NCBI RefSeq assembly: GCF_031624635.1
Contig: NZ_JAMQOQ010000001.1
Span: forward strand, 1,116,001 to 1,180,000
Length of the DNA: 64,000 nt
Reading direction: 5' to 3'
Source: Halogeometricum sp. S3BR5-2
GTDB taxonomy: Archaea > Halobacteriota > Halobacteria > Halobacteriales > Haloferacaceae
Part shown: positions 1 through 64,000 of the stretch, one piece after another
How positions within the stretch are numbered: position 1 is the first letter of the stretch
Layout of the letters: every line of letters begins with the position of its first letter
Made by a program: the position numbers and the translations under genes
Notes under the pieces: model-generated
The model's input: only the letters and a program-made list of their open reading frames with translations
Told to the model about the DNA's origin: nothing
The model's database searches: none

Positions 1-632
1 TACCTGAGCCAGGGGCTCATTTCCCTGTAGAAGTAGTTGGACAGAATCCACGCGGGAATCTGCGTCATCGGCGTCACCGCTTGGATGTCTTTGAGCCAGT
101 TGAACTTCCCGCGCGCGGAGAGGCGACCGGCGCGGCTCGTAATCTGTCTGTTGACGTAGTAGCCGGGTGGGTTCGCGTACGGGTTTCCGAAGTCCGGAAT
201 CCGGTTGTTCGGGTCCCGTTGCATCCCGTGTTCGATGTAGACGACGTGGTCCCCGACGGGTCGCGTGATCGATATCTCCTGTCGCAGCGTGACGTTGAAC
301 TCGGCCAAGCGGTCGACGTACTCGGGGTAGGCGGCGAGTTCGTAGTCGTGGTTTCCGGGAATGAGCGTGATGGGAATCCGACTGCCCGTGGCTCTGAACT
401 GCTCGAACAGCTCCGGATACCGGTCGACGAGGGCGTCGAACTTGTCCAGTCCGTCGACCGCGGTGAACTCCCACAGGCCGAACGCGTCGCCGTTGATTAT
501 CAGTTCGGCGTCCTCGTCTGTCGTCTCGAGCGTCCGGAGGAACGACAGCAGTTCGTCCAAGAAATCGACGTGCTCCAGTTGCTCGTCGCCGCCGACGTGG
601 AGGTCGCTGATCAGGTAGTACGCGTCGGTCAT
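1..632 (-). CDS. Metallophosphoesterase, 3' end cut by the window edge
   Basis: The first 210 codons are visible; the gene runs off the left edge. The protein is a calcineurin-like metallophosphoesterase, which hydrolyses phosphoester bonds with two metal ions. The dimetal motifs are in order: SDLHVGG with D10 and H12, NGDAFGLWE with D49, PGNHDYEL with N94, H95 and D96, and EHG with H135. The ATG at 632 overlaps the TGA of the upstream DUF389 remnant in an ATGA arrangement, so the two are probably co-transcribed. The natural substrate cannot be told from sequence. No signal peptide is seen, so a cytoplasmic enzyme is likely. Confidence 0.85.
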   Translation of the reverse strand, partial: MTDAYYLISDLHVGGDEQLEHVDFLDELLSFLRTLETTDEDAELIINGDAFGLWEFTAVDGLDKFDALVDRYPELFEQFRATGSRIPITLIPGNHDYELAAYPEYVDRLAEFNVTLRQEISITRPVGDHVVYIEHGMQRDPNNRIPDFGNPYANPPGYYVNRQITSRAGRLSARGKFNWLKDIQAVTPMTQIPAWILSNYFYREMSPWLR

Positions 633-1156
633 GCGCTCACTCCCCGCCCGGCGGGCGCAGCGACGCCGACGAGGGTCGACCCCGACCCTCGCATGATGCT
701 GATCGCACCCGCGAGTCCCGAACCCAACGCGAGAAAGAGCGACAGGACGTTCGGACTGGTTCGCTCCGCGACCTGCGGAATCTCCTGGATGTCGAGCCCC
801 GGCGGGATGAGAGTCGTCTGCTGAAGCACCGCTCCGAGCATCGCGGCCGTCGCGAGGGCGTGGTGTTCGCGGGAGATTCCGAGCCCGAGGGACCGCTCTT
901 TCAGCGCGGAGAGATGCTGTGAGGCGACCGTTTCCGTCGGAAGAACGACGGTGTACGTGTCGTCTCGAATCCCCGCGTCGGTCAACGCTTCCATCACCGT
1001 CTCGACGCCGCTGGACGGGACCGGGAACTGCACCATCGCCTCGAAATCTCCGCGACCGACCTCCTCGAAGACGGCGTAGTCGACGCCCTGTCCGTCGAGC
1101 GAGTCGAGAACCTCCGCTCGCCTCCCCACGGGTATCAGCACCTCAACGAGTCGCAT
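629..1156 (-). pseudogene. DUF389 (TIGR00341-type) membrane protein with internal and C-terminal deletion
   Basis: The N-terminus (MRLVEVLIPVGRR...) matches the cytoplasmic ferredoxin-like domain of haloarchaeal DUF389 proteins. ATG at 1156 fits the family start better than the upstream in-frame start. About 175 residues remain, whereas family members as I recall them have 300-450. After residue 95 or so the usual first membrane helices are missing. The text resumes in what looks like a later helical segment (TTLIPPGLDI, then VLSLFLALGSGLAGAISIM) and stops in VGVAAPAGRGVSA, where the family would continue with more helices. This suggests an internal deletion plus loss of the C-terminus. A short functional variant cannot be excluded. 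Confidence 0.6.
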
Positions 1157-1414
1157 ACGCGCTACGACGCGTCGAGAGAACAAAAGCTATGAGTGCTCTG
1201 AAAGGCGCACCTCGGCCGACGAGACCCGGATTCGGAGTGCGCGCGTTCGCGCCGCGCCGACCCTTGCGTCCCGGAGAAAGACGGGGGTATGCGCTCGTAT
1301 CTTTATCAGAGAACCGAATCCACCACCCAACTGCCGTTCTCATCCTTGTGTTCACAACAGAAGAGCGACAGTACCGTACCGGTCCAAAACGCGTTCGCGT
1401 TCGTCGAACGGCGC

Positions 1415-2188
1415 TCAGTAGTCCTGTATCTCCAGTTCGATGATGTTCGCGGCGTCCGACACCGCCCGCGGGAGTTCCTCCTCGAAGTACTCGTCCTGTG
1501 CCCGACTCGCGGGGACGGCGACGCTGATGGCCCCCCGGACCGACACGTCGTCCGACTGGGCCTCCCGGATGGGGGCGGCGACGCAGCAGAGGCCGTTCAG
1601 TTGCTCCTCGTAGTCGAAGGCGACGCCCTCGGTGCGCGCCGTCTCCAGTTCGGCATCCAGTCGCTCCCGGTCGGTGACGGTCTGTCCCGTCGTGGCCGGC
1701 AGTCCGTGTCGCGCGACGATTTCGTCGACGCGTTCGGCGGACACCTGCGAGAGGAACGCCTTCCCCAGGGCGTTGTCGTGCAGTCGTTTCCGGTTCCCCG
1801 CGGTGTCGAAGTTGACGGCGTCCTCGCCTCGGTTGTCGTAGATGTAGTAGCCGTAGCCGTGCTCTTCGACCATCAGGATGCAGAGTTCGCCCGTCTCGCG
1901 GGCGAGTTCGTCCACCTTCGCTTTCCCGGCCTGATACGTGCTCATCTGTGCGACGACGTCGTGACCCATGGTCAACAAGTTCAGACTCACCCTGTAACCG
2001 TCGCGTTCGCGGACGACGAACTCGGCGTCTTCCAGCGTCTTCAGATGGTAGTGCGTGGTACTCTTGGCGATGCCCAGTCGCTCGGCCACCGCCGTCGCCG
2101 TCGTTCGCTCCCGCCCGGCGAGAAAGTCGAGAATCTCCAGCGTCCGTTCGGAGGCTTCGATGCGCTTCGTCCCCGTTTCGCTTGTCAT
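1415..2188 (-). CDS. IclR family transcriptional regulator
   Basis: 257 residues with the usual IclR architecture. A winged helix-turn-helix at about residues 10-70 (ERTLEILDFLAGRE, then STTHYHLKTLEDAEFV) is followed by an effector-binding domain at about 80-257 (YIYDNRGEDAVNFDTAGNRKRLHDNALGKAFL, LNGLCCVAAPI, GAISVAVP). ATG at 2188 is chosen over the upstream in-frame start because it sits at the usual distance from the HTH. It is divergent from the amidohydrolase cassette, which it probably controls by binding a small carboxylate or related effector. Two TTCAAC-type palindromes lie between them. Confidence 0.9.
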   Translation of the reverse strand: MTSETGTKRIEASERTLEILDFLAGRERTTATAVAERLGIAKSTTHYHLKTLEDAEFVVRERDGYRVSLNLLTMGHDVVAQMSTYQAGKAKVDELARETGELCILMVEEHGYGYYIYDNRGEDAVNFDTAGNRKRLHDNALGKAFLSQVSAERVDEIVARHGLPATTGQTVTDRERLDAELETARTEGVAFDYEEQLNGLCCVAAPIREAQSDDVSVRGAISVAVPASRAQDEYFEEELPRAVSDAANIIELEIQDY

Positions 2189-2322
2189 GGTCGGGGTTTC
2201 GGACCGAACGATAATCAATTTTCACCACAGTCGAATCGCGTTCCGCGTGCCCATCCGGCCGTCTCTCCGAGGAACCCTCATGCGTTACATACCTACGCGT
2301 GTAATTCATACTCGGCTTCGCG

Positions 2323-2337
2323 TTCAACCTTGTCGAA
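2323..2337. promoter_or_regulatory. Candidate IclR operator (TTCAACCTTGTCGAA)
   Basis: Imperfect palindrome between the IclR gene and the amidohydrolase gene. It shares 12 of 15 positions with the near-perfect sites at 9664, 12914 and 13839. Assignment to IclR is an inference from shared sequence and position. The rest of the 321-base gap 2189-2509 shows no ORF of note, and an A/T-rich stretch at 2470-2485 may be the amidohydrolase promoter. Confidence 0.35.
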
Positions 2338-2413
2338 CTCGCTCGCCGGTGTACGACCGGTGGCAGGTGCAGAGGTACTCCGAGCGGCGGCCGAGGAGGT
2401 TCGCGCACAGGCG

Positions 2414-2428
2414 TTCGACACGATTGAA
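2414..2428. promoter_or_regulatory. Second candidate IclR operator (TTCGACACGATTGAA)
   Basis: A second imperfect TTCRAC-N4-TTGAA palindrome 91 bases downstream of the first, about 80 bases ahead of the amidohydrolase start codon. It is weaker than the sites in the 9.6-13.9 kb block, because TTCGAC is common in this GC-rich genome. Confidence 0.3.
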
Positions 2429-2509
2429 CCGCCCGTAGACTCGCGTTTCGCCCTCTGAGAGAATCTCACCAAAACAATTATGATAGTGTGTTCGTGAGTC
2501 CCATACGGG

Positions 2510-3568
2510 ATGTACCAGCAAGACGGAGAGGAGATATTCGTCATCGACGGGCACGTCCACCTCTGGGACGCCCGCGAGGAGAACATCGTACACCAAGGCG
2601 GCGAGGAGTTCATCCAGTGCTTCTACGACTACCACACCGGGTTCACCCCCGACGAACGGGAGTGGGACCTCGACGAGTACCGCTATTACGGACCGGAGCG
2701 GATGACCGAGGACCTGTTCGGAAACGCGGCGGCCGACATGGCTGTCTTCCAACCCACGTACCTCACCGACTTCTACGACGAGGGGTTCAACACGATAGAG
2801 CAGAACGCCGAACTGGCCGAGGAGTACCCCGAACGGTTCGTCCTCAACGGGACGTTCGACCCCCGCGATGGCGAGGAGGGGTTGGAGTACCTCGAACAGC
2901 AGAAAGAGCAGTACGACATCGAGGGGGTCAAAGTGTATACCGCCGAGTGGCGCGGCGACTCGAAGGGATGGCGGCTCGACAGCGACGAGGCCTTCGAGTT
3001 CTTAGAGAAGTGCGCGGACCTCGGTATCGACAAGATTCACGCGCACAAGGGGCCGACCATCCGGCCGCTGAACCGCGACGCGTTCGACGTCGCGGACATC
3101 GACGACGCGGCGAGTTCGTTCCCCGACCTGGAGTTCGTCGTCGAACACGTCGGACTCCCCCGGTTGGACGACTTCTGTTGGATCGCCGCGCAGGAACCGA
3201 ACGTCTACGGCGGCCTCGCCGTCGCGGCGCCGATGGCGCAGAACCGGCCCCGCAAGTTCGGCGAGATAATGGGCGAACTGCTGTACTGGTTGGGCGAGGA
3301 CCGCATCATCTTCGGCTCGGACTACGCCCTCTGGAACCCGGATTGGTTGGTCGAGACGGTGATGAACGCCGAACTCACCGACGAGCAGAAAGACGAGTAC
3401 GGCATCGAACTCTCGACCGACGTGATGAAGAAGATCATGGGCGAGAACGTCGCCGACCTGTACGACATCGACATCGAGGCGAAGAAAGAACAGTTCCGCG
3501 CCGACGACGTGACCGAGGAGTTCGGCCTCGGAGACCACTACGGCGCCCCCGACGCCACCGCAGACTGA
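2510..3568 (+). CDS. Amidohydrolase (ACMSD/amidohydrolase-2 type)
   Basis: 352 residues of a metal-dependent TIM-barrel hydrolase. Metal ligands are visible: DGHVHLWD with H15 and H17 near the start, HAHKG near 180, VEHVGLP near 213 and FGSDYALWN with an Asp near 267. It is the first gene of a cassette; its TGA overlaps the ATG of the DUF59 gene by one base, so translation is probably coupled. From family knowledge, a protein of this type lies just after the mimABCD/prmABCD propane or acetone monooxygenase genes of actinobacteria, where its reaction is not settled. Here it may be a hydrolase or decarboxylase of a C3 intermediate, or a factor for metalloenzyme assembly. Confidence 0.85.
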   Translation: MYQQDGEEIFVIDGHVHLWDAREENIVHQGGEEFIQCFYDYHTGFTPDEREWDLDEYRYYGPERMTEDLFGNAAADMAVFQPTYLTDFYDEGFNTIEQNAELAEEYPERFVLNGTFDPRDGEEGLEYLEQQKEQYDIEGVKVYTAEWRGDSKGWRLDSDEAFEFLEKCADLGIDKIHAHKGPTIRPLNRDAFDVADIDDAASSFPDLEFVVEHVGLPRLDDFCWIAAQEPNVYGGLAVAAPMAQNRPRKFGEIMGELLYWLGEDRIIFGSDYALWNPDWLVETVMNAELTDEQKDEYGIELSTDVMKKIMGENVADLYDIDIEAKKEQFRADDVTEEFGLGDHYGAPDATAD

Positions 3569-4350
3569 TGTCGAGCAGCACCCACAGCGACGACGGCCCG
3601 TCCGTCTCGGACGTGCGCGACCGACTGGACCGCGTCACCGACCCGGAACTCGACGAGTCCATCGTCGAACTCGGCTACCTCGACGACATCACCCTCCGGG
3701 GGTCGACCGTCGACGTGACGTTCTCGCTCCCGACGGCGTGGTGTTCGCCCGCGTTCGCGTGGATGATGGCGTCGGACGCCCGCGACGAGGTGGAGTCGCT
3801 CCCGTCGGTGGAGACGGCGACGGTGACGCTCCGAGACCACATGCACGAATCGGAGATAACCGAGGGCGTCAACGCGCGCGCCTCGTTCGGGTCGACGTTC
3901 CCGGACGCCGACGGCGACGTCGCCGGCATCCGCGCCTCTCTCGACGACAAGGCGCGCGTCGGCCGGCAGTTCGAGGCGATGAACGCCCTCCTCGACGCCG
4001 GCCTCGACGAGCGACAGATCGTCGCGCTCCGACGCGAGGACCTCTCGCTCGACGACGGCGCGGTGTTCGTCCGCGACGGCTCGGTCGGCGTCTCCGTCGA
4101 ACGGGAACCGCTCGCGGAGTACGTCGAGAAGGTCGAAGCCACGGGACTGGTCGAGACGGGCGAAGACGTGCTGTTCCGGACGCCCGACGGGGACCCCATC
4201 TCCCCCGACCGATTCGACCTCGTCCACAAGCGGAGCCGACTCGCGAACGTCAACATGACCGGACAGGGAAACATCTGCGACGCGCTCAACGAAGCGCGGT
4301 TCGACCCCGACCGGCCCGAGACGTACGGCCCGCACGCCGAGGAGTCGTGA
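3568..4350 (+). CDS. DUF59/MIP18-domain protein with helical C-terminal extension
   Basis: 260 residues, ATG overlapping the upstream stop. Residues about 12-95 form a DUF59 (MIP18/SufT-like) domain: VRDRLDRVTDPELDESIVEL with the DPE motif, then TFSLPTAWCSPAFAWMM with a single conserved-looking C59. DUF59 proteins are linked to iron-sulfur or metal-centre assembly. The remaining 160 residues are mostly helical and I recognise no further domain. The order amidohydrolase, DUF59, alcohol dehydrogenase matches the accessory genes behind bacterial di-iron propane monooxygenases, which suggests metal-centre maturation for a partner enzyme not encoded here. Confidence 0.8.
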   Translation: MSSSTHSDDGPSVSDVRDRLDRVTDPELDESIVELGYLDDITLRGSTVDVTFSLPTAWCSPAFAWMMASDARDEVESLPSVETATVTLRDHMHESEITEGVNARASFGSTFPDADGDVAGIRASLDDKARVGRQFEAMNALLDAGLDERQIVALRREDLSLDDGAVFVRDGSVGVSVEREPLAEYVEKVEATGLVETGEDVLFRTPDGDPISPDRFDLVHKRSRLANVNMTGQGNICDALNEARFDPDRPETYGPHAEES

Positions 4351-4458
4351 GCGGCGAGCACGCTCCGTCTCACTCGCTGTTCCTTCCGTCGGCGTCGACG
4401 TCGAGCGGTGTCCGACCCGCGGATTTATCACGAACGATGTAGAATTACCCTTTGCACC

Positions 4459-5499
4459 ATGTTAGCAGCACGTTTGCACGAGTACACCGAGGACATGAGC
4501 GAACCACTCTCCATCGACGAGGTGGACCGGCCGTCCGTCGACGTCTCCGACGGCGTCGTCGTCGAAGTGGAGGGGGCGGGGTGGTGTCAGACGGACAACC
4601 ACATCATCGAGGGGATGTGGACCGACTACGTCGAGCAGACGCTCCCGATGACGCTCGGCCACGAGAACGCCGGCACCGTCGTCGACGTCGGCGAGGAGGT
4701 ACACACGGTCGAGGAGGGCGACCGGGTCATCTGCCACCCCGTCGCGACGTGCGGGACCTGCCGGGCGTGCCGCCTCGGCAACGACATGTACTGCGAGAAC
4801 CTCTCGTTCCCCGGTCTCACGACGGACGGCGGCTTCGCGGAGTACCTCCGCACGAACGAACGCGCCGTCATCCCCCTGCCGGGCGACGTCGACCCGGCGG
4901 ACATCGCGCCGCACGCCGACGCCGGCATCACGGCCTACCACGCGGTGAAGAAGGCGGTCGACGAACTGAACCCGGGCGACACGGCCGTCGTCATCGGCGT
5001 CGGCGGCCTCGGACACATCGGGCTGCAGTGTCTGAACGCGATGAGCGCGGCCGACATCGTCGCCCTCGACGTGAAGGAGGCGGCGCGCGACCTCGCCTCG
5101 GAACTGGGGGCGAGACACACCGTCGACCCGACGTCGGAGGACGTCCCCGAGGCCGTCGGCGAGTTCACCGACGGCAGCGGCGCCCAGCAGATCATCGACT
5201 TCGTCGGCGCCGACGAGACCACGTCGCTCGGCCCCGACATCGCCGCGGCGGGCGCGGACCACCACATCGTCGGCTACGGCGGCCACGTCCACGAACCCTC
5301 GCAGACGCTCGTCGACGGCGAACTCGCCTACCGGGGGACGCTCGTCGGGCGCTACACCGAACTGCAGGAACTCGTCGCCCTCGTCGACCGCGGAGACGTC
5401 GAACTCCGGACGAGCCGGTACGACCTCTCGGAGATAAACAGCGTCGCGGAGCGCCTCGAACACGGCGAGATAGAGGGCCGCGCGGTCATCGTCCCGTAG
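4459..5499 (+). CDS. Zinc-dependent alcohol dehydrogenase (MDR family)
   Basis: 346 residues of a medium-chain NAD(P)-dependent alcohol dehydrogenase. Catalytic zinc ligands C43 (GWCQTD) and H68-E69 (GHEN) are present, as is the structural zinc loop C98, C101, C104, C112. The Rossmann motif is GVGGLGHIGLQ near 176-186. ATG at 4459 is preceded by an A/T-rich promoter-like stretch (ATTTATCACG at about 4421-4431) and fits the family N-terminus; the upstream in-frame start is not needed. It lies 108 bases after the DUF59 gene. Likely role is oxidation of a short-chain alcohol such as 2-propanol, inferred from cassette context only. Confidence 0.9.
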   Translation: MLAARLHEYTEDMSEPLSIDEVDRPSVDVSDGVVVEVEGAGWCQTDNHIIEGMWTDYVEQTLPMTLGHENAGTVVDVGEEVHTVEEGDRVICHPVATCGTCRACRLGNDMYCENLSFPGLTTDGGFAEYLRTNERAVIPLPGDVDPADIAPHADAGITAYHAVKKAVDELNPGDTAVVIGVGGLGHIGLQCLNAMSAADIVALDVKEAARDLASELGARHTVDPTSEDVPEAVGEFTDGSGAQQIIDFVGADETTSLGPDIAAAGADHHIVGYGGHVHEPSQTLVDGELAYRGTLVGRYTELQELVALVDRGDVELRTSRYDLSEINSVAERLEHGEIEGRAVIVP

Positions 5500-5664
5500 T
5501 CCGCCGACCGTCGCGCCCCACTTTCGACCGATTTCGATTTCTTTCGGTTCCGACGCGCCGACTTGAGAGGACGGCGCGGTCCGGGGGAACGGGTCCGTTT
5601 CGGAACGTGCGGTCGGTCCGTCGAGCGGCGACGAGATGTGGAGTGTGGAGTGAGAGCGGGAGTA

Positions 5665-6762
5665 CTACCGCTCGCCCACCCGCCGACCGATGCCGTCGGC
5701 GGTCCGAAGCGCGTCCCGGACCATCGCCGGCGTCACCTCGAACGGCTCGTTGTGGATGGTCTCCTCGGGGTCGCACGCCGCCTCGGCGACCGTCTCCAAC
5801 TGCGCCGTCGTCGGGTCGTCGAGGCCGATATCCGCGAGCGTCACCGGGAGGCCGAGCGCCAGCGAGAACCCGACGTAGTCCTCGACGAAGTCGTCCGGGC
5901 GACCTTCGAGCACGAGTTGCGTGACGGTTCCGACGTTCACCTTCTCGCCGTGGGTCGCGTCGTGCGTCGCCTCGAGTTGCGTCAGTCCGTTGTGCACCGA
6001 GTGCGCCGCGGCCAAGCCGCCGCTCTCGAAGCCGAGGCCGCTGAGCAGCGTGTTCGCCTCCGCGACGGCCGCGACGCTCTCCGTGACGGCGCCCGCTTCG
6101 ACGGCGTCCACGGCGGAGCGACCGTGGTCGCGGAGCGTCTCGTAGCAGAGTTTCGCGAGTCGGTGCCCGGCCCGCGTCGGCGTCCCGCCCACGACGTTCT
6201 GCCCGCCCGACCGGTACGTCGCGTCGGCCTCGAACCACGTGGCGAGTCCGTCCGCGATGCCGGAGCGGAAGAACCGGGTCGGGGCCTCGGCGACGACGGC
6301 GGTGTCCAAGAGGACGAGGTCGGGGTGGCGGTCGAAGAACCGGTACTCCTCGAACTCCCCGTGCTCGCTGTAGATGACCGACAGCGCGCTGGTCGGCGAG
6401 TCGGTCGAGGCGACGGTCGGCATGGAGACCATCGCCCCGCCCGCCTCCTCACGGACCGCCTTCGCCGTGTCGAGCACCTTGCCACCGCCGGCGCCGACGA
6501 CGACGTCGGTCCCGCGTTCCTCGACGACGTCCGCGACGCGCCGTATCTCCGCGTCGGAGCTCTCCCCGTTGAACTCGAGCGTGTCGGCCTCGACGCCCGC
6601 GGCTTCGAGACTCTCGACGACCCGCTCTCCGACGAGGTCGAGTACGACCTCGTCGGCCAAGAGGAGACACGCCGTCCCGAGCGACTTCACGTGCGCTCCG
6701 ATGTCGTCGGCTACGCCTCGTCCCTGTACGTACGCTTCCGGTGACTCGAACACCTGGGGCAT
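5665..6762 (-). CDS. gldA: Iron/zinc-containing glycerol dehydrogenase-type enzyme
   Basis: 365 residues of the Fe-ADH superfamily, closest in pattern to GldA, which interconverts glycerol and dihydroxyacetone with NAD and also handles 1,2-propanediol/hydroxyacetone. Visible motifs: GAGGGKVLDTAKAV (nucleotide binding), PTVASTDSPTSALSVIYS, DGLATWFEA (metal Asp region), AHSVHNGLT and THGEKVNVG (metal His). ATG at 6762 (MPQVFESPEAYVQG) matches the usual family N-terminus; the longer frame upstream is not supported. It is convergent with the ADH cassette, so it has its own promoter. A link to C3 metabolism is inferred. Confidence 0.85.
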   Translation of the reverse strand: MPQVFESPEAYVQGRGVADDIGAHVKSLGTACLLLADEVVLDLVGERVVESLEAAGVEADTLEFNGESSDAEIRRVADVVEERGTDVVVGAGGGKVLDTAKAVREEAGGAMVSMPTVASTDSPTSALSVIYSEHGEFEEYRFFDRHPDLVLLDTAVVAEAPTRFFRSGIADGLATWFEADATYRSGGQNVVGGTPTRAGHRLAKLCYETLRDHGRSAVDAVEAGAVTESVAAVAEANTLLSGLGFESGGLAAAHSVHNGLTQLEATHDATHGEKVNVGTVTQLVLEGRPDDFVEDYVGFSLALGLPVTLADIGLDDPTTAQLETVAEAACDPEETIHNEPFEVTPAMVRDALRTADGIGRRVGER

Positions 6763-7108
6763 GCGAGAGACAACCACGCCGATTCTGTTAAGAGTTACCA
6801 TACATCTACCGTGTTCTGTCAGTATGTCGTCCGAGAAGTTCTCCGGCTCGGAATGTAGAAACGTACAGTGTAGATATGGAACTAAAAGTTCAAAAGTTAA
6901 ATCTATATTTCGATAACCGACCAACAAACCACACACTTCGACGGAAACGCGAGTCGGTAACCGCGGACCGCTTTCTTCAGCGCGGTACGCCGCTGGCGGC
7001 GGTTCGAGGTGCTTCGACGGGCGGTGAACCCTGCGGAGAGCGACACCTCTATTACGGCCCACGCGCGAAATCCGCCGATGAACGACGGTAGCACGCGGTG
7101 GTGTACGG
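6763..7108. other. Intergenic, A/T-rich, promoter for two divergent genes
   Basis: 346 bases between the divergent gldA and ACT-domain genes. Positions about 6855-6925 are strikingly A/T-rich (GAACTAAAAGTTCAAAAG and CTATATTT), unlike the rest of the window. The stretch contains a short inverted repeat GAACTaaAAGTTC at 6878-6890, which could be an operator. No supported ORF or RNA is seen. Confidence 0.4.
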
Positions 7109-7636
7109 ATGAGTGAGGCGGAGAGTGCCGTCAAGTCGTACACGCTCCGCCTCGAACTCGTCGACGAACCCGGGGAACTGCTCCGCTCGCTCCGGCCCAT
7201 CGCGGAGAAGGGCGGGAATCTCCTCTCTATCTTCCACGAGCGCGGGAACGTCACCCCTCGGGGTTACATCCCCGTCGTCGTCGACATCGAGGCCACCCCG
7301 GACCGATTCGAGAAGATAGTCGAGGCGCTCAGTCAGACGAAGGTCAACGTCATCCAGGCCGGCACCGAGCGGTACAGCAAGGAACTGACCATTCTCCTCT
7401 CGGGGCACCTCATCGACACCGACTTCTCGAACACGCTGTCTCGCATTCAGGAGACCCGGAGCGCGACGGTGACCGACATCTCCATCTCCGCGCCCCAAGG
7501 CTCCACCGAGACGTCCAGCGCCCGCGTCCGGATGGCGACGCAGGCGGGGTCGAAAGAGGAGGTCCTAGCGGCCGTCAGAGCGGTCGCCGACGAGAAGGAC
7601 CTCCACCTCATCGAACCGCTCGCCGTCGGCGGCTGA
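7109..7636 (+). CDS. ACT-domain amino-acid-binding protein
   Basis: 175 residues with two regulatory ACT-like domains: about residues 10-82 (YTLRLELVDEPGELLRSLRPIAEKGGNLLSIFHER) and about 90-172. No catalytic domain is attached. In many haloarchaea a protein of this kind lies just ahead of homoserine dehydrogenase and may sense an amino acid for it. Here that partner is absent and the next gene is a convergent AroD. ATG at 7109 is the first good start and keeps the ACT fold complete. It may act as a free-standing regulatory subunit for a distant enzyme. Confidence 0.8.
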   Translation: MSEAESAVKSYTLRLELVDEPGELLRSLRPIAEKGGNLLSIFHERGNVTPRGYIPVVVDIEATPDRFEKIVEALSQTKVNVIQAGTERYSKELTILLSGHLIDTDFSNTLSRIQETRSATVTDISISAPQGSTETSSARVRMATQAGSKEEVLAAVRAVADEKDLHLIEPLAVGG

Positions 7637-7684
7637 CCGGCGCTCGGAGGCGTTTCAGTGCTGAGAGGGAACGACGAGAGAGGA

Positions 7685-7715
7685 GATGACAGGCGAGTGA
7701 ACGTGAGCTGTCGTC
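7685..7715. repeat. Hairpin with GCGAGTGAACGTGAG loop
   Basis: Arms GATGACAG (7685-7692) and CTGTCGTC (7708-7715) can pair with one G-T wobble around a 15-base loop. The loop resembles the GAGCGA...GAGCGA loops after the tRNA-Ser at 44.7-44.9 kb and the hairpin at 62224. It lies between convergent genes, so it may also act in transcript 3' end formation. Confidence 0.4.
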
Positions 7716-7772
7716 GCGGACGACGACCGAGCGGAGAGAAGATCTAATATCGGAATCGGCCCTTCGAGAGCG

Positions 7773-8516
7773 CTAATCTGACAGCGGAATCTCTTTCGGC
7801 ACGGACACTTCGCTCCGGAGCGCGTCCATCACCTCGTCGTCGACGCTGTTGTTCTTCGTGAGTTCGATGAGCGACGCGAGCTTTTCGAGCGGAATCTGGC
7901 CCGGCGCGTAGTCGACGTCGTCCGCCAAGAGCGGCGCGTACCCGAGTTTGGAGCCGTAGAGGTGACCGATGACACGGGTGTGGCTCCCGATTTCGCCCAT
8001 CGAGATGCCCGCGACGTCGATTCCCTTCTGGGTGGCGGCGTGGACGGCTTCGAGGAGCGTGAGCGTGTCCGACTGGTCCTGCGGGAACGTCGCTACCTTG
8101 GCGATGTCGCCGTACGCCGCACACTCTTCGATGATGGCGTCGAGCACCGCCCGTTCGGGCGTCTCGTCGAAGTCGTGGTGGGAGACGATGAGACTGACGT
8201 CGTTCTCGCGGAACTCGGAGGCCAGCCACTTCTTCGAGCGAATCGTCTCGAACTCGATGTCGACGAACACGACCGAGTCGAACCGCGACGCGGAGAAGAG
8301 GTCGTCGAGTCGTCCCGTGTCGTTCGCCTTTCCGCCGAACCACCGCGCCCGGTTCGTCGCGATGATCGGCAGTTCGCCGTCGTACGCCTCCAGTTGTTCG
8401 ATCGGGTCCTCCGCTTTGTCCATCCGAAACTCGATGAGGTCGGCGATACCCCGCGCCTCCGCCTCTCGTGTCAGATCGTTTGTTGTTGCAGCGAGAGCCG
8501 ATTCCTCGATTTTCAT
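7773..8516 (-). CDS. aroD: Type I 3-dehydroquinate dehydratase
   Basis: 247 residues. It converts 3-dehydroquinate to 3-dehydroshikimate through a Schiff base. Catalytic residues are intact: H114 in SHHDF, the lysine K140 in IAKVATFP and R181 in GEIGSHTRV; EFRMD near 29-33 gives substrate contacts. ATG at 8516 (MKIEESAL) is chosen because the upstream in-frame extension has no family counterpart. It sits in a block with dehydrogenases, an RraA-like protein and a TTT transporter, so it may serve quinate/shikimate breakdown rather than, or as well as, aromatic amino acid synthesis. Confidence 0.88.
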   Translation of the reverse strand: MKIEESALAATTNDLTREAEARGIADLIEFRMDKAEDPIEQLEAYDGELPIIATNRARWFGGKANDTGRLDDLFSASRFDSVVFVDIEFETIRSKKWLASEFRENDVSLIVSHHDFDETPERAVLDAIIEECAAYGDIAKVATFPQDQSDTLTLLEAVHAATQKGIDVAGISMGEIGSHTRVIGHLYGSKLGYAPLLADDVDYAPGQIPLEKLASLIELTKNNSVDDEVMDALRSEVSVPKEIPLSD

Positions 8517-8731
8517 GTGAGGTCTTATCATTCTGCCGCGTATAAACGTTGGCTCTTTCCGCAATATCGCACCGGGAGTCCTCGGACCTCCCCCGCGCGC
8601 CTCCGACCGCCGTCAGCGACGCTCTCGTGGATGCTTCGTAAACGCGCCGAGAGCTATGGGTCCAATAAATTGTCTTCAGAAGCAGAGGTGCAGATTCCGT
8701 GCCACAATTAGTAGAGTGAGCGGTGCAGTGG

Positions 8732-9433
8732 CTATAAACTATCCGCTAGTTCGCTCTCGCATTCGATTCCATTCGTATTCGTAATCGTATCCAGCACGTT
8801 TCCGAGCTGTTTCAAACTGATCTCTCCGGAGCATTCGTCGGGTCGAATCGGGGCGTAAACTAGCCTTGACCCGTAGAACGCGCTGATGACGCGAGTGTGT
8901 CTCCCGGCCGCTCCGCTCCCGTAACCCGCGACGCTCACTCCGTCCTTCGAGGCGTCGTTCAGACACTCCAGAAGCGTCAGCGCGTCGCCCTCGTCCTCGA
9001 CGCGAACGACGATTTTGACGAGGTCACCGTACTTCCGGCACTCGGCGATGGTCCGTTTGAGTTCGCCCCGCGGCGGGGTCTTCTCCTCGTCGTAGCTCGA
9101 TATTAGTAGTTGGACCCCGAGTTCGCGGAGTCGTTCGAGCACGTCGGGTCGGTCGGCCGCGTGGGCGGCCTCGATTTCCACCGTCTCGACGGTACCGGGC
9201 GGCGCCGCGGCGGCGATGCTTGCCACCTCGTCGGGGTCGAGCGCGTCCCCCTCTCTGGTGGCCGCGCGCGGGGAGAGCACGAGCGGAACGGCTTCGGTGT
9301 AGTTCGACAGTTGGGCGCGGGGGTTCTCCGCGCTCCCCAGTCGGAACTCGACGTAGTCGGCCAGCGCATCGGCGTCCGCCGCCGCGCCCAAGTCGTCGGT
9401 CACGCCCACGAGTCGACACTCATCAACGTCCAT
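8732..9433 (-). CDS. AroD paralogue lacking the catalytic histidine
   Basis: 233 residues, co-linear without gaps to the aroD product downstream (K140 and R181 align exactly), so it is a type I DHQ dehydratase fold. The catalytic histidine position is Y114 (SSYDEEKTP instead of SHHDFDETP), and the EFRMD motif has become EFRLG. The Schiff-base lysine remains in DLVKIVVRV. It therefore probably does not dehydrate dehydroquinate normally; it could act on another substrate via the lysine or bind a ligand. ATG at 9433 fits the paralogue start. It is in the same direction as aroD, 215 bases upstream of it. Confidence 0.8.
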   Translation of the reverse strand: MDVDECRLVGVTDDLGAAADADALADYVEFRLGSAENPRAQLSNYTEAVPLVLSPRAATREGDALDPDEVASIAAAAPPGTVETVEIEAAHAADRPDVLERLRELGVQLLISSYDEEKTPPRGELKRTIAECRKYGDLVKIVVRVEDEGDALTLLECLNDASKDGVSVAGYGSGAAGRHTRVISAFYGSRLVYAPIRPDECSGEISLKQLGNVLDTITNTNGIECESELADSL

Positions 9434-9547
9434 GCTATTCGTAGCTCTCTCGGAGTTCAAAAGTGTTTCTCGGGACTCGATTTCCCCCTCGTCCTCCGGA
9501 CCGCCGCAGGCGACGGACCCCGTTCCGCGGCGGCACCCCTCGGCCCG

Positions 9548-9562
9548 TTTGAGGATGTTGAA
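9548..9562. promoter_or_regulatory. Weak IclR-like site upstream of the aroD-like gene
   Basis: On the minus strand this reads TTCAACATCCTCAAA, sharing 10 of 15 positions with the strong sites. It lies 115 bases ahead of the aroD-like start and about 100 bases from the strong site at 9664, so a pair is possible. Confidence 0.25.
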
Positions 9563-9663
9563 ACGCCGCTATCCGGTTCCGCTTCGAACTCTCGCCGGCG
9601 TATCGCGCTCTTAATTACAATCCTATTTTTGTAACACGCTCGCCGCCTCGCTCGGTTCACTGC

Positions 9664-9678
9664 TTCAACGATATCGAA
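9664..9678. promoter_or_regulatory. Candidate IclR operator (TTCAACGATATCGAA)
   Basis: Palindrome upstream of the aroD-like gene. It differs by one base from the site at 12914 and by three from that at 13839. All three are intergenic and lie within 4.2 kb around one IclR gene, which is why I read them as its operators. Confidence 0.5.
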
Positions 9679-9831
9679 CCGGCTGCCCACGCGGTAGCCG
9701 CACCCGTGACCTCTAGTCGACGTCCTCGCGAGAACGTCGGCCGGGAGAGGTCCTGTCGGCGTCTCCGCGCGAAGTCATCGGCCGCTCGTTACCGAACCGT
9801 CACTCGTCGCTTGCGGGTCGTCTTCGCGGCG

Positions 9832-10521
9832 TCACTGAACCGAGTCTTCCGGTCCGACGATGGTGAGGTCGTCGAACAGTTCGTCGTAGCCGTTGCGCTC
9901 GTAGAGATACTCCCCGCTCAGCACCTCTTCGCGGACGGAGTCCTCCGAATCGAGCTTCTCGCGGGAGCGCTCCAGCACGTCCTCGGCCCCCTCGCTCGGA
10001 ATCACGGCCACGCCGTCGTCGTCGCCGACGACGATGTCGCCGGGGTCGACGCTCACCCCGCCGCAGGAGACGGTGACGTTTATCGACCCGGGGTCCTGTT
10101 TGAGCGGTCCCTGCGGGTTGACCCCCCGGCCGTACATCGGGAACTCCATCTCCGCTATCTCCCGGCTGTCCCGGTACGCGCCGTCGATGATGATGCCAGC
10201 GAGGTCGTTCGCCTGACACGACGTGCACATCAGTTCGCCGATGTGGCCCGTCTCGGTGTAGCCGTTGCAGTCGATGACAAGGACGTCGCCGGGTTCGGCC
10301 ATCGTGATGGCCTTGTGGATGATCAGGTTGTCTCCGGGCGACGCGTTGACGGTGACCGCTGTCCCGGCCATCTCGACGCCGTCGTACGCCGGTCGGAGCC
10401 CCGAGTCCATCGTCAGCCCGACGTTTCCGGTGACGTCCGAAACGATAGTGCTCGGCACATCCTTGAACGCCGCGACGACGTCGCTGTCCGGTCGGTCTAC
10501 GTCATGCTCTACCGTGTGCAT
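9832..10521 (-). CDS. RraA/HMG-aldolase family protein
   Basis: 229 residues of the RraA / 4-hydroxy-4-methyl-2-oxoglutarate aldolase fold (formerly misnamed dimethylmenaquinone methyltransferase). The family motif is clear near residues 97-128: GELMCTSCQANDLAGIIIDG followed by AYRDSREI, with the Arg-Asp pair that holds substrate and metal in the aldolases. Members cleave or decarboxylate branched hydroxy-oxo-acids formed in protocatechuate/gallate breakdown; others are RNase E inhibitors, unlikely in an archaeon. ATG at 10521 (MHTVEHDV) is preferred over the upstream start. Context of dehydratases, dehydrogenases and a TTT importer supports a catabolic role. Confidence 0.8.
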   Translation of the reverse strand: MHTVEHDVDRPDSDVVAAFKDVPSTIVSDVTGNVGLTMDSGLRPAYDGVEMAGTAVTVNASPGDNLIIHKAITMAEPGDVLVIDCNGYTETGHIGELMCTSCQANDLAGIIIDGAYRDSREIAEMEFPMYGRGVNPQGPLKQDPGSINVTVSCGGVSVDPGDIVVGDDDGVAVIPSEGAEDVLERSREKLDSEDSVREEVLSGEYLYERNGYDELFDDLTIVGPEDSVQ

Positions 10522-10673
10522 GCGGCGAACGAAGAGCACGACTCACGTTAAACTATCGGTGTCCCGGAAGCGCGGTCGCCTCCCCCCTCTTTCCGTCGTC
10601 GCCGGCGGTCCGGCCCGCGAGCGCCGTCGTCCCAATCCATAGAATTATACCCGCAGCGCTGCCACCGTGCTGT

Positions 10674-11711
10674 ATGCGTGGACTAGCGAAGACAGAGCGT
10701 ACTGAAGGGTACGTCGAACTCATCGAGCGAGGGCGCCCGACACCGGCGGCGGACGAGGTTCTCGTCGAGGTGGAGTACGCGGGCCTGTGCGGCAGCGACG
10801 CGGGTATCTACAAGTTCAAAGCGCCGTTCGAGCGGATGAACCTCCCGACGGTCATCGGCCACGAGTACACCGGCCGCGTCGTCGACGTCGGCGACGCCGT
10901 CACGAAGTTCGCGCACGGCGACCGCGTGGTCGAGCGACCGATCCGGCCGTGCGGCGACTGCTATCAGTGCGAAATCGGTGAGGAGAACGTCTGTCAGCAC
11001 ACCGAGCTTACCGGTATCGACCACGACGGCGCCTACGAGGAACTCATCGCCGTCCCGGAGGACGTCCTCCACTCCGTCCCCGACGGCGTGCCGGCGCGGC
11101 ACGCCGCGATAGTCGAACCGACGGCCATCGCGACGCGCGCCGTCATCGAGAACTCGCGTGTCAGTCCCGGCGACCGCGTGCTGGTCGAGGGGCCGGGACC
11201 GATCGGACTGCTGTGCGCGCAGGTCGCCGAGGCGCAGGGCGGCGACGTGGTCGTCTCCGGCGTCGGACGGGACGCGAAGTATCGGCTTCCGCTCGCCCGC
11301 GAACTCGGGTTCGAGGCGCTCGACGTCGCCGAGACAGACATCGCCGCCCACCGCGAGCGACTCACGGACGGCGTCGGGTACGACGTGGTGTTCGACACGA
11401 CGGGCCACCCATCCGGTCTGACCACCGCCGCGGACGAGGTGCGCAAGGGCGGACAGATCGTGCTCGTGGGTCAGACCGGCGAGACGACGATGCCGTACTC
11501 GCCGCTCGTCCGCTCGGAGATCGATCTCCAGTGCAGCTACGGGGCGACTTACGAGGACTTCGAGCGCGGACTGCGGCTCATTCGGGCCGGAGACGTCGAC
11601 TGCGAGACGTTCATCGACGACCGGTTCTCGCTGCTCGACGCCGACGGGGCGTTCGAGGCGTTCCTGGCCGGCGAAACCTGCAAACCCGTCTTCGACGTCT
11701 CGGAGCTGTAG
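10674..11711 (+). CDS. Zinc-dependent dehydrogenase (sorbitol/threonine dehydrogenase-like MDR)
   Basis: 345 residues. Catalytic zinc ligands C39 (GLCGSD), H63-E64 (GHEY) and a Glu near 147 (VEPTAIA) give the polyol-dehydrogenase pattern, with the structural zinc loop C93, C96, C99, C107. The nucleotide fold is VEGPGPIGLL near 171-180. Likely oxidises a hydroxyl of a polyol or hydroxy acid with NAD(P). ATG at 10674 is about 25 bases after AGAATTATAC (10640-10650), a good TATA box for a nearly leaderless transcript. It is divergent from the RraA-like gene. Substrate unknown. Confidence 0.87.
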   Translation: MRGLAKTERTEGYVELIERGRPTPAADEVLVEVEYAGLCGSDAGIYKFKAPFERMNLPTVIGHEYTGRVVDVGDAVTKFAHGDRVVERPIRPCGDCYQCEIGEENVCQHTELTGIDHDGAYEELIAVPEDVLHSVPDGVPARHAAIVEPTAIATRAVIENSRVSPGDRVLVEGPGPIGLLCAQVAEAQGGDVVVSGVGRDAKYRLPLARELGFEALDVAETDIAAHRERLTDGVGYDVVFDTTGHPSGLTTAADEVRKGGQIVLVGQTGETTMPYSPLVRSEIDLQCSYGATYEDFERGLRLIRAGDVDCETFIDDRFSLLDADGAFEAFLAGETCKPVFDVSEL

Positions 11712-11887
11712 TTCCGGTTCTTCTGCCGTCGTTGCGTGAGCCGTTCCGGTTCTCGCGGGTTCCCGCGAGTTCTCCTAATACCCGAACTCCGACGTGTCGA
11801 ATCCTCGGTAAAACGAACATTCGTCCCGTCACTCTCGCATCGGTCGCCGCTCTCCGGAGACGCACGGACCGTCCGATACCGCTCCGT

Positions 11888-12796
11888 TTACGACTCCGAG
11901 GAGGCGCCCTCGACCTCGGGCGGACCGTCCCACCGACAGCCGTCATCCTTCGGTTCGTATCCGAGCACCTCCTTCGCGTGTTCGGTGTCGAACCACCGGG
12001 ACGCGTTGTCGCTGACCGCGTAGAACGTATCGTACGTCACCGTCTCATTTTGCAGACAGCAGTCGACGAGGTGGGCGAAGTCGCGCTGGGACGTCCACGT
12101 CGCCTTCAGTCGCTTCACCATGCGCTCGTACTGCTCGCTCCCGCGCTCCCAGGACCCGGTCTGCGACTGGTCCCACACCTCGTCGTCGTCGCCAAGTTCG
12201 TGTTCGTCGCCCCTGTCGACGCCGCGTTCGGCGTCGCCGTACGGGTGGTCGTACCGTTCCGTGCGGACGCTGGAGATGCGGAGCGAGAACATCTGCTCGG
12301 GGGAGGCGTCGCGCCGCGCGTGCGACCGAAGGATGTTCTCGCCGAAGAGTTTCGAGGCGCCGTAGTAGCCGTCGGGCTTCGGGAGCGACTCGTGGTCGAG
12401 CAAGAGCGGATACTCCTCCTCGTACAGTTCCGGCGCGTGGTCCTCCTCGTACAGACCCATGACGCGCTGTGAGGACGCGAACACGAGTTTCTCGACTCCG
12501 GCGTCCTGCGCCGCCTTGAGGACGTTATACGTTCCGACGATGTTCGGTTCGACGACGTCTCCGAAGTCCGCCCCGGCGTCTGACTGGGCGGCGAGGTGAA
12601 CGACCGCGTCCTGCCCGTCGAAGGCGGGTCGGATCGCTTCGTAGTCGCTGACGTCGGCCACGTGCGTCTCGTACTCGGGATGCTCGTTCCGGTCGAGGAA
12701 GGTGAACTCGTACCGATCCTCGCCCACCAGGTGGTTACGCAGGGCTTCTCCCGCCTCGCCGAACGGACCCGTAATGAGGACTCTTTGCGTACTCAT
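11888..12796 (-). CDS. NAD-dependent epimerase/dehydratase, uronate dehydrogenase-like
   Basis: 302 residues of an extended short-chain dehydrogenase. The cofactor motif is ITGPFGEAG (residues 7-15), with VFASSQRV and catalytic Tyr-Lys in DGYYGASKLFGEN near 150. The C-terminal half (WTSQRDFAHLVD, FYAVSDNASRWFD, LGYEPKDDG) resembles uronate dehydrogenases, which oxidise uronic acids to lactones. ATG at 12796 is chosen since the extra upstream residues lie outside the fold. A candidate operator lies 118 bases upstream. Uronate oxidation is a family-based guess; a sugar epimerase is the alternative. Confidence 0.8.
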   Translation of the reverse strand: MSTQRVLITGPFGEAGEALRNHLVGEDRYEFTFLDRNEHPEYETHVADVSDYEAIRPAFDGQDAVVHLAAQSDAGADFGDVVEPNIVGTYNVLKAAQDAGVEKLVFASSQRVMGLYEEDHAPELYEEEYPLLLDHESLPKPDGYYGASKLFGENILRSHARRDASPEQMFSLRISSVRTERYDHPYGDAERGVDRGDEHELGDDDEVWDQSQTGSWERGSEQYERMVKRLKATWTSQRDFAHLVDCCLQNETVTYDTFYAVSDNASRWFDTEHAKEVLGYEPKDDGCRWDGPPEVEGASSES

Positions 12797-12913
12797 CGAT
12801 AATGGAGGTTGAGACCGGAGATATTTATAGCTTCTGCGAGCCCCCGAATCGGACGCTCGCGCCACGTCTCGGGCGTTGGCCGGTGTTTTCGGAGACCGGA
12901 ACGGTGCACGCGA

Positions 12914-12928
12914 TTCAACAATATCGAA
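12914..12928. promoter_or_regulatory. Candidate IclR operator (TTCAACAATATCGAA)
   Basis: Near-perfect palindrome between the IclR gene end and the start of the epimerase-like gene, which it probably controls. It matches the sites at 9664 (one difference) and 13839. Confidence 0.5.
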
Positions 12929-13022
12929 CCAACGGTGTGCAGTGGAATTACAAAGTTAGGGTCGTAATGGAAATCGAGACACCGGACCGGACGGCGCGGG
13001 TGGAGAACCGCGAGACGAACGC

Positions 13023-13796
13023 TTACCGCTGGGAGAGTTTGAGTTCGATGATGTTCTTCTTGTTCAGTATCGCCGGGGCGAGCGTTTCCTCGATGCGGTC
13101 GTCCCCCATTCGGCTGAGCGGCCCGCTGATGCTGATGGCACCGACGACGCTACCGGAGTTCGATAATATCGGAGCGGCGACGGCGCTGACGCCGACGAAG
13201 TGTTCCCCCCGGTTCACGGCGTATCCGCGCTCTCGCGTTTCCTCCAGTTCCTCGAACAGCGCCTCCCTGTCGACGATGCTCTCCTCGGTGAGCGCCGGAA
13301 GTCCCCGCAGGTTGAGGATGGTCTCCACTCGGTCGTCCGAGAACTGCGACAGCATCGCCTTCCCGAGCGCCGTGTTGTGCAAGTAGAGGTGCGCCCCCAG
13401 GGCCGCGTTGTCGTCGATCGATTCGGGACCCTCCGACTTGTACAGTTGGACCATGTACCCGTTCTGCTCGGTCCCGACGTTCGCAATCTCCCCCGACTGT
13501 GCCCGGAGGTCGTCTATCTCCGTCTTCGCGGCCTGATACAGCGGCAACTGGTCGCGCAGTTGACCGCCGGTGCGCAGGAAGAGGAAACTGCACTCGTACC
13601 GCTCGTCGCGCTTTATCACGTAGTCGTTCTCGACGAGCGTGACGAGGTGGATGTGGGCGGTGCTCATCGGCATGTCGAACTCCTCGGCAACCGCGGACAG
13701 CGTGGCCGGTCCCTCGGTCCGCAGGTACTCCACGATGTCGAACGCCCGCGAGACGCTCTTCAACTGCCGCGTGCCCGACCCGTCGTTCTCGCTCAT
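13023..13796 (-). CDS. IclR family transcriptional regulator
   Basis: 257 residues. The winged HTH lies at about 12-72 (QLKSVSRAFDIVEYL, then MSTAHIHLVTLVENDYV) and the effector-binding domain at about 85-255 (LYLHNTALGKAMLSQF, FVGVSAVAAPI, VVGAISISGP). ATG at 13796. It is divergent from the MBL-fold gene, with the palindrome at 13839 between them, and lies in the middle of the catabolic block. It is the best candidate regulator for the block and for itself. The effector is unknown, but IclR effectors are often small carboxylic acids, which would fit the TTT importer nearby. Confidence 0.9.
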   Translation of the reverse strand: MSENDGSGTRQLKSVSRAFDIVEYLRTEGPATLSAVAEEFDMPMSTAHIHLVTLVENDYVIKRDERYECSFLFLRTGGQLRDQLPLYQAAKTEIDDLRAQSGEIANVGTEQNGYMVQLYKSEGPESIDDNAALGAHLYLHNTALGKAMLSQFSDDRVETILNLRGLPALTEESIVDREALFEELEETRERGYAVNRGEHFVGVSAVAAPILSNSGSVVGAISISGPLSRMGDDRIEETLAPAILNKKNIIELKLSQR

Positions 13797-13838
13797 ACCT
13801 TCGCATTCGGTCGTCGTCTATTAAGTGCTAGGAATCGT

Positions 13839-13853
13839 TTCAACAGTATTGAA
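13839..13853. promoter_or_regulatory. Candidate IclR operator (TTCAACAGTATTGAA)
   Basis: Palindrome with matching TTCAA/TTGAA ends, 43 bases ahead of the IclR start and 111 bases ahead of the divergent MBL-fold gene. The position suits autoregulation and control of the neighbour. Confidence 0.5.
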
Positions 13854-13963
13854 GCGACCGTTCGCCTCGACGGCGGCCTTCGACGCGGAGTCGGATGGGA
13901 GAGCGGCTGTACTGCCGCATATCGGTAGTTTTATTTTCGCGGCGGGGTGATTCGGGCACGAAC

Positions 13964-14608
13964 ATGAGCGCGGAGAGCGTCGTCGACGACATCTCGCTGA
14001 TACAGTTCGAGCACGTGCGCGTCTACGTGCTCGAGGACGTACCGAGCGGAGAGACCACCCTCATCGACACGGCGTTCGAAGAGAACGGCGAGGAACTGGT
14101 GGAGGTGCTTCGAGAGGAGTTCGACGGCGTCGACCGGGTCATCCTGACACACGGCGACCACGGTCACCACGGGGGGCTCACCCACGTGATGGAGGCGTTC
14201 TCCCCGACGCTGGCGGCACCGGACAACGAGACGAAACTGTACGAGGCCATCGAGCACGAACCGGACGTCCGCTACGAGGACGGCGACGTCCTCGACGGCA
14301 ACATCGAAGTGGTGCAGGTTCCCGGCCATACGGAGGGGACCTCCGCGCTGCTCCTCCGGGACCGGGACATCCTCATCTCCGGAGACGCGCTCGACGGCGC
14401 GGACCGCGCGGGGCTTCCGGCCGGCTACCTCCTTCCGCCGCCGGCACTGTTCAACGACGACCACGAGGCGGCCGAGATAAACCTCTACGACCTGCTTCAG
14501 TACGACTTCGATACCGTACTGGTGTTCCACGGCTCGAACGTCTTCGAGAACCCGAAAGAGAAGCTCGACGACTTCCTCGCCGAACGCGAGTGGGACCCGC
14601 GTCCCTGA
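13964..14608 (+). CDS. MBL-fold metallohydrolase with altered metal motif
   Basis: 214 residues of the metallo-beta-lactamase fold (glyoxalase II-like). The usual HxHxDH metal motif reads LTHGDHGHHGG: H63, then Asp at 65 where His is usual, Gly at 67 where Asp is usual, and H68. Later ligands remain in VPGHTEGT and ISGDALDG. Metal binding is therefore probably different from the standard dizinc site. ATG at 13964 follows TTTTATTTT at 13930-13938, about 30 bases ahead, as a TATA box; this decides against the longer frame. Possibly a thioester or lactone hydrolase in the catabolic block. Confidence 0.8.
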   Translation: MSAESVVDDISLIQFEHVRVYVLEDVPSGETTLIDTAFEENGEELVEVLREEFDGVDRVILTHGDHGHHGGLTHVMEAFSPTLAAPDNETKLYEAIEHEPDVRYEDGDVLDGNIEVVQVPGHTEGTSALLLRDRDILISGDALDGADRAGLPAGYLLPPPALFNDDHEAAEINLYDLLQYDFDTVLVFHGSNVFENPKEKLDDFLAEREWDPRP

Positions 14609-14647
14609 CCGACCGGACCGCCCTGAGGCGACAGGGTCTCGCTCGCG

Positions 14648-15082
14648 TCAGTCCTCGTCGTCGACGAACGAGGTGACGACGGGACAGGTCGCATCCAGCA
14701 GGATGGACTGGGCGACGCTCCCGAACAGCACCTTTCCGGTGGGAGAGCGCCGTCGCGGGCGGACCACGATGTAGCGGGCGTCCCGTTCCTCGGCGTAGCC
14801 GATAATCTCGTCGGCGGGGTCGCCCACCAGACCGACCGTCTCGTAGTCGACGGACACGTCGGTCACCGCCTCTTCTGCCATCTCGGCCGCCGCGTCACGG
14901 ACCTGCTCCATGTCCAACGGGTCGTCCGCCTGCGCGCTGGTTCGCCCGAGATTTACGAACTCCGAGCGAGTCAGCGCGTGGACGAAGTGAACCGTGTCAT
15001 CGAACGCCTCGGCCAGTCGCTCCGCCTCTCTAACCACCGTCGTCGTTCTGTTCGAACGATCTACCGCTCCGACGATTACCAT
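14648..15082 (-). CDS. Universal stress protein (UspA family)
   Basis: 144 residues with the Usp alpha/beta fold: VIVGAVDRS at the N-terminus, GDPADEIIGYAEERDARYIVV in the middle and KVLFGSVAQSILLDATCPVV at the end. The ATP-binding glycine stretch, usually G-x2-G-x9-G-S, is partly changed (RPRRRSPTGKVLFGS), so nucleotide binding is uncertain. ATG at 15082. It is convergent with the MBL gene and divergent from the TTT genes; a regulatory or stress role is assumed from family only. Confidence 0.85.
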   Translation of the reverse strand: MVIVGAVDRSNRTTTVVREAERLAEAFDDTVHFVHALTRSEFVNLGRTSAQADDPLDMEQVRDAAAEMAEEAVTDVSVDYETVGLVGDPADEIIGYAEERDARYIVVRPRRRSPTGKVLFGSVAQSILLDATCPVVTSFVDDED

Positions 15083-15204
15083 GCCTCCTACTGATTCGTA
15101 GCCCTACATCATTGTTTCGCCGCCGAACGTCGAGTTTCCGTTCCGTTTCTTGTCATCGGATGATAGAAAAACCTAAATGATAGTCCCCATACGATAGGGT
15201 AGAG

Positions 15205-16239
15205 ATGACAGACGACAGTATCTCTGCCAGCGCTGGGGACAGCCAGGCGGGTACGGGCGGCGGCGTCGTGAACCGGCGAAACGTCCTGAAGGCTCTCGGT
15301 GGGGCGGGTCTCGTGGCGACTGCGGGATGCGTCAGCCAACTGTCCGGCGGGTCGAACCAGGAGTGGCCCTCTCGGCAGGTCGAAGTGGTCTCGCCGTGGT
15401 CGGCCGGCGGCGGCGCCGACCGGACGAGCCGAGCGGTCGCCGACGCGGCGGAGAGCAACACCGACGTCTCGTGGAACGTCAGCAACCAGACGGGCGGGTC
15501 GGGGTCGGTCGGGATGAGCGCGGTGGCGAACGCGGAGCCGACGGGCCACACGCTCGGCTGCACCGCCCCCGAAATCTGTCTGTTCCAACACCTCGGCATC
15601 GCGGACCTCGGTCCGGACGACATCACGCCGATCATGCAGTACACCCAGATGCCCGCGGCCATCGTGGTGAGACAGAATTCCGATTACACGACGGTCGACG
15701 AGTTCCTTTCGTACGCGGAGAACAACAAGGTGCAGATGGCCAACTCGGGGATCGGATCCTCGTGGCACATGGCGGGCGCCGCCTGGGCCTCCGAGGCGGG
15801 AATCGACGTGCAGCACGTCGCGTACGAGGGTGCCGCGCCAGCCATCACCGCGACGGTGAACGGCGAGGCGGACTGTGCGACGGTCGGAGCCGTCGAGGTG
15901 GCCTCGCAGGTCCGCGACGGCCCCCTCACCGCACTCGGCGTCATGTACGACGAACAGCTCGAATCGCTCCCGAACACGCCGACGATGCAGTCACAGGGGG
16001 TCGACATCGTCATCGGATCGTGGCTCGCGCACTTCGCCCCGCCGGACCTCCCGGAGGAGGTCCAGCAGTCCATCGTCGAGACGTACAACACCGTCTACGA
16101 GTCCGAATCGTTCCGCACGTTCATGGAGAACAACAACTTCATGCGCGTCAAGCGGGGCCCGGAAGAACTCCAGCAGTTCCTCGACGACCGCTACGAGTTC
16201 TACGGCAACCTGGTCGAGGAACTGAACATACAGGCCTGA
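15205..16239 (+). CDS. tctC: Tripartite tricarboxylate transporter substrate-binding protein
   Basis: 344 residues. A twin-arginine signal (NRRNVLKAL, R24-R25) is followed by a lipobox ending in C42 (TAGC), so it is a Tat-exported lipoprotein on the outer face of the membrane. The mature part is a TctC/Bug-type binding protein (VEVVSPWSAGGGADRTSRAVAD, PAAIVVRQNSDYTTVDEFL). It captures a carboxylate and hands it to TctA/TctB encoded downstream. ATG at 15205. Ligand unknown; Bug proteins take di- and tricarboxylates or aromatic acids. Confidence 0.9.
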   Translation: MTDDSISASAGDSQAGTGGGVVNRRNVLKALGGAGLVATAGCVSQLSGGSNQEWPSRQVEVVSPWSAGGGADRTSRAVADAAESNTDVSWNVSNQTGGSGSVGMSAVANAEPTGHTLGCTAPEICLFQHLGIADLGPDDITPIMQYTQMPAAIVVRQNSDYTTVDEFLSYAENNKVQMANSGIGSSWHMAGAAWASEAGIDVQHVAYEGAAPAITATVNGEADCATVGAVEVASQVRDGPLTALGVMYDEQLESLPNTPTMQSQGVDIVIGSWLAHFAPPDLPEEVQQSIVETYNTVYESESFRTFMENNNFMRVKRGPEELQQFLDDRYEFYGNLVEELNIQA

Positions 16240-16527
16240 TCGGTCTCGACGACCGAGAGGCGGCGAGCGTCTCTCCGGTCGACACCAGTACCTTTTTATA
16301 AATCATGCGTGAATGTTTCACACAATCCCTCAATACATGAGCACCAGTACTGTACGTTCAGGGACCCGGCTGGCCACGCCCCCAGAGAGACGCGTCCGGA
16401 GCGAACGGCGGAGGGACCCGGTGCCGACCGTCGCGCCGTCTCCTGCAGCGGGAGACACGCAAACGGGCGACGCACGGGCCGCGTCGACTCGCGAACACCA
16501 CCGCGAATCGGAGCCAGAGCACCTCGT

Positions 16528-17013
16528 ATGAAACTCAGCACCAACGCACTACGGTCGAGTCCGCTCGCAATCGCCTTCATCGTCGGCGCGGCGGTCGTGA
16601 TATTCTTCGCCTCTCGCTTCCCGAGCGGCGGCGAGGTGGGGCCGGGCTTCTTCCCCATCGGCATCTCGGCCGGTATCATCCTCTTCGCGCTCGCCGAGTT
16701 GGTCACCGAGAGCGACGGCGGCCTCGACGTGAGTGACCACGATCTGCGGGCCGCGGGCACCGTGTTCGCCCTCGTCTTGGGCTATCTCGTCGTGATGCCG
16801 CTCGCGGGATTCCTCGTGGGGACGATGCTGTTCCTACCGGTCATTCTCTACTACTCGGGGGTCCGCTCGCCGACGACGATACTCCTGATGTCGATACTGC
16901 TTCCCATCGCGCTGTTCTACATCTTCAGCCAGTTCTTCTTGGTCCCGCTTCCGGAGGGCGTGATACCGTTCTCCAGACTGCTTCCGCGGCTTCCCGTGTG
17001 GGTGATGCTATGA
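16528..17013 (+). CDS. tctB: Tripartite tricarboxylate transporter small membrane subunit
   Basis: 161 residues with four predicted membrane helices, starting with PLAIAFIVGAAVVIFFAS and ending with ILLPIALFYIFSQFFLVPL. TctB is the small membrane partner of TctA in sodium-driven TTT importers. ATG at 16528 is chosen since the longer frame adds only a Pro/Arg-rich stretch out of keeping with the family. Its stop overlaps the tctA ATG (ATGA). The 288 bases after tctC hold no gene; a T-rich stretch at 16291-16300 may be the tctC terminator or a second promoter. Confidence 0.87.
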   Translation: MKLSTNALRSSPLAIAFIVGAAVVIFFASRFPSGGEVGPGFFPIGISAGIILFALAELVTESDGGLDVSDHDLRAAGTVFALVLGYLVVMPLAGFLVGTMLFLPVILYYSGVRSPTTILLMSILLPIALFYIFSQFFLVPLPEGVIPFSRLLPRLPVWVML

Positions 17014-18500
17014 TAGAGTCCATCCTCGGCGGGTTGGCGAACGTCCTCAACCCGTTCACGCTGTTCCTGATGGTCGCCGGCGTGCTCGTCGGCATCCTGA
17101 TGGGGTCGATTCCGGGGATGACGGCGACGATGACCGTCGCCGTCCTGCTCTCGTTTACGTTCACCATGGACCCCAGCAACGGGATGATGCTGCTGCTCGG
17201 CATCTACGGCGGTGCGGTGTACTCGGGGTCGATTCCGGCGATTCTCATCCGCACGCCGGGGACGCCGTCGGCGGCCGCGACCATCTTCGACGGCTACCCG
17301 CTCTCGCAGAAGGGGGAGGCGGGCAGAGCCATCCGCATCAGCACCGTCGCCTCGTTCGTCGGCGGCGTCATCAGCGTCATCGGGCTGATGTTCTTCTCCC
17401 CGCTCATCGCCGACGCGGCCCTGCAGTTCCGCTCGCCGGAGTTCTTCGCCCTCGCGCTGTTCGGGCTGACGATAATCGCCAGCGTCAGCGGCGACTCGCT
17501 CCCGAAGGGGATGATATCCGGCCTCCTCGGGATGCTCGTCGCCACCGTCGGCATCGACCCGCTCACCGGCTTCCAGCGGTTCACGTTCGGCGTCCCGGAA
17601 CTGCTCACCGGAGTCCAGTTCATCGCGGTCATGATCGGACTGTTCGGCATCGCGGAGGGGATGAAGGCGTACTCCTCGGGCATCGACAACGAGGGACAGA
17701 AGGTCGACCAGGACATCGAGGGCATCGTCCCCTCGCTCTCGGATCTGAAGGACATCGCCCCCGTTTCGACGCTGTCCGGAATCGCCGGCGTCCTCATCGG
17801 CTCGATCCCCGGCGCGGGCGGCGACATCGCGGCGTTCATCACCTACAACGAGGCGACGCGGTGGATATCGGACGCCGTCCCCTCGTTCGGCGAGGGTAAC
17901 ATCCGCGGCATCGCGGCCGCCGAGTCCGGGAACAACGCCAGCACCGGCGGCGCGCTGATTCCGACGTTGACGCTCGGCATCCCGGGCGACTCGGTGTCGG
18001 CCATCCTCATCGGCGCGCTGATGGTCCACGACGTTCAGCCCGGTCCGGCGCTCTATCAGGAGGAGACGACGCTGCTGTACACCATCTTCGTCGGGTTCCT
18101 CCTCATCTACGTCCTCATCCTGCTGTTCGGACTGCTCGGGGCGCACTACTGGGTCCGACTCATCAACATCCGGGAGTCGCTCCTGTGGCCCGCCATCCTC
18201 GTCCTCTGCGTCATCGGCGCGGTGGCCCTGCGGGGCAACCTCTTCGACGCGTGGGTGATGCTCGGTGCGGGCGCACTCGGGTACGTGCTCCGACTCCGTG
18301 GGTATCCGTTGGCACCGATGGTGCTCGGACTCATCCTCGCGCCCATCGCCGAGACAAATCTGCGGCGCTCCCTCTCGCTGTCCGGAGGGTCGTTCGACAT
18401 CTTCTACACGAGTCCGATCGCCCTCGTCATCATCCTCCTCAGCGTCGCGACCATCGCCGTTCCCGCCGTCCGCTCCCTCTCCTCGCGCTCCGCCACCTGA
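17010..18500 (+). CDS. tctA: Tripartite tricarboxylate transporter large permease
   Basis: 496 residues and about 11-12 membrane helices. Family signatures are present: GSIPGMTATMTVAVLLSFTF near 27-50, YGGAVYSGSIPAILIRTPGTPSAAATIFDGYPL near 70-100, and the internal repeat GSIPGAGGDIAAFITYNE near 266. ATG at 17010 overlaps the tctB stop. It carries out proton- or sodium-coupled uptake of the ligand bound by TctC. It is the last gene of tctCBA. Confidence 0.92.
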   Translation: MIESILGGLANVLNPFTLFLMVAGVLVGILMGSIPGMTATMTVAVLLSFTFTMDPSNGMMLLLGIYGGAVYSGSIPAILIRTPGTPSAAATIFDGYPLSQKGEAGRAIRISTVASFVGGVISVIGLMFFSPLIADAALQFRSPEFFALALFGLTIIASVSGDSLPKGMISGLLGMLVATVGIDPLTGFQRFTFGVPELLTGVQFIAVMIGLFGIAEGMKAYSSGIDNEGQKVDQDIEGIVPSLSDLKDIAPVSTLSGIAGVLIGSIPGAGGDIAAFITYNEATRWISDAVPSFGEGNIRGIAAAESGNNASTGGALIPTLTLGIPGDSVSAILIGALMVHDVQPGPALYQEETTLLYTIFVGFLLIYVLILLFGLLGAHYWVRLINIRESLLWPAILVLCVIGAVALRGNLFDAWVMLGAGALGYVLRLRGYPLAPMVLGLILAPIAETNLRRSLSLSGGSFDIFYTSPIALVIILLSVATIAVPAVRSLSSRSAT

Positions 18501-18947
18501 ACGACGGTTCTCTTTTCTCCAGCTCTCTTCGTCACGCCACGCGTAACGCGGCTCGAAAAACACATTCACACACATCTCGTATGAGTTTAATTCTTTAGTA
18601 GCTCAATACACGAATGAACAAAAAGAGAACGGTGTGAGAAACCTAAAGTAAGAGATGAATCGACGAATAGATTTCCCGGTGAGATGATATGGAGGCAGAA
18701 TCGCAAAAAGACCGTTCTACCACTTTCGAAGTGTGCCAGATTGGTACTCTCTTGCGCTCTTCATCGTCCTGTACGCCGCCCGGCGCGACGATAACGGACG
18801 TCCATCCATTCCCCGTACTCCGCGACCGTCCGGCCCGAAACGACCCGTCCTCACCTTGTGCACACAACGTACCGACCGCTCTGATATCTAATTTGATAAT
18901 CTAACGGGCACTGTTATGAACGACCTCTGATTTCTCTCCTACACAGC
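18501..18947. other. Intergenic, no supported gene
   Basis: 447 bases between tctA and the transducer gene, less GC-rich than its flanks (for example 18590-18680). Short open frames here lack a convincing start and composition. The A/T-rich stretch at about 18885-18905 may be the transducer promoter. Confidence 0.4.
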
Positions 18948-21251
18948 ATGCACGAGGTTTCACAACGGGTCGAATCGCTTCTTCCGACGCAGATTCGGCA
19001 GAACTACCTGTGGCGACTGGTGGCCATCTTTGCGGTTATCGTCGTCGTCGTTAGCGCCATCGGCGCCTACCAATATCAGCAGGCGGAATCGACCGTCGAG
19101 GCGGAGGCCGAAGAGCAACTCCTCCAGACCGCCAAGGAGAACGTGGAGGTGCTGTCGACGTGGCGCGCCGACCACTCGAAGACGGTCGGACTAGTGTCGA
19201 ACGCCGAGGTGTTGGCGACAGACGACGAAACGGAGATGAGCGCCTATCTCGGCTCCCAGCACGAGCAACTCCCGGCCGACATCGTCGACCTCTCGGTCGT
19301 CGACCTGCGGTCCGGCGAGGTACTGGCGAGCACGACCGAGGGGCAGGTCGGGACCACGATGGACCGCGTCGCCGCGGCCGCGCCGGTCTCCTACGCCGAC
19401 CCCAACGCGATCGGGTCGACCACGAAGCACCAGTGGCAGGGCGACGGCGTGAGCGTCATCTCCTTTTTCAGCCCCGTCCCGGACGCTACGAACCGCGTAC
19501 TGGTCTACTCGGCCGAAACGGCGACCGTCGACGCACGTCTCAAGGGCGCCGACGGGTCGGTCACGCAACTGGTCAGCACGACCGGCAGCATCGACTTCGA
19601 CAGCAGCGGCGAGAGCGCCGGCGAGCAGTACCCGGTCGAGGACTCCGAAGCGGTCGAACGCGCGTGGGCGGGCGAGTCGGGCGTCGTCGTTCAGGACGCC
19701 GCTGCCGGCGTGATGGAAGAGCGCCACCTCGTCGCGTACGTGCCGTACCACGCGGGTCTCATCCTCCTCGTGCACGAGCCGACCTCCTCGGCGTTCGCGC
19801 TGGGCGACCAAATCGGCAGCACCGTCGCGTTGCTCATCGGGGCGACGCTCGTCGGCTTCGTCGTGCTCGGTCTGCTCATCTCGCGCAGCACGGTCAAGCC
19901 CCTCCGAGACCTCTCGGAGAAGGTCCGGGCGCTCCGCGAGGGCGACCTCGACGTCGACCTTCGAACCTCCCGGGAGGACGAGTTCGGCGAAGTGTTCCGC
20001 GGCGTCGCGGACCTCCGCGACGACCTGCGCGACCAGCGCCACGACGCCGAACGGTACGGCGACGTGATGAGCGTCGCCGCGGACGGCGACCTCTCCGCCC
20101 GAATGGACGCGAACAGCGACAGCCGCGATATGCGGACCATCGCCACCTCGTACAACGGGATGATGGACGAAATCGAGGGAACGGTCCTCGCGGTCCGACA
20201 GTTCAGCGACGACGTGGCCTCGCTCAGCGAAGAAGTCGCCGCGAGCGCCGACGAGGTCAGTCGCGCGAGCAGCGAGGTCAGCACGTCCATCCAGCACATC
20301 GCGGACGGCGCGACGGACCAGAACGACAGCCTCCTCGCCGTCTCCGAGGAGATAGACACGATGACCGCCTCCGTCCAACAGATCGCCGCGTCGGCCGACC
20401 AACTCGCGGCCTACACGAAGAGCACGGCGGCGAAGGGCGACGAGGGCCGCCAAGCAGCCAACGAGGCGCTGACGGGTATCGAGACCATCCAGCAGGAGAC
20501 CGAACACACCGTCTCCGAGATGGAGCAACTGGACGAGCAGATGGGCGAGATCGGCGAGATCGTCGAAGTCATCTCCGACATCGCCGAGCAGACGAACATT
20601 CTCGCGCTGAACGCGAACATCGAGGCCGCCCGCGCCGGCGAGGCCGGGTCCGGGTTCGCCGTCGTCTCCAACGAGGTGAAGTCACTGGCCGAGGAGACCC
20701 AACACTCCGCCCAGCGCATCGAAGCGCGCATCGAATCGCTACAGGACCAACAGCAGAGCGTCCTCGACGGGATGGCGCGGATGCGGACCCGCGTCGAAGA
20801 GGGCTCCGAGTCGGTCGGCACGGCCATCGGCTCCTTCGAGGAGATCGTCGAGGAACTGGACGAGACGAGCGCGAGCGTCGAGGAGATCAACGCCGCGACC
20901 AGTCGACAGGCCGAGTCCTCCCAAGACATCCTCAACATGACCGAAGAGGCGACGAGCATCAGCGAGGAGACGACCGCGGAGGCCCAGACCGTCTCCGCGG
21001 CGGCCGAAGAACAGACGGCGACACTCTCGGAAGTCTCGGCAGGCGTCCACCGCCTCGCGGAGAACGCGAGCGAACTCAGAAATCACCTCGAACAGTTCGA
21101 GGTGAGCGACGAGCGAGACGGACCCGAATCCGGACCCGGACGGTCGGGGGCCGACGCCGACGACGCCGCGGACCCGACCGCCGTCGGCACGACGGCCGCC
21201 GCGCCGGCCTCCCAACGGACGGCGACCGACGGCGGCGCCGACGCGCGGTAG
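18948..21251 (+). CDS. Methyl-accepting chemotaxis transducer (Htr)
   Basis: 767 residues. A membrane helix at about 23-43 is followed by an extracellular sensor of about 240 residues (Cache-like length), a second helix at about 288-309 ([20 protein letters not shown]), a HAMP domain at about 310-362 and the cytoplasmic coiled-coil signalling domain. The hairpin tip lies near 545-585 ([20 protein letters not shown]). It passes an external signal to CheA/CheW. Glu/Gln-rich stretches on both sides of the tip could be methylation sites. The C-terminal tail is Gly/Asp-rich. Ligand unknown; the neighbouring TTT importer hints at a carboxylate but this is weak. Confidence 0.92.
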
Positions 21252-21316
21252 GACGGCCGCTCGATTTTCCGTTCTCGGTTTTCGATTCTTTGCTTGTGCT
21301 GCCTTCGTCGAGGGGG

Positions 21317-21712
21317 TTAGCGACCCGATTCGAGCCGTTCGATGAATTCCTCGCGCCGGACCGGTTTGGTGACGTACGCGGCGATGCGGTCGCTGTCGTC
21401 GTTCAGGTGTTCGTCCGCCTGGTAGGCGCTGAGGACGAACACGTCGCCGTCGAACGCCGTCTCGTCGAGTCGGTCGATCACTTCCGGTCCCGAGAGGTTC
21501 GGCATCCGCCGGTCGAGGACGAGGACGTCCACCGACCCGTCGAGTTTCGACAGTACGTCCTCGCCGTCGGCCGCCTCCCGGACCGACCACCCCTCCTCTC
21601 CCGTCAGCCAGATGACGAGCGTCTCCCGGAACGCCTCGTCGTCGTCGGCCAACAGGACGGTCTGTTCTCTCGCCTCTCCCCCCCGTTCGGATGTGGGTTG
21701 ACTCTGCTGCAT
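21317..21712 (-). CDS. Stand-alone response regulator receiver protein
   Basis: 131 residues made of one REC domain: acidic pair ADDDEAF, phosphoacceptor in VLDRRMPN, and Thr/Lys signature near FVLSAYQ and VTKPVRREEF. No HalX or other output domain follows, so it acts by protein contact. ATG at 21712 is preferred to the GTG nine bases upstream. It is convergent with the transducer gene. The partner kinase may be elsewhere, since the nearest kinase gene here looks degenerate. Confidence 0.87.
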   Translation of the reverse strand: MQQSQPTSERGGEAREQTVLLADDDEAFRETLVIWLTGEEGWSVREAADGEDVLSKLDGSVDVLVLDRRMPNLSGPEVIDRLDETAFDGDVFVLSAYQADEHLNDDSDRIAAYVTKPVRREEFIERLESGR

Positions 21713-21946
21713 GCTTCTCACCCTCGCCTCGATGTCACGATACGCGACACCTCTTCGTCTCCGTGGATGAATGCTGATTGGCGACTCTTCTGCTATGAAC
21801 CTTCACCTTGTATGTACAACCTCGTTCTTATGTGCAGATCTGTTTGTCCGCCCTCGCTGGATGACTGCGGTCTCCGGCCTTCGACCCCGTGCCGGACGGT
21901 GGCACACCGGCGCAACCCTTCTCCCGCGCGGCGCGGTAGCCGGGGT

Positions 21947-23011
21947 ATGGACGACGTACCCGAGGCGCGGGAGTTCTCGCGTGCGACCCTCGCGCGGATG
22001 CTCCGACGGGTCGAACCGAACGCGGAACTGCGGGGGTACGCCCGCGTCGACCGCGGCTTCGGTTCCATCTACCGCCTCGACGTCCGCGACGACGAGGGGG
22101 ACGGAGAGCGGTATCTGAAGGCGTCTCCCGACGGCGAGACCCGGTCCGTCCCGACCGAGCCCCGGATTCAATCCGTCCTCCGCGCCCTGACGTCGATGCC
22201 CGTCCCGACGGTCCGCGGCGTCGTCGACGACCACGGGACGCTCCCGACGCCGTACTTCGTCATGGACGCCCTGCCCGGCGAACGCGTCGCCTACGAGCGC
22301 GTCTGCCGACTCGACGACGGCGCGCTCCGACGACTCGCCCGCGAGACGGGCGAGCAGTTGGGCGAACTCCACTCGGTGCCGGCCGTCGACGCGTTCGGCC
22401 TCGTCGGCCACGACGGCCCGCCCCTGACCGGCGGCCGGCCCGACGGCGACCCGGCGACGCTGACTGTCGAGGACGCCTGCGAGGACTGGCCGACCTTCCT
22501 CCGCGGGTACGTCGGCCGCGAACTCGACCGGCACGCGGACTCGCGGTTCTCCCGCCTAACGCCGACGCTGGAGCGGTGGTTCGACGCGGGTATCGGCCGC
22601 CTCGACGGCCCGTTCGACCCCGTACTGGGGCGGAACGACCACGGACTCCACAACCTCCTCGTCGACCCCGAGACGGGGGAAATCACCGCGGTGCTCGACT
22701 GGGGCTACACGCTCGCCGTCCCGGCGGCGTTCGACTTCGAGTTCGCCGTCTACCTCTACGGCGGGGCGTTCCTGGCGGGCCTCCCGGACGTCTCGGACCG
22801 GCGCGAACCCGTTCGCGAGGCGATGCTGTCGGGCTATCGCGCGACGGCGCCGGAACGCGTCGGTCGGGTGTCGACTCCCGAACCGCGCTACGAGGCGCTG
22901 GCGATGGTCCGAATCATGAACGATTTCCATCACCTCGACGTGCCCGAGGGCGCCGAGGGGGCGGTGACCGACCGCATCGAGGCCGACGTTCGGGCGCTGC
23001 TCGACCGGTGA
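21947..23011 (+). CDS. Aminoglycoside-phosphotransferase-fold (APH) kinase
   Basis: 354 residues of the APH/choline kinase fold. The catalytic loop is GRNDHGLHNLLVD near 225-237 (Asp and Asn kept, the usual first His missing) and the metal-binding Asp is in TAVLDWGYT near 245-253. The lysine region is in RYLKASPDGETRS. Likely a small-molecule kinase; the name does not imply drug resistance. ATG at 21947. It is convergent with the HTH_10 gene. The long frame upstream of this ATG is a shadow of the transducer gene. Confidence 0.8.
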   Translation: MDDVPEAREFSRATLARMLRRVEPNAELRGYARVDRGFGSIYRLDVRDDEGDGERYLKASPDGETRSVPTEPRIQSVLRALTSMPVPTVRGVVDDHGTLPTPYFVMDALPGERVAYERVCRLDDGALRRLARETGEQLGELHSVPAVDAFGLVGHDGPPLTGGRPDGDPATLTVEDACEDWPTFLRGYVGRELDRHADSRFSRLTPTLERWFDAGIGRLDGPFDPVLGRNDHGLHNLLVDPETGEITAVLDWGYTLAVPAAFDFEFAVYLYGGAFLAGLPDVSDRREPVREAMLSGYRATAPERVGRVSTPEPRYEALAMVRIMNDFHHLDVPEGAEGAVTDRIEADVRALLDR

Positions 23012-23051
23012 GGTCGGCGGGAGAACCCTCGTCCCCGACCGCTTACCGCTC

Positions 23052-23714
23052 TCAGCGCTCCTCGTCGTCGTCCACGGTCGAGAGCGTCTCGTCTAAGATG
23101 CAGTCGATACCGCGTCGGATGCGGGAGCCGACCGCCTGCTGGGTGATTCCGAGTTCCGACCCCAGTTCGGCCATCGTCACCTCGCGCGGCGTGTCGAAGT
23201 ACCCGCGCTCGTACGCCAGGACCAGCGCCTCGCGTTGGGCCTCGGTCAGGGCGGCCTCGGTCGAGCGCCGCCGCGGGGTGAGCGAGTGGACTTCGGTCAT
23301 CGCCAGCGGCACGCCCCACTCCTGACATCGGTCGTAAAACGCGGCAACGTCGTCGCGTCCGTCGCCTCGGATGCGAAACAGCCACCGCTCGCTCGTCCCG
23401 ACCGCTTCGAGGAGCGGAACGCCCGTCTCGGCAAGCGCGCTCAGAACGCTCCGATGGGAGGGGTCCCACTCGACGCGCAGGAGGTACTGGTCGTCGACGG
23501 CGTCCACGAGTCGGATGCCCCGCACGCCCGGATGCGGGGCGAACGCCGCCTCGACGTCGTCGACGCGGGCGCCGTACACCCACGCGTACGGGGCTATCGC
23601 GCCGCGGTTCGGGACGACGCGCTCGAGTTCCACGGTCGCCGACGGGAGCGTCTCGAAGACGCTTCCCAAGGGAAATTCCCCGGCGCGGACCGTGAACGTT
23701 GCCTCAGTCGCCAT
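23052..23714 (-). CDS. Bat-type HTH_10 transcriptional regulator
   Basis: 220 residues. The N-terminal 155 residues are the bacterioopsin-activator-like GAF/HTH-associated domain (FTVRAGEFPLGSVFETLP, AYAWVYGA). The C-terminal HTH_10 lies near 157-210 (LTEAQREALVLAYERGYFDTPREV, TMAELGSELGITQQAVGSR). Such regulators are specific to haloarchaea. ATG at 23714. Target genes are unknown. A second protein of the same build lies at 51443-52141. Confidence 0.9.
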   Translation of the reverse strand: MATEATFTVRAGEFPLGSVFETLPSATVELERVVPNRGAIAPYAWVYGARVDDVEAAFAPHPGVRGIRLVDAVDDQYLLRVEWDPSHRSVLSALAETGVPLLEAVGTSERWLFRIRGDGRDDVAAFYDRCQEWGVPLAMTEVHSLTPRRRSTEAALTEAQREALVLAYERGYFDTPREVTMAELGSELGITQQAVGSRIRRGIDCILDETLSTVDDDEER

Positions 23715-23981
23715 TCCTCGTCGAGCGCCGACGGCTGGGAAGCGAGTCGAAGAGAGAAGCGACCGCTCGCGTCTCCCCGCCGCGCGGGGGGCCGGAACGG
23801 GTTCCGGTTCGGTCGTCGTCCGGGAAGAAAGTCGAGAGCGAAGAGAGAGTGCTGATCATCGAACGTGTACTCTCCGTACAGCGATGACCCACCTAACGGA
23901 CACCTTTCCGTATGAAAGGGACTTTTAACTACACTCGCCGTCAACGCGCGGTCCCGAGCGCCGGACGGCGCCCGCCCCGAC

Positions 23982-25670
23982 TCACCGGTCCGCGCCGGCC
24001 GGCACTCCGAGCGTCGCCGTCGCGCCGCCCGCGAAGTCGAGTTCGCAGCCGAGCAGTTCGGCGCCCCAGCGAACCACCCAGAGGTCGAGACTGCTGGCGT
24101 GGGTCAGCGCCGTCTCGGTGTCCGCCTCGACCGCTTCGACTTCGTGCGCCGGGAGCGGGCCGCCAGCCCGGACTTCGAGGCGGCGGAAGTCCGCGTCCGC
24201 CCCGCCCTCGGGCGCCGCTTCGACCCCGTCGACCAGTCGGACCGTCACGTCGCCGCCGACGTACTCCTCGACGGCGCTCAGCAGGCGGGCGACGGTCGTC
24301 GTCAGCAGGCGGGCGTCCGTCTCGACGACGGCGTCGGCGTCCTCCTCGACGGTGACGGAACCCGCCGCGTCGACGGCCGCGACGGCGTCCGCGACCACGT
24401 CGTGGAGGCTGACCGGCGCGCGTTCGACGTCGGTGCGGTCCACCACGCGGTCGACGGCGCGCGCGTCCTCCGCGAGTCCGAGGAGCTTCTCGGCGGAGCG
24501 CGAGGCGGCCGCGAGCCGTCGGTCGCGGCCGCCGTCGGTCGGCAGGTCGGTCTCCTCGCGGGCGAGTTCGAGGTTCCCCAAGACCACGTTGAGGTCGTTT
24601 CGGATGTTGTGTCTGAGCACGCGGTTGAACACGTCGAGTCGCTGCTCGCGGCGGCGCTGGACGGTGACGTCCTGAAAGAGGACGCTGTACCCGACGGGCG
24701 TCCCGCCGGGGTCGACGTGTTCGGAGGGGCTGACGGCGAAGTGTCGGGGGACGCCGTCGACGCGCACCGTGACGGTTTCGTCGGCCGCGGCGAGGTCGAC
24801 GGCGGACCCCACCACGCCGTCGAGGTCCGCCTTCAGCGCCGCCCGCTTCGAGGTCCCGAACGCGTCGGCGGCGGCGGGGTTGAGGTCGACGACGCGTCCC
24901 TTCGGGTCGACGACGACCACGGGCGATTCGAGGTAGTCGATGGCCGTCTCGTCGACGACGCGCCGCGTTGTGGGGTTGTACTCGAAGATGTCCGTGGCGA
25001 AGACGGCGTAGCCGTCGGCCAGCACGTGCGGGATGAACGCCAGCGGCATCAGGTTCAGGTACGGGTACGGTCCCACCTCCGCGAGCCACATCGCCTGCGC
25101 CAGTCCGGGCGGGATGGTGCTGAGGGCGATGGCGAGCGACTCCGCACGGTACAGCGAGTAACTCGCCGCCGTGTCGAGGAGCACGACGGCGGCGACGCCG
25201 ACGAGGAACAGCCCGAACACCACCGACGCGACGCCGCCCGGAGACGCGGTGTAGGTCGCGGTCGACAGCCCCAACACCGACTCGACGCGGAAATCGGTCA
25301 GGAACAGCCCGTGTCCCTCGTTGGTCGCCAACATCACGCAGACGACGAACGGGAAGGCGAACAGCGCCCGGAACCACGGGGTGCGGACGAGGTGGCCGCG
25401 CCCGCTGTACGAGAGCGCGAACGCGAGGAAGACGATTACCTGTAGCGCCAGTGCCGTCCACGTGACCGTCTCCAACGGCCGTCGGAGCGCCGGGTCGAAG
25501 ACGAGATAGGAGACGCCGACGGCGGCGCAGAACAGCGCCTGACTCCCCAGCGTCGCGGCGAACCACTTCGCGCCGGGACTGCCGCGGTAGGTGAGGAGTT
25601 TCCACCCGAGCGCAGCCGACCCGACGGCCGCGATGCCGGCGCCCGCGATGGGCCAGAGCGCGACGCTCAT
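23982..25670 (-). CDS. Membrane histidine kinase with degenerate ATPase domain
   Basis: 562 residues. Seven predicted helices at about 1-225 form a 7TM sensor, followed by a PAS domain (about 240-335) and a HisKA box with the phosphoacceptor near 353 (VLRHNIRNDLNVVLGNL). The ATPase domain is abnormal: the N-box Asn is absent (LLSAVEEYVGG), the DxGxG box is replaced by VRAGGPLPAHE, and the GLGLW-type box reads SSLDLWVV. It may accept or remove phosphate, or act as a sensor only. ATG at 25670. Confidence 0.8.
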   Translation of the reverse strand: MSVALWPIAGAGIAAVGSAALGWKLLTYRGSPGAKWFAATLGSQALFCAAVGVSYLVFDPALRRPLETVTWTALALQVIVFLAFALSYSGRGHLVRTPWFRALFAFPFVVCVMLATNEGHGLFLTDFRVESVLGLSTATYTASPGGVASVVFGLFLVGVAAVVLLDTAASYSLYRAESLAIALSTIPPGLAQAMWLAEVGPYPYLNLMPLAFIPHVLADGYAVFATDIFEYNPTTRRVVDETAIDYLESPVVVVDPKGRVVDLNPAAADAFGTSKRAALKADLDGVVGSAVDLAAADETVTVRVDGVPRHFAVSPSEHVDPGGTPVGYSVLFQDVTVQRRREQRLDVFNRVLRHNIRNDLNVVLGNLELAREETDLPTDGGRDRRLAAASRSAEKLLGLAEDARAVDRVVDRTDVERAPVSLHDVVADAVAAVDAAGSVTVEEDADAVVETDARLLTTTVARLLSAVEEYVGGDVTVRLVDGVEAAPEGGADADFRRLEVRAGGPLPAHEVEAVEADTETALTHASSLDLWVVRWGAELLGCELDFAGGATATLGVPAGADR

Positions 25671-25855
25671 TCGGTTTCGGCTCCGTCCGGTCCGCTCTCG
25701 ACTTCGCCGTTCGGTCCGACGCCTCTCCGACCCCTCGTCTCCCCCCGACTCATTCTTACACCCCTGTTCGACTCGGCAGTAATAACTCTCCCCCTGATAT
25801 ATCACGAGTTCTTATGTGATGTGGGACGGACGGCGTCCCGAGACGGGAGCGACGC

Positions 25856-27625
25856 TCAGTCGTCCGCCGAGATGGGGTCGCCGCTCGCGTCGGTCGGCGC
25901 GGGGCTCTCGCCGTCGTCGAAGGGGTACCACGACTGCTTGCCGTCGGTGAGACAGGGGTCGACGTAGTCGGTCTCCTCGGGTTCGGCGAACTCGACGAGC
26001 GCCTCCTGTCCGGTGGCCTCGACCCACTGTCTGAACGTCTGGCCGTCCTCGCGGTGGGCGGCGAACGCTTCGAGGAGGTTCCGGAGCAGGCCGGGCACCT
26101 CGTCGGCGGGGACGCGCTGGCGCACCCACTCGACGAACGTCGGCTCCGGACCGATGCCGCCGCCGACGCCGACGTCGAGCGCTTCGACCATCTCGCCGTT
26201 CTTCCGCGCGCGCATGCCCTGAAAGCCGATGTCGGCGGTCAGCGCCTGCCCGCAGTCGGCCGTACAGCCGGAGTAGTGCATCTTGATCTGCGAGACGTCG
26301 TCGGGGAGGTCGACGTTCGCGCGAAGCCAGCGCAGCATCACCGCCATCCGCGCCTTCGTCTCCGTCAGCGCGAGCGAGCAGAACTCCGTGCCCGTGCAGG
26401 CCATCGCGCCGCGGGTGAAGACGCTCGGTTCGGGGCTGTGCGTCTCCAGCAGGTCCGAGGCCAACAGCGCGTCCAGTTCGGACTCGGGCACGTCCATAAT
26501 GAGCGGATTCTGCCGGCGGGTGAGCCGAACGGCGCCGGAGCCGTGTCGGTCCGCGAGGTCCGCCAGTTCGACGGTCTCGGCGGCGGTCAGGCGACCCACC
26601 GGCACCGAGAGGCCGACGTAGTAGTCGCCGTCCGTCTGCTCGTGGACGCCGACGTGGTCGTGCTTGCCCGCCTCGTCGGGTCGACCGGCGTTGTAGGTGT
26701 ACTCCTCGCGGAGGTTCGTCCCCGCCCCTTCGAGTTCGAAGTCGACGTACTCCGCCTGGAGCAGGTCGCGTATCTTCTCGGTCCCCCAGTCGTCGACGAA
26801 GAAGCGGCTCCGGTTCTTCTGGCGGTTCTCTCGGTTGCCGTGGTCGAAGTAGAGTTCGACGAACCCCCGCACGACGTCGTACGCGTCGTCCGGTTCGACG
26901 AAGACGTCGAGGCTCCGTGCGCGACGCGGTTGGCGTCCGCCCAGACCGCCGCCGACGCGGACGTTGAACCCGCGGACCGGTTCGCCGTCGACAGTCCTCT
27001 CCGCGGGTTCGAGCCCGATGCCGTTGATTGAGTCCTGCGCGCAGCCCTCCCGACAGCCCGTGACGCTGATGTTGAACTTCCGGGGCATGTTGGCGAGGTC
27101 GTCGTCGTCGCGCAGTTTCTCCGAAATCTCGTCGAGGACGGGTTGGGCGTCGACGAACTCCCGGTCGTCGCGGCCGGCGACCGGACAGCCCGAGATGTTG
27201 CGCATCGTGTCGCCGCCGGCCGACCGCGAACTGACCCCGACCGACTCCAGTTTCTCCCATATCTCGGGGATGTCCTCCAGTTTGAGCCAGTGGAGTTGCA
27301 CGGACTGACGGGTGGTGAGGTCGATCCACGCGTTCCCGAACTCCGGGTTCTCGACCGGGCCGGCGGCGTAGTCCCGCGCCACCTCGCCGATGGCGCGCAA
27401 CTGGTCGGGTTCGAGCACGCCGTTCGTGTTCGCCAGCCGCATCATGAAGTAGCTCTCCTGACCGGAGCGGTGGTGGAACACGCCCCAGAACTTGAACCGG
27501 GAGAACCACATCTCCCGTTCGTCCTCGGGTATCGACTCCCACCCCTCCTCGGCGAACTCGAGTATCTTCTCGCGGACCTCGTCGCCGTACATCCCCGCCT
27601 TCCACTCTTCTTTCTTATTCGCCAT
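25856..27625 (-). CDS. nasD: Ferredoxin-dependent assimilatory nitrite reductase
   Basis: 589 residues of the nitrite/sulfite reductase family: two ferredoxin-like halves and a siroheme/4Fe-4S site with Cys pairs in CTGTEFC (near 399-405) and GCTADCG (near 440-446). It reduces nitrite to ammonium with six electrons from ferredoxin, in the cytoplasm. It is divergent from nasA, as in the Haloferax mediterranei nas locus, which favours nitrite over sulfite as substrate. ATG at 27625. Confidence 0.9.
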   Translation of the reverse strand: MANKKEEWKAGMYGDEVREKILEFAEEGWESIPEDEREMWFSRFKFWGVFHHRSGQESYFMMRLANTNGVLEPDQLRAIGEVARDYAAGPVENPEFGNAWIDLTTRQSVQLHWLKLEDIPEIWEKLESVGVSSRSAGGDTMRNISGCPVAGRDDREFVDAQPVLDEISEKLRDDDDLANMPRKFNISVTGCREGCAQDSINGIGLEPAERTVDGEPVRGFNVRVGGGLGGRQPRRARSLDVFVEPDDAYDVVRGFVELYFDHGNRENRQKNRSRFFVDDWGTEKIRDLLQAEYVDFELEGAGTNLREEYTYNAGRPDEAGKHDHVGVHEQTDGDYYVGLSVPVGRLTAAETVELADLADRHGSGAVRLTRRQNPLIMDVPESELDALLASDLLETHSPEPSVFTRGAMACTGTEFCSLALTETKARMAVMLRWLRANVDLPDDVSQIKMHYSGCTADCGQALTADIGFQGMRARKNGEMVEALDVGVGGGIGPEPTFVEWVRQRVPADEVPGLLRNLLEAFAAHREDGQTFRQWVEATGQEALVEFAEPEETDYVDPCLTDGKQSWYPFDDGESPAPTDASGDPISADD

Positions 27626-28115
27626 CGCCGGCCACCTCCGAGCTGGTTGTTCGGAATGCTATCGTACAGAAGATGGGCGTTTGCTTCATTAACACGAGTA
27701 GACACCAACATAGAGGCATAAAATGCTGTCCGTTTAACAAATACACCAATCAGGGGGACGAACTCGACGGACTCGAAACGCGGGCCGAGGGATAGGGTAT
27801 ATTTCTGACTTCTGAGGCTGAATTTTTATTTCGGTGTTCGGCTCGTTCGAGAACTGCCGATACGAAACCGATCGGTCGGAGGAGCGGTCAAGCACCGAAT
27901 CCGTTTCGGAGACGCGCGGCGCGGAACGCCGCCGCGCGAGTATCAATTTAGTTTCTCAATACAATATAATCACCTTCAGGCCGTTCTATTGTCTACACAG
28001 CAACGGTTATTGGGCGCGCGTCGCGACGGATGCACAACCAGCGAGTGTGACGGTGGACGACCGTTTTATTCGGTAAAATCGTGACACTCGTCGACGGAAT
28101 CCTCGCCAACCGACT
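27626..28115. promoter_or_regulatory. Divergent nasD/nasA promoter region
   Basis: 490 bases without a supported gene. A/T-rich boxes that could serve as TATA elements occur at 27714-27722 on the minus strand for nasD (TTTTATG) and at 28062-28077 for nasA (GTTTTATTCGG). Another A/T-rich block lies at about 27798-27835. Ammonium-dependent control is expected from the pathway, but I see no operator I can name. Confidence 0.45.
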
Positions 28116-30209
28116 ATGACTGATCCGAAACCGACGACCTGTATGCGGTGTGCGGTCGGGTGCGGCTACCTCCAAGAAGGTGCGGCCCCCGGCCGGGGCG
28201 TCGCCGCCGTGTCCGGTCACACCGAACACCCGACGAGCGGCGGCCGCAAGTGCCGCCGCGGCGTCCGCGAGACGGTCGATCCCAGAGGGGAGCGACTGAC
28301 CACGCCGCTGATACGACGGGGGGACAGCCTGCATCCGACGGACTGGGACACCGCCCTCGGCGTCGTCGCCACCCGCCTCATTGAGGCGATTCGCAAGCGT
28401 CCGAGCAACGTCGCCGTGCTGGGAAGCGGCCAGCAGACCAACGAGGCGGCGTACGCCTTGGGGAAGGTCGCCCGGGGCGTCTTCGGGACGCCCCACTACG
28501 ACGCGAACACGACGCTGTGCATGGCGTCGGCCGTCACGGCGTACTATCAGGCGTTCGGGAGCGACGCGCCCCCGCCGACCTACGACGACATCCCCGAGGC
28601 GGAGTCGCACGTTATCTGGGGGGCGAACCCGGCCGTCGCCCACCCGGTCCTCTACCGTTGGATTGCCGAGAGCGCCCGCGCCGACGGCGGTCGGTTGATA
28701 GTCGTCGACCCGGTGGCGACGAAGACCGCCGCGGACGCCGACGTGCACGTCCAACCCGACCCCGGCACCGACCTCGCCCTGGCGCGCGCCGTCCTCGCGC
28801 ACGCCGTCGAGTCCGGCGGGGTAGACGAGGCGTTCGTGGACGCCCACACGGAGGGATTCGAGCGCACGGCCGAGTCGCTCCCGGACGCCGAGACGGCGGC
28901 GGCCACCGCGGGCGTCCCCCTCGACCGGGTCGCCGCGGTCGCAGAGGCCCTCGACGCCGCCACGATACTCTACTGGGGGATGGGCGTCAACCAGAGCATC
29001 CAGGGCACCGCGACGGCGCGGGCGCTCATCGACCTCTGCTTGGCGACGGGGAACCTCGGTCCCGGGTCCGGTCCGTTCTCTCTCACCGGGCAGGCGAACT
29101 CGATGGGCAACCGCGTCTGCGCCTCGAAGGGGACCTGGCCCGGACACCGCGAGTTCACCGACGCGAGCAACCGCGAGCGCATGGCGAAGGTCTGGGACGT
29201 GCCGCTGACCCGCTTGCCGGACTCGTCGGGGCCAGGATTCGTCAGCATCGTCGACGGCCTCGCGCGCGGCGATATCGACGTCTGCTGGACCGTGGCGACG
29301 AACCCCGTGGCCGGCATGCCCGACGCCGGGTACGTGAAGAAGGCGCTCGACGACGCCTTCCTCGTCGTGCAGGACGCGTTCCGCTCGGACACCCTGGAGT
29401 GCGCCGACGTGGTCCTGCCGGCGGCGACGTGGGGGGAGTCGACGGGGACCGTGATGAACATGGAACGGCGCGTCTCGCCGGTGACCGCGGTGAACGCCCC
29501 GCCGGGGTCGGCCCGACAGGACCTCGACATCGTCGCGGCCGTCGGCAACCGCATCCACGACGGCGCGTTCGAGGGCCCGCCGGTGGACCCCGAGTCGGTG
29601 TTCGACGAACTCCGGGAACTGACCGCCGGCACGACGGCCGACATCTCGGGCATCACGTACGACCGTCTGGAACGCGACCTCGCCGTCCGGTGGCCCGCAC
29701 CCGACGAGGACACGGAAGGCGGCTACCGCTACTACGACGACGGGGCGTGGTCGTTCCCCACCGACTCAGGCCGCGCCCGGTTCTCCACCGCGGTGCACAG
29801 CGCCGTCCCCGAACCCATCGACGAGGAGTACCCGCTCACCCTCACGACCGGTCGGGAGTCGGACACCTACAACACCGGCGTCCGGACGCGCGATACGGGG
29901 GAGACGGACACGCCCACCGCGCGGATGCACCCGCGGACCATCGCGGACTGCCTGCTGTCGCTCGACCGCGGCGAGACGGTCATCGAGTCGCGCCGCGCCA
30001 GCGTCGCCGTCGAGGTGGCGCCGAGCGACGACGTCCCACCGGGCGTCGTCTGGCTTCCCATCCACAACGCGGCCGCCAACGAACTGACGCTGTCGGCGGT
30101 CGACCCCGAGTCGGCCGAACCGAACCTGAAGCAGTGCGCCGTCACGCTCCATCCCCCGGAGAACGTTCGCCGGAAACGCGAACGGGACGCCCCGCCCCTG
30201 TCGACGTAG
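28116..30209 (+). CDS. nasA: Assimilatory nitrate reductase, molybdopterin catalytic subunit
   Basis: 697 residues of the DMSO-reductase family. N-terminal 4Fe-4S ligands are C9, C12, C16 and C46 (CMRCAVGC, GGRKC). C135 in TTLCMASAV is the likely molybdenum ligand. The C-terminal molydopterin-binding domain starts near 570 (YPLTLTTGRESDTYNTG). It reduces nitrate to nitrite in the cytoplasm using ferredoxin. No signal peptide is present, as expected for the assimilatory form. It is divergent from nasD and followed by narK. Confidence 0.92.
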   Translation: MTDPKPTTCMRCAVGCGYLQEGAAPGRGVAAVSGHTEHPTSGGRKCRRGVRETVDPRGERLTTPLIRRGDSLHPTDWDTALGVVATRLIEAIRKRPSNVAVLGSGQQTNEAAYALGKVARGVFGTPHYDANTTLCMASAVTAYYQAFGSDAPPPTYDDIPEAESHVIWGANPAVAHPVLYRWIAESARADGGRLIVVDPVATKTAADADVHVQPDPGTDLALARAVLAHAVESGGVDEAFVDAHTEGFERTAESLPDAETAAATAGVPLDRVAAVAEALDAATILYWGMGVNQSIQGTATARALIDLCLATGNLGPGSGPFSLTGQANSMGNRVCASKGTWPGHREFTDASNRERMAKVWDVPLTRLPDSSGPGFVSIVDGLARGDIDVCWTVATNPVAGMPDAGYVKKALDDAFLVVQDAFRSDTLECADVVLPAATWGESTGTVMNMERRVSPVTAVNAPPGSARQDLDIVAAVGNRIHDGAFEGPPVDPESVFDELRELTAGTTADISGITYDRLERDLAVRWPAPDEDTEGGYRYYDDGAWSFPTDSGRARFSTAVHSAVPEPIDEEYPLTLTTGRESDTYNTGVRTRDTGETDTPTARMHPRTIADCLLSLDRGETVIESRRASVAVEVAPSDDVPPGVVWLPIHNAAANELTLSAVDPESAEPNLKQCAVTLHPPENVRRKRERDAPPLST

Positions 30210-30697
30210 GCGACGCCGCGCCGTCGCCTCGGACGGACGGCGCCGACCGTTCCTCGATTCGCCCCACGGACGTGGGCATTTCGTGGCTCGACCCCCCGAG
30301 CGGAGCGGCCGTCTCGACGCCCATTTCATCACGTTCGTTAATCAAATTAATCTGCCGGTGTGGATTCTAAACCCAGCCGAGCGCAGATTTGCCGACAGTT
30401 CATTTCATAGATTATCAAGAGAATAATAATCCGTTCGGAGGAGTCGATTGAGAGATTCGGCTCTTCGCGCCTCAAATTGCGCATTTGTCAATCGAATACC
30501 TTATCAAGCATCCATGTATGGCACAGAACTGTGATGAAGTGTAAGAACAGAAGGTTTGGAACGAAAGTCGTGAAGGGACAGCACCCGGACCCGGCCGGTC
30601 GGTGGACGAACTGGTACGTCTCGACCGATTCGCGTTCGGTTCGGTCGGCCTCGACTGGACGGACGGGCACCGACGGGCGGCACGGGGGGTGTCGGGA
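30210..30697. other. Gap between nasA and narK
   Basis: 488 bases. The stretch 30340-30560 is distinctly A/T-rich for this genome and contains several possible TATA boxes (for example near 30495-30505), so narK probably has its own promoter. No RNA gene or ORF with support is seen; a frame running into narK from 30602 has no family counterpart before 30698. Confidence 0.4.
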
Positions 30698-32014
30698 ATG
30701 AACAGTCCGATCAAGATGACGAAGTACCGGACGCTGCTGCTCGCGACCGTCGGGTTCAACTTCTCGTTTCTCATCTGGTTCTCCTTCGCGCCGTTCACCG
30801 GCCCGATGGCCGACGAGTTCGGCCTGTCGCTCGCGGAGATCGGCATCCTCGCCAGCGCGGCCATCTGGCTCGCGCCGTTCGGCCGCATCCTGACCGGGTG
30901 GCTCTCCGATAAGTTTGGCGCGCCGACGGTGTTCGCCATCGTGTTGGGCTACGTCGGCGTCTTCTCGATGGCCTCGGCGTTCGCCCAATCGTACGCGGTG
31001 TTCTTCGTCGAACGCCTCATCGTCGCCACGGCGGGCATCACGTTCGTCATCGGCATCCAGCACGTCTCCGAGTGGTTCGAGGAGGAGCAACTCGGCACCG
31101 CCGAGGGAATCTACGCCGGCATCGGCAACGCCGGCGCCGCGGGCGGCGCGCTCATCCTCCCGCGCGTGTTCGGGTCGGGATGGAACGGGCCGCTGTTCTC
31201 GACGAACTGGCGCGCCGCGTTCTTCTACACCGGCGTCGTCTCCATCGTCCTCGCCGTCGTCTACTACGTCTTCGGCGAGGCGGCCAAGAGCGACGCCAAG
31301 CGGCAGGCGACGAAGGACAGCGCGAGCTTCAAGGGCTGGTTCTTCACGGCCACGCGGTACGGTACCGTCGTGCTCGCGCTGGCGTACGTGATGACGTTCG
31401 GCCTCGAACTGTCGATGAACGGCTGGCTCGCCACCTACTACCGCGAGGGGTTCAACACGGACAACCTCGTCCTCGCGAGCACGTTCGCGGCGACGTTCTC
31501 CGTCGCCGCCGGACTGCTCCGCCCCATCGGCGGCTACGTCAGCGACGTGCTGGCGCGCAAGCAAAAGGACATCCTGCCCGTCTTCCAGGGGCGCTACCGC
31601 GAGCAGTGGACGTTCGTGACCCTGTGTTTCGTCGTCCTGTCGATGTTCGGGATGACCGCCGCGGGTCTCTCCGGGCAGGTTCTCCTCGCCGTCGGCGCCG
31701 GCTTCCTCGTCGGCACGGCCTGCGCGCTGGCCGAGGGCTCCATCTTCGCGCAGGTGCCGGCGATGTTCCCCAACAGTTCCGGCGCCGTCGCGGGCGTCGT
31801 CGGCGGCATCGGCACCGTCGGCGGCATCGTCTACCCGCTCGTCTACTCCGCGCCGTACCTGCCGAACCTCCACACCGGCTACTCCGTCGTCGCGGTGTCG
31901 ATGGTTCCCATCGTGCTCCTGACGGCGTGGGTGTTCCAGCCGAAAATAGCCAGCGTGGCCAACGAGGCGGGGTTCGTCAGCCAACAGGAGTCGACGGTGA
32001 CCTCCGACGACTGA
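30698..32014 (+). CDS. narK: Nitrate/nitrite transporter, MFS
   Basis: 438 residues with 12 predicted helices of the NarK/NasB (NNP) family. It opens with [20 protein letters not shown] and [18 protein letters not shown]; nitrate-signature-like Gly-rich segments are [19 protein letters not shown] near 145-165 and [16 protein letters not shown] near 365-380. It imports nitrate for NasA. ATG at 30698 is chosen because the fold starts there. Part of the nas locus, possibly equal to nasB of Haloferax mediterranei. Confidence 0.9.
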
Positions 32015-32134
32015 CGGGGCCGACGTTTCCTTCGACCCGCCTCTCCGACCGCACCGCGGACGTTCGACTTTCCTCTCCGTTCTCTCCGCGCTCTCCGTTC
32101 TTTCGCCCGCCGCGAGCGCCCGCCGACGGCCGGC

Positions 32135-32524
32135 TCAGAACTGCTCTGCGGTGTCGACGCCGACGACGACGCCGGCCTCGTCGCCGGCGAACCCTTCGTC
32201 GGCGTCGGCCGTCGAGGCGAACGCCAGTCGCGCCTGTTCGGCGTGGGCGCGGTGGACGGCCTCTCGGATATCCTCCTCGAACGAGAAGTCCGCGATCACG
32301 TCGTTCCACGACGACATGGGGATGCGGTAGGCCCGCACGTCGTCGACGGTGACGTGGTCGCCCTCTCGCTCGAACTTCGAGTGCTGACCGAGGAGGGCCG
32401 CGTTGAACTCGACCAGCGCGTCCGCCAGGTCGTCGGGGTCGACGCCCGTCTCGTCGGCGGCGCGGTGTACCACCGCGTCGTCTATCGGGGCCTCTCGCGT
32501 CTCCGAGGGACTGTCGTCTGACAT
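32135..32524 (-). CDS. Conserved-looking acidic protein of unknown function
   Basis: 129 residues, strongly acidic, mostly helical, no membrane segment. The text ADALVEFNAALLGQHSKFEREGDHVTVDDVRAYRIP is well ordered and the ATG at 32524 is clean. I do not recognise the family. It is convergent with narK, which may or may not link it to nitrate use. Confidence 0.65.
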   Translation of the reverse strand: MSDDSPSETREAPIDDAVVHRAADETGVDPDDLADALVEFNAALLGQHSKFEREGDHVTVDDVRAYRIPMSSWNDVIADFSFEEDIREAVHRAHAEQARLAFASTADADEGFAGDEAGVVVGVDTAEQF

Positions 32525-32598
32525 CGGATGACGATGGTGGGCGGCGGCCTGTCGGTCTTTCGGCCCGGCGCGCGCCGGCGACGGGCCGACGACGCCGG

Positions 32599-33585
32599 TT
32601 ACTCCTCGCCCGCCTCCGTCAAATCGAGCCGATACTCGTAGTATGCGTCCCCGTACCGGAGCAGGTCCCTCGGCGGGTAGTCGTTCGCGCCGGCGTCTTT
32701 CGTTACGTTTCCGTCGACGTACGCCCGTTCGTTCATCCGCTTCAGCGCGGAGACGAACGCATCAGGGAACGGATGCTCGGCGGTGTACCCCTCCCCCTGC
32801 GCCCGTCGGAACACCTCCCGTTCGGCCGCCGAGAGCGCCTCGGGGTCGATTCGCGCCCCGACGAGGCGTCCGCGGATGGCCTCTTCTATCCCTTTCTCGG
32901 AGTCGGCGACGGGGTCGGCGTCCGGGCGGTAGACCGGTTCGTAGAACGTCTCGCGGGCGACTTCGACCCGCCAGACCCGGTCCCGGTGGGCGACGTGCGC
33001 GGGGCCGTCGTCGCCGAGGAGTTCGCTCTGACCCGCAGCACTGCCGGCCCGATACACGTAGCCGCCGCGTCGGACGAGTCCCCACGGGACGCCCCCGGCG
33101 TTGCCGCGTGCGCGCGCCGCCATGTACGCGATTTGGACCGCCCGCCGGTCGACCTCCGGCAGGTCGTCTCTCTCGACGTACGTCGACTCGTCGGCGTCGT
33201 CGACCCGCCCCGCCTCGTACAGTCGCAGGACGGGACGGGTCACCTCCTCCTCGCCGACGACCACCTCGTCGAGGCGGTAGTACGTCCCGTCTCTCTCCGC
33301 CCACGCGGGACCGCTCGTCGGGAACGGCTCCCGGTACTGCGTCGTGTAGTCCGTCCCGTTCACGGCCGCCGCGAGGGCCTCCTCGTCCCACGGCGCGCGC
33401 GTCTCGTTCAGGTCCTCGACGTACCTCTCGCGGAGCGTCGACGTGCGGCCGTACAGGTGGAACGTGAGCGTCGCGGGGTCGTCGCCGGCCGCCTCGGAGA
33501 GTCGGTTCGCACACCCGCTCGCGGCCGAGAGGCCGACCGCGCCGACGAGTGCGAGGAGCCGTCGCCTGGACGTGGTGGGGGACAT
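32599..33585 (-). CDS. Tat-exported lipoprotein of unknown function
   Basis: 328 residues. The N-terminus MSPTTSRRRLLALVGAVGLSA has a twin-arginine motif, and the lipobox ends at C25 (ASGC). The mature part is acidic, rich in Tyr/Arg/Asp, with no repeats and no enzyme motif I know. It presumably sits on the outer face of the membrane. It is in the same direction as the small acidic gene, 74 bases upstream of it. Confidence 0.75.
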   Translation of the reverse strand: MSPTTSRRRLLALVGAVGLSAASGCANRLSEAAGDDPATLTFHLYGRTSTLRERYVEDLNETRAPWDEEALAAAVNGTDYTTQYREPFPTSGPAWAERDGTYYRLDEVVVGEEEVTRPVLRLYEAGRVDDADESTYVERDDLPEVDRRAVQIAYMAARARGNAGGVPWGLVRRGGYVYRAGSAAGQSELLGDDGPAHVAHRDRVWRVEVARETFYEPVYRPDADPVADSEKGIEEAIRGRLVGARIDPEALSAAEREVFRRAQGEGYTAEHPFPDAFVSALKRMNERAYVDGNVTKDAGANDYPPRDLLRYGDAYYEYRLDLTEAGEE

Positions 33586-33756
33586 TCGGTTCCGGATTCG
33601 TCCAACACGTCAAGTATCTTTGGTATGTCGGGACTCCAACTCCCGCGGGAGGCCGGGTCGGTCGGCCGAGAATGCGTCGCCACTGCCGAGATTTCGCGTC
33701 GGAAAAGGGTGTGATTCGAGGCTCCGGATCGACCGGCGTCCGCGTTCTCACCCGAG

Positions 33757-34230
33757 TTACGCTGACTGGACGGCGTCCAGCAGTTCCTCGTAGTCGGGTT
33801 CGTTCTCGGGGGAGTCGGCCTCCCACGCGTACGAGACGGTGCCGTCGTCGTCGAGGACGTACACCGCGCGGTTGGCGACGCCGTGCAGACCGAGGTCCTC
33901 GATGTCGATTTCGAGGTCGTACGACCGAATCGTCTCCCGGCTCATGTCGCTGACGAGGGGGAACGACAGGTCGTACTCCTCGCGGAACGCGTTGAGCGAG
34001 AACGGCGAGTCGGCGCTCAGGCCGTACACCGACGCGCCGGCGTCCTCGAAGTCGTCGGCGTGCTCCTCCAGCGCCGACATCTCGTTGGAGCACGGCGGCG
34101 TGAACGCGCCCGGGAAGAACGCGAGCAGGACGGGGCCGTCGCCGACGGCCTCGGACAGCGAGAACTCCTCGACCTCTCCGTTCGCGACCTTGTTCGTGAA
34201 CTCGGGTGCGTCGTCGCCTTCTGAGACCAT
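33757..34230 (-). CDS. Peroxiredoxin (AhpC/TSA family), single-cysteine type
   Basis: 157 residues. Active-site motif P40-G-A-F-T44-P-P-C47, with C47 as the peroxidatic cysteine. No other Cys exists in the protein, so it is a 1-Cys peroxiredoxin that needs an external thiol for recycling. It reduces hydrogen peroxide and organic peroxides in the cytoplasm. ATG at 34230. Close to the usual BCP/AhpE length. Confidence 0.92.
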   Translation of the reverse strand: MVSEGDDAPEFTNKVANGEVEEFSLSEAVGDGPVLLAFFPGAFTPPCSNEMSALEEHADDFEDAGASVYGLSADSPFSLNAFREEYDLSFPLVSDMSRETIRSYDLEIDIEDLGLHGVANRAVYVLDDDGTVSYAWEADSPENEPDYEELLDAVQSA

Positions 34231-34436
34231 ACCTCCGTTTCGGGCTCTCGAGCGGATAAACCGTCGACAGGACGCCGCTCTCGCCGCCAGCGGGAGAGCT
34301 ATATACCGCTCGACGACCCGTATTCAACGTTGTTGCCGTCCGACCGGACGGGCGGGTCCGCCCTGTCGACGCAGTTTCAATAGCTGAGCCGACGTACGTT
34401 TCGATACCTACGGATTCACTCCGCGGGAGGCAGCTC

Positions 34437-35183
34437 ATGAGTACCCACTACCCCACCCCCGAGACGGACGCTCCGCGCGACGGGCGCGCGGCCCGCGCCG
34501 TCCTCGTCGCCGTCGGCCTGTTCGCCCTCGGCGTCCTCGCCAACCTCGTCTTCAGCGTCGCCGTCGCGGTGCCCCTGTTCCTCGCGGGCGTCGGAATCAC
34601 CTCGGCCGCGGCGCTCGTTCTGCTCACTCTCGCCGGCCAACTCGGCTTCGCTGCCGTCGCCGTCGGCTACCTGCGGCGCTGGCTCTCCGGCGTGCCAGTC
34701 CGTCGGCTCACCCGCTCGGACGCGCGCGTCGTCGGCGTCTCCACCGTCGCCGTCCTCCTCGTCGCGTTCGGGTTCACGGCGCTGAGCGCCGTCCTCCCCA
34801 TCGAACCGACGACGAGCGTCGTCGGCGACGTGGCCGCATCGGAGCCGTGGGTACTGCTCGCGTTCGCCGCGCTCTCGATACTCGTCGTCGCGCCCGCCGA
34901 GGAACTGCTGTTCCGCGGCGCCGTCCAGGGGCGACTCCGCCGCGCGTTCGGTCCCGCCGCGGCCGTCGTCGGCGCGGGAGCGCTGTTCGCCGTCCTACAC
35001 GTCCTCAACTTCGGCGTCCTGAACGCCGGCGCGGCCGTCGCCCTCGGCGTCATCTTCCTCGTCGGCGCTCTCCTCGGGTGGGCGTACGAACGGACCGGCA
35101 ACCTCCTCGTCCCCGTGGCGGTCCACGGCGTGTACAACGCCGTGCTGTTCGGGGCGTCGTACCTGACGTACGCGCTCGCCTGA
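34437..35183 (+). CDS. CPBP family intramembrane metalloprotease
   Basis: 248 residues and about seven helices. The three Abi/CPBP motifs are present: EELLFRG with E155, E156 and R160; FAVLHVLN with a His; and HGVYNAV near 233-239. These form the metal site within the membrane. Possible roles are protein maturation or immunity to peptides; the archaeal substrate is unknown. ATG at 34437. Monocistronic. Confidence 0.87.
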   Translation: MSTHYPTPETDAPRDGRAARAVLVAVGLFALGVLANLVFSVAVAVPLFLAGVGITSAAALVLLTLAGQLGFAAVAVGYLRRWLSGVPVRRLTRSDARVVGVSTVAVLLVAFGFTALSAVLPIEPTTSVVGDVAASEPWVLLAFAALSILVVAPAEELLFRGAVQGRLRRAFGPAAAVVGAGALFAVLHVLNFGVLNAGAAVALGVIFLVGALLGWAYERTGNLLVPVAVHGVYNAVLFGASYLTYALA

Positions 35184-35451
35184 TTGCTCCCCGACTCTGC
35201 GTCCGGGACCGGAGCCGAAACGGTCGCTCAGCCCGCACATCCGAACAGGAATGTCCGAGTAACAACACTGTTCCACATAAGTACGGTTCTCAAAGCAATT
35301 TCTAGTTGACAGCAACCAATTCTCTTTTTATTCCTCCGCCCTATTCCCGAAGTGAGGTCGAGCCCACTGTCGTGGATTCCGCAACTCATTCCTGGTTTAA
35401 GCGGGGCGGTGAGAGCCGTAGGGACGAATGTGGACTCATCGAGGAAACCAA

Positions 35452-35631
35452 ATGACACGAACACAGCAGTCACTGACGAAAGCGGAGTTTACCGAGCAGT
35501 TAGAGAGCCTCGTCCGGACGGCCGAAGCGAACGATATCGACATCGCCGGAGGCTACACCTTCAGAACCGACGGCGACGGCGCGGACTGGAGTCTCGAACT
35601 GTTCGAGGTCGTCAAACCCAGCGACAAGTGA
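35452..35631 (+). CDS. Small acidic protein, amphi-Trp-like
   Basis: 59 residues (MTRTQQSLTKAEFTEQLESL...). A short helix is followed by a GGYTFRTDGDGADWSLELFEVVK strand pair with one Trp. It resembles the amphi-Trp type of small haloarchaeal proteins but the match is loose. ATG at 35452 is preceded by GAGG; an in-frame ATG at 35428 is possible. It is convergent with the small HTH gene, 10 bases between stops. Confidence 0.55.
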   Translation: MTRTQQSLTKAEFTEQLESLVRTAEANDIDIAGGYTFRTDGDGADWSLELFEVVKPSDK

Positions 35632-35641
35632 CAACTTCTGA

Positions 35642-35851
35642 TTAGGAGTCGTCCCGTCGGCAGACTGTCTCTCGAAGATGGGTATCGAGCGCCTGCCGAA
35701 TCTCCTCGGACGTTCGAACGTCCGCGACGCCGACGACGTCGCTGAGTTCCTCCAGCGTGATTCGACGCGGCGTCTCGAAGTACCCCTCCCTGACGGCCAG
35801 TCTCAGTATCTCCCGTTGGTATTCGGAGAGCGTGTCACTCGACCCCATCAT
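35642..35851 (-). CDS. Stand-alone HTH_10-like protein
   Basis: 69 residues carrying only a Bat-type helix-turn-helix (SEYQREILRLAVREGYFETP, then ITLEELSDVVGVADVRTSEEI). The long N-terminal sensor domain of this family is missing. It could be a real small DNA-binding protein or the tail of a lost regulator; the clean ATG codons at 35851 and 35848 favour a real gene. Confidence 0.6.
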   Translation of the reverse strand: MMGSSDTLSEYQREILRLAVREGYFETPRRITLEELSDVVGVADVRTSEEIRQALDTHLRETVCRRDDS

Positions 35852-36023
35852 ACTCGTTCGAATTATTGATTGTTCCCGTCAAAAAGGCCTCTGTAGCCCG
35901 CGACTGAACTAATCGGGGATCCGACAGTCACACGGTAGAGTACGGTTCGCCGTCGAGGGCGGACCCGTCGGCGGGCCGTGGTGACGTTCGGAACGGACGG
36001 GAACCGAGACGGGACGCCGCCAC

Positions 36024-37835
36024 TCACTCCCCACCGGTGCCGCTCTCGGCGCCGGAGTCGTCCCGTTCGTCGGCGGTTCTCGGCACCCGCTCGTCGCCCT
36101 CTATCGACGGGAGGTCCATCTGGGGTTCGTGGGTTATCTCCTCTCTGTCCTCCTCGTCGAGCACCTCGTCGCCGACGGTCAGCCCGAACTCCTCGGCGCG
36201 TTCGCGCCAGAACTCCCGGTAGCCCTCGTGTTCGATGTCGCTGGTCACCGTGGTCTCGCCGCGTTCGACGCGGGCCTCCTTCTCGCGCACCTCGGTGATG
36301 AGGTCCTCGGCGAGGTCCGTCGAGAGTTGGCCGCTCAGTTCCGCCTCGGTGATAGCGCTCTCCTCGGCTTGGAGGATGCGCGCCTCGCTCTGCAGGAGTT
36401 CTTGTTTCAGCAGCGAGGGCTCGCTCTCCAGCAGCGACCGAATGACGTTGTTGAGCTCCTTCTTCTCGCGGCCGTACTCGCGCTTGAACCGCTCGTAGAC
36501 GTCGGTCCGAATCAGGTTGCGCTCGTGGAGTCGCTCGGCCTCGTCGAGCGCCTCGTCGACGGCCTTCGCGCGGGTGAGAAGCAGGCTGTAGAGCTGCTGT
36601 TCCTCCCCGGAGGTGCGGATGCCGACGGCGCGGAGGAAGCGCTTCATCGACAGCCCCTGCACGACGAGGCTGAACGCCGCGATACCGAAGACGAGCACGC
36701 GCAGTTGCTGTCGCGGCCCGACCGACTCGGGGAGGCCGAGGACGAGGGCGATGGGGATGGAGCCGTGGAGGCCGCCCCAGACGAGGACGTGCTGGTACTT
36801 CCGCGAGACGTTCGCGTCGGTCAGGCGGTTGACGATTTCGGTGAGGGGGTAGACGGCGATAGCGCGCGCGACGAGGACGAGGACGATGGCCGGAATCAGC
36901 ACGTCGATTTCGGCGAGTATCTGTCGGATGGGCGTCTTCACGCCGAGGAGGACGAAGATGAACGTGTTGACGACGTAGGCGGCCGTCTCCCAGGTGTTGA
37001 ACACGGCAGTTTTGGTCTGCGGCGACATGGCGTACTCGCGGCCGCGGTTGCCGATGAGGAGGCCGGCCGCGACGGTGGCGATGACGCCGCTGACGTGGAG
37101 GTAGTGCTCGGCGACGAGGAACGCGCCGTAGGCGAGCACGACCGTGAGGACGATTTCGGTCATGTGCTCGTCGAGGTTCGCCATCACGCGGTAGACGAGG
37201 TACCCGCACGCGAGGCCGACGACGGCGCCGCCGCCCGCGGAGACGACGATGCCGCTCAGGAGTTCCGTGACGCCGTCCAGCGTCGCGAGGTCCGCGGCGC
37301 TGTCGCCCGCTTCGACGAGGGCGAGCAGCGCCGAGAAGATGACGACGGCGATACCGTCGTTCATGAGGCTCTCCCCCTCCACGAGGACCGAGAGCCGTTC
37401 GGGGGCGCCCACCTGCTTGAACAGCGAGAGCACGGAGACGGGGTCCGTGGGGAGGATGATAGTACCGAACAGCAGCCCCATCAGGAGCGTATAGCCGAGC
37501 AAGCGCGTCGAGACGACGCCGACGACGATGATGGAGAGTGCCAACCCTACCGTCGCCATCACCGCCATCACGGGGAAGTTCGCCCGGAACTCGTCGATGT
37601 CCGTCGTCGCCGCCCCCTCGAACAGGAGCGGCGGGAGGACGACGAGCAGGATGATGTCGTGCGTCAGGGTGATGTCTATTCCGAGGCCGACGATGGACGC
37701 GGCGAACCCGGCGATGAGGAGCGCGATGGTGTAGGGAATGCGCCCGATCTTCGCCAGCAGTGCGCCGACGCCGCCGGCGATGAGGAAGACGGTCAGGAGG
37801 TCGATGAGTTGTTGTTCGATTGCGCTCGTCGGCAT
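36024..37835 (-). CDS. Na+/H+ antiporter, CPA1 (NhaP) type
   Basis: 603 residues. About 12 helices in the first 410 residues hold the transport motifs TDPVSVLS near 130 and GESLMNDGIAVV near 151-162 (the ND pair). An acidic cytoplasmic tail of about 190 residues is rich in Glu and predicted coiled coil (DEALDEAERLHERNLIRTDV), typical of regulation by pH or ions. It exports sodium in exchange for protons, which fits a salt-in halophile. ATG at 37835. Confidence 0.92.
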   Translation of the reverse strand: MPTSAIEQQLIDLLTVFLIAGGVGALLAKIGRIPYTIALLIAGFAASIVGLGIDITLTHDIILLVVLPPLLFEGAATTDIDEFRANFPVMAVMATVGLALSIIVVGVVSTRLLGYTLLMGLLFGTIILPTDPVSVLSLFKQVGAPERLSVLVEGESLMNDGIAVVIFSALLALVEAGDSAADLATLDGVTELLSGIVVSAGGGAVVGLACGYLVYRVMANLDEHMTEIVLTVVLAYGAFLVAEHYLHVSGVIATVAAGLLIGNRGREYAMSPQTKTAVFNTWETAAYVVNTFIFVLLGVKTPIRQILAEIDVLIPAIVLVLVARAIAVYPLTEIVNRLTDANVSRKYQHVLVWGGLHGSIPIALVLGLPESVGPRQQLRVLVFGIAAFSLVVQGLSMKRFLRAVGIRTSGEEQQLYSLLLTRAKAVDEALDEAERLHERNLIRTDVYERFKREYGREKKELNNVIRSLLESEPSLLKQELLQSEARILQAEESAITEAELSGQLSTDLAEDLITEVREKEARVERGETTVTSDIEHEGYREFWRERAEEFGLTVGDEVLDEEDREEITHEPQMDLPSIEGDERVPRTADERDDSGAESGTGGE

Positions 37836-38028
37836 TGGGGGAACGTTTTCGACGGCGACGGATAGGTGCGGTGGCCCCCGCGCGCCTCGTCGGCGGCGAC
37901 TGCGGGACGCCGAACCGCGGGTTTCGCTTTCCCCTCCGTCCCCTCCTTCCGACGACGGTCGAACGGAGAGACGGCCGACTCGGCCGGCGTCGAGCGACGA
38001 GAGCGAGAACCGGACGACCTCGAAACGC

Positions 38029-38036
38029 CTTTACTA
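38029..38036 (+). promoter_or_regulatory. TATA box of the DUF4129 operon
   Basis: CTTTACTA is centred about 25 bases ahead of the GTG at 38058, the spacing expected for a leaderless haloarchaeal transcript. This supports GTG 38058 as the true start. Confidence 0.5.
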
Positions 38037-38057
38037 CGTGTCTTGGTATGTCGTGGC

Positions 38058-39002
38058 GTGGATAGAGACGCCGCCCGAACCGTCGGTCTCGCCCTCCTCG
38101 CAGTCCTCGCTCTCGGCGTCGCGGCCGCCACCATCGACACCGCCGTCACCGGCGGGAGCGGCGGCTTCGGCGGGGAGGCCGGCGGTTCGGGCCTCGGTCC
38201 GTCGGACCAGGGCGACGTCGGCCTCTCGGAGACACAAAGCGGCGGCGGCGCCCCCGTCGGGCCGTTCTGCCTGCCGGTACTGTCGTCTCCGCCGGTGGTG
38301 GCCGGGTTGCTCCTCGTGTTCGCGGGCCTCTTGACGTTGGTGTACTACGACACCCGGTCGCTGCTCCCCGTCGCCGCGGTGGGCCTCACGTTCGGCGTGC
38401 CGGGGTACGTGTTCTGGATGCTGTTGACCACCTGTGGTCCCCTGGAGTTCGGCGGCGCCGGGATGAGCGCCGGGAACGGGTCGTTCCCGCTCCCGGAGGG
38501 CGGCGGGCAACTCGGCGGGTCCGGCGAGGGGGCCGTCTCCGCGCCGACGGCCGTCTTCGGCATCCTCCTCGCTCTCGCCCTCGTCGGCGCCGTCGCCCTC
38601 CTCGTCCTCTCGACCGGCGACGACGAGGCGGCCGGCCGCGAGACGGTCGCGGCGGAGGAGGACCCGGACGTCGACGTGGGCGAAATCGGCCGGGCGGCCG
38701 GCGCCGCCGCGGACCGCATCGAGGAGGACGCCGACGTGGGCAACGAGGTGTACCGCGCGTGGACGGAGATGACGGCCCTGCTCGACATCCCGAATCCGCG
38801 GACGAGCACCCCCGGCGAGTTCGCCTCGGCGGCCGTCGAGGCCGGGATGGCGCGCGGGGACGTGGACGAACTCACGCGCCTGTTCGAGGAGGTCCGGTAC
38901 GGCGGCGAGTCGGCGACCGAAGCGCGGGAGGAACGGGCCGTCACGGCGCTCAGACGCATCGAGTCGGCGTACGCCGACGCGGAAGCGGAGGGCGACTCGT
39001 GA
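38058..39002 (+). CDS. DUF4129 membrane protein
   Basis: 314 residues, GTG start. One N-terminal helix, two central helices (VVAGLLLVFAGLLTLVYYD, LLPVAAVGLTFGVPGYVFWML), another near 175-195, then a cytoplasmic DUF4129 domain at about 215-310 (VYRAWTEMTALLDIPNPRTSTPGEFASAAVEAGM). First of four genes joined by GTGA overlaps. DUF4129 proteins go with DUF58 and MoxR in systems thought to build or modify envelope or secreted enzymes. Confidence 0.85.
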   Translation: MDRDAARTVGLALLAVLALGVAAATIDTAVTGGSGGFGGEAGGSGLGPSDQGDVGLSETQSGGGAPVGPFCLPVLSSPPVVAGLLLVFAGLLTLVYYDTRSLLPVAAVGLTFGVPGYVFWMLLTTCGPLEFGGAGMSAGNGSFPLPEGGGQLGGSGEGAVSAPTAVFGILLALALVGAVALLVLSTGDDEAAGRETVAAEEDPDVDVGEIGRAAGAAADRIEEDADVGNEVYRAWTEMTALLDIPNPRTSTPGEFASAAVEAGMARGDVDELTRLFEEVRYGGESATEAREERAVTALRRIESAYADAEAEGDS

Positions 39003-39610
39003 ACACCGGGTCGCTCGCCGCGGGCGTCGGCGTCGTCGCCGTCCTCGGCGGACTCGCGGCCCTCGCGGGGTTCGTCGTTCCCGGTCTGAGCGCGACGTTC
39101 GCGTTCGTCACCGTCGTCGGCGTCGTGGCCGGCGTGCAGGGCCTCCGCTACGCGCTCGGCCGCCGGAACGTCGACTACCGCGCGACCGACACCGGCGACC
39201 CCGAACTCCGCTACCGGGTGCCGACGCCCGGCGACGACGCGGACCGGCGAGTGGGGAGCGCCGGCGGGTGGAGGCGGTCGGGAGCGTCGAACCTCCGGAA
39301 GCGACTCCGGGGGGCGGCCGTCGAATCGCTCGTCCTGCACGACAACTGCTCGTCCGAGGCCGCCGAGGGGCACATCGATGCGGGGACGTGGACGGACGAC
39401 CCCGTCGCGGCCCGCTACCTCGGCGCGGACGTGCCGCTCCCGTGGACGACGCGCATCGGCCTCCTCGTCCGCCGCGAGTCGTCGGCGCCGGCGCGCGTCG
39501 CGCGGACCGTCGCGGCCGTCGAGGCGATACACGACGGGGACGGCTCGGTCGCGGGACGGGACGACCCCTCGACGGCGGCCCCGGACTCGGCCGCGGAGGG
39601 ACAAACGTGA
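38999..39610 (+). CDS. DUF7269-like membrane protein
   Basis: 203 residues, GTG start overlapping the upstream TGA. Two N-terminal helices (residues about 5-25 and 30-48) precede a soluble domain rich in Arg/Asp. It is the second gene of the DUF4129-DUF58 operon, and the haloarchaeal family name rests on that place and on the layout. No enzyme motif. Probably a structural partner of the neighbouring membrane proteins. Confidence 0.75.
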   Translation: MNTGSLAAGVGVVAVLGGLAALAGFVVPGLSATFAFVTVVGVVAGVQGLRYALGRRNVDYRATDTGDPELRYRVPTPGDDADRRVGSAGGWRRSGASNLRKRLRGAAVESLVLHDNCSSEAAEGHIDAGTWTDDPVAARYLGADVPLPWTTRIGLLVRRESSAPARVARTVAAVEAIHDGDGSVAGRDDPSTAAPDSAAEGQT

Positions 39611-40875
39611 GGGATATCGACACGAACCGCTGGACCGGCGTCGAGGGGGCGGCCCTCCTCGCCGGCGCCGCGGGCGTCGTCCTCCAGCAGCCGTCGCTGC
39701 TCCTCGTCGCGGGCGTCGGCGTGGCCTACACCGCCTACGCGTGGCTCTCCGACGCGCCGACGCCGAATCTGGACGTCGAACGCGAGCTCTCGGAGACCAC
39801 GCCGGACGTCGACGAGGAGGTTCGCGTCACCGTCACGGTCACGAACGCCGGCGCCGCGCTCACCGACCTCAGGCTGATAGACGGCGTCCCGCCGGCCCTC
39901 GAAGTGACCGACGGCTCCGCGCGCCACGGCACGGCGCTCCGGCCGGGCAAGTCCGCGACGTTCTCCTACGCCGTCGAGGCCGTCCGCGGCGAACACGTCT
40001 GGGAACCGCTGCGGGCCGTGGTGCGCAGTCCGAGCGCCGAACGGGAGCACAGCGAGAAGTTCGACTCGGCCGAGGAGACGACGCTCCGGTGTGCCCCGTC
40101 GCTGGAGGCCACCTCGGACCTGCCGCTGCGGGGACTGACGACGCAGTACACCGGCCGGGTGGCGACGGACGTCGCCGGCGACGGACTGGAGTTTTACTCC
40201 ACCCGCGAGTACCGCCGCGGCGACCCGCTCAACCGCATCGACTGGAACCGCCGCGCCCGCACGGGCGAGATGGCGACGCTGGAGTTCCGCGAGGAGCGCG
40301 CGGCCACCGTCGTCCTCGTCGTCGACGCCCGGAAGGAGTCGTACGTCGCCGGCGAGGCGGGCGGGCAGAACGCCGTCGAGCGCGGCGTCGACGCCGCGAC
40401 GCGGGCGTTCTCCTCCCTTCTGGACAGCGGCGACCGCGTGGGCGTGGCGGCGCTGTCGCCGCTGGAGTGCTGGCTCGCGCCCGCCACCGGCGCGGACCAT
40501 CGGGCGCGCGCGCGAGAACTGTTCGCGGCGAACCCCGCGCTCGCGCCGACGCCGCCGGAGGAGCCCTACTACCCCATCGTCGCCCTGCGCCGCCTGCGCC
40601 GTCGGCTGCCGTCGGACGCGCAGGTGCTGTTCTTCTCGCCGCTGGCGGACGACCTCGCGGTCACCGCCGCGCGGCGGCTGGACGCCTACGGCCACCTCGT
40701 CACCGTCGTCAGTCCCGACCCGACGACGGGCGACACGCCCGGCCACCGCCTCGCGCGGGTCGAGCGGCGTAACCGCCTCGCCCGCCTCCGACGGGCCGGC
40801 CTCCGCGTCGTCGACTGGGGGGAGCGACCGCTGGCGATAGAACTCGCCCGCGCCGGCCGGCGGTGGTCGCGGTGA
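39607..40875 (+). CDS. DUF58 domain protein
   Basis: 422 residues, GTG start overlapping the upstream TGA. Two helices at about 10-45 are followed by a CARDB-like region (VRVTVTVTNAGAAL) and the DUF58 signature GDGLEFYSTREYRRGDPLNR with IDWNRRAR near 200-225. A vWA-like part follows (ATVVLVVDARKES). DUF58 proteins act with MoxR ATPases as a chaperone-like pair. The MoxR partner is probably the gene at 43521, on the opposite strand. Confidence 0.9.
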   Translation: MRDIDTNRWTGVEGAALLAGAAGVVLQQPSLLLVAGVGVAYTAYAWLSDAPTPNLDVERELSETTPDVDEEVRVTVTVTNAGAALTDLRLIDGVPPALEVTDGSARHGTALRPGKSATFSYAVEAVRGEHVWEPLRAVVRSPSAEREHSEKFDSAEETTLRCAPSLEATSDLPLRGLTTQYTGRVATDVAGDGLEFYSTREYRRGDPLNRIDWNRRARTGEMATLEFREERAATVVLVVDARKESYVAGEAGGQNAVERGVDAATRAFSSLLDSGDRVGVAALSPLECWLAPATGADHRARARELFAANPALAPTPPEEPYYPIVALRRLRRRLPSDAQVLFFSPLADDLAVTAARRLDAYGHLVTVVSPDPTTGDTPGHRLARVERRNRLARLRRAGLRVVDWGERPLAIELARAGRRWSR

Positions 40876-41411
40876 CCGAGATAACCCGGCGGCCGCCCGT
40901 GGCGGGCGTCTCCGTCGCCCTCGCGGCCGCCGCGCTCGGGTTCGCGGGCGTCGGCGTCGCGGCCGCCGGAGCGCTCGCCCCCGCCGGCGTCGGCGTCCTC
41001 GTCCTCGCCGTCGGCCTGTTCCGCGCCTCCCGCCGCGTCGTGACGGTCGGCGCGGCGGCGCTGTTCCTCGGCGTCCTCTACGCCGGCGCGCGGGGCGGGG
41101 CGCCCGAACCCCTCCTCCTCGGCGCCCTCGGAACGGTCGTCTCGTGGGACGCCGCCGAGTACGCCGTCGGCGTCGGCGAGCAACTCGGCCGCGACGCCGA
41201 CACGACGCGCCTGACGCTCGTCCACACCGCGACGACGCTGGCCGTCGGCGTCGTCGGCGCCGCCGTCGCCTACGCGGTGTTCCTCTCGGTCGGCGGCGGC
41301 CAACCCGTCGCGGCGCTCGTGTTGCTGCTCTTCGGCGTCGTTGCACTGGTGGCAGCGCTCCGGGGCGGCGGGGACGACGGCGGTTCGAACCGGAGCCGAC
41401 GGCGTCGGTAG
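40872..41411 (+). CDS. DUF7519-like membrane protein
   Basis: 179 residues, very Ala/Val/Gly-rich, with five to six hydrophobic segments and a basic tail (RSRRRR). GTG at 40872 overlaps the DUF58 stop in the same GTGA form as the other junctions of the operon, which decides the start over the GTG nine bases earlier. Fourth gene of the operon; function unknown. Confidence 0.75.
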   Translation: MTEITRRPPVAGVSVALAAAALGFAGVGVAAAGALAPAGVGVLVLAVGLFRASRRVVTVGAAALFLGVLYAGARGGAPEPLLLGALGTVVSWDAAEYAVGVGEQLGRDADTTRLTLVHTATTLAVGVVGAAVAYAVFLSVGGGQPVAALVLLLFGVVALVAALRGGGDDGGSNRSRRRR

Positions 41412-41454
41412 TCGCTCTCGGAGGCGCTTCCGCGCTCCGGCCGGCGCTCGCGTG

Positions 41455-42342
41455 TCAACGCAGGTCGCGCTCCCCCGTCGCGTCCACCGTCGCGGCGTAC
41501 GCCGGGAGCGCCGGCAGGACGGTCGAGACAGGACCGGACGCGAACTGGCCGAAGAGCTCCTGCGCACCGGTCACGGTGCCCTCGTCGAACCCCGCGCGTT
41601 CGAGGTCGTCGGGGCCGAGTCGCGGGCGGTACGGCGCGGCGTCGACGAACGACCCGACGAGGTCGTCGGTCCGCCCGCAGGCGCGCTCGAAGGCGTCGCT
41701 CTCCAGTCGCGGTTCGAGGTCCGCCCACATCGGTTCGAAGAACGCGGGCCACTGCGCGAGCGTCCGGTAGATGCTCGGCAGTTGGCCCTCGTCGAACCCG
41801 TGGAACGCCTGGACCGACTCGACCGTCTCCGAGAGCGCCTCCGGCACGTTCTCGACGTCTCGCAGCGTCGGCGCGTGCCCGCGGTCGCGGTCCAACCACT
41901 CGGGGAACGGTTCGGTCGCCGCCCGTCCGGCGGCCGGGTCCGCGCCGACCGACTCGTCGTGCAGCGCCCGGTCCATCGTCTCGAACAGCACGGCCAACCG
42001 CGGCGCCACCACGTCGTAGGTGGCGAGTTGCCCCCGGAGTTCGCGGTAGGCGGCGGGCGAGACGCCCGCCTCGGCCGCCCGGTACGTCGAAATCGGCGTC
42101 TCCGATTCGAGTTCCCCGAGGACGGCGTCGCGGTACTCGACGGTCAGCCGCGCGAACGCGCGGGTCTCGAAGAGCGGCTTGACCTGCCCCCACGCGTACC
42201 GCGTGAACTCCGGTTCGTTCGCCATCGCCGTCCGGAAGATCCAGTTGACGATGGGGGCGCGGAAGGTCCGCTTGATGTCGTCGTAGACGCCGCGTCGCCA
42301 CCCGCGGGCGTCCGTCTCGTGCAGTTGCTGGTCGGTGTCCAC
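41455..42342 (-). CDS. DehI-like (2-haloacid dehalogenase fold) protein, active site changed
   Basis: 295 residues, matching DehI in length and helical layout, GTG start at 42342. DehI of Pseudomonas putida uses an Asp (D189) in a motif I recall as NSDYR to remove halide from haloacids. The matching stretch here is QLPSIYRTLAQWP (S190, I191, Y192, R193), with Ile at the Asp place. If that alignment is right it is not a dehalogenase. The function of haloarchaeal members is unknown. It is downstream of the S66 peptidase gene in the same direction. Confidence 0.65.
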   Translation of the reverse strand: MDTDQQLHETDARGWRRGVYDDIKRTFRAPIVNWIFRTAMANEPEFTRYAWGQVKPLFETRAFARLTVEYRDAVLGELESETPISTYRAAEAGVSPAAYRELRGQLATYDVVAPRLAVLFETMDRALHDESVGADPAAGRAATEPFPEWLDRDRGHAPTLRDVENVPEALSETVESVQAFHGFDEGQLPSIYRTLAQWPAFFEPMWADLEPRLESDAFERACGRTDDLVGSFVDAAPYRPRLGPDDLERAGFDEGTVTGAQELFGQFASGPVSTVLPALPAYAATVDATGERDLR

Positions 42343-42427
42343 GGCGGCGTCTCGGGCGGGGGATACGTAGGTGTTCCCGCCCGGTTCGAAGCGGCGTGGG
42401 TCCCTTCGGCCCCGAGTGCGGCCCCGC

Positions 42428-43480
42428 TCAGCCGAACCGTATCGTCTCCGTCGACGGGTCGAGCCGAACTTCGCCGCCGACCGGTATCGGACACGTCGGG
42501 TAGGTGTGGCCGAACTCGCAGTCGAAGACGAGCGGCGCCTCCGGGTTGTACGTCTCGAAGACGCTCTCGATGGCCTCCCGCTGTCGCTGCCGGTACGTCG
42601 TCCGCCACTCCGGCGGGTGGTCCTCGACGTGCGAACGCGCGGCGGCCCGACCGACGAGGACGCCGTCGAACCGTTCGAGGAGGCCCCGTTCGCCGAGGGC
42701 GCGGAGGTTCGCACGGACGACGTCCGGGTCGGGTATCAGTTCGCTCGTCTCCATCGCGAGGACGGTCCCGTCGAGAACGTCGTCGTCCGGGAGGTAGCGG
42801 TCCGCGAGGAACTGCTCGACGAGCACCTCGTAACACCCGCCCCAGATTCGTCCCGACGCCGTCCGCTCGCCCCCGCGCCACCGGCGGCCGTCGGACGGTT
42901 CGGTCTCCCGCGGCGTCTCGACCGATTCGGAGTCCTCCCAGTCGCCGGGTTGGTCGGTGAATCGGTCGGCCTCGGTCCACTCGCCGAGACGCTCCGCGAA
43001 CAGCGCGCGGCCGAGGTACTCCTCGGTGTACTCGAACAGCCCTCCGTCCATCGCGTACTCGGTGAGCGTCGACCCGCCGTAGTAGGAGACGATGCCGAGG
43101 CCCCAGAGGAACAGCGAGAGGTGCGTGTTGTCCGACCACCCGTAGAACCGCGTGGGGTTCTCGCGGAGCACCTCCCTCTCGAGGTGCGGCAGCACCGTGA
43201 TCTGGTCGTGGCCGCCGATGTTGGCGACGACGGCCGACACCTCAGGGTCGCGGAAGGCGTCCATCACGTCTTCGGCGCGCGCCCCGGGGTTCTCGGCCAG
43301 CCACTCCGGGTCGGCGGTCGCCGTCGGGTACTCGACCGGCACGAGGTCGAACGCCTCGCGCATCCGTTCGAGACCGAGTTCGTAGACGAAGCGGGCGGAC
43401 TCGGGGGCGTTCGACGCGGGAGCGAGCACCGCGACCCGGTCGCCGCGTTCGACCGGCGGCGGGGTGACGAAATCCGGCAT
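42428..43480 (-). CDS. S66 peptidase (LD-carboxypeptidase/MccF-like)
   Basis: 350 residues. Ser nucleophile S116 in YGWSDNTHL, Glu region in WGGCYEVL near 214 and His in FGHTYPTCPIPVG near 325 form the S66 triad. S66 enzymes cleave murein tetrapeptides or, as MccF, inactivate nucleotide-peptide antibiotics. Haloarchaea have no murein, so a peptide or nucleotide-peptide substrate is more likely. ATG at 43480. Lies 40 bases downstream of the MoxR stop in the same direction, so probably co-transcribed. Confidence 0.88.
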   Translation of the reverse strand: MPDFVTPPPVERGDRVAVLAPASNAPESARFVYELGLERMREAFDLVPVEYPTATADPEWLAENPGARAEDVMDAFRDPEVSAVVANIGGHDQITVLPHLEREVLRENPTRFYGWSDNTHLSLFLWGLGIVSYYGGSTLTEYAMDGGLFEYTEEYLGRALFAERLGEWTEADRFTDQPGDWEDSESVETPRETEPSDGRRWRGGERTASGRIWGGCYEVLVEQFLADRYLPDDDVLDGTVLAMETSELIPDPDVVRANLRALGERGLLERFDGVLVGRAAARSHVEDHPPEWRTTYRQRQREAIESVFETYNPEAPLVFDCEFGHTYPTCPIPVGGEVRLDPSTETIRFG

Positions 43481-43520
43481 ACGCGGACCGCGTCGCGCGA
43501 CCGCAAAACTCCTCGGAGAG

Positions 43521-44486
43521 CTACTCCGACGCCTCCGACTCCACCGTCGGCACCTCCACCCGGCCGAGCACGTCGTCGACCACGTCGCCCTTGTTCACGT
43601 CGTTGACGTGCGCGTCCGGCGTGAGGACGAGGCGGTGCGCGAGGACGGCGGGGGAGACGCGCTTCACGTCGTCGGGCGTGACGAACGCGCGCGCCGAGAG
43701 GACGGCGCGGGCGCGGGACGCCTCCAGGAGTCGCTGCGTCCCGCGCGGGGAGACGCCCACCTCGACGCGGCGGTCGACGCGCGTCGCCCGCGCCACCTCC
43801 GCCATATATCTGAGGAGGTCCTCCTCGACGCGGACGTCCTCCGGGACGAGTCGCACGTCCAGCACCTCGTCTCTGCTCAGCACGGGCCCGACGCTCGGAC
43901 TGCGGGCCTCGCGGCCGACGCGCCGGCGGAGCAGTTCCACCTCGCCGTCGGCGTCGGGGTAGCCGATTTCGGTCTTGACGACGAAGCGGTCTATCTGCGC
44001 CTCGGGGAGCGGGAAGGTGCCCTCGCTCTCGACGGGGTTCTGCGTGGCGATGACGAGGAACGGCTTCGGGAGGTCGTGCGTCTCGCCGTCCACCGTCACC
44101 TGCCCCTCCTCCATCGCCTCCAACAGGGCCGCCTGCGTCTTCGGCGGCGCGCGGTTTATCTCGTCGGCCAAGACGACGTTGGCGAAGATGGGTCCCTCGG
44201 AGAACTCGAAGGACTTCTCGCGCTCGTTGAAGACGTTCGTGCCCGTCACGTCGGAGGGGAGGAGGTCGGGCGTGAACTGTACGCGGGAAAAGGAGAGGCC
44301 GAGAGCGGTGGCGACGCTGCGGGCGCTCAGGGTCTTCCCGGTTCCGGGGACGTCTTCGAGGAGGACGTGCCCGCGCGAGAGGACGCCGAGCATGACCCGT
44401 TCGAGGAACTCTCGGTCGGCGATGACCGCCTTCGACACCTCGGCGAGGACGTCGCCGCACGCCTCGCTCGCTTCGGGGATATCCAT
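43521..44486 (-). CDS. MoxR family AAA+ ATPase
   Basis: 321 residues. Walker A is EDVPGTGKT (44-52), Walker B VVLADEINRA near 103-112, sensor region LVIATQNPVESEGTFPLPEAQIDRF near 145-170, with a C-terminal lid. MoxR ATPases remodel partner proteins with DUF58/vWA proteins, here probably the product of 39607-40875. It starts at ATG 44486, about 100 bases upstream of the divergent tRNA-Ser. Confidence 0.93.
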   Translation of the reverse strand: MDIPEASEACGDVLAEVSKAVIADREFLERVMLGVLSRGHVLLEDVPGTGKTLSARSVATALGLSFSRVQFTPDLLPSDVTGTNVFNEREKSFEFSEGPIFANVVLADEINRAPPKTQAALLEAMEEGQVTVDGETHDLPKPFLVIATQNPVESEGTFPLPEAQIDRFVVKTEIGYPDADGEVELLRRRVGREARSPSVGPVLSRDEVLDVRLVPEDVRVEEDLLRYMAEVARATRVDRRVEVGVSPRGTQRLLEASRARAVLSARAFVTPDDVKRVSPAVLAHRLVLTPDAHVNDVNKGDVVDDVLGRVEVPTVESEASE

Positions 44487-44589
44487 ACGGTCCTCGCGCG
44501 GTCGTGGGACTTAGTACTCCGGGTCGCACCCTCGTGGTCCGCCGAAATCGAAACCGATTAAACTCGGGCCGTTCCACGTGTAGATGCGA

Positions 44590-44674
44590 GCCGAGGTAGC
44601 CTAGCCTGGCCAAGGCGGTAGATTCGAAATCTACTGTCCATTCGGACACGTGAGTTCAAATCTCACCCTCGGCG
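44590..44674 (+). tRNA. tRNA-Ser (anticodon CGA)
   Basis: 85 bases without CCA. The acceptor stem GCCGAGG pairs with CCTCGGC (44667-44673), discriminator G. The anticodon stem GTAGA/TCTAC holds loop TTCGAAA, giving CGA. A long variable arm (TGTCC ATTC GGACA) marks serine. The T arm is GTGAG TTCAAAT CTCAC. Its last 21 bases (44654-44674) recur exactly twice downstream. Confidence 0.95.
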
Positions 44675-44810
44675 CTTTCTCAGCGAACTCAGCCCGCGAG
44701 AGACCTTCGTGTCTCTCGCCACGCCTGATTCGCTGTGTCACGTTTACGTGAGATTTGAATCAGGGAGCGACCGGCAGGGAGCGACCGTGGTTCAAATCTC
44801 ACCCTCGGCG
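44675..44810 (+). repeat. tRNA-3'-end module, copy 1
   Basis: 136 bases. It starts with CTTTCTCAGCGAACTCAGCC, then a perfect 9-bp hairpin (44696-44704 with 44711-44719, loop CTTCGT). Next is a 12-base inverted copy of the tRNA T-arm region (GTGAGATTTGAA, 44748-44759), a 31-base loop holding two CAGGGAGCGACCG repeats, and the exact 21-base tRNA 3' end (44790-44810). The 12-base arms pair perfectly. Confidence 0.85.
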
Positions 44811-44948
44811 TCTTCTCACAGACTCACCCACAAAGCGGCGCGTCTCGTCGCGCCGCGGTACGCGTGAGTCGTCGCGTAGCGCTACGTGAGATTTGAATCA
44901 GGGAGCGAACGGAGGTGAGCGACCGCGGTTCAAATCTCACCCTCGGCG
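44811..44948 (+). repeat. tRNA-3'-end module, copy 2
   Basis: 138 bases with the same order of parts as copy 1. The first hairpin has a different stem (GCGGCGCG 44835-44842 with CGCGCCGC 44849-44856) but again a 6-base loop (TCTCGT). A palindrome CGTAGCGCTACG lies at 44875-44886. The inverted 12-mer (44886-44897) and its partner (44929-44940) enclose a 31-base loop, and the module ends with the exact 21-base tRNA 3' end (44928-44948). Stem sequences differ from copy 1 while pairing is kept. Confidence 0.85.
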
Positions 44949-44984
44949 CTTTTCCAACACGTCACCCCAGCGAGAGACCTCCGA
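44949..44984 (+). repeat. Degraded start of a third tRNA-3'-end module
   Basis: After copy 2 the text CTTTTCCAACACGTCACCCC with AGCGAGAGACC resembles the first 35 bases of copy 1 (CTTTCTCAGCGAACTCAGCC with CGCGAGAGACC), then diverges before the BASS transporter gene. Read as a partial unit. Confidence 0.4.
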
Positions 44985-45058
44985 AACCGTCCGGCGCCGT
45001 CCCGACCAGTCCGACACGATGATACCGCGACGGTGCCGACAGCGGAACGATTCGCTCG

Positions 45059-45958
45059 ATGACCCTGACCGACGCAGTCGAGGACTATCTTCTCCTGTGG
45101 ATTCTGCTCTCGGTCGGCGTCGGCATCGCGTTCCCCCGCGTGTCGGTCGTCACGCGGGCCTCGACGCTCGTTCTCGCGGTGATGATCGGGAGTATCTCGC
45201 TGACGCTCTCGATCGAACAGTTCCGACAGGTCGACGCCCGAGCGCTCGGTCTCGTCCTCGCGGGGCACGTCGCGATGCCGTTCGTCGCCTTCGGAATCGC
45301 CACCGGCCTCGGCCTCTCGGCGGAACTGACGGTCGGGTTCGTGATTTTGGGGGCGGTGACGCCGGAACTCGTGACGCCGGTGATGACCGAACTCGCGGGC
45401 GGCGACACGGCGCTGTCGACGACCGCGTTGGTCGCAATCGGCGTCGGAAGCGTGGGATTCATCCCGGCCGTCGTCGCGCTCCTCCTCGGCGGAATCGACG
45501 TCCCGACGGCACCGGTCGTCGAACAGTTACTCGTGGCCGTCGTCGCACCGATGCTGATCGCCATCGGCGCGCGGACCCATTTCCCCGACCGAATCGGCCG
45601 CTACGATGACTACTATCCGGCGATGTCGGCGTTGATGGTGATTCTCATCATCGGCGCGGTGACGGCCGCGAACGCGGAAGTCGTTCGCTCGAACGCGTCG
45701 CTTCTGGCCGGCGTCGGATTCGGTGCCGTCGCGCTGAACGGTGTGGGATACGGCCTCGGATACCTCCTCGGCTATTCGGTCCCGCGGCCGACGCGAATCG
45801 CGTCGACGCTGTCCGTGGGGATGCGCGATTTCGCCGTCGCGGCAGCGCTGGTCGTCGCGGCCGGTCTCCCGCCCATCGCGTCGGTGCCCGCCGTCGCGTT
45901 CGGCGTCGTCGAGATGGTCACGAGCGCCGGACTCGCGAGGCGGCTGAAACGGCGGTAG
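45059..45958 (+). CDS. Bile acid:sodium symporter (BASS/SBF) family transporter
   Basis: 299 residues, about nine helices. The GAVTPELVTPVMTELAGGDTALSTTALV segment near 97-124 and the later GFGAVALNGVGYGLGYLLGYSV and STLSVGMRDFAVAAALVVAAGLP segments are typical of the family. It imports an organic anion with sodium; substrate unknown. ATG at 45059. It lies just after the tRNA-linked repeat array, a place often used by integrating elements, though its composition is like the rest of the genome. Confidence 0.85.
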   Translation: MTLTDAVEDYLLLWILLSVGVGIAFPRVSVVTRASTLVLAVMIGSISLTLSIEQFRQVDARALGLVLAGHVAMPFVAFGIATGLGLSAELTVGFVILGAVTPELVTPVMTELAGGDTALSTTALVAIGVGSVGFIPAVVALLLGGIDVPTAPVVEQLLVAVVAPMLIAIGARTHFPDRIGRYDDYYPAMSALMVILIIGAVTAANAEVVRSNASLLAGVGFGAVALNGVGYGLGYLLGYSVPRPTRIASTLSVGMRDFAVAAALVVAAGLPPIASVPAVAFGVVEMVTSAGLARRLKRR

Positions 45959-45993
45959 GGAGGCTCGGGGTCGGTCCCTCGCGAACCGCCCCG

Positions 45994-46647
45994 TTACAGC
46001 GACTCGCAGGCCTCGCCGTCGTCGTCGCCGTCGAGTCGGTGCGGGTCGCTGGTGTCGCGTTCGTACACTTCCTGCGCCTGCCGTCCCGTGTCGAAGTGGC
46101 TACAGTCGTAGTCGCCGTCCGCCGGAAGCGGCGGGATGTCCACTTCGTCGTTCATCACCGCGGGCATCGGCGTCGGAGTGGGGGTAGGGGTGGGCGTCGG
46201 AGCGGGAATTGGAGTCGGTGTCGACGTCGGAGTGGGGGTAGGAGTCGGCGTCGGTGTTGGATTCGGCGTAGGAGTGGCCGTTGAAGTGAATGTCGCCGTC
46301 GAAGTCGGGGTATCTGTCGCCACCGACTCGGACGTGGGCGTCGCCGTCGACGCCGATGCCGCGGCCGTCGTCCCGACGCCGCCGATGCGCTGTTGCGTCT
46401 GCTCCGGGGGGTCGCCGGTCGGGAGGACGGCGTCGAGGACGCCGAACAGCGCGACCGAGTACGCGCCCGCCGCGACGCCGGTGACCACCCCGCCCCCCGG
46501 TAGCGACGAGAGTCTGTCCGCAGCCCCGCCGACGTTCGCTCCGACGACGAGGCCGACCACCACCGGGAAGAACGCGAGCAGCACGGGCACCGAGACCAGA
46601 TAGACGAGTCCGACGACGACGTTCCTGCTCGTCAACCCCGGACGCAT
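45994..46647 (-). CDS. Membrane protein with Thr-Pro repeat stalk and Excalibur domain
   Basis: 217 residues from ATG 46647 (an earlier in-frame ATG at 46713 is possible). Two helices at about 10-40 and 50-75 are followed by a low-complexity Thr/Pro/Ser stalk at about 95-165 and a C-terminal Excalibur domain ([17 protein letters not shown] with [11 protein letters not shown]), a calcium-binding fold. The stalk is probably glycosylated and holds the domain outside the cell. Function unknown. Confidence 0.8.
46164..46290. repeat. Low-complexity tract encoding (Thr-Pro)n
   Basis: Degenerate 6-base repeats (GGCGTC, GGAGTC, GGGGTA and similar on the plus strand) encode PTPTPTPT runs of the Excalibur protein on the minus strand. 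Slippage could change the stalk length between strains. Confidence 0.8.
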
Positions 46648-46820
46648 TCCGGGAACCGTATCCGCGAGTGACACGACCTCGCATCGGAGGTCCCGGGTGT
46701 AAGTGTTGTTCAAGGGATACGACCGGTCGGAGTAACGGTCTCCGAAACAGTCACTAAGCCGACTGGAATTTGGGAGAGAATCTGAACAAGCTACATCCCG
46801 TTCGCGTTCCTCCTTCCGTT

Positions 46821-48473
46821 ATGGCACGGAACCGTTTCGAGTGGCGTCGCGGGCCGAGGCTCCTCGTCGCCCTGTTCGCGGGAATCGCCGCCGTCGCCGG
46901 GTCGTACGCCGCCGCCGGGTTCACCCCGTCGTTCGTCGTCGCGCCGGTGGAGGCGTTTCTCACGCGGACGGTGCCCGACGCGGTGCTCCGGTTCGCTATC
47001 ACCACGCTCGGCACGTTCGCCGGCATCGACCACTTCGGCCAACTGCTCAACTTGGCGATGGCGTTCGGGCTCGCGACGGCGCTTCTGTCGGCCGCCGCGC
47101 TGGCGGGCCTGGCCGTCGGACGCCGCCTCGACTCCGCGCTCGCGTCGGTCGGACTGACGGGCCTGCTCGCGTGGGGGGTCACCGCGTTGCTCACGGGCGC
47201 GCCGACGCTTTCGCTCGGCGCGGGCGTCGGCGCTGCGCTCGTCGTCGCGGGCGCCGAACTCGCCGCTGCGTCGACTGGTGCCCCGTCGGGCGGCGCCGAC
47301 GCGGTGCGACGGAGGCAACTGCTCGGCGGCGTCGGTACCGCCGTCGGCGTCGGTGCCGTCGGCGTCCTCCTCGGTCGGTCGCCCGCCCCCGCGGACGCCG
47401 ACGGAGCGAGCGGTTCGAGCGCCAGCGTCGAGGCGGGCGACGCGAGCGACGGCGGCAGCGGCGGAGCGGACGCCGCGGACGCGGATCCGGGAGCGAACGA
47501 GGGCGACGGCGAACAGGAGGCCGACGCGCGCTTCGGCGACCCGGAGGTCACGGCGCGCTACTTGGAGGAAGCAGAGACCCGCGCGCTCAACGTCGAGGGA
47601 TTGGAGAGCCTCGTCAGCGGCGACGACTTCTACACCGTCGACATCGGGAACGTCGACCCGAAGGTGAGCGCCGAGGAGTGGTCGCTCTCGGTCACCGGTG
47701 CGGTCGGAGAGGAACTGACGCTCGGCTACGAGGACCTGCGCGGGATGGGGGCCGAACAGCGGTTCATCACGCTGCGCTGCGTCAGCGACAAGATAAACGC
47801 GAAGCTGATGGACACCGACCTCTGGACGGGCGTCCCCGTCTCTCAAATATTAGAACGAGCGAACCCGCAGGGCGACTACGTGATGCTCCGCGCGGCGGAC
47901 GACTACTTCGTGGGCTTTCCGCTCGACGCCCTGGAGACGGGCTTTCTCGCCTACGGGAAGGGCGGCGAGGCGCTCCCGCGGGCGCACGGCCACCCCGTGC
48001 GGGCGCTCATCCCCGGCCACTGGGGCGAGGTCAACACCAAGTGGATAACCGAGATAGAGGTCCTCGAAAACGCCGAGAAGGGCTTCTGGGAGAAGCGCGG
48101 GTGGCACGGCACCGGCCCGGTGAACACCGTCGCGAAACTCCACGCCACGAACCGGCGCGACGGCGAGATTCAGGTCGCGGGGCACGCCTACGCCGGCGTG
48201 CGCGGCATCGACCGCGTGGAAGTCTCCACCGACGGCGGCGAGACGTGGACCGACGCGACGCTGTCGGACCCGCTCCCCGCCGGCACGGACGAGGAGGGCG
48301 ACGCGGCCGAGGACGCGTGGCGGCAGTGGGAGTACACCTACGAGAATCCGGGTGCGGAGCACACCGTCGTCGTCCGCGCTACCGACGGAACGGGGACGCT
48401 CCAACCGCGCGAGAACGGGGGGCCGTACCCGAGCGGTGCGACCGGGTGGGTGTCGAAGACGATCTCGGGTTGA
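46821..48473 (+). CDS. Membrane-anchored sulfite oxidase-fold molybdoenzyme
   Basis: 550 residues. The first 180 residues hold about five helices. A Gly/Asp/Ala-rich linker to about 240 leads to a molybdopterin oxidoreductase domain (about 255-425) with the molybdenum Cys in ITLRCVSDKIN near 320. A C-terminal Mo-cofactor dimerisation domain follows (IQVAGHAYAGVRGIDRVEVSTDGG). The domain order suggests the enzyme sits outside the membrane. Substrate unknown; it could be sulfite or another oxyanion. ATG at 46821. Confidence 0.85.
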   Translation: MARNRFEWRRGPRLLVALFAGIAAVAGSYAAAGFTPSFVVAPVEAFLTRTVPDAVLRFAITTLGTFAGIDHFGQLLNLAMAFGLATALLSAAALAGLAVGRRLDSALASVGLTGLLAWGVTALLTGAPTLSLGAGVGAALVVAGAELAAASTGAPSGGADAVRRRQLLGGVGTAVGVGAVGVLLGRSPAPADADGASGSSASVEAGDASDGGSGGADAADADPGANEGDGEQEADARFGDPEVTARYLEEAETRALNVEGLESLVSGDDFYTVDIGNVDPKVSAEEWSLSVTGAVGEELTLGYEDLRGMGAEQRFITLRCVSDKINAKLMDTDLWTGVPVSQILERANPQGDYVMLRAADDYFVGFPLDALETGFLAYGKGGEALPRAHGHPVRALIPGHWGEVNTKWITEIEVLENAEKGFWEKRGWHGTGPVNTVAKLHATNRRDGEIQVAGHAYAGVRGIDRVEVSTDGGETWTDATLSDPLPAGTDEEGDAAEDAWRQWEYTYENPGAEHTVVVRATDGTGTLQPRENGGPYPSGATGWVSKTISG

Positions 48474-48614
48474 GCGGTCTCTCCGACACGCGCGGCCGTT
48501 CGATGCCGCTTCGACCCCGTTCGACCCGTCCACGTCCCGCCCCGACGCCGTCTTCCGACTTCACTTCCGCCCCGCTAGGCTCGCTTACTTATCCGTTCTC
48601 GTGAACGTTAGAGT

Positions 48615-48797
48615 ATGAACGCGCTCGCCGCGGAGCGACCGGCGGACGGCACGGAACGGACGCACCGAATCGAGGTCACCGACTACCGGACGGCGCGGGT
48701 CGTCGACTACGCCGCGAGGCGCTTCGACGGCGACGCGGACGTGCGCTTCCAGCGCCGTCCGGGGTCAACGTATCTCCTCGCGGACGAGCGTCGATAA
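48615..48797 (+). CDS. Small hypothetical protein
   Basis: 60 residues (MNALAAERPADGTERTHRIEVTDYR...). No known domain; a beta-rich stretch at 19-58. Support comes from a TATA-like TTACTTATC at 48585-48593, about 25 bases ahead of the ATG, as in leaderless genes, and from acidic-to-neutral composition in a gap that otherwise holds nothing. It is convergent with the leuA/cimA-type gene. Confidence 0.5.
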   Translation: MNALAAERPADGTERTHRIEVTDYRTARVVDYAARRFDGDADVRFQRRPGSTYLLADERR

Positions 48798-48822
48798 GAA
48801 GGGAAGAACGGAGGACGCGGGT

Positions 48823-50394
48823 TCAGTCGTCCGCGCGCGGCGGCGACTCGGCGGTCCCGTCGAAGCCGTCGTCGGCGGCGACGAGCAGTCGGTCGAGCGC
48901 TTCGACCATCGCCTCGACGCTGCACCGCGTGATGTCGGAGTCGCTGGTCGCCACGGTGACCGAGCGGTCGCCGTAGGACATCTCCACTTCGACGGTGACG
49001 ACGGCGTCCGTGCCGCCGGTGATGGCGTCGACGTGGTACGAGTCCAACTGCGCGTCGGCGTCCGGGCCGAGCGCCGAGCGGACCGCCTCGACGGCGGCGT
49101 CGACCGGTCCGCTTCCGGTGCCCGACGCGACGCGTTCGTCGTCGTCGACGCGGAGGCGAACCGACGCCGTCGGCGTGCCGCCGCCGGAGGCCGCGGTGAG
49201 GTCGAGCAGTTCGACCCGGCGGTTCCGGTCTCTGCCCTGCACGTCCTCGGCGATGGCGAGGAGGTCGGCGTCCGTGACGCGCTTGCCCCGGTCGCCCAGC
49301 GTCTTCACGCGCTGAACGACGGCCGCGAGGTCCTCGTCGCTCACGTCCACGTCGTGTTCGTCGAGGGCGGCGGCGACGCCGGCGCGCCCGGCGTGCTTGC
49401 CGAGGACGAGGCGGCGCTCCCGACCCACCGTTTCCGGCGCGTAGGGCTCGTACATCGCGTCGTCCTTCAGCGTCCCGTCGGTGTGGATGCCGCTCTCGTG
49501 CGTGAAGGCGTTCTCGCCGACGACCGCCTTGTTGGGCGGGAGCGGGACGCCCGTCGAGCGGGCGACCTTCTGCGCGAGCGGGTAGAGTTCGTCGAGTTTG
49601 GCCGTCTCGACGCCGTAGCAGTGCGACAGCGCGATGGCCACCTCTTCGAGGGCGACGTTGCCGGCGCGTTCGCCGATGCCGTTGACGGTGCCGTGGACCA
49701 TGTCGGCCCCGGCGGCGAGGCTGGCGTAGACGTTCGTCATCGCCAGTCCGAGGTCGTCGTGCGTGTGCGTCGACACCGGGCCGAGTTCCGCGAGCGCCGA
49801 GACGTACTCGAACGTCGTCTCGGGGCTGGCGTGCCCGACGGTGTCGGCGTAACACGTCCGGTCGGCGCCGGCGTCCAGCGCCGACTCCGCGATGTCGACG
49901 AGGAATTCGAGGTCCGCGCGGGACCCGTCCTCCCCGATGACCTCGACCCAGAGGCCGTGGTCCTTCGCGTAGGCGACGAGTTCGCCGGTCGTCTCGACGA
50001 CGCCGTCGCGCGTCGTGCCGACCTTGTCCTCGACGTGGCGGTCGCTGGCGGGGACGACGATGGTGACGCCGTCGACGTCGCAGTCGAGGGCGAGGTCGAC
50101 GTCCTTCTGCACGCCGCGGGCGAAACTGGTTATCGTCGCGTCGAGACCGAGGTCCGTGACCCGCCTGATGGTCTCGCGCTCGCCTTCGCCCGTGCAGGCG
50201 CTGCCCGCCTCGACGAACGGGACGTTCGCCCGGTCGAGCGCGCGGGCGATGTCCGCCTTCTCCTCGGGGGATAGCGAGATGCCCGGCGCCTGCTCGCCGT
50301 CGCGCAGCGTCGTATCTAGTAGCTGTACCGTGTCGTCAGAATCCAGAACGGATGCGAGGGGTGTTGTGGGGTTACCCCCGAATAAATCGACCAC
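48823..50394 (-). CDS. (R)-citramalate / 2-isopropylmalate synthase family enzyme
   Basis: 523 residues. The HMGL-like TIM barrel has LLDTTLRDGEQAPGISLS near 25-42, THTHDDLGLAMTN near 207-219 (metal His) and HESGIHTDG near 298. The C-terminal leuA dimer/allosteric domain lies at about 390-515. It condenses acetyl-CoA with pyruvate or 2-oxoisovalerate for isoleucine or leucine synthesis; sequence alone does not tell which. A GTG at 50394 is the only usable start in frame before the barrel. Confidence 0.87.
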   Translation of the reverse strand: MVDLFGGNPTTPLASVLDSDDTVQLLDTTLRDGEQAPGISLSPEEKADIARALDRANVPFVEAGSACTGEGERETIRRVTDLGLDATITSFARGVQKDVDLALDCDVDGVTIVVPASDRHVEDKVGTTRDGVVETTGELVAYAKDHGLWVEVIGEDGSRADLEFLVDIAESALDAGADRTCYADTVGHASPETTFEYVSALAELGPVSTHTHDDLGLAMTNVYASLAAGADMVHGTVNGIGERAGNVALEEVAIALSHCYGVETAKLDELYPLAQKVARSTGVPLPPNKAVVGENAFTHESGIHTDGTLKDDAMYEPYAPETVGRERRLVLGKHAGRAGVAAALDEHDVDVSDEDLAAVVQRVKTLGDRGKRVTDADLLAIAEDVQGRDRNRRVELLDLTAASGGGTPTASVRLRVDDDERVASGTGSGPVDAAVEAVRSALGPDADAQLDSYHVDAITGGTDAVVTVEVEMSYGDRSVTVATSDSDITRCSVEAMVEALDRLLVAADDGFDGTAESPPRADD

Positions 50395-50489
50395 GAGTCA
50401 TGTGCTCACACGCTCCGTTACCGGCGACGTACTTAAACCAGCCCCTCCCGACAGTTTTCGCCGTTCGATTCGCGCCCGTCCGAGGGGCG

Positions 50490-50864
50490 TCACTCGACGA
50501 GTCGGACGGTGTCGCCGCGTTCGACGCCGTCGGCGGCCCCGACCGGCAGTTCGACGATGCGGTCGGCGAGTCCGAAGCCGATGCCGACCCACCCGCGCAG
50601 GCGCTTCTTCTTCGTCACTTCCTCACCGACCAACCACAGGGCGTCGATGGGAAAGGGGACGAACACCATGTGGAGGCTCCGTCTGTCCGGGCTGCCGAAC
50701 TCGAAGACGAGGGCGTAGTCGTCGGGAATCTTCCGACGGAACATCAGGCCGCGCGACTTCGAGAGGAAACTGTCCGCGACTTCCACGTCGCTGGCGAGGG
50801 TGCGGGGCGTTCCGTCCCGGCGGTGTTCGACGTGCACGACCGGGGTGTCATCCAGCGGATACAT
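50490..50864 (-). CDS. DUF192 family protein
   Basis: 124 residues with the DUF192 pattern: VADSFLSKSRGLMFRR, ALVFEFGSPDRRSLHMVFVPF, PIDALWLVGE and the closing ADRIVELPVGAADGVERGDTV. Many family members are secreted, but no signal peptide is seen here. ATG at 50864 follows GAGATTTATG on the minus strand. Function unknown. Confidence 0.85.
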   Translation of the reverse strand: MYPLDDTPVVHVEHRRDGTPRTLASDVEVADSFLSKSRGLMFRRKIPDDYALVFEFGSPDRRSLHMVFVPFPIDALWLVGEEVTKKKRLRGWVGIGFGLADRIVELPVGAADGVERGDTVRLVE

Positions 50865-50959
50865 AAATCTCTCGCGCCGAATCTCGACGACGAGAACCGC
50901 CCGTCCCCCCGACGGGCGGCGTGGCGTGATGCGTGACGGCGTGACGGCCGTCGGAACGT

Positions 50960-51322
50960 TCAGTCGTCGGTGGCGGCCGCGGCACCCGCGCTCGCCGACC
51001 CGACGCCCCCCATTCCCACCGGGTCGTAGACGCAGATACGTCCGGCCTCGACGACGACGAGGCAGTCGTAGAGGTCGAGTTCGACCCGCAGTCCGGAGGC
51101 CCTCGGTCCCTCGAGCAGCGCCGAGAGCGCCTCGACGTCGACGCCCGCCTCGTAGAGCGACGGCAGTTCCATCGGGTCGACGTCGCGGACAGCGGCGACG
51201 GCTTCGACGATGCTCGCCGCGAGCGACCCCCCGCCGTCGAGAGCGTCGACGTACTCCGGCATCCCCATCTTCGATTTCGGACCTCTGCTCCCCTCCGCCG
51301 CGTCCGCGTCTTTTCGATACAT
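50960..51322 (-). CDS. HalOD1-like domain protein
   Basis: 120 residues. The part from about 25 to 105 (SLAASIVEAVAAVRDVDPMELPSLYEAGVDVEALSALLEG, LRVELDLYDCLVVVEAGRICVY) is the Halobacterial output domain 1 type, thought to act as an output module in haloarchaeal signalling. It is free-standing here. ATG at 51322 is preferred to the longer frame upstream. Same direction as the HTH_10 gene 120 bases before it. Confidence 0.75.
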   Translation of the reverse strand: MYRKDADAAEGSRGPKSKMGMPEYVDALDGGGSLAASIVEAVAAVRDVDPMELPSLYEAGVDVEALSALLEGPRASGLRVELDLYDCLVVVEAGRICVYDPVGMGGVGSASAGAAAATDD

Positions 51323-51442
51323 TGGATCTTGTCCCGTCGTCCCGCGGGTGGTCGGGCCGCGCCGCCACTCTCGGTCACGGGCGCCCGATAGTAACGAATA
51401 GAACGGGATGAGCGCTGGTGTTCTCAATCGAAGAGGTTCAAG

Positions 51443-52141
51443 TCAGGGGCCCGTTCGCCCGTCGGCGTCCGCCGCGTCGGCGTTGCGGTCACCGGGACCG
51501 GGTTTCTCGACTACGGTACTGCCGACGAGTTGCTGCGTGCCGCGGCGGAGTCGTCCCGAGAACGCCCGTCCGGAGACGTCGAACCGCCCCGCGAGTTCGT
51601 CGGCCGTCGTCTCCCGGGGTTCCGCGAAGTAGCCCGACTCGTAGGCCACTCTCAGGGCGTCGCGCTGCGCCTCGGTCAGCCCGTACGTCTCCGCTTCGAG
51701 TTCGCGCAGGCTTTGCACCCTGGTGACGGTGGCGCGGATGTCGCGCTCCCGACAGTACGTCTGGAAGTCGGCGAGGTTCTCCCGGGTCTCGAAGCGCAAC
51801 TCGAACCGCCATCCCTCGGCGGTGCCGGACGCCTCCAATACGGTCGCGTCCGCGTCGAGGATGGCCGCGGTGAATCGGTCCAGGGCGGGGTCCCACCGGA
51901 GTCGATACAGCGTCACGTCCTCGAACGACTCCACGCGCCGCACCTCCGCGATGCCCTCCGTCTCGGCGGCGACGGCGCCGAACTCGTCGGCCCCGCTCCC
52001 CCAGACCCAGACGTACGGCAGTACTCCGCCGTCGACCGGAACGACCCGTTCGAGGTCGATACGGACCGACGGGACGGCGGCGAGGGCGCGTCCCAGCGCG
52101 AACGCCTCGCCGTCGAGTTCGAAAGTTGCGATAGCTCCCAT
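51443..52141 (-). CDS. Bat-type HTH_10 transcriptional regulator
   Basis: 232 residues with the same build as the protein at 23052-23714: an N-terminal sensor part to about 155 (FELDGEAFALGRALAAVPSV, PYVWVWGSG) and an HTH_10 near 160-212 (LTEAQRDALRVAYESGYFAEP, TADELAGRFDVSGRAFSGRLR). An unusual Asp/Ala-rich tail follows. ATG at 52141. Probably upstream of, and perhaps in one transcript with, the HalOD1-like gene. Confidence 0.88.
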   Translation of the reverse strand: MGAIATFELDGEAFALGRALAAVPSVRIDLERVVPVDGGVLPYVWVWGSGADEFGAVAAETEGIAEVRRVESFEDVTLYRLRWDPALDRFTAAILDADATVLEASGTAEGWRFELRFETRENLADFQTYCRERDIRATVTRVQSLRELEAETYGLTEAQRDALRVAYESGYFAEPRETTADELAGRFDVSGRAFSGRLRRGTQQLVGSTVVEKPGPGDRNADAADADGRTGP

Positions 52142-52223
52142 CTATTTCGAGGTCGCTCGATTGTGATATAAACGGTCGGTTCCGACCCCCCGAGTTGAAG
52201 GCGGTCGGCGCCCACCGACGCCC

Positions 52224-52772
52224 ATGGAGAAGACGCCCACGGGGACGCCCGTCGGCGTGGACGACCCGTACGACCACGCGGGCGTCTGCGACCACCTCAC
52301 GGGCGACGGCCGGTGCCGGTTCGCCCTCGACCGGGCCGGCGACGACCCCTCGTTCGCGGCCGCCCGGCGCGCCGACGACTACGCCTGCGTCGCCGCCGAC
52401 GAACGTGAGTTCCGCGACTGCCCGCACTATCGCTCGACCACCGACGGCCGCGAGTGCGTCCGGTGCGGCCTCGAAGAGGTCCGCATGGCCCACGAGGCGG
52501 GCGCGCGCGCCCTCCTCGAAGAACACCACCTCTCGTACGGGGGGTCGGGAGGCGACGGGGACGCGGAGGGTGACCCCTCCCACGAGATAACGGTCGCGCT
52601 CTGTCGGTGGTGCCACACGAAGGTGCACAAGTCGTTCGCCCGCGTCGACGACGACGCCTCGCCGGACCCCGAGGCGTTCGCCGCGCGCGAGGAGCGTCGG
52701 TCGCGGGAGACGGAGGAGTTCGGGTTCAGTTCGGCGGCCGAGCGGTACGGTGCGGACGCGGAGGACGATTGA
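52224..52772 (+). CDS. Cys/His-rich, HNH-like haloarchaeal protein (DUF7097-like)
   Basis: 182 residues. Cys pairs in ECVRCG (near 77-80) and CRWCHTKVH (near 127-135) with the earlier EEHHLSY suggest a zinc-bound HNH-like fold (His-His ... Cys-x2-Cys-His-x3-His). Family name from memory, so treat with care. A nuclease role is possible but the catalytic residues cannot be judged. ATG at 52224. Confidence 0.65.
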   Translation: MEKTPTGTPVGVDDPYDHAGVCDHLTGDGRCRFALDRAGDDPSFAAARRADDYACVAADEREFRDCPHYRSTTDGRECVRCGLEEVRMAHEAGARALLEEHHLSYGGSGGDGDAEGDPSHEITVALCRWCHTKVHKSFARVDDDASPDPEAFAAREERRSRETEEFGFSSAAERYGADAEDD

Positions 52773-52786
52773 CCGTCGAGTTCGCC

Positions 52787-53827
52787 TCACTCCGCGTACA
52801 GCGTGGCGAGTAGGCCCGTCGCGACGGCGTCGACGCAGACGACCGACCAGTAGCTACACACCCGATAGAGGAGGGCGACGGCGGCGGCGGCGTCGACGGG
52901 GACGCCCGTCGTGGCGACGAGTCCGGTGGTGACGGCGATTTCGACGCCGCCGGACCCGCCCGGCAGCGGCGACCACCCGACGAGGCCCGAGGCCGGCGCG
53001 ACGAACAGGGCGGCGGAGACGGGGACGGAAACGCCGAGCGCAACCCCCGCACCCGCGAGCGAGGCCGCGAACGACATCCACCCGAGCGCGGCGAAGCACG
53101 CGACCGACGCGACGCGCCGCCGGTCGGCCGCCACCGCGTCCAGCGTGCGGAAGTAGCTCTCGACGCGACGCTCGACCGCGTGAGGGTGGAGGTGGCGTTC
53201 GAGCGTCGTCGCGCCCACCCGCGCGGCGAGTCGGTGACCGACGGCGACGACGGCGACGACGACGCGTTCGAGCAGGTCGCGCCGCCGCGCCACGAGGTAG
53301 ACGACGGCGCCGACGACGACGAGGGCGCCCGCGAGACCGGCGACGAACGTCGCCACGTCGCCCGTCGCGGACTCGAAGAGCAACGACAGCCCCACCGCCG
53401 ACACCGTCACCGCCGACAGGAGGTTCAGGAGGTCGGTGACCGTGACGGCCGCCAGCGCCTCCTCGTACTGGAGGTCGAACGGCCTGGAGACGGCGTAGCC
53501 GATGATGGCCGACCCGCTCAGCCGACCCATCGGCAGCACCTGCCGGGCGAAGTCCCCCGAGAGGTACGCCAGTCGGTAGCGGAGGCCGCCGACGGGGTGC
53601 GTCCGTCGGAGGGCGCGCCGGAGCGACTCGCCCCACAGCGAGATGGCGAGAACGCCGGCGAGAGCGGCGGCGGCGGCCACGCCGGGGTCCGCTCGCGCGA
53701 GAGCCCGGAGAACGGCTCGGCCGCCCGTCAGGGAGACGAAGACGGCGAGGACGACGAGGGCGAGAGCGAGACCGACGACGGCGCGGACGGCCGGGCGGGC
53801 GCGGGGGCGGGTGCGCGGGAAGTCCAC
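52787..53827 (-). CDS. UPF0104 / lysylphosphatidylglycerol synthase transmembrane family protein
   Basis: 346 residues, seven to eight helices, GTG start at 53827. Typical segments are GDFARQVLPMGRLSGSAIIGYAVSR near 91-115 and APASGLVGWSPLPGGSGGVEIAVTT near 275-300. The family includes flippase-like parts of lipid-modifying enzymes. No catalytic domain is attached, so a lipid transport or flipping role is the best guess. Confidence 0.85.
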   Translation of the reverse strand: MDFPRTRPRARPAVRAVVGLALALVVLAVFVSLTGGRAVLRALARADPGVAAAAALAGVLAISLWGESLRRALRRTHPVGGLRYRLAYLSGDFARQVLPMGRLSGSAIIGYAVSRPFDLQYEEALAAVTVTDLLNLLSAVTVSAVGLSLLFESATGDVATFVAGLAGALVVVGAVVYLVARRRDLLERVVVAVVAVGHRLAARVGATTLERHLHPHAVERRVESYFRTLDAVAADRRRVASVACFAALGWMSFAASLAGAGVALGVSVPVSAALFVAPASGLVGWSPLPGGSGGVEIAVTTGLVATTGVPVDAAAAVALLYRVCSYWSVVCVDAVATGLLATLYAE

Positions 53828-53982
53828 GTCTCCTCGGAAGGGACCGACCGACTTGAGTTCCCGTGCCGTCGCCGGGTTCGGCGCTCGCGGCTGTCCTCGT
53901 GACTCCCCACCGACGCCCGCGCGGGACCGCCGCCTCGTTCCGGACGCTTTTTGCCCGCCTACCGAATACCTCCCTCCAACTG

Positions 53983-54534
53983 ATGACTCGCATCGTCGTC
54001 ATCGACAACCACGGTCAGTTCACCCACCTCGAACACCGGGCGCTCCGCGACCTGGGGGTCGACACCGACCTCGTGGACAACGACACCCCGGCCGAGGAGT
54101 TGGACGCCGACGGCATCGTGCTCTCGGGCGGCCCGGACATGGACCGCATCGGCAACTGCCCAGACTACCTCGACCTCGACGTGCCGGTGCTCGGCATCTG
54201 TCTGGGGATGCAGATTCTCGCCGCCGAACTCGACGGCCGCGTCGGCGGCGGCGACTACGGCGGCTACGCCGACGTGACCGTCGACATCTTGGACGAGGAC
54301 GACCCGCTCGTCGGGTCGCTCGCCCCCGAGACGCGCGTCTGGGCGAGTCACGCCGACGAAGTCAAGGAGGTGCCGACGGGGTTCACCCACACCGCCAGCT
54401 CCGACGTCTGCGACATCGAGGCGATGAGCGACGCCGACCGCGACCTCTACGGCGTCCAGTGGCATCCGGAGGTCGCACACACCGAAGAGGGCGAGGCCGT
54501 CTTCGAGAACTTCCTCACCGTCTGCGAGTCCTGA
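53983..54534 (+). CDS. guaAA: GMP synthase, glutamine amidotransferase subunit
   Basis: 183 residues of a class I amidotransferase: nucleophile C73 in LGICLGMQ and the His-Glu pair in VQWHPEVAH near 164-172. In archaea this subunit is separate from the ATP-pyrophosphatase subunit; it gives ammonia to XMP to form GMP. ATG at 53983 (MTRIVVIDNHGQF) is the family start. The pyrophosphatase subunit is not in the window. Confidence 0.92.
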   Translation: MTRIVVIDNHGQFTHLEHRALRDLGVDTDLVDNDTPAEELDADGIVLSGGPDMDRIGNCPDYLDLDVPVLGICLGMQILAAELDGRVGGGDYGGYADVTVDILDEDDPLVGSLAPETRVWASHADEVKEVPTGFTHTASSDVCDIEAMSDADRDLYGVQWHPEVAHTEEGEAVFENFLTVCES

Positions 54535-54570
54535 CACCGGCGCTCACGAGCGTCTCCGGATTCTCTCTCC

Positions 54571-56508
54571 ATGACTGCCACTCAAAGCGACTTGGCGGGG
54601 CTGTCGCGGTACATCTTCCGCGCGCCCAGTTGGTACACCAGCCTCGCGTTCGCCCTCCTCATCGCCGCCATGGCCGGCGTCGCCGCGTTCGACTCCGGCG
54701 AGTCGATGCGGACGTGGCGCGGCCTGCTCTTCCTCGGCAAGGACGCCTGGCAGGGCATCTTCTTCATCGGCATCCCCACCGTCATTGCGGCGTTCGGCAC
54801 CTCCGGCGTCGACCGCTTCGTCGGCGGCACGCTCACTCCGAACCGGTCGTCGCTGCTCGCGTTGGTCTGTGAGATACTCATCGTCACCATCGTCACGGCG
54901 GCGGCCATCGTCTCGGTGTTCACGGGCCTCGGCCAGCGGTTCGTCTTCGACGCCCTCGTCGTCGCCCTCGCCTCCACGTTCGCCTTCCGCCTCCTCGTCG
55001 TCATGGCCGTCTCCCGGTCGTCGCTGCTCGTCGCGGCGGTGCCGGCGAGTCTCCAGACTGCGGCGGCGGCGGTGCTCCTGTTCATCTACAGCGGTACGCT
55101 CACCTTCCTCTCGGTGGGCGGACCCATCTTCGACGCATACCTGTTACCGTACCTCTCGCGGGCCGACCACGCGCCGGCGGCGCTGTCGTACATCGGGCCG
55201 AACCACTTCCTCCTCCTCGGCCTCACCTGCGCCGTCTACGCCTTCGGCGTCTACGTCTTCGTCGCCGTCGTCGACCGGCCGTGGCGCCGGAGCCTCGGCG
55301 TCTCGATGCTGGATTTCCTCCGCGGGTTCATCGGCCACATCGCCGAGGGCTCCCGCGAACTGGAGGAGTTCTTCGAGCAACTCGGCGAAGAGGCCATCGT
55401 CCCCGTCACCGTGCTCTCGTTCCGGACGGGCTACGGGGAGAAGGCGCGGTTCATCCTGCCGATGATCCACCCCGGCCCGATGGGCGAAATCGGCGGCGGC
55501 AACTTCCCCGAACGCGTCGCCGCCCGCTCCGAGGGGCTGGCGTTCCCGCCGCACGCCACCGCGGGCCACGACTTCAATCTCGTCACCGAACGCGAAGTGG
55601 ACACCATCCTCGAAGCCGCCGACGCCGCCCACGACCGAATCGAGTACGGGTCGGAGGCGACGCGGAGCGCGACCGTCAGTTCCGGCGAGGCGAAGATGCT
55701 CGGGCAGGCGTTCGGCGACGACGCCGTGCTCGTCTCCACGTACGCGCCCGCGTTCGCCGACGACGTGGAGTACGCCGTCGGCCTCTCGGCGGCGGCGGAG
55801 GCGCGGACGACCGGACTGGACGACGTGCTCCTCGTGGACGCCCACAACAGCAACGACGGCCTCAGCGGCCCCGACTTGGGTCACGTCACGCCGGGGTCGA
55901 AGCGCTCGTTCGACATGATAACCGCCGCCGGCCGCGCGGGCGAAGCGCTGTCGGAGGCGCCGCGCGGCGCCCTCTCGATGGGCGTCGCGTGGGAGGAGAC
56001 GCCGTGGACGCCCGCGGAGGGAATCGGCCCCCTCGGCATCCGCGTCGCCGTCACCGAGGTGGACGGGCAGGCGACGGCGTACGTGCTGGTCGACGGCAAC
56101 AACATGGAGCCGGGTCTGCGAGACGCCATCGTCTCGGACCTCACCGAAGCGGGTGGCGAGAGTGAGAAGGGAGACGGGGGCGACTCGCTGGTCGACGTGG
56201 CGGAGGCGATGACGACGGACACCCACATCGTCAACACGGTGAAGGCGGACAATCAGGTCGGCGCGGGCCTCGACCAGACGGAACTCCGGGAGCGAATCGT
56301 CGCGCTCACCCGCGAGGCGCTCTCGGACGTCGAACCCGTCGAGGCGGGGATGGCCGTCGAACGCGTCGAGGTGACCGTCTTCGGCAACGACCGGACGGAG
56401 ACGCTCGCCAGTCACGCCAACGCCGTCGTCGCCATGGGCGGCGCGTTCGCCGCCTCGATGATTCTCGCGGCGATGGCCGTCAGCGTGCTCATCTTCCTGT
56501 TCGCGTAG
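54571..56508 (+). CDS. DUF2070 family membrane protein
   Basis: 645 residues: seven or so helices in the first 240 residues, a large cytoplasmic domain (VTVLSFRTGYGEKARFILPMIHPGPMGEIGGGNFP near 282-316, LLVDAHNSNDGLSG near 420) and one C-terminal helix (SMILAAMAVSVLIFLF). DUF2070 is found across archaea with no assigned role; the HPGP and DAHNS motifs look like a ligand or metal site. It follows guaAA by 36 bases in the same direction. Confidence 0.88.
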   Translation: MTATQSDLAGLSRYIFRAPSWYTSLAFALLIAAMAGVAAFDSGESMRTWRGLLFLGKDAWQGIFFIGIPTVIAAFGTSGVDRFVGGTLTPNRSSLLALVCEILIVTIVTAAAIVSVFTGLGQRFVFDALVVALASTFAFRLLVVMAVSRSSLLVAAVPASLQTAAAAVLLFIYSGTLTFLSVGGPIFDAYLLPYLSRADHAPAALSYIGPNHFLLLGLTCAVYAFGVYVFVAVVDRPWRRSLGVSMLDFLRGFIGHIAEGSRELEEFFEQLGEEAIVPVTVLSFRTGYGEKARFILPMIHPGPMGEIGGGNFPERVAARSEGLAFPPHATAGHDFNLVTEREVDTILEAADAAHDRIEYGSEATRSATVSSGEAKMLGQAFGDDAVLVSTYAPAFADDVEYAVGLSAAAEARTTGLDDVLLVDAHNSNDGLSGPDLGHVTPGSKRSFDMITAAGRAGEALSEAPRGALSMGVAWEETPWTPAEGIGPLGIRVAVTEVDGQATAYVLVDGNNMEPGLRDAIVSDLTEAGGESEKGDGGDSLVDVAEAMTTDTHIVNTVKADNQVGAGLDQTELRERIVALTREALSDVEPVEAGMAVERVEVTVFGNDRTETLASHANAVVAMGGAFAASMILAAMAVSVLIFLFA

Positions 56509-56573
56509 AACGAGTCGGCGCCGTCGGGACCATCTGCGGGTGAGAGCGACACGCGGACCGGAGAGGATGTTTC

Positions 56574-56828
56574 TCAGTTCCGGTTCGCTAGGAATGCGGG
56601 AACGATGACTAACAGCGCTAGCAACAGACCAGCCCCGGTGATAGCGAGGACTGCCTCTGTTGACCCCGTTGCTGCTACGTGATTGTACGATGTGACGACC
56701 GCTGCCGCTGTGAACACCCCAACAAGGGCGAGTCGGAAAACGTCCGAACGCCAGTTCGCTAGGAGGGCCGCCATGGTCCAGAGAATACAGCTCGTAACAA
56801 ACACGTTCGGACTACGTATCTGAAACAC
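56574..56828 (-). CDS. Small membrane protein, possibly 5'-truncated
   Basis: 84 residues from a GTG at 56828, with three hydrophobic segments ending at the C-terminal AFLANRN. The frame stays open for 75 or so bases upstream (including a CSRCG stretch) but has no start codon there, so the gene may have lost its beginning. Base composition is less GC-rich than in the neighbours. Confidence 0.45.
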   Translation of the reverse strand: MFQIRSPNVFVTSCILWTMAALLANWRSDVFRLALVGVFTAAAVVTSYNHVAATGSTEAVLAITGAGLLLALLVIVPAFLANRN

Positions 56829-57016
56829 GGATGCTGCCTCTCCGGCACGACCACAGCGACTACACCGAACGCGGTCAATAGCGACGTGCCGAATGGAGAG
56901 GACGTATCCGACGCGACGAATTCATCGGTCTCGGACACGCAGCCCCGAACTACTCGTCAGGTAGTTCGCGCTGGTTGACCACTAAACTAAACAGTTCAGC
57001 TGAGAGCTTTCGAGTG

Positions 57017-57634
57017 ATGAACTCCGAGGACCGAGAACAAGTCTATGGAAGAGAAGAGTATTACTGGGGAACAGAGCCGAACCAGATGGCCGAACGAACG
57101 GTAGCGATAGCGTCTAGCGTAGCGAACGAGCCCACGGCTATCGACATCGGGGCCGGCGAAGGAAGGGACTCCGTTCTCTTTGCCGAGCACGGATGGAAAG
57201 TGTACGCCGTCGATACGTCTCAGAACGGGTTGGAGAAAGCAGAACGACTCGCCGAGCGTCGAGCCGTCGATATCGAAACGATTCGGGGAGATGCGAACGA
57301 ACTGACGCTCCCGACGAGCGTCGACGTTGTCTACTCGGCGGGGGCAGTCCAGTATATTCGTCCCGAGAACCGGGCCCGACAGTTCGACCACTTCAAGTCT
57401 CAGACGAACGCCAGCGGGGTCCACGCTATCTTCGCGTTCGTCGACCACCCCGAAATCCCGACGCCGCCGGACTGGACGGAAAACGAGTACTTCTACGAAC
57501 CGGGCGAACTGGCGGACCACTACGAGGACTGGGAGACGATTCGGCACGATGAAATCGTGTTCGATGATAGCTCTGGGAGCGAACCGCACCAGCACGCGGC
57601 GGAAATTCTGTTTGCGCAGAACACGACAAGATGA
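57017..57634 (+). CDS. Class I SAM-dependent methyltransferase (TehB-like)
   Basis: 205 residues. The SAM-binding motif I is AIDIGAGEGRDSVLFAEHGW near 37-56, followed by VYAVDTSQNGLEKAE (acidic ligand Asp) and the motif IV region VDVVYSAGAVQYI. Pattern is closest to TehB/methyltransf_25 enzymes. ATG at 57017 is chosen because the fold begins soon after. Codon use is clearly less GC-rich than neighbours, a sign of acquisition. Substrate unknown. Confidence 0.8.
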   Translation: MNSEDREQVYGREEYYWGTEPNQMAERTVAIASSVANEPTAIDIGAGEGRDSVLFAEHGWKVYAVDTSQNGLEKAERLAERRAVDIETIRGDANELTLPTSVDVVYSAGAVQYIRPENRARQFDHFKSQTNASGVHAIFAFVDHPEIPTPPDWTENEYFYEPGELADHYEDWETIRHDEIVFDDSSGSEPHQHAAEILFAQNTTR

Positions 57635-57898
57635 ACCCCAGTTAGTAAAAGCGGTCATCCTCACGCTCTACGTCTATCGCTCAGGTGACCGCCGGCGGGC
57701 GACTGGCTCGTGACCGATTCGCGCGTGTTCAACACCACCACACGGAACGAGCGACTGCGGTTTCCACGGAGTCGGCGAACTCTTTCTCACCGCACCGAAG
57801 CCGCCGACTACGAGGTCCGAAGTACCGCCGGTCCCCGCGCGGATTCCGTCTTCGGACAAAGTTGAAACGCTCCCTCGGCAAACGTGAACTGAGAGACA

Positions 57899-58336
57899 GT
57901 GACAGACGAAGACGACCCGTGGAACTTACAGCGATTCGTCGAGGCCCAAGACCCCGTGATAGACGACGTCAAAGCGGAACTGCGGGCGGGCCGCAAGCGC
58001 ACCCACTGGATGTGGTACGTCTTTCCGCAGATGGAGGGGCTCGGTCGGAGTCGAATGTCGCGGCGCTACGCCATCGCCTCGCGCGACGAGGCCGAGGCCT
58101 ACTTGGCGCATTCGACGCTGGGCCCGCGACTGCGCGAGTGCTCGGCGCTCGTGAACGACGTCGAGGGACGCTCCGCGAACGAGATATTCGGGTCGCCGGA
58201 CGACCTGAAGTTCCGGTCGTCGATGACGCTGTTCGACGCCGTCGCGGACGACCCGGCGCCGTTCAGGACGGCGCTGGAGCGCTACTACGGCGGCGAACCC
58301 GACCCGAAGACGCTGGAGTTACTGGGAGATTCCTGA
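57899..58336 (+). CDS. DUF1810 family protein
   Basis: 145 residues, GTG start. Family signatures: DPWNLQRFVEAQDPVI, GRKRTHWMWYVFPQMEGLGRS, AEAYLAHSTLGPRLRE, IFGSPDDLKFRSSMTLF. Function unknown in all organisms. Length is as usual for the family, so it is complete. Confidence 0.88.
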   Translation: MTDEDDPWNLQRFVEAQDPVIDDVKAELRAGRKRTHWMWYVFPQMEGLGRSRMSRRYAIASRDEAEAYLAHSTLGPRLRECSALVNDVEGRSANEIFGSPDDLKFRSSMTLFDAVADDPAPFRTALERYYGGEPDPKTLELLGDS

Positions 58337-58417
58337 ACGCCGAGCGCTCGGATACGTGTCCCCGTCTCCTAGCTCACCGAGAGCCACTCGCGACTGGCGG
58401 ACCCCGACACCCGCTGG

Positions 58418-59422
58418 TCAGTACGGCACGCCGCAACGCGGACACATCGGCGGCCCGTTCTCGGGGAGTGTGAGCCCGCAGTGCGAACACTCACCGTCGG
58501 TCTCGGGGGACAGTATCTCCGTGGCGGCGTCGTCTGTCGTCCGTCGAATCCCCTCGACAGTGCCGATATCGCCGGCTATCTCGACCGAATCCGACGGGCT
58601 GTTCGCGGCTTGGAGAGCGAACCGGGCCCGTTCCGCGGCGAACGACTCCTCGTCGTCCGCGAGTTCCGCGTCGGGAAGCGGCGTCCCCTCGGTATCGTCT
58701 CGGACCGACACCCCGAGGGCCTCGGCGGCGCGGCCGCGAACGAACGGACTGTCGTCGTCGAGTCGGGCGCGCAGTTCGGCGCGGGCGTCCACGAGCGCCG
58801 CCGGGTACTCACACCCCACCACCGCGGCCGCCGTGCAGAGGTGATACCGCACGAGTTCGTTCTCGTCGTCGGCGTGCTCGACGAGGTGTGAGACCTGACG
58901 TCTGAGTCGCCGGGGGTCGCCCAGCGCCACGAATTCGAGCGCTTTCGCCAGTTTCTCTTTCACCTCAGGTTCGTCGAACGACAGTCCGACTCGGAGGTCG
59001 GCGAGGACTTCGGGCGAGTTGACCTCCTCCGGGCGTTCGAGGGCGACGTAGCCCAGCGCCTCCGCCGACCGAGCCCGAACGTAGTAGAACTCGTCTTCGT
59101 CGGCGAGTCGGTCGGCGAGCGCCGGGACGACGGGAACGACCGCGTCCGGGTCGGCCTCGGCGACGGCGACGAGGAGTTTCGCGGTCGTCAGTCGGATCGG
59201 CCGCTCGTCGTCGGTGAGAAACGGCGCGACCGAGGCGCAGAGCGAGGAGAACGCTGTCGGGTCGTCGTCCGCCAGGTGTCGCAGCGTCTGGAGGGTCAGC
59301 TTCCGGGTTTCGGCGTTCTCTTCGCGGAGTGCGTCGAGACCTCTGGTCGCGGTCTCCCGTGCGTCGTTCCGGATCAGTTCAGGGATGCGTTCGACCAACG
59401 CGGATTGATTCGGTTCCTCCAT
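58418..59422 (-). CDS. HEAT-repeat protein with C-terminal zinc ribbon
   Basis: 334 residues: at least five HEAT-like helical repeats at about 20-260 (ARETATRGLDALREENAETRK, YYVRARSAEALGYVALERPEE, SPFVRGRAAEALGVSV) and a zinc ribbon at the end (CSHCGLTLPENGPPMCPRCG). It is a protein-binding scaffold; partner unknown. ATG at 59422 follows a clean N-terminus. It is divergent from the iron-regulated genes. Confidence 0.82.
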   Translation of the reverse strand: MEEPNQSALVERIPELIRNDARETATRGLDALREENAETRKLTLQTLRHLADDDPTAFSSLCASVAPFLTDDERPIRLTTAKLLVAVAEADPDAVVPVVPALADRLADEDEFYYVRARSAEALGYVALERPEEVNSPEVLADLRVGLSFDEPEVKEKLAKALEFVALGDPRRLRRQVSHLVEHADDENELVRYHLCTAAAVVGCEYPAALVDARAELRARLDDDSPFVRGRAAEALGVSVRDDTEGTPLPDAELADDEESFAAERARFALQAANSPSDSVEIAGDIGTVEGIRRTTDDAATEILSPETDGECSHCGLTLPENGPPMCPRCGVPY

Positions 59423-59501
59423 GCGGGGCCTCCTCTCGGGAGCAGTATGGACGTGCGTGACGAATAAGTAGCGGTGGTCGGTCGCCGGACCGTGACATTT
59501 C

Positions 59502-59521
59502 TTTTTCGGCCCGCCAAAAAA
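59502..59521. promoter_or_regulatory. Imperfect upstream operator-like repeat
   Basis: TTTTTCGGCCCGCCAAAAAA is an inverted repeat of T and A runs around GGC/GCC, 19 bases before the main iron operator. The intact binding-protein gene has a similar second site (60811-60828), so a two-site layout may be kept. Confidence 0.3.
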
Positions 59522-59539
59522 TAGAAACGACTTTGTGTA

Positions 59540-59555
59540 TTTAGGTTGGCCTAAA
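59540..59555. promoter_or_regulatory. DtxR-like iron operator (TTTAGGTTGGCCTAAA)
   Basis: Palindrome that shares 14 of 16 positions with the perfect site at 60847. It ends three bases ahead of the ATG at 59559. The TTAGG...CCTAA form resembles DtxR/IdeR-type boxes, so iron repression is likely. Confidence 0.6.
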
Positions 59556-59558
59556 ATC

Positions 59559-59756
59559 ATGGCACACGATTCATCAGGGGTCGGAACACCGACCGGACGC
59601 GAGTACGTGAAGTACGGCGCGGTCGTCGGCACCGGACTGCTGGCCGGGTGTTCCGCTGACACCGACGCCGATCGGACGACGGGCGCGGGTAAGTCGACCC
59701 CCGAGACGACGAGAGGAACCGACGCGGAGACGGCGTCGGACGCGGGGGAAATCTGA
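59559..59756 (+). pseudogene. N-terminal remnant of a siderophore-binding lipoprotein
   Basis: 65 residues: a signal region (PTGREYVKYGAVVGTGLLAG with Cys 31) and a Ser/Thr/Asp linker, then a stop. It matches the first 60 residues of the intact binding protein at 60867, but its twin arginine is GR instead of RR and the whole binding domain is gone. The promoter and operator remain, and the stop lies one base ahead of the ATG of the FAD oxidoreductase gene, so it may now work as a leader ORF. Confidence 0.7.
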
Positions 59757-59757
59757 G

Positions 59758-60693
59758 ATGAGCCCGACGGAGACATCAGAACGACCCGAGTTCGACCGCG
59801 ACGTGGTCATCGTCGGCGGCGGACCCGCCGGCTGTTCGGCCGGGGTGTTCACCGCCCGGTACGGCCTCGATACGGTCGTGTTCGACCGGGGACGCTCCTC
59901 GATCCAGCGGTGCGCGTTCTTGGAGAACTACCTCGGGTTCCCCGCCGGCATCGACGTGGAGACGCTGTACGACCTGATGCACGACCACGCCGAGGAGGCG
60001 GGTTGCGACGTGGTCGCGGACCTCGTCGAGTCGGTCGAACCGCTCGACGACGGCGGCGAACCCCGCGGCTTCGTCGTCCGGACGCAGGAGGGTCGAACGG
60101 TGACCGCGCGCCGGGTCGTGGCCGCCGCGCGCTACGACGGCGAGTACATGCGCGGACTGAACGACGAGGACGCGATGTTCGAGACGCACGAGCACGACGG
60201 CGAGACCCACGAACACTTCGACAAGAGCTACGCCGACGAGGACGGGACGACGCCCGTCGAGGGCCTCTACGTCGCCGCGCCGTACGAGACAGGCTATCAG
60301 GCGAGCATGGCCGCCGGCCGCGGCGCACGGGTCGGAATCACCGTCGTCGAGGACGCGCGGCGCGACCGGGGCGTCCCGGAGGCATTGGCGAACCACTACG
60401 ACTGGATGCGCCGGGAACGGGAGCTCACCGAGGAGTGGGCTGACCGCGACCGGTGGCGGGAGTACATCCACGACCGGGTGCCCGACGACCACGGACTGGA
60501 CGAAGAGCAGTTGGTCGAGATGCGCGAGCGGGAGATAGACCGCCGGTTCGAGACGTACCTCGACGACGACGAGGTGGACCGGCGAACCCGACGAGGACAG
60601 AGGCGGCTCCTCGAACACGTCGACGACGACGCCGTCCTCGCGGCGGCGCGGCGCATCGAGGCCGAGCGGAGTGCATCGGAGGCGGACGACTGA
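59758..60693 (+). CDS. FAD-dependent oxidoreductase, thioredoxin reductase-like
   Basis: 311 residues. The FAD-binding motif VVIVGGGPAGCSAGVFTARYG lies near 16-36 and ENYLGFPAGID near 56-66; YVAAPYETGYQASMAAGRGAR near 180 is the second FAD contact. The redox CxxC of thioredoxin reductase is missing, and the last 100 residues are helical and charged. The iron operator upstream suggests a role in iron handling, for example reduction or processing of ferric siderophores. Confidence 0.8.
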   Translation: MSPTETSERPEFDRDVVIVGGGPAGCSAGVFTARYGLDTVVFDRGRSSIQRCAFLENYLGFPAGIDVETLYDLMHDHAEEAGCDVVADLVESVEPLDDGGEPRGFVVRTQEGRTVTARRVVAAARYDGEYMRGLNDEDAMFETHEHDGETHEHFDKSYADEDGTTPVEGLYVAAPYETGYQASMAAGRGARVGITVVEDARRDRGVPEALANHYDWMRRERELTEEWADRDRWREYIHDRVPDDHGLDEEQLVEMREREIDRRFETYLDDDEVDRRTRRGQRRLLEHVDDDAVLAAARRIEAERSASEADD

Positions 60694-60810
60694 CGGTGGC
60701 CGACGAATCGGCTTCGAGCCGGAGGCGGTGGCTCGGCGGGTTCGACCGGGAACGAACGCGTATCGTCCCCTCGACGGGCTAATCTGACGAACGAGAACCG
60801 AATCGTCCGC

Positions 60811-60828
60811 TTTTTGCTGGCCTAAAAA
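60811..60828. promoter_or_regulatory. Half-conserved iron operator (TTTTTGCTGGCCTAAAAA)
   Basis: The right half GGCCTAAA matches the iron palindromes; the left half is degenerate. It lies 18 bases before the perfect site and may raise repressor affinity. Confidence 0.4.
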
Positions 60829-60846
60829 TCGAAGCAGTTATGGATA

Positions 60847-60862
60847 TTTAGGCTAGCCTAAA
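60847..60862. promoter_or_regulatory. Perfect palindromic iron operator (TTTAGGCTAGCCTAAA)
   Basis: Exact 16-base palindrome that ends four bases before the ATG of the binding-protein gene. A TATA-like TTATGGATA at 60838-60846 directly precedes it, so a bound DtxR/SirR-type repressor would cover the transcription start of a leaderless message. Confidence 0.65.
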
Positions 60863-60866
60863 ACCG

Positions 60867-62120
60867 ATGGCGAAAGATGAGACTCACTGGGTGCCGACGC
60901 GGCGCGAGTACGTGAGATACGGCGGCGCGGTGGTCGGTGGCGGCCTCCTCGCGGGATGTACTGGCGGGAACGAATCGAACGAATCGAGCGGAGCGTCGAC
61001 GTCGGTAGACGCGTCGGCCGCGACAGAAGCGGGAACGGAGACGGGGTCGGCGACGACCGGAGACGACTCTTACTCGGTGGCGATGGAACCGGCCGGGACC
61101 GTCGAGTTCGATGCCGTCCCCGAACGGTGGGTCGCGTACAAGTCGGGGTACGGCGACATGGGAATCTCGCTCGGCGTCGGCGACGGACTCGTCGGCACCG
61201 ACCGTCCGAGCGAGTCGTTCGCCCTGCTGGCGAAGCGGTTCTACTCGCAACTGCCCGGCGTCGAACTCGACTTCGGCGACGTCGCCAACATCCGCGCGGA
61301 CGGCGAGGCCGTAGACAAGGAGATATTCTACGAGGTCGACGCCGACCTCCACCTGATGGACCCGAACCTCCCGGTCGTCTACTTCGACTGGTCGGACGGG
61401 GACGTGGCGGAGGTATCTCGGAACGTCGCTCCGTTCTTCGGGAACTTCATCCGCCGTGCCCGCGACGACGCGTGGGGCGAGTCCTACCGGTCGTACACGC
61501 TGTACGAGGCGTTCGAGAAGGTCTCGCGGGTGTTCCGGCGGCGGGAGCGGTACGACGCGTTCGAGCGACTTCACGAGGAGGTGCAGTCCCGAATCGACGA
61601 CGCCCTGCCCCCGGTCGCGGAACGTCCCTCCATCGCGCTGATGAACGGGGGGTCGGACCCGGCCAACGGGACGTTCTACGCCATGGACCCGACCGCACCG
61701 GGGTACGAGATGAAGCAGTACCGCGACCTGGGCATCAAGAACGCGTTCGAGGGCGTCGAAACCGGGCAGTACGGCGAGACCGACTACGAGACGCTGCTCG
61801 AGGTCGACCCGGAGATCATCGTCTTCCACTGGGGCGTCACGTACGAACGAGACGCGTTCCGCGAGCAGTTCGTCGCCCCCATGCTGGAGGACGACGTGGC
61901 GCGGGAACTGACCGCGGTTCGAGAGGAGAACCTCTACCCGGGCGGGACGGCCGAACAGGGACCGACGATCAACCTCTTCCAGACCGAGATGCTCGCCCAA
62001 CAGCAGTATCCCGAGGAGTTCGGCGAGTTCCCCGGACTGGGTGAAACGCCCGAGGAGGAGGAGCAACTGTTCGACCGCGAGCGAGTTGCGGGCATCATCA
62101 ACGGAGAGATACAGGCGTGA
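60867..62120 (+). CDS. ABC transporter substrate-binding lipoprotein (siderophore/cobalamin type)
   Basis: 417 residues. Twin-arginine signal (TRREYVRYG, R12-R13), lipobox Cys 31 and a Thr/Ser/Glu linker to about 65 precede a periplasmic-binding-protein-2 domain of the FepB/BtuF class (DYETLLEVDPEIIVFHWG near 308). It catches ferric siderophore or a corrinoid outside the cell. No permease or ATPase gene follows in the window; the next genes are broken. Iron operator overlaps the start region. Confidence 0.87.
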   Translation: MAKDETHWVPTRREYVRYGGAVVGGGLLAGCTGGNESNESSGASTSVDASAATEAGTETGSATTGDDSYSVAMEPAGTVEFDAVPERWVAYKSGYGDMGISLGVGDGLVGTDRPSESFALLAKRFYSQLPGVELDFGDVANIRADGEAVDKEIFYEVDADLHLMDPNLPVVYFDWSDGDVAEVSRNVAPFFGNFIRRARDDAWGESYRSYTLYEAFEKVSRVFRRRERYDAFERLHEEVQSRIDDALPPVAERPSIALMNGGSDPANGTFYAMDPTAPGYEMKQYRDLGIKNAFEGVETGQYGETDYETLLEVDPEIIVFHWGVTYERDAFREQFVAPMLEDDVARELTAVREENLYPGGTAEQGPTINLFQTEMLAQQQYPEEFGEFPGLGETPEEEEQLFDRERVAGIINGEIQA

Positions 62121-62223
62121 CTGACGACACCGGCGGCGCAAACACAACCGAAACGCCGACGCGCAGTGACTTCGGCGAGAGTACCGAGGGGGAGAGCGGG
62201 AGAAGCGGACGAACCCGACGGGA
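62117..62223 (+). pseudogene. 5' stub of a lost downstream ORF
   Basis: A GTG at 62117 overlaps the TGA of the binding-protein gene in GTGA form, as in true operons. It starts a Thr/Glu/Ser-rich N-terminus (MTDDTGGANTTETPTRSDFG), but the reading turns to Arg-rich noise by about residue 30 and meets the hairpin at 62224. An uptake permease often sits in this place, so this may be its 5' remnant. Confidence 0.4.
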
Positions 62224-62248
62224 TTCCCGCGAGCGAAGCGAGCGGGAA
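62224..62248. repeat. Hairpin with GAGCGAAGCGA loop at a gene-fragment junction
   Basis: Perfect 7-base arms TTCCCGC (62224-62230) and GCGGGAA (62242-62248) around GAGCGAAGCGA. It sits between the stub of one gene and the 3' part of another. The loop resembles those at 7693-7707 and in the tRNA modules. Confidence 0.6.
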
Positions 62249-62950
62249 GTCGTCAGGCGCAGAGCGACGTCGACGAAGTCACCGAGAACGTCGCCCCGTT
62301 TCTGGGTAACCTCGTCTTCCGGCGGACGGACGACTGGCACGACTACCGGTACTACACGCTGTACGATGCGTTCGAGAAGGTCGCCGAGGTAGTCCGGGAA
62401 CGCGAGCGTTTCGAGGCGATTCGGTCGCTCCACGACGAACTGGTCGGGGGAAGTGGAGTCGAGGCTGCCGGCACCCGGCGACCGACCGACCGCCGCCCTG
62501 CTGTTCGCGGGCGACGAACCGGAGGATTTCGCGCCGTATCGAGTCTCCGGAGAGGGCGCGAACAAGGAGCACTTCCGCACGCTCGGGATTTCGGACGCCT
62601 TCGAGGGAACCGGCGTAGAGGGCTACTCGGGGTCGGAAGCGGTCGACTACGAGACGCTGTTGGAGGTCGACCCGGATTCGCTCCTGCTCCGATACCACGG
62701 CAACAAGACGCGCGCGGAGTTCGAGACGACGACCGTCTCGTACGTGGGGGAACACGAGTTGGGGAGTCGGCTGTCGGCCGTCCGGAACGGGATGATGTTC
62801 CGCGGGAGCCCCATCTACTGCGGCCCCCTGCACAACCTCTTCATGATCGAGCGGTACGCGACGGGACTGTTCCCGGAGACGTTCACGGAAGACCGCCTGT
62901 TCGACCGACAGCGACTCGCGGACATCGTCACCGGAGGTGACCAGTCGTGA
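62249..62950 (+). pseudogene. Frameshifted C-terminal part of a siderophore-binding protein
   Basis: It begins in mid-domain at DVDEVTENVAPFLGNLVFRR, similar to DVAEVSRNVAPFFGNFIRRA of the intact paralogue. It reads through YTLYDAFEKVAEVVRERERF to LHDELV, then shifts frame near 62450 and continues to the end as ESRLPAPGDRPTAALLFAGD and YETLLEVDPDSLLLRYHGN. The signal peptide and about the first 170 residues are absent. An ORF from 62453 covers the second frame but is not a whole protein. Confidence 0.75.
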
Positions 62951-63437
62951 GCGAATGAGACCAGCGGACCCGAACGGAGTCGGCGGTGGTCCCCGGGGCG
63001 ACTCCGAGAGAGACGGAGCGGCGGACCGGGAGGACCGAGGATGACACGACGCGGGCGGACGCGACCGACGAGGCGCGGGTGCGTCAAGTACGGCGGTGGA
63101 CCGTCTGGATTGTCGGATTCGCCCCGCGGCGATAGCTGCAGAACTCCTGCTCGAATCTGCACGAGGGCATCGATGAGTCTCTCGGTCGGAAGCCGTCGAA
63201 AACGGATACGACAGTTCGGTGGCGTCGTCGACGAAAGCGGTGCTCTCACAGCAACTCGAAGGTCTCGGCGAGACCGATAGTCGCCCCCCAGAGCGTACGA
63301 CCCGCCTGCGTCGTCCGATTCGACGCACGCTCGTGCGCCTCGCGGACGAAGAATGCGGACAGTTTATCTGTCTACGAACAGACACCACAAGCGTCGTAAT
63401 GACAACTTTACAATATGATTGAGCGTACCCTCCACCG
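62951..63437. other. Degenerate region before the secreted protein gene
   Basis: 487 bases with no intact gene. Positions about 63041-63110 may hold another lipoprotein remnant (listed separately). The stretch 63360-63420 is A/T-rich with TTTATC and TTTACAATATGA and is the probable promoter for the gene at 63438. Frames on both strands in 63110-63350 look random. Confidence 0.4.
63041..63110 (+). pseudogene. Possible third remnant of a siderophore-binding lipoprotein start
   Basis: The translation RPTRRGCVKYGGG recalls PTRREYVRYGG of the intact protein and PTGREYVKYG of the fragment at 59559. The match is only about 11 residues, and the text after it is out of keeping. No operator palindrome precedes it. 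Confidence 0.3.
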
Positions 63438-64000
63438 ATGTCCTCGAAGCTGAATCGCAGTCGGTCGTCGCTGGTCCCGTGGGCCGTCGTCGCGGCTGTC
63501 GTCCTGTCGTCCGTCCTCTTCCCGGTCGTCGCGGCGCCGGCCGACGCCGCGGGTGCCCATCTCGGAGTCACGGGCGTCGAGGTGCGGCCGACGTCGCCCG
63601 CACCGGGTCAACAGACGGAGTTCGAGGTGTCGATTCGTAACGGGCCGAACAGCGCGAGCGCCGTCGAGCTATCCGACGTCTACGTCAGGGCGGTGGGAAG
63701 CACGGACGACGTCGCTCGGATCGAAGACGCGGGGACGCTGCCCGTCGGCGGGAACGTCACCGTTCCGCTGTCCGCGTCCTTCGCCGAACCGGGAGCGAAG
63801 AACCTCCGCGTCACCGTCGTCGGCAGACAGAGCGACGGGTCGGTCGTCCGAGCCAGATACCCGGTGACCGTCGAGGTCGAGGAACCGAATCGGCCCCAGT
63901 TGGAGCTCTCGGCCGAGGAAGCGGTTTCGGGGTCGAGGCGGCCGGTCAACGTCACCGTCGCGAACGGACTGGAGCGCGACATCCGTCAGCTCCGGGTCGA
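63438..64000 (+). CDS. Secreted protein with CARDB/S-layer-like domains, 3' end cut by the window edge
   Basis: The first 187 codons are visible. A signal peptide (SLVPWAVVAAVVLSSVLFPVV, cleavage near 34-40) leads to repeated Ig-like domains of the CARDB/COG1361 kind (GVEVRPTSPAPGQQTEFEVS, ELSAEEAVSGSRRPVNVTVA). Such proteins sit on the outer face of haloarchaea, often beside ABC exporters. ATG at 63438. Its full length and role cannot be seen. Confidence 0.8.
   Translation, partial: MSSKLNRSRSSLVPWAVVAAVVLSSVLFPVVAAPADAAGAHLGVTGVEVRPTSPAPGQQTEFEVSIRNGPNSASAVELSDVYVRAVGSTDDVARIEDAGTLPVGGNVTVPLSASFAEPGAKNLRVTVVGRQSDGSVVRARYPVTVEVEEPNRPQLELSAEEAVSGSRRPVNVTVANGLERDIRQLRV

Follow-up and report, generated by a model that had tools for sequence, protein, structure and literature searches.

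What are the copies of a tRNA 3′ end that stand in tandem behind the gene for tRNA-Ser(CGA) in Halogeometricum sp. S3BR5-2? Each copy closes a module with its own hairpins, and such an array might be the trace of integrated elements, part of an RNA that is transcribed with the tRNA, or a DNA repeat of another kind. The locus lies in a stretch of 64,000 nucleotides, referred to here as the window; the genome to which it belongs is designated G000.

The Array behind tRNA-Ser(CGA)

A preliminary description of the window had claimed that the last 21 bases of tRNA-Ser(CGA) recur twice downstream, and both copies are exact (Table 1). The modules that they close had been given as about 137 bases long; the measured spacings are 136 and 138. 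The first hairpins (hairpin A) and the 12-base inverted arms of the second (hairpin B) were found where they had been placed. A partial third unit had also been proposed, and the 40 bases after the last copy do score 18.5 against the trailer, where the 99th percentile of the controls is 16.5.

Table 1. Parts of the tRNA-Ser(CGA) array, in window coordinates
Feature	Position	Strand	Details
tRNA-Ser(CGA) gene	44590..44675	+	source of the copied 3′ tail (T54 to end); ARAGORN, Rfam
Original tail	44654..44674	+	GTTCAAATCTCACCCTCGGCG
Unit 1 hairpin A	44675..44743	+	5′ half is the tRNA trailer; inner stem GCGAGAGAC/GTCTCTCGC, 6-base loop CTTCGT; outer stem CAGCGAA/TTCGCTG
Unit 1 hairpin B	44748..44802	+	inverted T-arm copy GTGAGATTTGAA, then tandem-GA stem core, then TTCAAATCTCAC; 12-mer arms 44748-44759/44791-44802; model R1 match 44747-44803, 80.3 bits
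Tail copy 1, exact	44790..44810	+	
Unit 2 hairpin A	44811..44882	+	inner stem GCGGCGCG/CGCGCCGC, 6-base loop TCTCGT; outer stem GACTCAC/GTGAGTC
Unit 2 hairpin B	44886..44940	+	12-mer arms 44886-44897/44929-44940; model R1 match 44885-44941, 78.8 bits
Tail copy 2, exact	44928..44948	+	
Terminal partial repeat of tRNA trailer (hairpin A 5′ half), diverged	44949..44984	+	44967-44983 is 88% identical to 44693-44709

An Rfam search of the window matched only the tRNA at this locus, and the units carry no known RNA family. The flanking genes appear ordinary by eye, the upstream one being ATPase-like (MoxR type) and the downstream one coding for a membrane protein. A tRNA 3′-half or split-tRNA gene was considered and dropped: the main tRNA is complete, and the partner 5′ half is absent.

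Fold and Covariation

RNA folding compared with shuffles gave z scores of -5.6 for unit 1 and -4.6 for unit 2; DNA folding was less striking, at -4.2 and -2.8. The 31 bases with GAGCGA motifs that lie between the arms had been taken for a loop, a view that has to be revised: they form a stem once tandem G·A pairs are counted. The stem reads GG-GA-GC-GA-CC / GG-GA-GC-GA-CC in unit 1 and GG-GA-GC-GA-AC / GT-GA-GC-GA-CC in unit 2, the two cores differing by a compensatory change from CC/GG to AC/GT. A kink-turn was considered and dropped, the tandem G·A pairs being without a flanking 3-base bulge. An acceptor-like 5′ strand before hairpin B was also set aside; it appears in the folds of both window units and is inconsistent in others.

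Selection on structure, suggested earlier from the two units, is upheld by strong covariation across tRNAs and genomes. In an alignment of 25 copies of hairpin B (A1), 86% of cells are paired, as against 25–46% with slid partners, and both sides have changed in 11 pairs. The covariation score is 0.288 versus 0.157 for shuffled alignments (0/500); it is partly due to the tail being a copy of the tRNA, and core pairs outside the tail covary too (columns 18-49, with 17 GC and 7 CG, 22-45, and 25-42).

The central G·A and A·G pairs are near-invariant (118 and 116 of 127 distinct modules), a conservation that is partly selected for, as the modules came from a model search; tail copies detected without the model carry the same cores, and conservation of the motif xxGAGC...GCGAxx extends from family to family. 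In 26 and 16 of the 127, A–T and G–C pairs take the place of the tandem GA pair that comes next, as would be expected if the GA position truly pairs. Stems that can be closed end in a triloop in 54 cases, 36 of them GNA, and in a tetraloop in 16. GNA triloops form very stable DNA mini-hairpins, and the predominance of triloops points, if only suggestively, to hairpins made of DNA.

Distribution and Turnover

A near-copy of the tRNA's own tail, with at most 4 mismatches, lies downstream of 14 of the 46 tRNA genes scored in G000, about a third, whereas each of three controls (the gene's first 21 bases, its middle 21, and the tail compared with flanks that had been shuffled) gave 0 of 46. A covariance model of hairpin B finds 24 sites in this genome, every one of which follows a tRNA gene or a fragment of a tRNA 3′ end. 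When one unit served as the query, hairpins were found behind tRNA-Arg(CCG), Gly(TCC), Ser(TGA), Ser(GGA), and Leu(CAA), each closing with a copy of the 3′ end of its own tRNA.

Beyond this genome, covariance model R1 matches 181 of 194 genomes of Halobacteriales (63 of the 65 genera in the tally) and 18 of 20 in a second draw, but none of 100 genomes from other Halobacteriota. Within the order, units are scarce or absent in genomes of family f17. An exact DNA pattern, searched against the genomes of 84,980 species, had six matches, all in haloarchaea (Haloferax sulfurifontis among them) and all closely preceded by a tRNA gene of the same orientation. H. sulfurifontis carries a unit downstream of its tRNA-Ala(CGC) gene (L210). 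A same-strand tRNA likewise precedes all 30 loci fetched from the R1 survey. In seven genomes, 123 of 134 distinct modules share the strand of an intact tRNA that lies 32–511 bp upstream of them; most of the others stand behind incomplete 3′ ends of tRNAs (fragments of tRNA-His, for example), and these ends are likely to be attR sites of integrated elements. No description of this type of repeat was found in the open-access literature, the only literature searchable.

Unit sites are gained and lost between species. Within one genus, tRNA-Ser(CGA) carries two units in G000, one in G001 and G004, and none in G002 and G003; three near-identical units follow it in G032, and relatives overall range from 0 to 3. 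The congeners G000, G003, and G004 have modules at 17, 17, and 15 tRNA species, in differing sets. Cores from one genome resemble each other more than cores from different genomes do, though the effect is small (0.277 versus 0.230, 0/500), and likeness is highest for congeners at the same tRNA (0.403). Part of it is thus vertical inheritance, and spread and descent both play a part. Arrays of greater length, in which the tail is copied as many as six times, are seen at loci L146 (G139), L147 and L208 (G215), and L178 (G055); some consist of near-identical units of ~108–111 bp, and they are apparently recent expansions.

Anatomy of the Unit

Read from the tRNA outward, a unit comprises the tail from T54, the trailer folded as hairpin A, an inverted T-arm copy, the tandem-GA core, and the tail copy. 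These parts track the local gene. The left arm matches the complement of its own T-stem at 2.86 of 5 positions, versus 1.84 when tRNAs are permuted (0/2000), and the 3′ arm of hairpin A is the reverse complement of the trailer (0/2000). Between that arm and hairpin B, an inverted acceptor copy gives a weak signal (3.81 versus 3.55, 1/2000) with a flat forward control, the segment being largely decayed. In 21 of 88 arrays the trailer appears once more past the final tail copy, about one being expected at the threshold used; this repeat halts within ~10 bases of the hairpin A apex in several arrays and runs on in others. Tail copies diverge by 14–21% in the acceptor part versus 0–6% in the T-loop, a difference to which model selection contributes.

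The sequence of the element is therefore tied to its site, arms and tail alike matching the local tRNA. The simplest drawing is of tail and trailer, an inverted copy, and tail and trailer again, each of the two turns having a conserved cap. Template switching of a spontaneous kind would not leave a conserved core, so shared ancestry or an enzyme with sequence specificity must have a part in it.

The site need not be a tRNA gene. In G144, three 102-bp units follow the stop codon of what by eye is a protein gene, and the tail that they copy, three times, is that gene's own end, GGTTCGAGCCGGTCTGAGC, which starts like a T-loop. The closest relative found for this array follows tRNA-Val(TAC), also in G144 (73% over 103 bp). 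Since the end of a protein gene is copied, what ties the element to its site is a T-loop-like start rather than tRNA function.

A Proposed Hairpin DNA Repeat on tRNA Ends

The reading that we favor, with a probability of roughly 0.5, is that the units are a new kind of non-autonomous, non-coding hairpin DNA repeat that is specific to haloarchaea and resides on tRNA 3′ ends. More tentatively, they may constitute an undescribed, order-wide selfish repeat that copies gene 3′ ends forward, inverted, and forward, and whose folded tandem-G·A strand is recognized by a dedicated haloarchaeal enzyme.

A unit could be born by recombination or fold-back replication that starts in the T-loop, at the nearly universal GGTTCRA. 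The copying would take tail and trailer forward, inverted, and forward again, with the two stable hairpins as the turn-rounds, and the tRNA would stay intact because the copy takes in its whole 3′ part. Recombination from tail to tail could then add or remove units. The conserved core and the hairpin caps suggest a protein that acts on one folded DNA strand.

Several points count against a DNA repeat. No recombinase or transposase was linked to the units, no unit turned up in the viral, phage, and plasmid collections, and the same-strand place behind tRNAs would also suit a role in RNA. Spontaneous template switching by itself would not account for so conserved a core, the inverted acceptor segment has largely decayed, and the within-genome likeness of cores is slight and in part inherited. 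If the reading is correct, small elements have a new means of occupying essential genes while leaving them intact, and an enzyme or replication process that works on folded DNA at tRNA 3′ ends would be indicated.

Alternative Explanations

The main rival explanation, less likely than the DNA reading, is that tRNA and units share a transcript and that hairpins A and B act in the precursor, in 3′ processing, termination, protection, or release of small RNAs, while the left arm prevents the tail copy from disturbing the fold of the tRNA. Wherever an intact tRNA is near, the modules are downstream of it and on its strand, as such a role would have it, and the structural covariation is strong. Some hairpin A loops (CTTCGT, TCTCGT) resemble RNA loops of the UNCG type. 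G·T exceeds A·C in the paired columns by 193 to 81, but the excess falls mainly in two columns, without which the counts are 109 and 77. Most tRNA genes, moreover, have no units, orthologous tRNAs gain and lose them, and one array stands behind a protein gene. The copied acceptor strand has no evident role in the hairpin, yet the tail copies are often exact (62 of 122). Should the role nonetheless lie in RNA, the units would represent a widespread, lineage-specific layer of tRNA biogenesis.

That each unit was inserted by a tyrosine recombinase with the tRNA 3′ end as attB, giving an array of attachment sites, an option raised at the outset, or of gene-less satellite cassettes, is improbable. 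A tRNA tail as a direct repeat is a hallmark of integration, and an integrase-bearing element does occur in this genome: outside the window (G000:C1:80782-91053, L205), an island of ~10 kb is bounded by tRNA-Leu(TAG) on one side and an incomplete copy of the tRNA-Leu 3′ end on the other, encodes a tyrosine recombinase (PF00589) and an Eco57I-type restriction-methylase, and has a hairpin unit just past its right-hand copy, attR. This insertion looks quite unlike the hairpin units, which at ~96–184 bp are too short to hold an integrase or other element genes between the repeats. The units encode no recombinase, and almost all tRNA isotypes have units that match them. Searches of viral, phage, and plasmid collections turned up none. 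The arms, moreover, repeat the local tRNA in inverted form, and integration does not generate such copies. Such units can mislead the annotation of tRNA attachment sites and proviruses.

Tandem tails alone could come from an old integration scar that was duplicated in the ordinary way and is structured by accident, but the tail controls in G000, the covarying base pairs, and the genome survey, which places the hairpin behind many tRNA genes of haloarchaea and in none of the 100 relatives, rule this origin out almost completely, in keeping with the earlier doubt that a simple scar would suffice.

Relation to Known Repeats

The REP/BIME palindromes of bacteria are short, non-autonomous intergenic hairpins that occur in many clustered copies, turn over fast, and are associated with RAYT transposases. 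The haloarchaeal units resemble them in form, number, clustering, and turnover, and in being non-autonomous, but no RAYT was linked to the units. Their target is tRNA 3′ ends, and whereas REP arms have a fixed sequence, the arms and tail of these units follow the neighboring tRNA.

Tandem inversion duplications in bacteria are large, rare direct-inverted-direct mutations with non-conserved junctions. The segment order, with turn-rounds at palindromes, may be the same here, as the arms and the trailer indicate and the acceptor part does weakly, but the units are only ~100–140 bp long, and their cores are conserved across a whole order.

Among haloarchaeal elements, the PATEs, MITEs, and small mobile repeats (SMRs, ~110 bp) of Haloquadratum are transposase-free, palindromic, and of similar size (PMC3119063). 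Unlike the present units they are described as families with their own ends, and the available part of that account describes no link to tRNA ends (PMC3119063). PATEs and SMRs are there reported to cause no target duplication, and SMR-A targets PATEs or IS605-type elements (PMC3119063). The same source treats islands at tRNA-Ala and tRNA-His of Haloquadratum, where tRNA genes serve as integrase attachment sites (PMC3119063). A direct repeat of the tRNA 3′ end is common to such sites and to these units; the sites, however, flank kilobase islands with an integrase gene, and neither an inverted copy nor conserved hairpins are described for them in the part available (PMC3119063).

Minor Hairpin Classes and Variants

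GA hairpins as a general feature of the genome were considered and rejected; the scan used found 3 in the 64-kb window, barely above shuffles. An isolated GA hairpin, TTCCCGCGAGCGAAGCGAGCGGGAA, lies at 62224-62248 of the window, with no tRNA gene nearby there. Upstream of tRNA-Gly(TCC) (L004, 1650-1800), GA-core hairpins occur together with repeats of the tRNA 5′ end (GCGCCGGTG).

A second hairpin class is found in G000 downstream of tRNA-Arg(CCT), Arg(TCT), and Arg(GCG) (L039, L049, L058). Its GA core is on the opposite strand (with a loop like CTCGCTTCGCTCG) and is followed by a shorter tail copy; occurrence of the core in both orientations would favor a DNA element.

At L028, L031, L138, L154, L170, L202, and L206, an extra base recurs after TTCA or TTCG in the copied T-loop, for example TTCACAATC in place of TTCAAATC, and its position is shared by copies that follow different tRNAs.
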